Assembly: GCA_024709365.1 (NCBI GenBank)
Contig: JANJWV010000237.1
Span: forward strand, 1-33,231
DNA: 33,231 nt
Origin: Desulfomicrobium sp.
GTDB lineage: Bacteria > Desulfobacterota > Desulfovibrionia > Desulfovibrionales > Desulfomicrobiaceae
Direction of reading: 5' to 3'
Below are positions 1 to 33,231 of the stretch, in pieces. The notes under the pieces are model-generated. The model was not told the DNA's origin. It saw only the letters and a program-made list of their open reading frames with translations, and did no database searches. The position numbers and the translations under genes were made by a program. Numbering within the stretch: position 1 is the stretch's first letter; the number at the start of each line of letters is the position of its first letter.

Positions 1-1137
1 GGCGTTCAGGGAGTCCGCCAGGTGTCCGATGGCGTCGCGGGCCGGGTAGTCGATGGTCGCGGTGTAATTGCCCGCGGCCACCTCGTTGGCCAGGAGCGCC
101 ATGCGTCGGACCGGCGCGAGCAGGATTCGCCCGCCCACGCCGATGAGAACCACCGACAGGACCAGGGGCAGGATCATGCCCGCCAGGGCGTTCTTGATCA
201 GCCGTCCCTTGACCCCGGCCATGAGGTCGTCGGTGGCGACCCAGGTGGCGAAGGTCAGGTCCCAGGGTTCGCAATGGTGCAGGGCCACCTCAAGGCTTCC
301 GCCGTCAGTCTGCAGGCTCGTCTGCCCGGCCCCGTTGCCGGCGGAAACGATGGCCGCGGACTCTTCCGGCGCCCCGGGCATGTCGATGACCGTCCGCCCC
401 CGGGCGTCGAAGGCCAGGGTGCCGCCGTGCCCGCCGACGCCCACGCCGCGCACGAAATCCGAGAAGGCCTCGCTGATCAGCGGGTGCGCGATCTCAAGCG
501 CCCCCAGCACCTCCGCCCCGGTCAGGTCCGTGAAAGGAACGTAGGCGGCCATGCGCCACGCCCCGCCCAGCCATACGAGGCCTTCCCAGGGCTGTCCGGC
601 CCGGACCGCCTCCAGAGCCGGGTTCCCCCCGCCCAGGAAGGAGCCCTTGCCCCACAGGGGCACGGCCGTCTCCAGCGACGTGGAGACGCGGACCAGCATG
701 CCTTCGTGCAGCTGGAGGATGGAGGCCGTCCCGCCCGTCAGCTCCGCCACCTTGCGCGCCACAGCATTGTCCTCGTGCAGGTAGACCGAGCCGTGCTTGA
801 GGGCCGGCAGGATCGCCTTGCGCACTTCCCCTCCGTTCTGGTCGACCAGCTCCAGTTCGGCCTCCATGAGCACCTCGGGCACCGGGAAGCCGCTCAGTTC
901 GAACTGGGTTTTCATGATGTCGCGGTCGATGCGCAGCTTCTTTTGCATGAGGGCATGCTGCAGGGCTACGGACTCGGCCAGGGTGGCCGAGATGCGCGCC
1001 AGCCCGTCGCGCCCCTGGCGCAGGGCGTCGGTGTTGGCCATGAAGATTTGGGAAACCGAGAGACACAGAACCGTCACAAGAACGATGGCGATGGTCACAA
1101 TCGAGAGTTTTGCCTGAAATCCCAGAGATTTGTTCAT
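1..1137 (-). CDS. Methyl-accepting chemotaxis-like Cache/HAMP sensor, C-terminus cut off by the window
   Basis: The frame is open from an ATG at 1135-1137 to the left edge, so only about 379 N-terminal residues are visible. A transmembrane segment (about residues 10-32) follows a short basic N-terminus. It is followed by a periplasmic region that reads like a Cache_3-Cache_2 ligand-binding domain, with the typical strings RVSTSLE, GQPWEG and AAYVPFTDLTGAEVLGALEI. A second transmembrane segment lies near residues 325-345, then the start of a HAMP linker (APVRRMALLANEVAAGNY). Proteins with this layout are usually methyl-accepting chemotaxis proteins; a Cache-HAMP kinase or diguanylate cyclase is the alternative, because the output domain is outside the window. 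A weak AGGA lies about 10 bases before the start. A hairpin separates it from the sucrose operon upstream, so it probably has its own promoter. Confidence 0.8.
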   Translation of the reverse strand, partial: MNKSLGFQAKLSIVTIAIVLVTVLCLSVSQIFMANTDALRQGRDGLARISATLAESVALQHALMQKKLRIDRDIMKTQFELSGFPVPEVLMEAELELVDQNGGEVRKAILPALKHGSVYLHEDNAVARKVAELTGGTASILQLHEGMLVRVSTSLETAVPLWGKGSFLGGGNPALEAVRAGQPWEGLVWLGGAWRMAAYVPFTDLTGAEVLGALEIAHPLISEAFSDFVRGVGVGGHGGTLAFDARGRTVIDMPGAPEESAAIVSAGNGAGQTSLQTDGGSLEVALHHCEPWDLTFATWVATDDLMAGVKGRLIKNALAGMILPLVLSVVLIGVGGRILLAPVRRMALLANEVAAGNYTATIDYPARDAIGHLADSLNA

Positions 1138-1206
1138 AAGTTGCGAGTCCTGTTCGTCGAGAAGGAAGGAGGAGTGCGACTCCGGAAAATGTCAAACGTC
1201 TTGTGC

Positions 1207-1256
1207 GCGACAAATGCAGGGACAAAGCGACAACTCGGTGACGGAATCGTGACAAT
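1207..1256 (-). promoter_or_regulatory. Array of Pho-box-like direct repeats upstream of the sensor gene
   Basis: Read on the minus strand, TTGTCAC (1255-1249), CCGTCAC (1244-1238) and TTGTCGC (1233-1227) are three related 7-mers separated by exactly 4 bases, an 11-base period. Two further copies follow at 1226-1219 and 1214-1207. The PhoB box is known as direct repeats of CTGTCAT-like 7-mers at 11-base spacing. The array lies 70 to 120 bases before the start of the sensor gene. Binding by PhoB or another OmpR-family regulator is an inference. Confidence 0.4.
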
Positions 1257-1350
1257 TCCGGATGGCGGAAAGCTCGCCTGACGTCAGAGGGGTTCCGTCC
1301 GCGGCAGCGGGATCGGCGTTGGGAGGAATGGCGGGGATGGGAAGATGGTC

Positions 1351-1395
1351 CCCCTCCCTTTCCGCGCACCTGTTGCATGGCCGGAAAGGGAGGGG
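1351..1395 (-). terminator. Long GC-rich hairpin after the amylosucrase gene
   Basis: A perfect 14-base inverted repeat (1351-1364 with 1382-1395, loop 17) begins 7 bases past the amylosucrase stop. No T-run follows on the minus strand, so it may act as a Rho-assisted terminator or an mRNA 3'-end stabiliser rather than a classical intrinsic terminator. Confidence 0.55.
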
Positions 1396-1401
1396 ACGGG
1401 G

Positions 1402-3354
1402 TCAGTCGGAAAGCCAGAAGAAGGACAGCGCAGGTACGGCGATCAGGCCGTCCTCCACCGGGACCGATTCCCCGGTGCAGAGATCCTTCATGCCGCCGTA
1501 CTGGAAGAAGCCGTGGACGGAGAGTTCCTCCAGGGCCAGAGTCTGGGGCTCGGCGCTGAAGTTGCCGACGACCAGCACCCTGTTGCGCCAGTTCTCGGGG
1601 TCCGTGCGCGAGTAGACCAGCAGGTTCGGGTTGCCGACGGGGATGAGGGTGCGGTTGTCGAAATCGGCGAAGGCGGGAATCTCCTTGCGCAGGGCGATGA
1701 GCCTGCGCAGGGCCGAAAAGATGCGCTGCTCCACCGTGCCGGGCCGGTGCCGGAGTTCGGCCTTGTCCCAGTCGAAGCGCGAGCGGTGAACCCAGCGCGA
1801 GTCGTGCTGCGTGGACGGGTCCTGCAGGAATTCCAGGTTGTTGAGGGTCCCGACGGCGTCGCCGTAGTACAGCAGGGGCAGGCCGCCGAAGGACAGGATG
1901 ATGCTGTGCAGCAGGGTGATGGTCCTGACCGCGGCGTCGACGCCCTCCTCGTCGTGGTTCTCCAGGGCGTATTCGAGGCCCACGAGGGAGGCCAGGGAGC
2001 CGGAGATGCGCGCGTCGCCGGTCTTCTCGTTGGTGCCGAAAGGCATACCCCGGGCCGGCGACGTCGGGAAGCGTCCGGTGAAATAGTCGATGAGGAAGGC
2101 GCGGTGCATGGCTGGGTCGTACCCTGCCTCGCGCACATCCGCGTCGTCGAAACCGAGGCCGATGTCGTCGTGGCAGCGCACGTAGTTGAGCCACGTGGCC
2201 CGCTCCAGTTTCTGCGGCAGGTTGCCGACGCCCTGGCCCAGGAGCCTGGCGTTCTTGGTGGCCACGGCGTCCCACAGCAGGGCCATGAGGGTGGCGTTGT
2301 AGGCGATCTCGCATTCCTTGGAATAGATGGCGTGCTCCCCGAAGTACTTGGCGATCTCACTCGGGGCGACGATGGCCTCGGCGATGAACAGCACGCCCGG
2401 CGCCGTGACCTGGCAGCAGTCCTTCATGAGGCGCAGGATGAGGTGCGCCTCGCGTTCGTTCTGGCAGGTGCTCCCGATCTTCTTCCAGAGGAAGGCCACG
2501 GCGTCGAGGCGCAGGATGTCGGCCCCCATGTTGGCCCAGTAGAGGATAACGTCGATCATCTCGATGAGCACGGCGGGATTGCGGTAGTTCAGGTCCCACT
2601 GGTAGCTGTTGAAGACCGTCATGACCCACTTGCCCATGTCCTCGTCCCAGGTGAAATTGCCGGGCGCCGTGGCCGGGAATATCTCGGGCATGGCCTCCTC
2701 GTAGGCGTCCGGGATGCCGCGGTCGTCAAAGACATAGTAGTAGTCCTGGTACTTTTTCTCCCCCGCCTTGGCGCGCACGGCCCACTCGTGCTCGTCCGAG
2801 GTGTGGTTGACCACGACGTCCAGCACCAGCAGGGTGTCGCGGCTGCGCAGTGCGTCCGAGAGCGCCCTGATGTCGTCGAGGGTGCCGTAGCGGGCGTCGA
2901 TCTTTCGGAAATCGCGCACCGCATAGCCGCCGTCGTTGTTCTCCGGGGGGCAGTCGAGAATGGGCATGACGTGGATCATGTTCACCCCGAGCTCCTGGAA
3001 GTACGGGAGCTTTTCCTTGAGCCCCTGCAGATTGTCGGCGAAGCGGTCGCAGTAAAGGGCCATGCCGACCCATTTCTGGCTCAGGAACCACGTGTAGTTG
3101 ATCTCCCGCGCGATGTCCGAGCGCCGCAGGGTCGGCCCGCGCTTGATGTAGCGCATGGCCAGGGTCTCGACCAGGCGGACCATCTGCTCCTTGAAGTCCG
3201 GGCGCTCTCCGTAGAGCAGCTTGAACAGGGAATAGATGGCGTAGAAATTCGCCCCCAGGCGGGTGTAGAAACGGCGCAGCCTGTACTTGCCGATTTCGGG
3301 GTTCAGCTTGGCCAGGATTTCGTTCAGCAGCGCATGGGAAGCCTGTTCGTACAT
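1402..3354 (-). CDS. ams: Amylosucrase (GH13 subfamily 4)
   Basis: Amylosucrase transfers the glucosyl unit of sucrose to an alpha-1,4-glucan and releases fructose; it can also cleave sucrose. The 650-residue product has the family's normal length and layout. GH13 motifs are in order: DVVVNH near 179, RLDAVAFLW with the nucleophile Asp284, FIAEAIV with the acid/base Glu326, and YVRCHDDIG with Asp396/Asp397. The 42-residue spacing between nucleophile and acid/base equals that of the Neisseria polysaccharea enzyme (Asp286, Glu328). The start was set at 3354 rather than 36 bases upstream because AAGGAG sits just before it and its ATG overlaps the TGA of the phosphatase gene by one base. It is the last gene of the sucrose operon. 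Sucrose hydrolase is a close alternative. Confidence 0.92.
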   Translation of the reverse strand: MYEQASHALLNEILAKLNPEIGKYRLRRFYTRLGANFYAIYSLFKLLYGERPDFKEQMVRLVETLAMRYIKRGPTLRRSDIAREINYTWFLSQKWVGMALYCDRFADNLQGLKEKLPYFQELGVNMIHVMPILDCPPENNDGGYAVRDFRKIDARYGTLDDIRALSDALRSRDTLLVLDVVVNHTSDEHEWAVRAKAGEKKYQDYYYVFDDRGIPDAYEEAMPEIFPATAPGNFTWDEDMGKWVMTVFNSYQWDLNYRNPAVLIEMIDVILYWANMGADILRLDAVAFLWKKIGSTCQNEREAHLILRLMKDCCQVTAPGVLFIAEAIVAPSEIAKYFGEHAIYSKECEIAYNATLMALLWDAVATKNARLLGQGVGNLPQKLERATWLNYVRCHDDIGLGFDDADVREAGYDPAMHRAFLIDYFTGRFPTSPARGMPFGTNEKTGDARISGSLASLVGLEYALENHDEEGVDAAVRTITLLHSIILSFGGLPLLYYGDAVGTLNNLEFLQDPSTQHDSRWVHRSRFDWDKAELRHRPGTVEQRIFSALRRLIALRKEIPAFADFDNRTLIPVGNPNLLVYSRTDPENWRNRVLVVGNFSAEPQTLALEELSVHGFFQYGGMKDLCTGESVPVEDGLIAVPALSFFWLSD

Positions 3355-4190
3355 CAGATCTCCTTGTCTTGATGGAATTGTCGCAGCCACGCGTCGGCCT
3401 CGGGCCAGAAATGCGCGGCCCCTTCGAGAATGCCGGCGGCGTAGTTGCCGTTCATGCCCAGATAGCCCCTGGCAATGTGCAGGGGCTTCTTGCCCTCCAG
3501 CCGCCTCCTGACCTCCGCGTCGGCGTTGGCCACGAGCACGGCCGGGATCTCGCTCGCCAGAACGTCAAGGTCGTTGCCGCTGTCGCCGGCGAAGAGCGTT
3601 TCGGCCGGGGCGAAACCTTCCCGCCGCATCAGGAAGCGGATGGCGGAAAGCTTCCCGGCCCGGGCCGGCAGCACGTCCAGAAGCCCCATCCCGGCCGGTC
3701 CGTCCACGCTCCAGATCAGGGCGGCCCGGACGGACTCCCGGTCCAGTACGGCGGACATGCGTCTCGTCAGCGTCTCATGGTCCCAATCGAGGGGCGCGTA
3801 ATAGCTCAGCTTGTAGGGGCCCTGCTTTTCCTCTTCCTGCAGCTCAAGCCCCCACGCCGGTCCCAGCAGCTTGTGCAGGTCCGCGGAGGTCATGCCCGCC
3901 CAGTCCGGCGCGATGTGCGCCTCCCAGTCGGGCCAGCGTGCCCAGCCGTCCGCCTGCGTGCGGTAGATGGTCGCGCCCACGTCGGCCACGGCGAAATCCG
4001 GCCAGGGAAGCCGGAACTCGCGGATGGCGCCCTCGATGAGGGCCTTGTGGCGTCCGGTGACATAGGCCAGGCAAACCTCGTCGCGGGAAACCAGGCGGGC
4101 GAACAGGCGCGGCGCGTCGGGCGACAGGGGTTGGGGACCGTTGGGGATGAGGGTCCTGTCCAGGTCGGTGCACAGGAGCAGCCGCCTCAT
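3354..4190 (-). CDS. spp: Sucrose-phosphate phosphatase (HAD-IIB family)
   Basis: The enzyme dephosphorylates sucrose-6-phosphate to sucrose, the last step of sucrose synthesis. The 278-residue protein has all HAD motifs: DLDRT with Asp9 and Asp11 at the N-terminus, TGRH near 45 as motif II, Lys180 as motif III, and GDSGND at 202-207 as motif IV. The start at 4190 overlaps the stop of the synthase gene in an ATGA, and its own stop overlaps the amylosucrase start, so the three genes are probably translationally coupled. Family assignment rests on these motifs and on the neighbouring sucrose-phosphate synthase. Mannosyl-3-phosphoglycerate phosphatase is a related HAD-IIB alternative made unlikely by the context. 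Confidence 0.88.
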   Translation of the reverse strand: MRRLLLCTDLDRTLIPNGPQPLSPDAPRLFARLVSRDEVCLAYVTGRHKALIEGAIREFRLPWPDFAVADVGATIYRTQADGWARWPDWEAHIAPDWAGMTSADLHKLLGPAWGLELQEEEKQGPYKLSYYAPLDWDHETLTRRMSAVLDRESVRAALIWSVDGPAGMGLLDVLPARAGKLSAIRFLMRREGFAPAETLFAGDSGNDLDVLASEIPAVLVANADAEVRRRLEGKKPLHIARGYLGMNGNYAAGILEGAAHFWPEADAWLRQFHQDKEI

Positions 4191-6343
4191 GCGCCCTTCC
4201 CCCGGTTCGGGAAGCCGTAATGCTCCATGGCTTCGAGGATGCCTTCGGCGTGGGAGGCCCGGGCGAAATAGATGGTGTCGGTCTGGGCCAGCCCCGAGAG
4301 TTCGGCGGCGAGGTGCCGGCTGTTCACGACCGTGCCCAGGGTGTTGCCGCGGAGCATGTCGGCGTCGGCGCCCGTGACGCCGGCCACCAGGGTGTTCTCC
4401 AGGGGGAAGTCCAGGTGCTCGGCGCACCAGCGCAGGGCCAGGCCCTTGGAGGCCCGCACGGGCAGCACGTCGAGGTACTGCTCGAAGGACACGATGACGT
4501 TCGCCGTCTGTTCGGCGCGCTGCAGGAGCTGTCTGACCTCCTGCTCGCCGATGACGTTGGTGTCGATGTAATAGCTGACCTTGAAGGCGCTCAGGAATTT
4601 CTTGGGCTGCAGGGTCAGGCCCGGGATGTCCCGCAGGGCCTTGCGGACCAGCCCCGGCGTCCAGAGGTGGTCGATGTGCCTCTCCCAGGTGGCGTCCTGG
4701 GTCAGGTCCGGGGCGTAGTGGATCTCAGTGCCCTGCCCCGAGATGAGCACGTCGGGCTGCGGGATGCGGTGCCTGCGCAGGGTCGCCAGGGCGTCGTCGA
4801 GGCGCCGCCCCGTGGCGATGCCGAAGATGACGGATTTGCGCAGGCCGCGCAGGGTCCTGACCAGTTCCTGCAGGGACGCCTCGTCCCCCAGCAGACTCAG
4901 GTCCAGCTCCGCGAACAGGGCCCGCTTGCGTGCCACCCCCTGCAGGATGATGGGGCAGGCGCGCGGGAGCTGTTCGGTCTTGTCCACCAGCGGACGGACC
5001 AGGCCGAGGTATTTCTTGACGTGGGCGTCCCAGGAGTAGTGACGGCGGACGCCCGCGATCCCGTTCCTGGAGAAGCGCCGCCAGGTTTTCCTGTCCTTGA
5101 TGGTCCGCAGCAGCGTCGCGGCCATGGCCTCCTTGTCCAGCGGGTCGATCAGGTATCCGTTTTCGCAGTTCCCGACGATGTCCCGCGGTCCGCCGTCCTC
5201 GGTGGCCACCAGCGGCAGGCCGCAGGCCGCGGCTTCGAGCAACGTCAGGCCGAAGGGCTCCGTCAGGGCGGGGTTGACGAAGACCCCGCGCGACGCGGCG
5301 GCCAGACGGTAGAGGACGGCCACCTCCTCGGGCTTGTGGTGCTTGGGGTACGCGACCCTGCCGTACAGGTCGTGGCGGTCGACGGCCAGCAGGATGTCGC
5401 TCAGCACCCCCCGCGCGCCGTCGTCCATGTCCTGGATGTCGTCGCGGTTGCCGGCCACGACGACCAGATTCGCGGCCTCCTGCAGCTCCGGGGATTCCCC
5501 GTAGGCGTCGATGAGCGTAACGATGTTCTTCTTCGGGTCGGGCCGCGACAGGGCCAGGATCATGGGCTTGGAGCTGCGCTTCAGGAACCGTCTGAGTTCC
5601 CGCCCGATGTCCGTGCCCCACTCGTTTGCCCGTGACGGGTGGAAGCGCGACATGTCCGTGCCGGGCGGAACGACGCGCATGCGCTCGGGCTGGTAGAAGT
5701 CGTAGAGGCCGTACTGTTCCTCGATCTCCTGCCGGGTGCTGGTGATGACGCGTCCGGCAACGCTCAGGGTCGTCTCCTCGGCTTCGATGCGGCGCGAAAT
5801 GTTGTAGGTCCCTTCGAGCTGGAGGCGCGTGGCGCCGCCTGCCAGCAGCCGCAGCCGCTTGCTGCGGCCCAGCGAGTGGCCGGTGTGCACCAGCGGGATG
5901 CCCAGCTGGTTGGCCAGCCTGGCGCCGACGTACCCGGCGTCGGCATAGTGGCTGTGAATGACGTCGGGCATGCGCTCCTGGCTGCGCAGGAAGGACACGA
6001 CATTGTCGGAAAAGCTGTCGAGGTGGTCCCAGAGGAGCTCCTTGCGGATGTACCCCTCCTCGCCGCACTCTATGCGCACGATGGACGCCTTTTCGGACAG
6101 GGGCTCCTCCGTCACGGCGTAATCCGGGCTTACAGCCGGGTCCACGACGCGCCGTGTCAGCAGGACCACCCTCTCGATCTCCCGGCTCTCGCCCAGGGCC
6201 CGGGCCAGCTCCACCACGTATTTGACCTGCCCCCCCGTGTCCGCGTCGCGGCCCAGTTCGGGGTCGTGCCCGCGGACCAGGCCGTGCACGCTCAGGAGCA
6301 CGATGAACAGCGGCGCCTTTTTCGTGCGCCTGCGGGCGCTCAT
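4187..6343 (-). CDS. sps: Sucrose-phosphate synthase with a degenerate C-terminal HAD domain
   Basis: The enzyme joins UDP-glucose (or ADP-glucose) and fructose-6-phosphate to give sucrose-6-phosphate. The 718-residue product starts with the diagnostic sequence GHDPELGRDADTGGQ (25-39), followed by a GT4 (GT-B) fold with VHTGHSLGR (152-160) and the nucleotide-sugar-binding segment NPALTEPFGLTLLE containing Glu362 and Glu370. Residues from about 465 to 718 form a phosphatase-like HAD domain. Its first motif is ELDLS (479-483), so the catalytic first Asp of DxD is replaced by Glu; the domain is probably inactive and the separate phosphatase gene supplies that activity. The start at 6343 overlaps the fructokinase stop in an ATGA, with GGGAGTGG upstream. 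A frame open further upstream lies inside the fructokinase gene and was not used. Confidence 0.92.
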   Translation of the reverse strand: MSARRRTKKAPLFIVLLSVHGLVRGHDPELGRDADTGGQVKYVVELARALGESREIERVVLLTRRVVDPAVSPDYAVTEEPLSEKASIVRIECGEEGYIRKELLWDHLDSFSDNVVSFLRSQERMPDVIHSHYADAGYVGARLANQLGIPLVHTGHSLGRSKRLRLLAGGATRLQLEGTYNISRRIEAEETTLSVAGRVITSTRQEIEEQYGLYDFYQPERMRVVPPGTDMSRFHPSRANEWGTDIGRELRRFLKRSSKPMILALSRPDPKKNIVTLIDAYGESPELQEAANLVVVAGNRDDIQDMDDGARGVLSDILLAVDRHDLYGRVAYPKHHKPEEVAVLYRLAAASRGVFVNPALTEPFGLTLLEAAACGLPLVATEDGGPRDIVGNCENGYLIDPLDKEAMAATLLRTIKDRKTWRRFSRNGIAGVRRHYSWDAHVKKYLGLVRPLVDKTEQLPRACPIILQGVARKRALFAELDLSLLGDEASLQELVRTLRGLRKSVIFGIATGRRLDDALATLRRHRIPQPDVLISGQGTEIHYAPDLTQDATWERHIDHLWTPGLVRKALRDIPGLTLQPKKFLSAFKVSYYIDTNVIGEQEVRQLLQRAEQTANVIVSFEQYLDVLPVRASKGLALRWCAEHLDFPLENTLVAGVTGADADMLRGNTLGTVVNSRHLAAELSGLAQTDTIYFARASHAEGILEAMEHYGFPNRGKGA

Positions 6344-7293
6344 GGATGCCACTCCCGGAGAAAGGGCCGGTAGAAGTCGGCGCTGTCCGGCACGGCGCCG
6401 CGCAGGCCGCAGATGGTCCTGGCGAAGGCGTCGGCCCGATTCAGGGTTTCCGGCAGGGGCCAGCCCGAGACCGCGCCGAGGATGCACACGGCCGCGAACC
6501 CGTCCCCGGCTCCCACGGTGTCGACCACATCCGGCTGCCCGAAGGCCAGGGGAGTCGCGCTCCACTGCCCTCCCTCCGTGACCTGCCAGGCGCCCTCCTC
6601 GGCGCAGGTCACGATGGCCCGACCGATGCCGAAATGACGCATCAGGCCGCGGACTCGATCTTCCTGATCTTCGCCGTCGAGCCCGAACAGGCGTCCGAGG
6701 GCCATGAGCTCCTCGGCGTTGATCTTGAGGATGTCGGCCTGAGTCAGCGAAAAGCGGATCGCGGCGTCCGTGTACCAGGGGTCGCGCAGGTTCAGGTCGA
6801 CGAACCTCGGCGCGGGGACCGTCTCCAGTACGGCCTCCAGCGCGCGACGGGAGATGTCGCCGCGCTGGCTCAGTGTGCCGAAGTAGACCATGGCGGGATC
6901 GATGACGGAGACCGCCGAGCGGGCCGCTTCGGGGTCGATGAAGTCGAAGGCCTGGTCGTTCAGGATTTCGAAATGGTGGCCGCCCGTCTCCATGTGGACC
7001 CGCACCCGCCCCGTGGGGCGGTCGCGGTCGATCTGCACCGCGCGCCCATCCATGCCGGCCGCGGCCATGGCGGCAAGGATTTCCCCGCCCAGTTCATCTT
7101 CGCCCACGCGCGAGACGAGCAGCGCGTCCAGGCCGAATGCGGCCAGATGACGCGCGACGTTGAAGGGCGCGCCGCCGAGAACGCTGCGGTCCGGAAACAT
7201 GTCGGCCAGGATTTCCCCGAAGAGCAGGACCTGGGGAGGGTGAGCCTTAGGGTGATCACTTTGGGCCGGGTCGTGAAAATATTGGAGTGGCAT
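6340..7293 (-). CDS. PfkB-family fructokinase
   Basis: This is a 317-residue PfkB-type sugar kinase, first gene of the sucrose operon. The N-terminal substrate motif LGGAPFNVARHLAAFG lies near 39-54, and the C-terminal ATP/anion-hole motif DTVGAGDGFAA lies at 258-268 with catalytic Asp264. Fructokinase phosphorylates free fructose to fructose-6-phosphate, which feeds the synthase and recycles the fructose released by amylosucrase. The substrate is inferred from the context; PfkB proteins for other sugars look similar. No strong ribosome site precedes the ATG at 7293, only AGGG about 14 bases before. The gene is translationally coupled to the synthase. The same four functions are clustered in halotolerant methanotrophs, where sucrose is a compatible solute. 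Confidence 0.87.
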   Translation of the reverse strand: MPLQYFHDPAQSDHPKAHPPQVLLFGEILADMFPDRSVLGGAPFNVARHLAAFGLDALLVSRVGEDELGGEILAAMAAAGMDGRAVQIDRDRPTGRVRVHMETGGHHFEILNDQAFDFIDPEAARSAVSVIDPAMVYFGTLSQRGDISRRALEAVLETVPAPRFVDLNLRDPWYTDAAIRFSLTQADILKINAEELMALGRLFGLDGEDQEDRVRGLMRHFGIGRAIVTCAEEGAWQVTEGGQWSATPLAFGQPDVVDTVGAGDGFAAVCILGAVSGWPLPETLNRADAFARTICGLRGAVPDSADFYRPFLREWHP

Positions 7294-7524
7294 ACGCGTG
7301 AAGCAACCCTTGTTTTATCAATTATTCTACAATTTTTTGTACGGATATGGACACGCACAAACAGCATGCGTCTTCTGGAAAGAAAAGCAGTGATCCGCAG
7401 CCAGGCTGTCATGCAATCTGCGCTGGAGCGACTGAGAGTTTCATATGCTGATTTCGATTTCGGAAATGCGCGGATCTTTCGAGCTTTCGAATCAATTGTA
7501 TTTGTTAGCCGAATTTTTGAACAT

Positions 7525-7539
7525 ATGTCAACTTGACAT
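7525..7539. repeat. Perfect 7-1-7 palindrome overlapping a TTGACA box
   Basis: ATGTCAA (7525-7531), one base, then TTGACAT (7533-7539). Each strand therefore carries a consensus -35 hexamer within the palindrome. It has the size of a dimeric repressor operator and lies about 230 bases upstream of the fructokinase start. Confidence 0.4.
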
Positions 7540-7590
7540 GCTCATGGATGATTCCGACAAGGCTGTGGGGCCGGCTCCGGTGTGCGCCGA

Positions 7591-7675
7591 GCGCCCGCTC
7601 GGGCGCCGTGGCAGCGGAGGCACGGACGGAAGAGGTCAGGGCCAGCCGGCGGCCGCGCTCCGGGCTGCGGCCCGG
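7591..7675 (-). terminator. Two GC-rich hairpins after the GGDEF-EAL gene
   Basis: On the minus strand the first hairpin downstream of the stop pairs 7675-7670 with 7665-7660 (stem CCGGGC, four-base loop). The second pairs 7606-7600 with 7597-7591 (seven GC-only pairs, two-base centre). No T-run follows either, so termination efficiency is uncertain. Confidence 0.4.
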
Positions 7676-7689
7676 CGCGCAGAGGGCCG

Positions 7690-10530
7690 TCAGATGGAGA
7701 ACTTGCGGAGGAAGACGATGAGTTCGTGCAGCGGCATGGGCTTGCCGAAGAAATAGCCCTGGGCCTCGTCGCAGCCCATCTCCGTGAGGGTGTCGGCGTC
7801 GTCGCGCGTCTCGACGCCCTCGGCCAGGACGCGCAGGCGCAGGCTCTTGCCCATCTGGATGATGGCCTGCAGCAGGTCGACGTCGCTCTGTCCGCCGTTG
7901 AGGCGCTGCACGAAGGAGCGGTCGATCTTGATGCGGTCGAGGGGCAGGCGGCTCAGGTAGCTCAGGGAGGAATAGCCGGTGCCGAAGTCGTCGATGGAAA
8001 CGGCCACGCCGAGCGCGGACAGTTCGCGCAGCTTCGCCCCGACCAGGCCCATGTCGCCAAGCAGCAGCGACTCGGTGATCTCCAGCTCCAGACATTCGTA
8101 GGGAAGGTCCGAACGGTCGGCGGCGGCGCGGACGTCGTCCAGGAAGCCCTCGTGCCGAAACTGCCGGGCGGAGACGTTGACGGCGACCTTCATGGCGCTT
8201 CCCGTCTGTTCCCGCACCACGCCCATGGCCCGGCAGGACTGTTCGAGGATGGCCCGGCCCAGGGGGACGATGAGGCCCGTGTCCTCGGCCACGGGGATGA
8301 ATTCGAGAGGCGAGACGATGCTCCCGTCATCGGCAGCCCAGCGCGCCAGCGCCTCGACGCCGATGACGCGCCCGCTCGCCAGGTCGATCTTGGGCTGGAA
8401 CAGGGGGTAGACGGCGCCGTGGTTCAGGGCCTGGCGCAACCGGCTTTCCAGCGTCAGGCGGGCCGAGGCCCTGATGGTCATGCCTTCCTCGAAGATGCGG
8501 AACTGGTTCTTGCCCGCACTCTTGGCGTCGTACATGGCCAGGTCGGCGTGCTTGAGCAGGGCCTGGATCGTGCGGCCGTCGCGTGGGTACACGGCGATGC
8601 CGATGGATGGGGTGACGAAGATGTTCTGTCCCTTGACATGCACCGGTTTGGCCAGGGCCCTGATGATCCGCTCGGAATACTTCTCGGCGTCGCATGCCGC
8701 ATCGTCGAAGAAGAGAAAGACGAACTCGTCACCGCCCAGACGGGCCACCACGTCCTCGGACCGCACCATGCTCTGGAACCGGCTGGCCACCTCGACCAGC
8801 AGCTCGTCCCCGGCCTCGTGGCCCAGGGAGTCGTTGACGAGCTTGAAGTTGTCGAGGTCCACGTACAGCACGGCGTGGCAGGCCGGGGTCTTCTCGGCCT
8901 TGAGCAGGGCCACTCCGAATTTCTCCTGCAGCATGGCCTTGTTCGGCAGGCCCGTGAGGTGGTCGTAGTAGGCCATGCGCATTATTTCCTGTTCTTTTTC
9001 CTTCATGGCCGTGATGTCGTGGAAGACGGCGATGAACTTGTCCGGGGCCCCCCTCTCGTCGCGCAGGGCGGTGATGGACAGCCATTCGGGATAGGCCTCG
9101 CCGGACTTGCGGCGGTTCCATATCTCGCCCGTCCACAGCCCGTCGCGCATGAGGGCGTCCCACATGGCGGTGTAGAATTCAGGCGGGTGGTGTTCCGACT
9201 TGAGGATGCGCGGGTTCTGCCCGATGGCCTCCTCGGCCGTGTAGCCGGTGATGGAAGTGAAGGCGGGGTTGACCGCGATGATCTCCCCTTCGGCGTTGGT
9301 GACCGAGATGCCTTCCTGGGAGGTTTCGAAAATCTTTTCGTACAGGCGCAGCCGCCCCTCGTATTCGTGCTTTTCGCTGATGTCCTTGGCCACCCCGAAA
9401 TACCCGCTGGCGCTGTCGGGCTCGGTGACGGGTATGGCGTTGATCAGGAAGCGTCTGGGCTTCCCGTCGGCTTTCGAGGCCAGGGAGCAGGTGAAATCGA
9501 CGATGGGGGCCAAGGGCCGCCGGACGATCCGCTCCATGGCAAATCGCCCTTCCCGCGTGTCCGGAAGGAAATCCGCCAGGGACATGCCCACGGCCTGCTC
9601 AGCGTTCACGCCGAGCAGGCTTTCGGATTGCCCGGCGACATAGACGAGGCGCCCCGCCCCGTCGGACTGCCAGATGATGTCGCCCGAGGTCAGGGCGATG
9701 TCCCGCAGCCGCGCCTCCGACATCTGCAGTTCCCTGGTCCGTCTCGTCACCCGGTCTTCGAGCTCCTCGTTGACCTGCAGCAGGTCCGCCTGGGCCGCGG
9801 CCCTCTCCCGCAGGACCTGCGCGGCCGAGCGGATGACGATGATGCCAAGGACGGTCAGGAGCGCCACGGAGCCCGCGATGAACATGGTCAGAAACCTGGA
9901 GTGACTCTCCTTGGCCCGGGCCAGCCGGGCCTGGGTTTCCGCGAGGTCCTTCATGCTCTGGACGTAGAAGCGGTTGGCGTGCTCGGCGGTGCGGCTGAAG
10001 AAGGGCGCCAGCTTCTTGTGCTTCAGGATCAGCGCGGCGGACCTTCCGCTGTCGTATCCCCCCTGGAGCCTGGCCGAGGCGAAGTCGTGGTACTCGTCGA
10101 GCATCCGTTCCAGCAGGGCGACGCTGGTCCGAAGTTCCATGCTGGCGATGTCGAGGCCGGGCACGGGCGAGTCGAGCCGGAATTCGTGGCCGACCCTGTC
10201 CAGGGAGTCGAAATTGACCTTGAAGGTCTCGACGAAGACTCCGCCGCCCTCGAGAAAGGCGGCGGCCCTGCGCACGGTGTCCATGCTCTCGCGGATGGTT
10301 TCCTCGGCCGTGACGAGGTCGCCGGGCGACGAGGCGAGCAGCATGTGCTGAAAACCGACCTGCATGCGCGAAACGTTCTTGCCGATGACGAGGCTGACGT
10401 CGCTGACCACGCGGTGGCGTTCCTGCAGTCTGGCGAAGGCCTCCAGCCGTTCGAGCATGATGCGGTTGAAGACCAGCACTCCCAGGGTGCAGCCAACGCT
10501 CAGCAGAAGCAGGACCGTCAGGTGGAGCAT
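7690..10530 (-). CDS. Membrane-bound PAS-PAS-GGDEF-EAL cyclic-di-GMP signalling protein
   Basis: This 946-residue protein makes and/or degrades cyclic di-GMP. A transmembrane segment (2-21) is followed by a largely helical periplasmic region (about 22-210), a second transmembrane segment (213-234) and a coiled linker. Two PAS domains follow (about 275-385 and 395-510), then GGDEF and EAL domains. GGDEF is intact at 599-603, with a product-inhibition site RSED at 590-593. The EAL domain keeps its catalytic signatures: EALAR (726-730), NVSARQF, EITES, DDFGTG, IKID, AEGVET and the final AQGYFFGKP. Both activities are therefore possible. I chose the ATG at 10530 because AAGGACGGAG lies 6 bases before it; an in-frame ATG at 10596 overlaps the preceding gene and lacks such a site. 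It lies 55 bases after the ModA-like lipoprotein gene, in the same direction. Confidence 0.9.
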   Translation of the reverse strand: MLHLTVLLLLSVGCTLGVLVFNRIMLERLEAFARLQERHRVVSDVSLVIGKNVSRMQVGFQHMLLASSPGDLVTAEETIRESMDTVRRAAAFLEGGGVFVETFKVNFDSLDRVGHEFRLDSPVPGLDIASMELRTSVALLERMLDEYHDFASARLQGGYDSGRSAALILKHKKLAPFFSRTAEHANRFYVQSMKDLAETQARLARAKESHSRFLTMFIAGSVALLTVLGIIVIRSAAQVLRERAAAQADLLQVNEELEDRVTRRTRELQMSEARLRDIALTSGDIIWQSDGAGRLVYVAGQSESLLGVNAEQAVGMSLADFLPDTREGRFAMERIVRRPLAPIVDFTCSLASKADGKPRRFLINAIPVTEPDSASGYFGVAKDISEKHEYEGRLRLYEKIFETSQEGISVTNAEGEIIAVNPAFTSITGYTAEEAIGQNPRILKSEHHPPEFYTAMWDALMRDGLWTGEIWNRRKSGEAYPEWLSITALRDERGAPDKFIAVFHDITAMKEKEQEIMRMAYYDHLTGLPNKAMLQEKFGVALLKAEKTPACHAVLYVDLDNFKLVNDSLGHEAGDELLVEVASRFQSMVRSEDVVARLGGDEFVFLFFDDAACDAEKYSERIIRALAKPVHVKGQNIFVTPSIGIAVYPRDGRTIQALLKHADLAMYDAKSAGKNQFRIFEEGMTIRASARLTLESRLRQALNHGAVYPLFQPKIDLASGRVIGVEALARWAADDGSIVSPLEFIPVAEDTGLIVPLGRAILEQSCRAMGVVREQTGSAMKVAVNVSARQFRHEGFLDDVRAAADRSDLPYECLELEITESLLLGDMGLVGAKLRELSALGVAVSIDDFGTGYSSLSYLSRLPLDRIKIDRSFVQRLNGGQSDVDLLQAIIQMGKSLRLRVLAEGVETRDDADTLTEMGCDEAQGYFFGKPMPLHELIVFLRKFSI

Positions 10531-10585
10531 GATCGGCTCCGTCCTTGGCAGCAGACGCGAAAGCAGCGGGAAGCCCGCTTTTCCT

Positions 10586-11350
10586 TCAGAAGCCATAGCG
10601 TTCGAACACGGCCCGGCCGCGGGAGGATGCGCAGAGTTCCAGGAAAGCGCGCGCCAGTTCCGGGTCCTGGGCGCACGAGGTGACGGCCATGGTCAGGCGG
10701 TGTTCGCGGGCGTAGCCGCCGAGGATGGGCAGCATGTCCATGTGCGCCGCGTTGTCCCCGATGAACTGGACGGCCTTCCAGTTCAGCACGACGTCGACTT
10801 TGCCGTCGCGCAGAAGCTCCGTCAGTGCCTTGGAATCCGGGGCCATCATGGCGGCCTGGGAGGCAACCTGTTCGTAGATGCCCCTGTCCGTGAGGATGCT
10901 CTGGGCCTCCTTGCCGACGGAGCCGAGGTCGGGGTGTCCGATGGCGACCTGGATGCCGGGGCGCGCCAGTTCGGCGAGTTCCCCGGTGAACCCATCGGGG
11001 TTCCCCTTGCGCACGAAGAGCGCCGCCTGGTTCACGCCCAGCTGCCTGCGCTCGCCGAGGATGCCTGCCTGGGCGGCTTCGTCGATGAAGCTTTCGACGC
11101 CTGGAAAATAGATGTCCCCCTTGCGGTTGACGATGATGGCCTGCATGAGGTCCTTGGAGCCGCCGGAGGACATGGCCGTCCTGACGCCGTGTTCCTTTGC
11201 GAAGACGTCCATGAGTTCCCTGACGGGATCGACCATGGTGATGCCGCACAGGACCAGAAGGGATTTCTCCTGCGGGGGCGCCGCGGCATCGTCGCCGGAT
11301 GAGCAACCGCAGAGGGTCAGGATGAGCAGGATGACCGAAGCGAATCGCAT
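10586..11350 (-). CDS. ModA-like substrate-binding lipoprotein without its own transporter
   Basis: This 254-residue protein starts with a lipoprotein signal (hydrophobic residues 4-13, then LCGC with Cys16 as the likely lipidated residue). The mature part looks like the ModA/WtpA oxyanion-binding superfamily: SSGGSKDLMQAI near the first anion-binding loop, then QAALFVRKGNP, VAIGHPDLGSVG and DVVLNWKAV. Molybdate or tungstate is a possible ligand, but no ModE-type site or modBC gene is beside it. The ATG at 11350 has AAAGGAG 9 bases upstream; longer in-frame extensions have no ribosome site and would bury the signal. The only co-directional downstream neighbour is the membrane GGDEF-EAL protein, which suggests ligand sensing rather than import. 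That role is inference. Confidence 0.78.
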   Translation of the reverse strand: MRFASVILLILTLCGCSSGDDAAAPPQEKSLLVLCGITMVDPVRELMDVFAKEHGVRTAMSSGGSKDLMQAIIVNRKGDIYFPGVESFIDEAAQAGILGERRQLGVNQAALFVRKGNPDGFTGELAELARPGIQVAIGHPDLGSVGKEAQSILTDRGIYEQVASQAAMMAPDSKALTELLRDGKVDVVLNWKAVQFIGDNAAHMDMLPILGGYAREHRLTMAVTSCAQDPELARAFLELCASSRGRAVFERYGF

Positions 11351-11446
11351 GGAAGAGGCTCCTTTCCGCTGTCTGTGACGTTCGCCGGAGCGGCCGCGTT
11401 CCTGATGCCGGAAAATGGCTTGGACTGCCCGGGGATACATATATAT

Positions 11447-11474
11447 TTGTAGCGCCAACCAGCGGAAAATACAA
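11447..11474. promoter_or_regulatory. Imperfect inverted repeat in the divergent promoter region
   Basis: TTGTA (11447-11451) and TACAA (11470-11474) flank an inner CGC/GCG pair with a short centre. A run of alternating A/T precedes it. The element lies 97 bases from the lipoprotein start and 73 bases from the EFR1-type start, so one regulator could control both genes. It does not clearly match the ModE site I know. Confidence 0.3.
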
Positions 11475-11546
11475 CAAGGCCGTGTCTCTCGCGACTCGAA
11501 TGGTCGTGATTTCGATTCAGCCCTCCATCTGCAAAGGAGCATTTCC

Positions 11547-12338
11547 ATGTACGTCACCAGCTGCGAACTCATCGCCTTCTCGCCCACCGGAACGACCCGC
11601 ACCGTCATCGGGGCCGTCGCGGAAGGCATCGGGTCCCCCGCTTCGGCCTTCGACCTGACCCTGCCGGACATTCATGCCCCCGCCCCGGGCGAGATCGCCG
11701 TCATCGGGACTCCCGTGTACGCCGGCCGCGTGCCCGAGACGGCGGCGGCCCGCCTGCGTCGCCACGTGCGCGGCATGGGCCGGCCCGCCGTCCTCGTGGC
11801 CGTCTACGGCAACCGGGCCTTCGAGGACGCCCTGCTCGAACTGCGCGACCTGGCCCTGGAGCTTGGCTTCGTCCCCGTGGCCGCAGCGGCCTTCATCGGC
11901 GAGCACTCCTTTTCCACGCCGCAATGGCCCGTGGCCGAAGGCCGGCCCGATGCGGCGGACCGGGAAAAGGCCATTGCCTTCGGCCGCTCCGTGCGCGAAC
12001 TGCTGGACGGGGTGTCGGGGCCGGCCGATCTGTCGCCCCTGGAGGTGCCCGGCAACATCCCCTACCGTCAGGGTGTCCAGCCTTCGACCATCTGCCCCGA
12101 GACAGGCACCCAGACCTGCGTCCTGTGCGGCGAGTGCGCCCGCTCCTGCCCTTCCGGGGCCATCACCCTGACTGAAGACCGCGTACTGACGGAAGCCGCC
12201 CTGTGCCTGCGCTGCTTTGCCTGCACCCGCGTCTGCCCCGCCGGAGCCCGGGTCATGCTCCACGAAAAGATCCTGGAATTTGGCCGTATGCTTTCGACGC
12301 AGTATGCGCAGCGCAGGGAGCCGGAGTTTTTTCTGTAG
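11547..12338 (+). CDS. EFR1-type flavodoxin / two [4Fe-4S] ferredoxin fusion
   Basis: This 263-residue electron carrier has a flavodoxin-like domain (about 5-155) with an FMN phosphate-binding loop FSPTGTTRT (11-19) and TPVYAGRVP (55-63). A C-terminal bacterial-type ferredoxin domain carries eight cluster cysteines in two CxxCxxCxxxCP motifs (Cys191, 194, 197, 201 and Cys220, 223, 226, 230). The combination is that of EFR1-family proteins of anaerobes, whose redox partners are mostly unknown. The start at 11547 has AAAGGAG 7 bases before it; a longer frame upstream lacks this. It is divergent from the ModA-like lipoprotein gene and precedes the phosphate transporter by 133 bases, in which no clear promoter or Pho box was recognised. 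Confidence 0.88.
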   Translation: MYVTSCELIAFSPTGTTRTVIGAVAEGIGSPASAFDLTLPDIHAPAPGEIAVIGTPVYAGRVPETAAARLRRHVRGMGRPAVLVAVYGNRAFEDALLELRDLALELGFVPVAAAAFIGEHSFSTPQWPVAEGRPDAADREKAIAFGRSVRELLDGVSGPADLSPLEVPGNIPYRQGVQPSTICPETGTQTCVLCGECARSCPSGAITLTEDRVLTEAALCLRCFACTRVCPAGARVMLHEKILEFGRMLSTQYAQRREPEFFL

Positions 12339-12471
12339 AGCATGGGCGTCCGGCGTCGGTTCCCATCATGACCGCAAATGCGACCGCGTCATTCTCATTT
12401 GTCCTATCTATTTGTTTCGGCGACACCTTTTGGGATAACTGCGGCATGAAATCATTCCCAAGGAGGCATCG

Positions 12472-13299
12472 ATGAAACGTTCCATGCATTTTGCGGCCCT
12501 GGCGGCCCTCTTCCTCTTCACGTGCACGGCGGCGCGGGCCGACATGCTCCAGCAGTTCGCGGGCCAGAAGGGCAAGATCGACATCGCCGGCGGCACGGCG
12601 CACATCCCGGTCATGAACGAGGCGGCCAAGCGGATCATGACCGTCAACCCGGACATCCGCATCACCGTCGAGGGCGGCGGGACCGGTGTGGGCGTGCAGA
12701 AGGCCGGCGAGGGCCTGGTGGACATCGGCAATACCGGCCGCGCCCTGTCCGCGGAAGAGGTCGCCAAATACGGCCTGGTCTCCTTCCCCTTCGCCGTGGA
12801 CGGCGTGACCGTCGTCCTGAACCCGGCCAACGCCGTGAAGGAGCTGACCGCCGCGCAGGTCCAGGACATCTTTGCCGGCAAGATCACCAACTGGAAGGAC
12901 GTGGGCGGGGCCGACGCGGCCATCACCCTCTACACCCGCGACGAGGCCAGCGGCACGCGCGAGGTGTTCTGGGAGAAGCTGCTGAAGAAGGGCGCCGTGG
13001 CCGACAAGGCCAACGTGGTGGCCTCCAACGGGGCCATGAAGGTCGCCGTTTCCCAGGACGCCTCCGGCATCGGGTACATGAGCATCGGGTTCGTGGACGC
13101 CACGGTGAAGGCGCCCCTGCTCGACGGCGTGGAGCCCTCCCAGGCCAACGCCACCTCCGGCGCCTACAAGGTCGCCCGCAAGCTGTTCATGAACACCAAG
13201 GGCGAACCCCAGGGGCTGACCAAGCTCTTCATCGAGTACGTGACCGGTCCAGAGTGTACGGACATCATCTCCAAGGCCGGGTACATCCCGCTCAAGTAG
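12472..13299 (+). CDS. pstS: Phosphate ABC transporter substrate-binding protein PstS
   Basis: This 275-residue periplasmic phosphate-binding protein has a signal peptide ending ARA-D near residue 23. PstS family segments are visible: IAGGTAHIP near the mature N-terminus, EGGGTGVGVQKAGEG, DIGNTGRAL, FAVDGVTVVLNPANAVKELT, IFAGKITNWKDVGG, and the phosphate-contacting RDEASGTREVFWE. It is short but normal for the anaerobe-type PstS. A strong AAGGAGG lies 6 bases before the ATG. The fused permease and the ATPase follow in the same direction; no phoU or phoBR is seen in the window. An intrinsic-terminator-like hairpin starts 22 bases after the stop and probably sets a higher level of PstS than of the membrane parts. 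Confidence 0.93.
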   Translation: MKRSMHFAALAALFLFTCTAARADMLQQFAGQKGKIDIAGGTAHIPVMNEAAKRIMTVNPDIRITVEGGGTGVGVQKAGEGLVDIGNTGRALSAEEVAKYGLVSFPFAVDGVTVVLNPANAVKELTAAQVQDIFAGKITNWKDVGGADAAITLYTRDEASGTREVFWEKLLKKGAVADKANVVASNGAMKVAVSQDASGIGYMSIGFVDATVKAPLLDGVEPSQANATSGAYKVARKLFMNTKGEPQGLTKLFIEYVTGPECTDIISKAGYIPLK

Positions 13300-13303
13300 G
13301 CGC

Positions 13304-15112
13304 GTGCGACAGACTCAACCCTGCCGGCAACAATCCACCAGGTTTTGCCGGCAGCTTTTTTTCGACCGGGCGGCCAGGGCCCTGTCCTGCGGCGCTGGGT
13401 TCGTCTCCCTGGCGACGCTGGCCGCCATTTTCGCCTTCCTGGCGCTCTTGAGCCTGCCCCTCTTCACCCAGGGGCAATGGGACAGCGTCCTGCAGACGGT
13501 CTGGCGCCCCTTCGAGGGGAGGTACGGCATCGTGCCCATGATCGCCGGATCCCTGATCCTGAGCTGCTCGGCCTTCGCCCTGGCCTACCCGCTGGGTATG
13601 GGCGTCTGCCTCTTCGTTCTCGGGCCAGGGGGAGGGCTCCTGCGTCGCGCGACCATGGGGGTGGTGACTTTCATGACGGCCATCCCCACCGTGGTCTACG
13701 GCTTCGTATCCGTCTTCCTCCTCGTGCCGCTCCTGGGCAGGGCCTTCGGCGGAAGAGGCCCGTCGCTCCTGGCCGCCGTCCTGACGTTGGCCCTGCTCGT
13801 CCTGCCGACCATCGTCCTGTTCCTGCACGGGTCCATGCGCGAGACCGAGGAACGCACCCGCCTGACCAGCGCGGCCCTGGGGTTCACGCCCCTGCAGGCC
13901 CTGCTGCTGGTGGTCCTGCCCGGATCGGCCGCAGGGTTGCGTACGGCGGCGGTCATGGGCTGGTGCCGGGCCCTGAGCGACACCCTCATCCCCCTCATGC
14001 TGGCCGGCAACGCGCCGCAGTTTCCGGATTCCCTGTTCGACTCCGTCCGCACCCTGACGGCGCACATCGCCCTGGTCGTGGCCATGGACAACAGTTCGCC
14101 GGCCTTTCACTCCCTCTTCGCCTGCGGACTGACGCTCTTCGGCGTCAGCCTCGCCGCGCAGGCCGCGTTGCGTCCGCGGTCCGCAACGTCCGGCCCCATG
14201 AGGGGCAGGACCCTCGGACTGCTTTCCTTCATGGCGGCGCGTCCCGCATGCCGGGCCCTGGTCTCGGTCTGGGCCGTCCTGTCCGCCGCGGCGGTGCTGG
14301 CGTCCGTCGGCGCCCTGCTCGTCTTTCTGCTGTCGCGCAGCCTGCCCGTCCTCGACCTGCGTCTCTTCTTCGGCGACACGCCCATATTGGCCGCGCTCCT
14401 TGGGCGGCAGCCGGTCTGGGACGGGCTTTTCGCCGCCTGCGCCGGAACCCTGGCCCTCGTAATCCTGGCCTCGCTCATGGCCATCCCCGTGGGCATCGCC
14501 GGGGGCGTCGCCCTGTTCCAGTACCTGCGGGGGCCGTGGGCCGCGGCCCTGCGGTTCTCGGCCAACGCCCTGGCCGGCGTGCCGTCCATCGTCATGGGGC
14601 TCTTCGGATTCTCGCTGATCATCCTCCTGCGCCACACCGTCGCGCACGAGGCCAACACCAGCCTGCTACTCTCGGCCGTGTGCATCGCACTGCTCGTCCT
14701 GCCGTACACCATCAACGCCACGGCCCAGTCCCTGGACACCCTGCCCGTGGATCTGCGCCTGCTGGGCCCGAGCCTGGGCATGACCTCCTGGCAGAGCCTG
14801 CGGCGCATCCTGCTGCCCGCCGCGGGCCGGGGGATTCTCGGCGGCGTGGTCCTGTCCATGGGCCGTGCGGCCGAGGACACGGCCGTCATCCTCCTGACCG
14901 GGGTCGTGGCCCACGGCGGCCTGCCGCGCGGGCTCTTCGACAAGTTCGAGGCCCTGCCCTTCACCATCTACTACCTGGCCGCCCAGTACCAGAGCGCCCA
15001 CGACCTGGCCAAAGGCTTCGGCGCGGCCCTGACACTGCTCGCCCTGACCGTCCTGCTGTTCTGCATCGCGCGGGCCCTGCAGGGCCGCATGGAGAGGGAA
15101 TGGAAACACTGA
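13304..15112 (+). CDS. Fused phosphate ABC transporter permease (PstC-PstA in one chain)
   Basis: This 602-residue membrane protein contains two BPD_transp_1 permease halves that are normally separate PstC and PstA. The first half spans about 30-290, with TAIPTVVYGFVSVF (125-138) and its cytoplasmic coupling loop near 188-215 (TSAALGFTPLQALLLVVLPG). The second spans about 315-590, with AGVPSIVMGLFGFS (424-437), the coupling loop LGMTSWQSLRRILLPAAGRG (491-510) and AAEDTAVILLTG. The linker (about 288-312) has no stop. The only usual start codon before residue 79 is the GTG at 13304, 5 bases after the pstS stop, with a weak AGTAGG. The first 20 codons therefore include a terminator-like hairpin. 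The exact N-terminus is uncertain. Confidence 0.88.
   Translation: MRQTQPCRQQSTRFCRQLFFDRAARALSCGAGFVSLATLAAIFAFLALLSLPLFTQGQWDSVLQTVWRPFEGRYGIVPMIAGSLILSCSAFALAYPLGMGVCLFVLGPGGGLLRRATMGVVTFMTAIPTVVYGFVSVFLLVPLLGRAFGGRGPSLLAAVLTLALLVLPTIVLFLHGSMRETEERTRLTSAALGFTPLQALLLVVLPGSAAGLRTAAVMGWCRALSDTLIPLMLAGNAPQFPDSLFDSVRTLTAHIALVVAMDNSSPAFHSLFACGLTLFGVSLAAQAALRPRSATSGPMRGRTLGLLSFMAARPACRALVSVWAVLSAAAVLASVGALLVFLLSRSLPVLDLRLFFGDTPILAALLGRQPVWDGLFAACAGTLALVILASLMAIPVGIAGGVALFQYLRGPWAAALRFSANALAGVPSIVMGLFGFSLIILLRHTVAHEANTSLLLSAVCIALLVLPYTINATAQSLDTLPVDLRLLGPSLGMTSWQSLRRILLPAAGRGILGGVVLSMGRAAEDTAVILLTGVVAHGGLPRGLFDKFEALPFTIYYLAAQYQSAHDLAKGFGAALTLLALTVLLFCIARALQGRMEREWKH
13321..13363 (+). terminator. 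Intrinsic terminator or attenuator between pstS and the fused permease
   Basis: CTGCCGGCAA (13321-13330) pairs perfectly with TTGCCGGCAG (13345-13354); the loop is 14 bases and the run C-TTTTTTT-C follows at 13355-13363. This is the best intrinsic-terminator architecture in the window, yet it lies inside the predicted first 20 codons of the permease gene. Partial termination here would give more pstS than permease/ATPase mRNA. Confidence 0.8.
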
Positions 15113-15861
15113 ACCCGCATTTCACCCTGCGCGGCGTGGGCGTGACCCTGAACGGCCGCCGCATCCTCGAAGGCATCGACCTCGATATCCCCAAGGGGCG
15201 CGCGACCTTCATCATGGGACGCTCCGGGGCCGGCAAGACCACCCTGCTGCGCGTGCTGAATCGTCTCAATGAGTGCTTTCCCGGCAGCGAAACCTCCGGA
15301 GAGGTGCTGCTGCACCTGGATCGCGGCGTGGTCCGACCCTACGCCGGCGACATCGCCCTGCCGGAGCTGCGGCGCCTGGTCGGCATGGTCTTCCAGCACC
15401 CCAACGTCCTGCCCATGAGCATCGAGGCCAATATCGCCATGCCCCTGTCCACGGTCCGCGGCTGCGGCCGCGACGAGGCCATGGAGGTGGCCCGCCTGGC
15501 CCTGCAGGAGGCGCGGCTCTGGGAGGAGGTCCGCGACCGGCTGGACGCCGATGCCCGCACCCTGTCGGGCGGCCAGCAGCAGCGCCTGTGTCTGGCGCGG
15601 ACCCTGGCCATGAAGCCCGATGTCCTGCTCCTGGACGAGCCCACGTCGTCCCTCGACTTCATGGCGGCCAGGGGCATCGAGGAACTGCTTGCGGGACTCA
15701 AGGGCCGCTACACGCTGGTGGTCGTTTCCCATGGCCGGGAGTTCTCGGCGAGACTGGCGGACGACATCGTCATTCTGCGGGACGGACGGGTGCACGGGCC
15801 TTCCGGGGACATCGACGCAGATCTCGACACGTGTCCGGAAGGTCTGGAAAGAATGCCCTGA
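15100..15861 (+). CDS. pstB: Phosphate ABC transporter ATP-binding protein PstB
   Basis: This 253-residue ABC ATPase powers the fused permease. Walker A GRSGAGKTT lies at 40-48, followed by the PstB-typical LNRLNE, a Q-loop in FQHPNVLP, the signature LSGGQQQRLCLAR, Walker B VLLLDEP and the switch His in VVSHG. The ATG at 15100 overlaps the permease gene by 13 bases and has GGAGAGG directly upstream, which suggests translational coupling. A much longer open frame runs through this region from further upstream, but before 15100 it is only a shadow of the permease gene. A GC-rich hairpin starts at the stop codon. PstB is favoured over other importers because pstS and the permease precede it. Confidence 0.9.
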   Translation: METLNPHFTLRGVGVTLNGRRILEGIDLDIPKGRATFIMGRSGAGKTTLLRVLNRLNECFPGSETSGEVLLHLDRGVVRPYAGDIALPELRRLVGMVFQHPNVLPMSIEANIAMPLSTVRGCGRDEAMEVARLALQEARLWEEVRDRLDADARTLSGGQQQRLCLARTLAMKPDVLLLDEPTSSLDFMAARGIEELLAGLKGRYTLVVVSHGREFSARLADDIVILRDGRVHGPSGDIDADLDTCPEGLERMP

Positions 15862-15886
15862 CGCGGCCGGATATTCGGGGCCGCGT
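15861..15886 (+). terminator. Hairpin at the end of the phosphate transporter operon
   Basis: ACGCGGCC (15861-15868, sharing the last base of the pstB stop) pairs with GGCCGCGT (15879-15886) across a 10-base loop. Only a short TTCC follows, so it is a plausible but not classical terminator. Confidence 0.55.
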
Positions 15887-15918
15887 TCCAGGGGAGATCG
15901 ATAGCTCAGGTCGATGCA

Positions 15919-15975
15919 TGTGTGCGGGAGGCATCGTTTCTTTCATTTTGACATCATTCCCTGAATCCGCACACA
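15919..15975 (+). repeat. Perfect 9-base inverted repeat before the PP2C gene
   Basis: TGTGTGCGG (15919-15927) and CCGCACACA (15967-15975) are perfect complements 39 bases apart. The intervening segment is T-rich and includes TTGACA at 15948-15953. It ends 21 bases before the phosphatase ATG, so it could fold in the mRNA leader or mark two operator half-sites. Confidence 0.35.
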
Positions 15976-15996
15976 AGGCCGATAGGAAAGCAAGCC

Positions 15997-16788
15997 ATGC
16001 ACATCGAACACGTCCTGCACCAGGGTTCCGGCGAGCGGAACGAAGATTGTCTGATCAGCGACCGGAACATATTCGGCGTCTTCGACGGGGCCACGAGCCT
16101 GAACGGGGCGTGTTTCGACGGCGGAATGAGCGGCGGCGCCCTGGCTTCGGCCATCGCGGGGCGGACGTTTCTGCGCAATGAAGGCCCACTTGGCGGACTG
16201 GCGGTGCGGGCCAACGATTCCATCCGGGAGGGCATGAAACGGTGCGGGGTCGACGTGACGCGGCGCTGCGGCCTGTGGAGCACGAGCGCGGCCGTGGTGC
16301 GGCTGACGGACGGCGGGATCGAGTGGTTCCGCACGGGCGACGCCCAGGTCGTCTTCGTCGGCGCCGATGGCGGCTTCAGGGTCGCGGCCGGCCGCGAGGA
16401 CCACGACTACCCCACCCTGAGCATGATCAGGGAGCGAGGCCGGCACCATGCCGACGTGCAGAGGCTCATCGAGACCGTGCGCCTGGGCATGAACCGGGAT
16501 TACGGCGTGCTGAACGGCGAGCGCGAAGCCGAGGGCTTCTTCCTGACGGGCCTGGAGCCTGCCGACGACGTCAAAGCCGTGCTGCTCTTCACCGACGGTC
16601 TGGACATCCCGTGCGAAGCGCCGCAGAAGCGCAAGGATTTTTCAGAACTGGTGGGCAGGCACCGCGAACTCGGTCTGCCCGGACTGCGCGACCATGTCCG
16701 CATCCTGGAGGCGGCCGACCCGGACATCGAACGCTATCCGCGTTTCAAGCGACACGACGACATGGCCGCCATCGCCATCCATTTCTAA
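15997..16788 (+). CDS. PP2C (PPM)-type serine/threonine phosphatase
   Basis: This 263-residue soluble protein carries the PPM metal-binding motifs in order: NED at 15-17, VFDGATS at 28-34, WSTSAAVVRL near 94, LLFTDGLD with Asp200, and the C-terminal RHDDMAAIAI with Asp254/Asp255. Such enzymes dephosphorylate Ser/Thr on proteins, often opposing a Hanks-type kinase or acting on anti-sigma factor antagonists. No kinase, STAS or anti-sigma gene is in the window, so its target is unknown. It has no fused sensor domain. An AGGAAAG site precedes the ATG. Its stop overlaps the convergent glycosyltransferase stop by 4 bases, leaving no room for a separate terminator. Confidence 0.85.
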   Translation: MHIEHVLHQGSGERNEDCLISDRNIFGVFDGATSLNGACFDGGMSGGALASAIAGRTFLRNEGPLGGLAVRANDSIREGMKRCGVDVTRRCGLWSTSAAVVRLTDGGIEWFRTGDAQVVFVGADGGFRVAAGREDHDYPTLSMIRERGRHHADVQRLIETVRLGMNRDYGVLNGEREAEGFFLTGLEPADDVKAVLLFTDGLDIPCEAPQKRKDFSELVGRHRELGLPGLRDHVRILEAADPDIERYPRFKRHDDMAAIAIHF

Positions 16789-18020
16789 GCCTTTTCCTGA
16801 AGGTTCCGCGCCGATTCATACACCCCCTCGACCCGGGCGAAGATGCCCCGCCAGCCGAAAGGCTCCGTGACCCTGCGGACATAGTCCCTGTCCGGCTCAA
16901 CGCCGCCCGTCACATCCGCGACGGCGTCCCGCAGCGCCTGCGACAGCCGCAGCTCAAGCAGCGGCTCGTCTGCCTTGAACGGTCTGTCCACGGTCTCCAG
17001 GGGCGGCAGCTCCACCATGCGCACCATGGGCGGCGGCGAGTCGCCGAACAGCTCCCGGGAGCCGGGCAGGTCCGTGGTCACGATCCGGCAGCCGCAGGCC
17101 ATGGCCTCCAGCAGGACCAGCGGCAGACCCTCGAAGAACGAGGGCAGAACGAAAATATCGGACTCTCGCATCAACGCACCCAGCTCCCGGTGGGACAGGA
17201 CCCCGTGGACCGTGACCCGGTCGCCGTGCTCGGCGGCCAGCCGCAGGCACAGGTCCCGCTCCGTGCCGCTGCCTCCCCCCACCAGATGCAGATGCCAGTT
17301 CCCTTCGACCCGCCGCAGGCTGCGCAGCAGCCAGGGCACGCCCTTGGAGGAGTCGAGCTTGCCCGCGTAGAGCAGCCGGACCGTGCCGGTATCCGCCGGA
17401 TCGTCACCGGAGAAGAAGCACAGTTCGTTGTAGCCGCCGCTGACGACGTCCACCCTGTCCGGGTCGACATCCAGCAGATCCACGATTTCCCGCTTCTGCT
17501 GTCCGAAGAGGGCGATGATGCGGTCGATGCGTCGCAGCGCCTCCCGCAGGGAACGTCCAAGATCCGGGCAAAGCCGGTGCTGCCGCAGGCACGACCCGTG
17601 GCAGGTGGTCACCAGGGGGATGTGCGGCGCGGCCTCGCGGGTTTCGGCCGTGACCATCCAGAGGTGGTTGCTGTGGATGACGTCCGGCCTGAAGTCGGAC
17701 ACGGCGGATGCGACGACCCTGCGGAAGGCCGCCCTGTACTCGACGAGCTGCAGCCGGGTCAGGGATGAGCAGACCGTGCTCGGGTACGGCATGACGTCGC
17801 TCATGCCCATGACCGGGAAATCGAGGTCGTGGCCGTCGAAGCGGACCAGCCTGCAGCGAGCCGGCTCGATCAGGTCCGGGGGCATGGAAAACCCGGCCGA
17901 CACCCCGGCCACGAGAAAGGGCTCGTGCCCCCTGGCGCGGCCCTGCAGGATCATCTCCTGGACGTATTTCCCGCTGCCCGTGAAGTCCGGCTTCTGGCTG
18001 AGGATGTGGAGGATTCTCAT
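16785..18020 (-). CDS. GT4 family glycosyltransferase
   Basis: This 411-residue GT-B glycosyltransferase begins with MRILHILSQK and a glycine-rich GSGKYVQEM loop (15-23) typical of GT4 enzymes. It has DVIHSNHLWMV near 113-123, LLYAGKLDSSKG near 216-226 (start of the nucleotide-sugar domain) and the E-x7-E signature FFEGLPLVLLEAM with Glu297 and Glu305. The donor and acceptor sugars cannot be told. No membrane segment is seen. Its start lies 3 bases after the histidine kinase stop, so it is the third gene of the regulator-kinase operon. That location links it to the divergent envelope-modification operon. The ribosome site is weak (GGA), consistent with coupled translation. Confidence 0.88.
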   Translation of the reverse strand: MRILHILSQKPDFTGSGKYVQEMILQGRARGHEPFLVAGVSAGFSMPPDLIEPARCRLVRFDGHDLDFPVMGMSDVMPYPSTVCSSLTRLQLVEYRAAFRRVVASAVSDFRPDVIHSNHLWMVTAETREAAPHIPLVTTCHGSCLRQHRLCPDLGRSLREALRRIDRIIALFGQQKREIVDLLDVDPDRVDVVSGGYNELCFFSGDDPADTGTVRLLYAGKLDSSKGVPWLLRSLRRVEGNWHLHLVGGGSGTERDLCLRLAAEHGDRVTVHGVLSHRELGALMRESDIFVLPSFFEGLPLVLLEAMACGCRIVTTDLPGSRELFGDSPPPMVRMVELPPLETVDRPFKADEPLLELRLSQALRDAVADVTGGVEPDRDYVRRVTEPFGWRGIFARVEGVYESARNLQEKA

Positions 18021-18023
18021 GGG

Positions 18024-19331
18024 CTACGTCCAACGTTCCCTATGGGTCGCAGGTTGATCCTCAGCTGTCCGGGCAGCTCCGAAGGCAATCCTGAAACACG
18101 TTCCCGTCCCCAGATCGCTCTTCGCCGCAATTTCCCAGCCGCTGTGCTCGCAGATGCGCTTCACCAGCGACAGTCCGAGCCCCAGCCCTTCGCCCCTGGC
18201 TTCCGACCCGCGTACGAAAGGCAGGAAGATGCGGTCCTGCTCCTTTTCGGGAATCCCCACGCCCGTGTCTTCGACCCGGAACCCGTCACGTTCCAGGACG
18301 AGGCGCACCGTGCCCTGGGCCGTGTAATGCAGCGCGTTGCGCAACAGGTTGGCCATGACCGTGCGCAGGAAGGTCGGGTTGTGACCGGCCGTGTCAGCAC
18401 CCTCATCGGTCAGTTCGAAGTCGAGTCCCTTGGCGCGGATTGCCGGCCCCCACAATTCGGCCTGTTCCCGCGCGACCTCGGCCAGCGTGGCCGACTCCGC
18501 GGTTTCGGCCGGGCCCGACCGCGCCAGCAGCAGGAATGTCCGGACCAGATCGTTCATGTCCGTCGCGGCCCGGGCGATGCGTTCGACCTGCTCGCGCTGG
18601 CCGTCCTGCAGCGGGTTTTCGAGCAGAAGCTCGCACGATGTGGAGATGACCATGAGCGGCGTGCGCAGCTCGTGGCTGACGTCGCTGGTGAAGAGGCGCT
18701 CGCGTTCGATGGACCGGCGGAGCTGCCCGAGGGTCTTGTCGAAGGCGGCCGCCAGATGTCCGATCTCGTCGTTCGCATAGGACGGGGCCAGGGGGGCCGT
18801 GCGGGTGTCGAGCTGGTCGGGGTGGCGGACCTGTCCGGCGAGGCGGGCCACCGGAGCCATGACCTGCCGGGCCATGACCACGCCAAGGCCCCAGGCGAGG
18901 ACGATGCACAGCAGGAAGCCCGCCACGACCACCGAGAAGAGGATCTCCTCCCTGTCCTCGAACTCCCGCTGGTCCTGCAGGAGCATGTACCGCGCGCCGT
19001 TGGCCTCCAGAACGAAGACGTAGGCCGCCTCGTCCTCCTCCTCGATCTCCGTGAAGCCCTCGGGGAAATCCGCGAAGCGTTCGGGAATCGGGTGGTCGGC
19101 CGAGTTGGAGGCGAAGAAGCGGGTCCGGGCGTCGAGCCGCGGCTCCCTGCCGGCCCTGATATCCTCGTGGAGGACCATGTTCAGCTTGCCGCGCAGTTCC
19201 TTCGTGATGAGCTGGTCTTCGACGAAATGGACGACGGCCACGATCCCCAGGGAAAAGGAGCCGCTGACGACCATGGTCATGAGCACGAAGGCGATGACGA
19301 TGCGCCGGGAAAAGGGCAGCCTAGAGGTCAT
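18024..19331 (-). CDS. Membrane sensor histidine kinase
   Basis: This is a 435-residue kinase with a first transmembrane segment (about 10-35), a periplasmic loop of about 95 residues, a second transmembrane segment (131-153) and a HAMP linker. HisKA has VSHELRTP with phospho-accepting His220. The HATPase domain has LLRNALHY (N box), DTGVGIPEKEQDRIF (G1 and F boxes) and GLGLGLS (G2). The periplasmic loop contains a strongly acidic patch (EIEEEDE, 95-101), which recalls the metal-sensing acidic motifs of PmrB/PhoQ-type kinases; this is only an analogy. The ATG at 19331 overlaps the response-regulator stop by 11 bases, so the pair is coupled. Confidence 0.93.
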   Translation of the reverse strand: MTSRLPFSRRIVIAFVLMTMVVSGSFSLGIVAVVHFVEDQLITKELRGKLNMVLHEDIRAGREPRLDARTRFFASNSADHPIPERFADFPEGFTEIEEEDEAAYVFVLEANGARYMLLQDQREFEDREEILFSVVVAGFLLCIVLAWGLGVVMARQVMAPVARLAGQVRHPDQLDTRTAPLAPSYANDEIGHLAAAFDKTLGQLRRSIERERLFTSDVSHELRTPLMVISTSCELLLENPLQDGQREQVERIARAATDMNDLVRTFLLLARSGPAETAESATLAEVAREQAELWGPAIRAKGLDFELTDEGADTAGHNPTFLRTVMANLLRNALHYTAQGTVRLVLERDGFRVEDTGVGIPEKEQDRIFLPFVRGSEARGEGLGLGLSLVKRICEHSGWEIAAKSDLGTGTCFRIAFGAARTAEDQPATHRERWT

Positions 19332-20004
19332 CGGCCGCCTCCGCCAGACGGTACCCGATGCCGTGCACCGTGTGCAGCAGCGGCGAGTCGAAGGGCTTGT
19401 CCACGATCTGGCGCAGTTGGTGGATGTGGCTGCGCAGGCTGTCGCTGTCCGGGCAGTCGTCGCCCCAGAGCTCGCGCTCCAGCTCCTCGCGGCGGACCAC
19501 GGCCGGGCTTTTGCGCATCAGTATCTCCAGCAGCTTCAGCCCGAAGGGATGCGGCTTGAGCGTTCTCCCCGAGCGCCGCACCTGCAGGGTCTCGACATCG
19601 AAGGAAAGGTCCCCGACCCGCAATTCATGACTTCGCCCTCCCCTGCTCCTGCGCAGCACGGCCTGGATGCGCGCGTGGAGTTCGGACAGGGCGAAGGGCT
19701 TGACGAGATAGTCGTCGGCGCCGGTCCCGAACCCGCGGATGCGGTCATCCAGCGTGTCGCGGGCGGTGAGCATGATGACCGGGACGTCGAGGCGGGCATC
19801 CTCGCGCAGCCGCCTGCAGATCTGAAAGCCGTCGATGCCGGGCAGCATGACGTCAAGGACGATGAGGTCGTAGGTCTGGGTCACGGCGAGGTGCAGGCCC
19901 CCGAGCCCGTCCTGGGCGCAGTCGACGGTGTATCCCTTGAGCTGGAGGTAATCGAGCACGTTGGCGAGGATGTCGGGGTTGTCTTCAACGATCAGGATGC
20001 GCAT
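19321..20004 (-). CDS. OmpR/PhoB-family response regulator
   Basis: This 227-residue DNA-binding regulator is the partner of the downstream kinase. The receiver domain (1-117) has acidic residues Glu7/Asp8, phospho-accepting Asp51 in LDVMLPG, Thr79 in MLTARD and Lys101 in LVKPF. The C-terminal winged helix (about 128-222) has the family pattern FDVETLQVRRSGRTLKPHP, LLEILMR, REELERELWG and the recognition region SLRSHIHQLRQIVDKP, ending VHGIGYRL. It resembles QseB/PmrA-type regulators. It is divergent from the envelope-modification operon across a 103-base gap that carries direct repeats suited to this regulator class, so it probably controls both directions. Confidence 0.93.
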   Translation of the reverse strand: MRILIVEDNPDILANVLDYLQLKGYTVDCAQDGLGGLHLAVTQTYDLIVLDVMLPGIDGFQICRRLREDARLDVPVIMLTARDTLDDRIRGFGTGADDYLVKPFALSELHARIQAVLRRSRGGRSHELRVGDLSFDVETLQVRRSGRTLKPHPFGLKLLEILMRKSPAVVRREELERELWGDDCPDSDSLRSHIHQLRQIVDKPFDSPLLHTVHGIGYRLAEAADDL

Positions 20005-20026
20005 GGGGGCGGGCCTTGGATTGGGG

Positions 20027-20066
20027 TTTCACGAATTTTTCACGGCATCACGACATTCGGCTCACG
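20027..20066. promoter_or_regulatory. Direct repeats in the divergent promoter region, probable response-regulator sites
   Basis: TTTCACG occurs at 20027-20033 and again at 20038-20044, an exact 11-base period. TCACG recurs at 20062-20066, 22 bases beyond the second copy, with one off-phase copy at 20048-20052. Tandem half-sites at 11-base spacing are the usual target of OmpR/PhoB-family dimers. The array lies 23 to 62 bases from the regulator start and 42 to 81 bases from the start of the divergent gene. Confidence 0.5.
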
Positions 20067-20107
20067 ACCGGGCGGGTAGCACGGGGCAACACCATGGAGG
20101 AATGCAC

Positions 20108-22105
20108 ATGTACCTTGCACGATATGCCCAGGTTCGCTTTTTGACCATCATCCTGGGCGCCTGGCTGACCGTTTTTTCTCTGACACGCCTCGTCTTGCTG
20201 GCAAGTCACCTGAATGATGTCAATACCGGCGTGCTCGGCACGCTGGCCATCTTCGGCCTCGGCCTGGTCCATGACCTGAGTTTCCTCAGCTATGCGGCGT
20301 TGCCCATGGCCCTGCATTTCGCCCTGTGCCCGGCTTCGGTCTGGGGAACCGGGTGGCATCGGGGTCTGCTGCGCGGCCTGATGGGCCTCACCCTTTTCGT
20401 CATGCTCTTCACGGCCGTCTCGGAATGGCTGTTCTGGGACGAGTTCGGCGTGCGCTTCAACTTCATCGCCGTCGACTACCTGGTCTATTCGAACGAAGTC
20501 ATCAACAACATCCTGGAATCGTACCCCGTCTATCCCCTTCTGGCCCTACTGGTGGTGATCTCCACGGGCGCTGTCGTCCTGTCGGGCAGGGTGATCGACC
20601 AGACTCTGACCGCGCCCCTCCTGCAGCGGCGCGGACGCGGGCTGCTGCTCGCGGCGGCAGTCGGGGCATGCCTGTTCGTCACCGCCGTCATGGGGCAGGA
20701 CTTCGGCGGCGGCAATACCGTGCAGCGCGAACTTGCGGGCAACGGTCCTTTCCAGTTCTTCGCGGCGTTTCGCAACAACGAACTCGACTACCCCCAACTC
20801 TACGCCACGCTGTCCGATGAGGAGTCCGGGGCCCTGCTTCGCCGGGAGGTGGCCGAACCCGGCTCCCGCTTCGTCAGCTCCGATCCCCAGGACATCCGCC
20901 GCGAAATCGACAATCCGGGGGCCTTCCGGCGCCTCAATGTCGTCCTCGTCACGATCGAGAGTTTGAGCGCGAAATATCTCGGAAGTTTCGGCGATACGCG
21001 CAACCTGACCCCGAATCTGGACCGGCTGAAGCCCGAGAGCCTCTTCTTCAGCAACTTCTTCGCGACGGGCACGCGCACGGATCGGGGCCTTGAGGCCATC
21101 ACCCTGTCCGTGCCCCCGACCCCCGGACGGTCCATCGTCAAGCGCCTGGGCCGGGAAACCGGGTACGCGAGCCTCGGCCGGCAGTTGGAGGCCCGTGGCT
21201 ACGACAGCGCCTTCCTGTACGGCGGACGCGGCTACTTCGACAACATGAACGCCTTCTTCGGCGGCAACGGGTACCGCATCATCGACCAGACGAGCGTCCC
21301 CGAGGAGGAGATCACCTTCAAGAACGCCTGGGGCATGTGCGACGAGGATCTCTACGCACAGGCCCTGCGGCAGGCGGACATCGACCACGCCGTGGGCAAG
21401 CCGTTTTTTTTCCAGCTCATGACCACGTCGAACCACCGGCCCTACACCTACCCCGAGGGACGCATCGACATTCCGTCGGGTTACGGGCGGGAGGGCGCCG
21501 TCAAGTACTCGGACTTCGCCATCGGCGAATTCCTGAAAGAAGCGCGTCGACACCCCTGGTTCGGGTCCACGGTTTTCGTCTTTGTCGCGGACCACACGGC
21601 GAACAGCGCCGGCAAGGAAGACCTGCCCGTGGAGAAGTACCGTATCCCCCTCTTCATTTTCGCGCCCGGAATCATCGAATCGCGCGAAGTGACGACGCTG
21701 GCCAGCCAGATCGACCTGGCCCCGACCCTGCTCGGCCTGCTGAACCTCGACTACACCTCGACCTTCTTCGGCCGGGACATCCTGCGTGAGGACCCGGCCA
21801 AAGGACGCGCGCTCATCGGCAACTACCAGCATCTGGGGCTCTTCGACGGGCGCAACCTCGCCATCCTGAGTCCGAAAAAGGGGATGCGCCGCCATGACGA
21901 CGCCCTGGGCCTGAGCGACGAGTCGGCCGGGAGCGCCCAGGACCCGCTCCTGCGCAGGGACATCGCCTATTTCCAGTGCGCGAGCCACATGTTCCAGCAT
22001 GGCCTGTTGCGCTGGTCCCCCGACGCCTTGTCGAAGGCGGACGACGGAGGAGCGTCGCCATCCGGCGCCGCCACGTTCCCGAACCGGACGCGCAGGGAGG
22101 GATGA
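20108..22105 (+). CDS. LtaS/OpgB-like membrane phosphotransferase (sulfatase fold)
   Basis: This 665-residue protein has about five transmembrane segments in the first 195 residues followed by a periplasmic sulfatase-fold domain (about 275-590). It keeps the LTA-synthase/phosphoglycerol-transferase active-site pattern: Glu284 in VTIES, a nucleophile Thr324 in TGTRTDRG, LMTTSNHRPY (437-446) and Asp495-His496 in VADHTANS. Such enzymes move phosphoglycerol or a similar phospho-group to glycans or lipids; in Gram-negative cells OpgB-like and EptA-like relatives modify periplasmic glucans or lipid A. The substrate here is unknown. I chose the second of two close ATGs (20108) because GGAGG is 7 bases before it and only 1 base before the first. 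It heads a five-gene operon. Confidence 0.87.
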   Translation: MYLARYAQVRFLTIILGAWLTVFSLTRLVLLASHLNDVNTGVLGTLAIFGLGLVHDLSFLSYAALPMALHFALCPASVWGTGWHRGLLRGLMGLTLFVMLFTAVSEWLFWDEFGVRFNFIAVDYLVYSNEVINNILESYPVYPLLALLVVISTGAVVLSGRVIDQTLTAPLLQRRGRGLLLAAAVGACLFVTAVMGQDFGGGNTVQRELAGNGPFQFFAAFRNNELDYPQLYATLSDEESGALLRREVAEPGSRFVSSDPQDIRREIDNPGAFRRLNVVLVTIESLSAKYLGSFGDTRNLTPNLDRLKPESLFFSNFFATGTRTDRGLEAITLSVPPTPGRSIVKRLGRETGYASLGRQLEARGYDSAFLYGGRGYFDNMNAFFGGNGYRIIDQTSVPEEEITFKNAWGMCDEDLYAQALRQADIDHAVGKPFFFQLMTTSNHRPYTYPEGRIDIPSGYGREGAVKYSDFAIGEFLKEARRHPWFGSTVFVFVADHTANSAGKEDLPVEKYRIPLFIFAPGIIESREVTTLASQIDLAPTLLGLLNLDYTSTFFGRDILREDPAKGRALIGNYQHLGLFDGRNLAILSPKKGMRRHDDALGLSDESAGSAQDPLLRRDIAYFQCASHMFQHGLLRWSPDALSKADDGGASPSGAATFPNRTRREG

Positions 22106-23721
22106 TGCTCGCAGGACGCACCCGTCTGATCCGTTTGACGGGAGGCCTGATCGGCCTGGCTATCCTGCTGTACGCCACGGTGTTCGCCCACCGCGACGTG
22201 CTCGGGGTGGATATCATGGAGTCCCGAAATCTCATCACTGCCCGGGAAATGATCGAGACGGGACGGTGGTTTCAGCCCACGCTGCACGGGGAGCCGCGCC
22301 TGGCCAAGCCTCCGCTGCCGACATGGCTGACCGCCGCGGCCATGCTGGCCGGCAGCGACGGGCAGGACACGAACCTGTCCGTGAACCGCTTGCCCTCCGC
22401 CCTGGCCGCCCTGCTGCTCGCCGTTTCGCTCTTCGGGCTGACCCGCCACTGGACCGGGAGCACGGCCGCAGCAGCATGGGCAACGGCCTTCCTTGCCACG
22501 AGCTACATGTTCGTGTTCATGGCCAGGCGCAACAGCTGGGACATCTATTGTCACGCCTTCATGCTGGCCGCCCTGTGGGGCGTGGCGGTGATTGTCGACT
22601 CCTCCGTCCCCGGAAGAAAATTGGCCGTCGGGACGGGGCTGCTGCTCGGTCTTTCCGGACTGAGCAAGGGACCGGTCAGCTACTACGCCCTGCTGCTGCC
22701 TTTCGCCGTGGCCCTCCTTTCGACGGGCGGCTGGAAAGGGGGCCGGGCCCACGGGAAGGAATTGGGACTGGCTCTTGGGATCGGCATCGCGCTGTCATCC
22801 GTCTGGTTCGCCACCGCCTGGCTGGCCATGCCGCATGACTTCTCCCGCATGGTGTCCACGGAGCAGTCGGCTTGGCTCGTGGAACACACCAAGCCGTTCT
22901 GGTTCTACCTGCAGTTTCCGCTGATGACGGGGATATGGGCCCTGCTTGCGTGCGCCGCGCTCTGGCCTGGGCATGCGCGCCCGCTGGTCCAAGCGCTGCT
23001 GCCGTACTGGCGTCCGGTGATGTGGAGCGCAGGCTGCATCCTGCTGCTCATGATCATCCCGGAAAAGAAGGACCGCTATCTGCTGCCCGTTCTCATCCCT
23101 CTTTGCCAACTCATGGGCGTGTACGTGACGGGCTTGCTGCGCGACCCGGAAAAGGGCGGACGCTTCGGGAGGCTGCTTGTTGCGGCGAATTCCATGGTTT
23201 TCGGGCTCGCGTGCATCGGCATCCCGGTCGCCCTGTCCTGGCTGTGGGCCCGATTTCCCGCCCTGGACGGTCTGGAACTTGGCGGGATCGCGGCGACGTC
23301 GCTGCTGGCCGCTGCGCTTCTGTACCGCACCTGGCGCTTCCAGCGCCTGCCGGAGCTGTTCGTGGCCAAACTCACGATTCTCGGGCTCTGCTGTCTGGCC
23401 TTGCCGGCCGTTCTCCAGCCTTCCGCCGGGAACATGTCCGTTCCTCTTGAGGAAATCCGGTCATTTACTGTCGATGGGCCGGTGTTGGGCGACGGTTCCC
23501 TCAAGTTTCAGGATTCCTGGGTCATCGGCCGCAAACCGTTGGACCAGGCTGCGTATTCCGACATGGAACTGCCTGAAAAGGTTTATTTCGTTTCCCGCAA
23601 GGACAATCCGGTTCTGCCGGACAAGGTGCGCGGATATGAGCCTGGGGCGCGCATGGATGTATACGACCTGTCCGGCAAGAAGTTGTCATTCATCGCCCTC
23701 AATCATCAAGGCAAGCAATGA
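22105..23721 (+). CDS. ArnT-like (PMT_2 / GT83 type) membrane glycosyltransferase
   Basis: This 538-residue integral membrane protein has roughly 11-12 hydrophobic segments. The first periplasmic loop carries the family signature: VDIMESRNLITAREMIETG followed by FQPTLHG and AKPPLPTW, equivalent to the DE-R-A-E-M and KPPL pattern of ArnT. SKGPVSYYALLLP and EKKDRYLLPVLIPL are further family positions. ArnT-type enzymes transfer a sugar from undecaprenyl phosphate to lipid A or another envelope acceptor. The downstream GT2 enzyme probably makes the lipid-linked donor. The TGATG junction with the preceding gene gives a one-base overlap, and GGGAGG lies 4 bases before this ATG; the ATG 3 bases earlier is too close to that site. 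Confidence 0.87.
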   Translation: MLAGRTRLIRLTGGLIGLAILLYATVFAHRDVLGVDIMESRNLITAREMIETGRWFQPTLHGEPRLAKPPLPTWLTAAAMLAGSDGQDTNLSVNRLPSALAALLLAVSLFGLTRHWTGSTAAAAWATAFLATSYMFVFMARRNSWDIYCHAFMLAALWGVAVIVDSSVPGRKLAVGTGLLLGLSGLSKGPVSYYALLLPFAVALLSTGGWKGGRAHGKELGLALGIGIALSSVWFATAWLAMPHDFSRMVSTEQSAWLVEHTKPFWFYLQFPLMTGIWALLACAALWPGHARPLVQALLPYWRPVMWSAGCILLLMIIPEKKDRYLLPVLIPLCQLMGVYVTGLLRDPEKGGRFGRLLVAANSMVFGLACIGIPVALSWLWARFPALDGLELGGIAATSLLAAALLYRTWRFQRLPELFVAKLTILGLCCLALPAVLQPSAGNMSVPLEEIRSFTVDGPVLGDGSLKFQDSWVIGRKPLDQAAYSDMELPEKVYFVSRKDNPVLPDKVRGYEPGARMDVYDLSGKKLSFIALNHQGKQ

Positions 23722-23722
23722 C

Positions 23723-24781
23723 ATGAGCTCGACAAACACTTCAAATGCAACCCGGGGAAGTCTGAAAGCAGCATGGGCGCGATGTGCATTGTGGGCGCTA
23801 GGCAGTCTCTATGTCCTTGCGGCCGGACTCCAGATCTATTCCTGTGTCGTGACACGCGACGCCCTCCAGTCTGAATTGCCTAAAAATTTCGGCAACTTCG
23901 AGAGTGTACGTGCGTCTTTGGCCGCATCCGATGCGAACAAGCCGTTCACTTTCGCCGTTGTGGGCGACCCGCGCAGTTCTGCCACTTTCGAGGCTCTGGC
24001 CGAAGATATCAACAAGGCGCAGCCGGCGTTTGTCGTCATTCTCGGGGACTGGGTAAATGACGGCACCATGAATCAGCATGCATATTTCAAACGGAAAGCG
24101 CCTGATTACGGTTTGTCGTGTCCTGTTTTTTTCACTCCGGGCAATCATGACGTCGATCCGGTAGATTATCCATTGACTTCGCTCGAACGGGATTACGGCC
24201 CGCGAAATTTTTCATTTGTTTACGATGACAACATCTTCATTTTCATCAGTCATCTTGATAAGCGATTTTCCAATCGAGAATCATTGAATTATCTTCGATC
24301 CATTGATAGTAAAACACTTTCTGCATACCGTAACCGTTTTGTCTTCATGCACATTCCGCCATGGGTTTCCCCGGACATGAAAGAGCGACATACCGCAGAT
24401 GAAAATGAGCTCATGCAGATTTTTGAAGACCTGAAAATAGATTACGTCGTGGCCGCTGACTTTCACGGCTACAATCGGACACGTCTTCGTGGGGTGGAAT
24501 ATGTCGTGACTGGTGGTGGAGGAGGACGTCTGCACGACGCTCAATGGCCACAATTTCATCATGCAATAGCTATGACTGTTGGACAAGACATGATATCAGA
24601 ACGTATTTTACCTTCATCATCTCGTTTTTCCATTAAAAAATGGATAGACATGAACTCGATTGTTTATTTCGGCCCTTTTTTGAATGATCACAATTTTGTT
24701 GTTATAGTTACAAATTTAGTGTTTTTATTGTTATTTTTCACATTTATAAAATCTTCATGCAAATCAAAAGGTGTTCAATGA
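23723..24781 (+). CDS. Membrane-anchored calcineurin-like metallophosphoesterase
   Basis: This 352-residue protein has a hydrophobic segment at each end (about 15-40 and 325-343) around a metallophosphoesterase domain. Metal motifs are in order: GDPR (81-84), GDW (108-110), GNHD (140-143), MH (209-210) and DFHGYN (246-251). Two positions differ from the common pattern: Arg84 stands where His or Gln is usual, and Asp246 replaces the first His of the GHxH motif, so activity or metal choice may be altered. It sits 1 base after the ArnT-like gene and overlaps the GT2 gene in an ATGA. A role in dephosphorylating a lipid-linked or surface intermediate is inferred. Base composition turns strongly AT-rich from about its middle. 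Confidence 0.83.
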   Translation: MSSTNTSNATRGSLKAAWARCALWALGSLYVLAAGLQIYSCVVTRDALQSELPKNFGNFESVRASLAASDANKPFTFAVVGDPRSSATFEALAEDINKAQPAFVVILGDWVNDGTMNQHAYFKRKAPDYGLSCPVFFTPGNHDVDPVDYPLTSLERDYGPRNFSFVYDDNIFIFISHLDKRFSNRESLNYLRSIDSKTLSAYRNRFVFMHIPPWVSPDMKERHTADENELMQIFEDLKIDYVVAADFHGYNRTRLRGVEYVVTGGGGGRLHDAQWPQFHHAIAMTVGQDMISERILPSSSRFSIKKWIDMNSIVYFGPFLNDHNFVVIVTNLVFLLLFFTFIKSSCKSKGVQ

Positions 24782-25509
24782 CGAATAGCCCAGCAAACAT
24801 GATATCTCTCGTAGTGCCTGTATACAATGAAGAGGAAAATATTCAGGAATTGTACAATGAAGTGACAAAAGCGATGTCCAACCAGACCTGTGTGTGGGAA
24901 CTTGTCTTCGTCGATGACGGCAGTTCAGATCGCAGTCTGGACATCATCCGCAGTCTTTCCGACAAAGACGAGTGCGTCCGCTACGTCTCGTTTGCACGCA
25001 ACTGCGGACAGTCTGCGGCCTTTGCCGCGGGCTTCAGATGTGCCCGGGGCGATGCGGTGGTGACCCTGGATGCGGATCTGCAAAACGACCCCGCCGACAT
25101 ACCCGCCATGCTCCGCGTCTTCGAAGGGGTGGACATGGTGATCGGGTGGAGGGCCAAAAGACAGGACAGCTTCGTCAAACGTCATGCATCACGCGTCGCA
25201 AACTGGATTCGCAATGTGATCAGCCAGGAGACGGTCCGCGACACGGGGTGCTCGCTGAAGGTGATGCGGGCCGATATGCTCAGGAACATTCCGATGTTCA
25301 CGGGCATGCACAGATTCTTGCCGACGCTCATGAAACTGGAAGGGGCCCGGGTCGCCGAGGTGCGGGTCAACCACCGGCCCCGCACCAGGGGTGTCTCAAA
25401 GTATGGAATCTGGGATCGGGCCTTGGCCTCGGCCTACGATCTTCTGGCGGTGCGATGGATGAAAAAGCGCCATATCTGCTACCATATCGCGACAGCCAAC
25501 ATACGATAG
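24778..25509 (+). CDS. GT2 polyprenyl-phosphate glycosyltransferase (DPM1/ArnC-like, no membrane anchor)
   Basis: This 243-residue GT-A enzyme has ISLVVPVYNEEENI at 9-22, FVDDGSSD (44-51), the metal-binding DADLQ (98-102), DTGCSLKVMR (155-164) and NHRPRTRGVSKYG (198-210), all typical of dolichol/undecaprenyl-phosphate sugar synthases. Unlike ArnC it has no C-terminal transmembrane pair; it ends after RWMKKR. It probably loads a sugar on undecaprenyl phosphate for the ArnT-like transferase of the same operon. The start at 24778 overlaps the preceding stop (ATGA) with AAGG upstream. Composition is mosaic: AT-rich at the 5' end and normal in the middle. Confidence 0.88.
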   Translation: MTNSPANMISLVVPVYNEEENIQELYNEVTKAMSNQTCVWELVFVDDGSSDRSLDIIRSLSDKDECVRYVSFARNCGQSAAFAAGFRCARGDAVVTLDADLQNDPADIPAMLRVFEGVDMVIGWRAKRQDSFVKRHASRVANWIRNVISQETVRDTGCSLKVMRADMLRNIPMFTGMHRFLPTLMKLEGARVAEVRVNHRPRTRGVSKYGIWDRALASAYDLLAVRWMKKRHICYHIATANIR

Positions 25510-25580
25510 ATAGCATTTGCAGCTGTGCCTACTTCGTACATCCCGAATATGATTCTCGAATTGTTAACATTGGTATAGCC

Positions 25581-25874
25581 ATGAATTCATCATCCCACTG
25601 GTGGTTGCTGACAATAGGATTTCTTGGGCAGAGTCTGTTTTTCATGCGATTTTTTTTGCAGTGGATCGTATCTGAAAAGGAAAAAAGGAGCGTCATCCCT
25701 GTCAGTTTCTGGTATTTCAGCTTGCTGGGGAGCTTTTTTCTTCTCATTTACGCACTCTTACGTAACGACATCGTCTTCATTATCGGACAGTCCACCGGTT
25801 TCATAATCTACTTCCGCAATCTGTTCCTGATCCAACGCGAGAGAAGGCTGGTCTCTGGCAATTCCCATCCATAA
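25581..25874 (+). CDS. LAB_N small membrane protein (LpxB N-terminal-like)
   Basis: This 97-residue protein has three predicted membrane helices. It matches the lipid-A-disaccharide-synthase N-terminal domain family by GFLGQSLFFMRFFLQW, then SEKEKRSVIPVSFWYFSLLGS, IYALLRNDIVFIIGQ and YFRNLFLI. Such stand-alone proteins often sit beside DPM1-like transferases and ArnT-like enzymes; they are proposed to take part in moving or presenting the lipid-linked sugar, but the function is not established. The start at 25581 gives the family's usual length. An in-frame ATG at 25455 would add 42 residues inside the GT2 gene. No strong ribosome site is seen. It is AT-rich and closes the operon. Confidence 0.82.
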   Translation: MNSSSHWWLLTIGFLGQSLFFMRFFLQWIVSEKEKRSVIPVSFWYFSLLGSFFLLIYALLRNDIVFIIGQSTGFIIYFRNLFLIQRERRLVSGNSHP

Positions 25875-25911
25875 AGCCCTCCCAGTTCATGCGAAAGGCA
25901 GGCCTCACGGA

Positions 25912-25938
25912 GACCATCGGGCGACGCGGCTGATGGTC
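25912..25938. repeat. Inverted repeat between the LAB_N gene and the HgdB-like gene
   Basis: GACCATC (25912-25918) and GATGGTC (25932-25938) are perfect complements with a 13-base GC-rich loop. No T-run follows. It may end the envelope operon or serve as an operator for the next gene, whose start is 115 bases further on. Confidence 0.35.
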
Positions 25939-26053
25939 GACATTCAGTATCGAGTCGTCTGATTGTTCTGCAAGCAATGAATCCAATATCTTGATTTGCA
26001 TCCAGATCCGCTTTCCAGCAAATAATGAAAAATTTGACATGGAGGAAGCGACG

Positions 26054-27328
26054 ATGAGCGAAGCATATCGGGAAATGTGGGAGAACCTGAATCTGGATCT
26101 GGCCGCCCATGACGGCCTGTTGTCCGTGCTGGGCAAGTTCTACGGCGACATTTACATGAGCCAGCAGGGCCGCCTCAAGGGAATGGAGTACCTCGATTTC
26201 GTCCTGTCCGAGGTGCACGGACTGCGCATCAAGGAACTGCAGGACGCCAAGGCCCAGGGGCGCAAGATCGTCGGCACCTTCTGCGTCTTCGTGCCCGAGG
26301 AGCTGGCCCTGGCCGTGGATGCCGTGCAGGTCGGCCTGTGCGCCGGCGCCGACGCGGGCCGCGAGGCGGCCGAGACGCTGGTGCCGCGCAACACCTGCGC
26401 GCTCATCAAGTCCTTCATCGGCTTCAAGCTGGCCCGCCTGTGCCCCTACACCGAGTCCTGCGACCTCATCGTCGGCGAGACCACCTGCGACGGCAAGAAG
26501 AAGGCCTACGAGGCCTTCGCCGAGCACGCGCCCATGTACATCATGGAAGTGCCCCAGACCAAGACCGAGTCGGCCCGGGCCCTGTGGAAGGCCGAGGTCC
26601 TGCGCTACATGAAAAAGCTGGAGGAGCTGACCGGGAAGAAGGTCACGGCCGAAAAGCTGGCCGAAGCCATCAGGACGGTCAATGCCCGCCGCCTCGCCCT
26701 GCAGCGCCTGAACGCCCTGCGCGCAGCCGTGCCCGCGCCCATCTCCGGCCGCGACGTGCTGCTCATCAATCAGGTCAGCTTCTACGACGACCCGGTCCGC
26801 TTCACCGGCGCCGTGAACACTCTCTGCGACCAGCTCGAAGAGCGCATCACAGCCGGCGAAGGCGTGGCCCCGGCGGACGCCCCGCGCGTCATGCTCTCGG
26901 GCTGCCCCATGGCCGTGCCCAACTGGAAGCTGCCCTACGTCATCGAGAGTTCCGGTGCGGTCATCGTCGGTGAGGAATCGTGCATCGGCACGCGCAACAC
27001 CCGTGACCTGACGGACGAGTCGGCCACGTCCCTGGAGGGCATGATCGACGCCCTGTGCGACCGCTACATGAAGATCGACTGCGCCTGCTTCACGCCCAAC
27101 GCCGAGCGCCTGGACAACGTCGAGTCTATGGCCCGCGAGCTGAAGGTCGACGGCGTGATCCAGTACGCGCTCATGTTCTGCCAGCCCTATGCCCACGAGG
27201 GCATCAAGGTCGAGAAACGGCTCACGGCTGGGGGCATCCCGAGCATGTCTCTGGAGACGGACTATTCCATGGAGGACGTGGAGCAGCTCAAGACCCGCGT
27301 CGAAGCCTTCCTGGAAACCGTGAGATGA
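26054..27328 (+). CDS. HgdB-like 2-hydroxyacyl-CoA dehydratase / double-cubane-cluster family protein, copy 1
   Basis: This 424-residue Fe-S protein belongs to the HgdB/BcrB/YjiM superfamily, whose members receive single low-potential electrons from an ATP-hydrolysing activator. Characteristic segments are TFCVFVPEELALA (75-87), GLC, NTCALIKSFIGF (113-124), RLCPYTESCDLIVGETTCDGKK in 129-149, LSGCPMA (281-287), EESCIGTRN (308-316) and IDCACFTPN (341-349). Cysteines at 77, 96, 115, 130, 136, 145, 284, 310, 343, 345 and 376 lie at or near these motifs. The usual single-[4Fe-4S] dehydratases and the newer double-cubane [Fe8S9] proteins both fit; I cannot decide from sequence alone. The ATG at 26054 has GGAGGAAG upstream. 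The activator gene follows with an ATGA overlap. The substrate is unknown. Confidence 0.85.
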   Translation: MSEAYREMWENLNLDLAAHDGLLSVLGKFYGDIYMSQQGRLKGMEYLDFVLSEVHGLRIKELQDAKAQGRKIVGTFCVFVPEELALAVDAVQVGLCAGADAGREAAETLVPRNTCALIKSFIGFKLARLCPYTESCDLIVGETTCDGKKKAYEAFAEHAPMYIMEVPQTKTESARALWKAEVLRYMKKLEELTGKKVTAEKLAEAIRTVNARRLALQRLNALRAAVPAPISGRDVLLINQVSFYDDPVRFTGAVNTLCDQLEERITAGEGVAPADAPRVMLSGCPMAVPNWKLPYVIESSGAVIVGEESCIGTRNTRDLTDESATSLEGMIDALCDRYMKIDCACFTPNAERLDNVESMARELKVDGVIQYALMFCQPYAHEGIKVEKRLTAGGIPSMSLETDYSMEDVEQLKTRVEAFLETVR

Positions 27329-28098
27329 TCCTGGGCATCGACATCGGCTCACGATCCATCGAGGTGGTCGGCATGGCCGGGGGCGAGGTGGTGGAGAAAC
27401 GCCGCGCCCCCACCACCTTCAACCCCGTGGCCCAGGTGCGCGCGCTCCTGGACGGCCTTTCGGCCCGCCGGGCCGTGGCCACGGGCTACGGCCGCAAGCT
27501 GGTTCAGGACCTGGATTTGGGATTTCCGGTGGAGACCATCACCGAGATCAAGGCCCACGGTCTGGGCGCGGCGCATCATTTCCCCGAGGGGCGCACGGTT
27601 CTCGACATCGGCGGCCAGGACACCAAGGCCATCGCCCTGCTCCCCGGCGGCCGGGTCGGCAAGTTCGAGATGAACGACCGCTGCGCCGCCGGAACGGGCA
27701 AGTTCCTGGAGTACACGGCCCAGATCTTCCAGATCCCCGTGCAGGAATTCGGTCTCTACGCCCTCGGCGGGGACGCGCCGCCCATCATCAACTCCATGTG
27801 CACGGTCTTCGCCGAGACCGAGGCCACGTCCCTCATGGCCCAGGGAGTGGCCCCCGAGAACATCGCCCTGGGCCTGCACCTGTCCATCGCCCGGCGCACG
27901 ACGAACATGCTGCAGCGCGTCGGGCTGGCCTTCCCGCTCGTCTTTGTCGGCGGCGTGGCGCACAACCCGTGCATGCGCAGGCTGCTGGCCGAGCAGACCG
28001 GCACCGTCGAAGGCGACACCCTGCTCGTTCCCCAGGAGCCGGACATGACCGGCGCCCTGGGTGCGGCCCTGTGGGGGGAGACGCTGGCCCGAAGCTGA
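27325..28098 (+). CDS. HgdC/BadF-type ATP-dependent [4Fe-4S] activator
   Basis: This 257-residue ASKHA-fold ATPase gives high-energy electrons to HgdB-like partners. GIDIGSRSIE (4-13) is the first phosphate loop and LDIGGQDTKAI (93-103) the second. The two cysteines that hold the [4Fe-4S] cluster between the two subunits are Cys120 in NDRCAAGTGKFLE and Cys159 in NSMCTVFAETE; their 39-residue spacing equals that of Acidaminococcus HgdC (Cys127/Cys166). VFVGGVAHNP (about 216-225) completes the nucleotide site. It is translationally coupled to HgdB-like copy 1. It is the only activator in the window, so it probably serves copy 2 as well. A strong terminator follows. Confidence 0.93.
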   Translation: MILGIDIGSRSIEVVGMAGGEVVEKRRAPTTFNPVAQVRALLDGLSARRAVATGYGRKLVQDLDLGFPVETITEIKAHGLGAAHHFPEGRTVLDIGGQDTKAIALLPGGRVGKFEMNDRCAAGTGKFLEYTAQIFQIPVQEFGLYALGGDAPPIINSMCTVFAETEATSLMAQGVAPENIALGLHLSIARRTTNMLQRVGLAFPLVFVGGVAHNPCMRRLLAEQTGTVEGDTLLVPQEPDMTGALGAALWGETLARS

Positions 28099-28117
28099 TT
28101 CCGGCATCGTTCCATTG

Positions 28118-28160
28118 AAATGGCGGAGATGGTCGTTGAGTCATGTCCGCCATTTTTCTT
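28118..28160 (+). terminator. Intrinsic terminator shared by two convergent operons
   Basis: AAATGGCGGA (28118-28127) pairs with TCCGCCATTT (28146-28155) over an 18-base loop, followed by TTCTT. The hairpin begins 20 bases after the activator stop and lies just past the convergent ATPase stop at 28168, so it can end transcription from both sides; the T-run is better on the plus strand. Confidence 0.85.
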
Positions 28161-28167
28161 GCCGCCG

Positions 28168-28941
<774 letters not shown>

Positions 28942-28945
28942 CTTG

Positions 28946-29779
28946 TCACCTCGCCAGACGCTGCCACGAGAAGCAGCGGCGCTCGACGCGGCGGAAGAGC
29001 CAGTCCATGAGGGCCCCGGTCAGGCCGATGCCGACCATGCCGGCCACGACGATGTCCGTGGAGGCCATGGTGTAGGCGTGGGTGATGAGGTAGCCCACCC
29101 CCGAGATGCTGCCCGGGAGCATCTCGGCCGAGACCAGGCACATCCAGGCCACGCCCAGGCCGATGCGCATGCCGTTGACCATGGACGGCATGGCCGCCGG
29201 CAGGAGGATCTTGCGGAAGATGTCGAACTGGCTCGCGCCCAGGACCCTGGCCGTGTCGATGAAGACGCGGTTGGCGTTGCGCACGCCGTGGATGCTGCTG
29301 GTCAGCACCGGGTAGAAGGCGCCGATGAAGATGATGAAGATCATCGAGTACTTGAAATTGCTCAGATAGACGAACCACTGGCCGCGGTCGACGCCGAACA
29401 GGTCGGCCAGGCTGGCGATGCCGAACCAGGCCATGACCAGGGGCACCCAGGCCAGGGGCGGGATCGGGCGGAAAAGATTCAGGAAGTCGCCGAGCATGGT
29501 GTGCATCACGCTGTAGTAGCCCATGCCGATTCCCAGAGGGATGCCGACGGCCACGGCCACGCCGTAACCCAGCAGCACCCGGAGCAGGCTGACCCCGATG
29601 TTGGTCAGCAGTGAGCCCATGCTGAGCAGGTCCTGGCCGGGGCTGGCGAGCAGTTCGGCGACCTGGCCGACGCTGGGCAGGATGACGCTGTTGCCGATGA
29701 CGGAGGCGGCCCAGGCCCAGATGGCCAGAAAGGCGGCCAGGGTGGCCAGGGCCAGAACGCGGTGGGAGAACGTGTGCAT
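28946..29779 (-). CDS. ABC importer permease (SsuC/TauC type)
   Basis: This 277-residue membrane protein has about six transmembrane helices, the first at 8-30. The coupling loop near 198-225 reads ARVLGASQFDIFRKILLPAAMPSMVNGMRIG, the classic EAA loop, and GVAWMCLVSAEMLPGSISGVGYLI is typical of this subgroup. An unusually long segment (about 120-140) contains FGVDRGQWFVYLSNFKYS. The ATG at 29779 has no visible ribosome site: the bases at -3 to -21 are one arm pair of a perfect inverted repeat. Translation may therefore be limited compared with the binding protein. Confidence 0.92.
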   Translation of the reverse strand: MHTFSHRVLALATLAAFLAIWAWAASVIGNSVILPSVGQVAELLASPGQDLLSMGSLLTNIGVSLLRVLLGYGVAVAVGIPLGIGMGYYSVMHTMLGDFLNLFRPIPPLAWVPLVMAWFGIASLADLFGVDRGQWFVYLSNFKYSMIFIIFIGAFYPVLTSSIHGVRNANRVFIDTARVLGASQFDIFRKILLPAAMPSMVNGMRIGLGVAWMCLVSAEMLPGSISGVGYLITHAYTMASTDIVVAGMVGIGLTGALMDWLFRRVERRCFSWQRLAR

Positions 29780-29781
29780 CT

Positions 29782-29820
29782 GCGGATACCGGGTATCCGC
29801 CGGCCCCCGCGCGGGGAGCC
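29782..29820 (-). repeat. Two hairpins between the binding-protein and permease genes
   Basis: GCGGATACC (29782-29790) and GGTATCCGC (29792-29800) form a 9-1-9 palindrome, as RNA a 7-pair stem with a five-base loop. Next to it CCCCGCGCGGGG (29805-29816) is flanked by complementary GGC and GCC. On the minus strand they lie directly after the binding-protein stop (29832) and end 2 bases before the permease ATG. Confidence 0.7.
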
Positions 29821-29831
29821 GACGGTCGTGG

Positions 29832-30947
29832 TTATTTCGAGGGCGTGAAGCCGAGGTCGAAGAGGACGTCCTGGGCTTCGTGCAGGGTCTTGCCCTTGAG
29901 CTGGCCCCGGAACTTGCCCATGGAATTGAGCATGTCCAGGTACGTGCCCTGGCCCTTCATCCAGTTTTCCGTGGCCGCGGTGGTGAAGACGATGTTGGAC
30001 TTTTCGACAGCTTCGGCCGGCGATCCGGTCCAGGCCGCCATGGCCTTGCCCTCTTCGGCCTTGTGTCCGTTGCACCACTCGGCGCTCTTGCCCAGCAGTT
30101 CGACGGCCTTGCCGACCGCGGCCGGGTTGGCGGCGATGACCTCGTCCCTGGCGGCCAGCACGCAGCAGGGGAAATTGTGCCAGGCGCCGGTGGGCGGCAG
30201 GTCGCGCAGGTCCAGGGCGATGTGCCCGACCTTCTTCATCTCGGAGACCTCGGGATGCGGCGCGGGGCCTACCCAGGCGTCCACCTGCCCGCTGGTCAGG
30301 GCCGGGATGAAGTTGGCGGTGTCCTTCAGGTCCACGAGCAGCACATCGGCGTCCTGCAGATTGGCGTCCTGGGTGACCGTGAAGCCGGCCTGCTTCAGGG
30401 CGCCCTCGATGACGATGCGCGGGGCGCTGGTCGGGGAATGGTAGCCGATCTTGACGGGCTGCGGCGCGGCCTTGATGTGCGCGGCCACCTGGTCCCAGCC
30501 GCTCAGGGTGCTCTGGGGCGGGAAGACGAGGCTCATGCCGTCGACGTGGGTGGGGCACAGGATCTTCATCTTCGTGCCCTGGTCGATGCCGGCCATGATG
30601 GCCGGGCCCGAGGCCAGAGCCATGTCCATGTTGCCCTGGGCGAACATGGTCGTGGTCTCGGCGCCGCTCTTGTTGACGATGATGTTGAGCAGGGCCAGGG
30701 GCGTGTCGCCGTCCATGAGTTCGTACTTCATCTTGTCCACGACGGGACGCAGGTACACCCCGAAATCACGGAACTCCTCACCCTTGGCCATGGCCACGAT
30801 GAAGGGCGAATGATGGGTGGTGTAGATGTAGCCCACGTTGAGTTCCGGGAGCTTGTCCGCCGCCGGGGATTGCGTCGCGGCCAGGAAAACAGCCGCGGCC
30901 ATGAACAGGCCGATGAAGCCGATGAGTCGTGTTGCCCGAAAAAACAT
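29832..30947 (-). CDS. ABC importer periplasmic binding protein (NMT1/SsuA/NrtA-like)
   Basis: This 371-residue exported protein has a signal peptide whose hydrophobic core covers about 8-23 and a likely cleavage after SPA near residue 30. The mature part resembles the nitrate/sulfonate/taurine binding superfamily: LNVGYIYTTHHSPFIVAMAKGE at the start, ALASGPAIMAGIDQG in the first lobe, VKIGYHSPTSAPRIVIEGAL in the second and TSGQVDAWVGPAPHPEV. The segment HNFPCCVLAARDEVIAANP follows. The ligand is unknown, and the two adjacent cysteines are unusual for a periplasmic protein. The ATG at 30947 was chosen because AAGGAGA is 7 bases upstream; an ATG 15 bases earlier is weaker. The HgdB-like copy 2 gene ends 24 bases upstream in the same operon. 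Confidence 0.9.
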   Translation of the reverse strand: MFFRATRLIGFIGLFMAAAVFLAATQSPAADKLPELNVGYIYTTHHSPFIVAMAKGEEFRDFGVYLRPVVDKMKYELMDGDTPLALLNIIVNKSGAETTTMFAQGNMDMALASGPAIMAGIDQGTKMKILCPTHVDGMSLVFPPQSTLSGWDQVAAHIKAAPQPVKIGYHSPTSAPRIVIEGALKQAGFTVTQDANLQDADVLLVDLKDTANFIPALTSGQVDAWVGPAPHPEVSEMKKVGHIALDLRDLPPTGAWHNFPCCVLAARDEVIAANPAAVGKAVELLGKSAEWCNGHKAEEGKAMAAWTGSPAEAVEKSNIVFTTAATENWMKGQGTYLDMLNSMGKFRGQLKGKTLHEAQDVLFDLGFTPSK

Positions 30948-30971
30948 GCATGTCTCCTTCAATGGATGAGG

Positions 30972-32129
30972 TTAGGATATCGCTTCCAGAAACGCTTCGA
31001 CGCGCGTCCGGATCTGTTCGGTGTCGGATTCCGAGTACCCGGTTTCGACCTGCAGGAAGGGCGTGCCCAGACCCTCGGCTGTCTCCCGTACGATGCGGGA
31101 TTCGACGTTGAAGCCGTGGCAGCCCTGCCAGGTCAGGTCGACGATGCCCTGGATGCGGAAATCCCGGCACAGGGACTGGATGGCCTCCGTCCGGCCGGGG
31201 TTGGGGCTCATGCAGGCGCAGGGGATGTCCAGATACCGGCGGGCCACGTTCGACAGAAGGTCCCCAGTGGTCTCGACGGGTTTGTCCAGCCCCTTGATCC
31301 CGCTGCAGTTGTCCAGACAGACCACCACGCCCCCGCTCTCCTCGATGAGCTGCAGCACCTTGTGGGACCCCTTGCCCACGGGCGTGCCGGTCAGCAGGAT
31401 TCTGGGGCGGTGCGCCGGGACCCCTGCCTTGCCGCGTGCACGCATGTCCACGAGTTCGTCGTGCAGGCCCTGAAGAGCGGTCAGGTAGGGCCCAGCTTCG
31501 ACCATGAAGCTCTTGCTCTCCAGAACCGGAAGAAGCTGCATGCCCGTCAGGATGGGCGCGCCGTCGGCGTTGACCCGCACGATGTCCCACAGCAGGTCGC
31601 GGATGGCGTTCTGGACGGTGATTTCCTCCAGCAGCCTCGTTTCGGTGAGTTCGTTGCCGCCTTGCGAAGCCAGGAAACGGCAAAGTCGCCCGACCTCGTC
31701 CAGCCAGAACGGCAGCGCGCCCGGCAGGGACGGATCGTACGGCAAATGCATGAGGTGGAGGGGTTTGATCCGCCCGAGAAACTCGTACATCTTCTTCTTT
31801 CCGTCGCAGGTGGTCTCGGCGATGATAAAATCAGAGGCGGAGAAGAAGGGGCAGGTGTCGGTCTTGGCGTAGCCGTAGCTGGACTTGATCAGCGGGCAGA
31901 GGCTGGCCGGGAGCACTTCCTCGGCGGCCTGGATGGGCGCTTGGCGTTTGCCGCACAACCCGATGGGGACGGCACCGGCGGCGCGGATGACCTCCAGCGG
32001 GGCATAGATGCAATAGACGCCGGCCACGGGCTTTCCGGCCTCCCTGGCCGCCTCGAGTGCGGCCAGGGAATGCTCGCTGAACGTGTTGAAGAAATGCAGT
32101 CCGGTGGCCTTGTTCGCGTCTTGATTCAT
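30972..32129 (-). CDS. HgdB-like 2-hydroxyacyl-CoA dehydratase / double-cubane-cluster family protein, copy 2
   Basis: This 385-residue paralogue of copy 1 leads the importer operon. It shares VYCIYAPLEVIRA (38-50), GLCG, SLCPLIKS (76-83), DTCPFF (91-96), AETTCDGKKK (104-113), DNCSGIKG (273-280), PCACMSPN (303-310) and QGCHGFN (335-341). Nine cysteines match copy 1: 40, 59, 78, 93, 108, 275, 304, 306, 337. Two differ: copy 1 Cys136 aligns with Ser98, and copy 1 Cys284 with Thr248. Copy 2 lacks about 37 N-terminal residues of copy 1. It has no activator of its own and probably uses the convergent HgdC-like protein. A homodimer, or a heterodimer with copy 1, are both possible. AGGA lies about 10 bases before the ATG. 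Confidence 0.85.
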   Translation of the reverse strand: MNQDANKATGLHFFNTFSEHSLAALEAAREAGKPVAGVYCIYAPLEVIRAAGAVPIGLCGKRQAPIQAAEEVLPASLCPLIKSSYGYAKTDTCPFFSASDFIIAETTCDGKKKMYEFLGRIKPLHLMHLPYDPSLPGALPFWLDEVGRLCRFLASQGGNELTETRLLEEITVQNAIRDLLWDIVRVNADGAPILTGMQLLPVLESKSFMVEAGPYLTALQGLHDELVDMRARGKAGVPAHRPRILLTGTPVGKGSHKVLQLIEESGGVVVCLDNCSGIKGLDKPVETTGDLLSNVARRYLDIPCACMSPNPGRTEAIQSLCRDFRIQGIVDLTWQGCHGFNVESRIVRETAEGLGTPFLQVETGYSESDTEQIRTRVEAFLEAIS

Positions 32130-32407
32130 GCGATGATATCCTGGATGAGGATTCGTTTCCGTTCATGCCGGGACGGCATGTGTAATTCGAGTGTGGTCTG
32201 TCAAAGTGACAATTATTTTTCCAAGCGTCCAATATGATTTGAATATCAATGCATGCTCATAGGATTGATTTTTGAAATATGTTGTTATTTTTAACACATA
32301 CTCAAAACTTTTGATACTGATATCAATCATCACTAACGAGCAGAATAGACTTCTGCGTGATGATTATGCAGAGATATGCTGTTCAGATAGACGAGCGAAG
32401 GAATGGG
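32130..32407. promoter_or_regulatory. AT-rich 278-base promoter region with several palindromes
   Basis: This gap contrasts sharply with its GC-rich neighbours and holds no convincing gene. It must contain the promoter for the HgdB-like copy 2 and importer operon (minus strand). Seen are: CATGCC/GGCATG around a five-base centre at 32164-32180, in the likely leader; TGTCA-AAG-TGACA at 32199-32211, which places a TTGACA on the minus strand; an imperfect palindrome at 32278-32300 with TATGTTGTTA against TAACACATA; and the perfect TTGATA-CTGA-TATCAA at 32311-32326. The last resembles Crp/Fnr-family operators in form but is 2 bases longer than the Fnr consensus. Confidence 0.5.
32340..32356 (-). 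terminator. Hairpin downstream of the amino-acid permease gene
   Basis: GCAGAA (32340-32345) pairs with TTCTGC (32351-32356) over a five-base loop, about 52 bases past the permease stop on the minus strand. The following sequence is not a T-run, so this is only a weak terminator candidate. Confidence 0.35.
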
Positions 32408-33064
32408 CTAGGACCGCGTTCCGAACGCGTATTCCAGCCGGCGCGAAAGGAGCGTGAAGCAGTACGTCAGGGCGAAGTACATGACCGCCACGGCCAGGTA
32501 GATCTCGAAGGCGCGGAAGGTGCGGGTGTAGACGAGCTGGCCGATGCGGGTCAGTTCGGTGATGGCCAGGACCGAGACGAGAGACGAGTCCTTGAGCATG
32601 GCCGAGAAGCTGTTGACCAGGGGCGGCATGGCCGTGCGCAGGGCCTGGGGCAGCAGGACGTAGGCCAGGGTCTGAAGCTCCGTCAGCCCCAGGGACAGGG
32701 CCGCCTCCTCCTGTCCCTTGTGCACGCCGGACAGGGCGCCGCGCACGATCTCGGAGATGTAGGCACCGCCGTTGAGGCCGAGACCGAGGTAGGCGGCCGT
32801 CATGCTGCCCATGTTGATGCCCACGGTGGGCAGCCCATAGTAGAGGAAAAAAAGCTGGATCAGGAGCGGCGTGCCGCGCATGAACTCCACGTACGGGCCG
32901 AGGGCCTTGCGCCAGAAGGCGGACCTGGAACGGGCGGTGCCGACGACACCGCCCGCCAGAAGCGCGACGAAAAAGGAGATACCGGTGATTTTCAGGCTGA
33001 TCCACGCCCCGGCCAGGAGATCCCGGTAGGTCAGGGCGAGGATGTCGAAGCGGAAGTCGTCCAC
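32408..33064 (-). CDS. Polar amino-acid ABC transporter permease (His/Glu/Gln/Arg type)
   Basis: This 218-residue membrane protein has the HisM/GlnP-type layout: LLAGAWISLKITGISFF near 16-32, VEFMRGTPLLIQLFFLYYGLP (about 60-80), GAYISEIVRGALSGVHKGQEEAALSLG as the coupling-loop region, LLPQALRTAMPPLVN and LLKDSSLVSVLAI (family position MLKDSSL). The start was set at the GTG at 33064, 4 bases after the stop of the binding-protein gene, because it yields the family's usual length; the longer frame upstream lies inside that gene. It imports an amino acid together with the upstream binding protein. No ATPase gene follows, so that subunit is upstream, outside the window, or elsewhere. Confidence 0.9.
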   Translation of the reverse strand: MDDFRFDILALTYRDLLAGAWISLKITGISFFVALLAGGVVGTARSRSAFWRKALGPYVEFMRGTPLLIQLFFLYYGLPTVGINMGSMTAAYLGLGLNGGAYISEIVRGALSGVHKGQEEAALSLGLTELQTLAYVLLPQALRTAMPPLVNSFSAMLKDSSLVSVLAITELTRIGQLVYTRTFRAFEIYLAVAVMYFALTYCFTLLSRRLEYAFGTRS

Positions 33065-33068
33065 GGGG

Positions 33069-33231
33069 CTAGTCGAGCTTGAGCCAGGTTGCGTAGGCCT
33101 TGTCGTAGGCGCCGTTCTTGCGCACGGCCGCCAGAGCCCCATTGACCTTGGCCGTCAGGGCCTCGGCGCCCTGGGGCATGACCACGACGATCTCGGCCTC
33201 GGACAGGGGGTCGCCCACGACCTTGAAGGAC
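33069..33231 (-). CDS. Amino-acid ABC transporter substrate-binding protein, C-terminal fragment
   Basis: The frame enters from the right edge and ends with TAG at 33069-33071, giving 53 visible residues. They read like the end of an SBP_bac_3 domain: an internal EAEIVVVMPQGAEALTAKVN, then a helix with ALAAVRKNGAYDKAYATWL and the final KLD. The pattern of a last helix followed by G-x-Y-D-K-A-Y-x-x-W is typical of glutamine/polar amino-acid binding proteins. Four bases separate it from the permease start, so they form one operon. Confidence 0.82.
   Translation of the reverse strand, partial: SFKVVGDPLSEAEIVVVMPQGAEALTAKVNGALAAVRKNGAYDKAYATWLKLD

Follow-up and report, generated by a model that had tools for sequence, protein, structure and literature searches.

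Periplasmic solute-binding proteins are believed to gate many receptors, although few of these have been characterised (PMC6321045, PMC9602780). In the NspS-MbaA system, as described in PMC8967002 and PMC9993111, the two genes overlap by 16 nt in Vibrio cholerae and by 3 nt in Sinorhizobium meliloti. MbaA combines two transmembrane (TM) segments with GGDEF-EAL, and the state of NspS sets whether cyclic di-GMP (c-di-GMP) is synthesised or broken down. TorS and LytS are likewise gated by periplasmic binding proteins, and PMC6321045 describes TorT-TorS and XylFII-LytS complexes, in which the binding protein docks on a helical periplasmic sensor. Binding-protein-gated receptors are already known; a ModA-derived one with a sensor of the kind described below was not met in those parts of the open-licence literature that were searched, where no sensor pair with a ModA-type (SBP_bac_11) protein was recognised, a result that is not proof of absence.

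The gene pair described here lies in a 33,231-nt stretch of Desulfomicrobium DNA (the window). The two genes very likely encode one two-part receptor, in which a solute-binding protein devoted to sensing docks on its partner's sensor and shifts the c-di-GMP balance. This reading is based on the gene structure, the pairing across phyla, the homology of the sensors, the lack of a transporter partner, the exchange of output domains and the loss of conserved sensor residues in the absence of the lipoprotein gene.

Structure of the overlapping gene pair

The first gene encodes a ModA-like solute-binding lipoprotein of 254 aa (10586..11350, minus strand), of the sensory subfamily described below. 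It has an ATG at 11350 preceded by a good ribosome site, a stop codon ending at 10586, and an N-terminus, MRFASVILLILTLCGC, with a cysteine at position 16. A strict lipobox occurs in 38 of 54 family lipoproteins, and most of the others have a looser cysteine site or, in a gammaproteobacterial group, a cysteine-free N-terminal hydrophobic segment, so membrane tethering of these binding proteins seems general, judging from their N-terminal sequences.

SBP_bac_11 is a transport family, and the lipoprotein matches its Pfam profile (PF13531) at E 4.7e-48 and 164.4 bits against a gathering score of 25, which makes it a member of this superfamily. SBP_bac_1 reaches only 18.2 bits, under its own cut-off, leaving SBP_bac_11 as the best family, and the NCBIfam modA equivalog (TIGR01256) gives 46.2 bits, below the curated cut-off of 62.5. 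The predicted model (pLDDT 90.8) best matches ModA 3gzg (Z 26.8, 223 residues aligned, 2.1 A). PEB3 with bound phospholactate, AcfC with bound D-aspartate and sugar-phosphate binders appear in the same list; TorT and XylFII are absent among the 50 structural matches listed, which excludes nothing. A possible ModA is encoded elsewhere in the window genome, at a contig end (C20:8638-8988, E 6.8e-4).

The next gene on the same strand (7690..10596, minus) has its ATG at 10596, while the lipoprotein stop ends at 10586; the genes therefore overlap by 11 nt (10586..10596, minus), and their translation is probably coupled. Pfam finds PAS, PAS, GGDEF and EAL domains in the 968-aa product, and hydrophobic segments at 24-42 and 237-255 complete a predicted order of TM, periplasmic helical sensor, TM, PAS, PAS, GGDEF and EAL. 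This agrees with the original prediction of a two-TM PAS-PAS-GGDEF-EAL protein encoded in the same direction as the lipoprotein. The sizeable periplasmic region it foresaw is also present, with limits that follow from the hydrophobic segments (about residues 43-236) and not at 22-210. The GGDEF (621), I-site RxxD (612), EAL (748) and DDFGTG (869) motifs, which we take to be the standard motifs of these domains, are all unaltered, and the active sites appear intact, as had been expected.

A PfkB-type kinase gene lies downstream of the pair and a divergent ferredoxin-type gene, starting at about 11547, lies upstream. The latter and the lipoprotein gene have the 5' region at 11351..11546 in common, in which no sigma-70-like site was found. 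Past the ferredoxin-type gene, about 1.1 kb from the lipoprotein gene, stands a phosphate-type ABC operon on the plus strand (12472-13299, 13304-15112 and 15109-15861), which holds the nearest permease gene; no ModB or ModC gene adjoins the pair. The earlier statement that no permease or ATPase lies beside the lipoprotein gene thus holds for the adjacent genes and for the same strand, but not for this wider neighbourhood. The operon's proximity, like the transport ancestry of SBP_bac_11, would suit a transport protein that has lost its neighbours, is served by this operon or by a permease encoded elsewhere, and stands before the GGDEF-EAL gene by accident. Against such a role, the operon has its own binding protein, and the census below also bears on it.

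Conservation of the pair and exchange of outputs

Within the window's family (22 genomes), lipoprotein-like matches are confined to the window genome and one weak match (3.3e-21). A search of the order Desulfovibrionales (348 genomes) gave 13 close homologues besides the window (31-45% identity) and a tail of ModA-type proteins. A profile scan of the same genomes separates the two: 14 genomes have the lipoprotein at more than 270 bits, and no other match exceeds 166 bits. Scanning the contigs of named genomes with the single lipoprotein sequence yielded no relative, and a scan guided by the alignment profile yielded 41 loci. By their labels, these belong to Desulfobacteraceae, Gammaproteobacteria, Alphaproteobacteria, Anaerolineae, Planctomycetales, Cloacimonadota and other taxa; many are metagenome bins, so single labels may be wrong. 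A plasmid protein search with the lipoprotein returned only distant matches, all below 60% identity and those listed at 23-29%, mostly annotated as modA.

The census covers 54 distinct loci, namely the window, the 13 order loci and 40 others, with one duplicate left out (L061, from the same contig as L043). In 52 of them, across many phyla, the next gene downstream, on the same strand, encodes the sensor. The two misses are L066, where 282 nt of contig remain, and L078. The sensor profile used for this count was built without the 13 order loci, but it did include L061, which shares its contig with L043. Five loci (L065, L066, L069, L078 and L091) are absent from the underlying alignment, A2, and three of these (L065, L069 and L091) still match its profile. 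The downstream gene of the order loci matches the sensor in 11 of 13 cases by single-sequence search and in 13 of 13 by profile.

Scans that start from other directions give the same picture. When the order was scanned independently for the sensor, it adjoined the lipoprotein in 14 of 14 genomes; the same scan of 348 genomes also produced a fifteenth strong sensor (G297) and three weak partial matches without such a lipoprotein. An even phylum sample of 395 genomes contains the binding protein in five, with the sensor adjacent in four and the fifth locus cut by a contig end. The association of lipoprotein and sensor is far beyond chance. The pairing of the lipoprotein with the GGDEF-EAL gene, first proposed from the window alone, has held up when checked for conservation, and a sensory pairing of the two proteins is well supported. 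Homologues found always with modBC and never with a GGDEF-EAL gene would have spoken against it, and the opposite was observed: a ModB-like gene stands beside none of the 54 loci, and nine of the sensors sit on GGDEF-EAL proteins. In each of the six ModA-type controls (L054-L059), ModB is the next gene downstream. With this recurrence across phyla, the transport explanation is highly improbable.

The sensor is attached to different outputs. Among the 54 loci, the partner carries histidine kinase domains in 35, GGDEF-EAL in nine and HD-GYP without a kinase in one; in seven no output was seen, the gene being cut short by the end of the contig in three of these (L063, L069 and L087), and two have no sensor. 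In three of the 35 kinases (L045, L052 and L074, the last cut by a contig end) HisKA was seen without HATPase. Pfam scanning of nine order partners found HisKA plus HATPase in seven and HisKA only in two, L045 and L052. HD-GYP occurs within the partner itself at L081 and L091, and in a response regulator following the kinase at L041-L044, L046, L048, L049, L093 and L100. Altogether, 20 of the 54 loci, as a raw count, have c-di-GMP enzymes in the partner or the next regulator. Relatives mostly carry a histidine kinase as their output, and c-di-GMP control is therefore one among several outputs.

A tree of the binding proteins adds an evolutionary frame. The sensory binding proteins are monophyletic with respect to eight ModA-type proteins (support 100/100), and the window groups with Pseudodesulfovibrio-type kinase pairs (100/99). 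On this tree the GGDEF-EAL output needs three changes, as counted without the nine rows to which no output was assigned. Branches are long for the window, L094 and L096, which leaves the precise position of L094 and L096 uncertain.

The periplasmic sensor and its proposed gating

The sensor is encoded together with both TM segments in the DNA for residues 1-262 (9811..10596, minus). The region between these segments is homologous throughout the family, and the window sensor is recovered at 5.4e-32 by a profile from which it had been omitted, although sequence identity to it is low (11-24%). Mean column identity is 32% for the sensor against 55% for the binding protein. No Pfam family matched the sensor region at E 0.1, and the sensor profile, searched against PDB sequences, had no credible match; the best (E 0.63) was a designed protein.

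The predicted model (pLDDT 91.8) consists of four helices and a beta-hairpin at 119-141. Foldseek ranked flagellins first, with poor TM-scores, and these were taken as long-helix artefacts. In a second structure-based comparison, TorS (3i9w) came top with Z 15.2 over 125 residues at 1.6 A, and LytS (5xsj), from the XylFII-LytS complex, gave Z 13.4 over 122 residues at 2.0 A; a shared arrangement of helices can bring helical models to about Z 14, and the sensor matched a designed helical bundle at 12.9. The likeness to TorS and LytS, as far as the models indicate, is one of fold only. NarQ, KinB, Tar, PcaY and Adeh_2942 are further structural matches.

Several of these matches raise the question of whether the sensor binds a small ligand of its own, as NarQ and KinB do, with the lipoprotein only raising the local ligand concentration or adding a second input. 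The domains of NarQ, KinB, Tar and PcaY agree with this arrangement, as does the existence of sensors without the lipoprotein, which means that an output protein can be retained on its own. The conserved residues of the sensor point elsewhere. All 37 sensors of alignment A2 share G118, G119, N128, R202 and E205 without exception, and helix lengths in the model suggest a single layer that contains the hairpin and R202/E205. All five residues are kept in 54 of 55 sensors with a lipoprotein, the exception being L065 (T for N), but in only one of five sensors without it. Among the 55 are the sensors of the order loci and three more that stand beside a lipoprotein gene in the phylum sample; G392, at a contig edge, was left out.

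Four of the five unpaired sensors have lost members of this set. G297 lacks R, G008 lacks N and E, the second copy in G488 lacks R, G637 lacks N and R, and G534 retains all five. Fisher's test gives 5e-5 with relatedness ignored; G488 and G637 belong to the same family, and at most four losses are independent. The G008 protein, from the same genus as the window and with no lipoprotein gene upstream, is 61% identical to the window protein overall and 69-72% in GGDEF and EAL, but only 33% in residues 130-235. This change of conserved residues where the lipoprotein is missing fits docking or a joint function better than an independent ligand site, and the own-ligand arrangement is improbable.

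The two-part receptor could operate as follows. The tethered lipoprotein would bind a small solute and, in one of its states, would dock on the helical periplasmic sensor, close to where the hairpin (G118-G119, N128) and the last helix (R202, E205) make up a layer. This contact would alter helix packing, and the signal would pass via TM2 and the PAS domains to shift the balance between c-di-GMP synthesis by GGDEF and breakdown by EAL. Physical docking, the docking site, the docking state and the sign of the response are what we infer.

The ligand and comparison with known systems

By curated cut-off and by gene context, the window lipoprotein is not ModA. Residues conserved across the subfamily include T38, G64-S65, G105, N107, E148, D172-S173 and N190-W191-A193, several of which are replaced in 14 ModA-type proteins from the order (T38, E148, D172-S173 and N190-W191-A193 differ in part). 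Since the subfamily is a clade apart from the ModA-type proteins with other conserved residues, the oxyanion named in the original prediction is a guess, unsupported so far and all the more so given a fold common to phospholactate, aspartate and sugar-phosphate binders. Of the original proposal, the role of the lipoprotein as a sensory partner of the GGDEF-EAL protein is supported.

Molybdate or tungstate would be the most specific form of that guess, with the pair tuning c-di-GMP to the supply of these metals. ModA proteins are the closest fold and profile relatives of the lipoprotein, and the Desulfovibrionales are rich in Mo/W enzymes. The separate clade, the different subfamily-wide residues, the missed modA cut-off and the other solutes bound by this fold nevertheless make these metals an unlikely ligand. 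Gene context offers a different, weak hint at L078, whose binding protein has no such sensor. Its gene directly follows one for a chemoreceptor and is followed by Sulf_transp and small, presumably sulfur-carrier-like genes, which may point to a sulfur compound. Elsewhere NnrS lies upstream of the L082 locus, while NIR_SIR occurs at L088 and ferredoxin at L062 (ten neighbours scanned of 173), and with so mixed a context no ligand is claimed.

A broader reading can be offered tentatively: across phyla, a ModA-derived tethered binding protein and a helical sensor may form one module whose outputs (histidine kinase, GGDEF-EAL, HD-GYP) are exchanged and whose ligand is the same everywhere and not molybdate. 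The idea of one common ligand comes from the binding protein being more conserved than the sensor, with many positions nearly invariant across phyla. The 52 loci provide a ready family with a short conserved sensor code, natural losses of the binding protein and repeated output swaps, which would allow a direct test of how a single input module controls both kinases and c-di-GMP enzymes. The family may also lead to an environmental cue common to many sediment and symbiotic bacteria. It carries a warning for annotation too, as genes labelled molybdate-binding protein that adjoin a sensor may not be transport genes.

Compared with known systems, the lipoprotein resembles ModA of ModABC in fold and distant sequence similarity, yet differs in its separate clade, its lack of adjoining ModB and ModC, its sub-threshold modA score and its conserved residues. 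With TorT-TorS and XylFII-LytS the window pair has in common a predicted helical periplasmic sensor, TorS and LytS being the best natural structural matches; no sequence link joins them to the window sensor, and their output is a histidine kinase, unlike the GGDEF-EAL output here. A further close parallel is NspS-MbaA, in which a binding-protein gene likewise overlaps a two-TM GGDEF-EAL gene with no transporter partner adjoining. This likeness is one of gene arrangement and domain architecture, and the relatives of the window pair mostly carry histidine kinases. NspS is a PotD-type polyamine binder, whereas the window binding protein is ModA-type (SBP_bac_11); because the binding protein is of another family, the pair is not a member of the NspS-MbaA system. 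By analogy, the best-supported reading is that it would work in the way NspS-MbaA does.

Partners carrying kinase-type modules

Most relatives carry the kinase version of the pair, in which the sensor protein encoded downstream of the solute-binding protein (SBP) has a histidine kinase output. HD-GYP response regulator genes adjoin this version at loci in other genomes (L041, 1120-2217; L093, 10215-11381; L100, 11560-12717; L141, 5685-6872), which suggests that its output reaches c-di-GMP via phosphotransfer. Two further kinase-like partners (L045, 3201-5462; L052, 3266-5545) end after the HisKA region, with no HATPase domain following it, and are possibly degenerate kinases.

Other arrangements of the sensory SBP subfamily

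The pair seems to have been duplicated in tandem on a single Cloacimonadota contig (L090, 2191-6700), where two copies of the SBP gene and three ORFs for the sensor follow one another. The Marinisporobacter member (L078, 4788-9474) is flanked by a dCache chemoreceptor gene on one side and Sulf_transp genes on the other, and may be tied to chemotaxis and sulfur uptake.

Neighbouring genes in the window

Just downstream of the window pair, on the same strand, lie PfkB-type sugar kinase and sucrose-phosphate synthase/phosphatase-type genes (4187-7293, - strand). Elsewhere in the window, a phosphate-type ABC permease (13304-15112, + strand) is encoded as a single 602-aa protein containing two BPD_transp_1 stretches, apparently a fusion of PstC and PstA halves.
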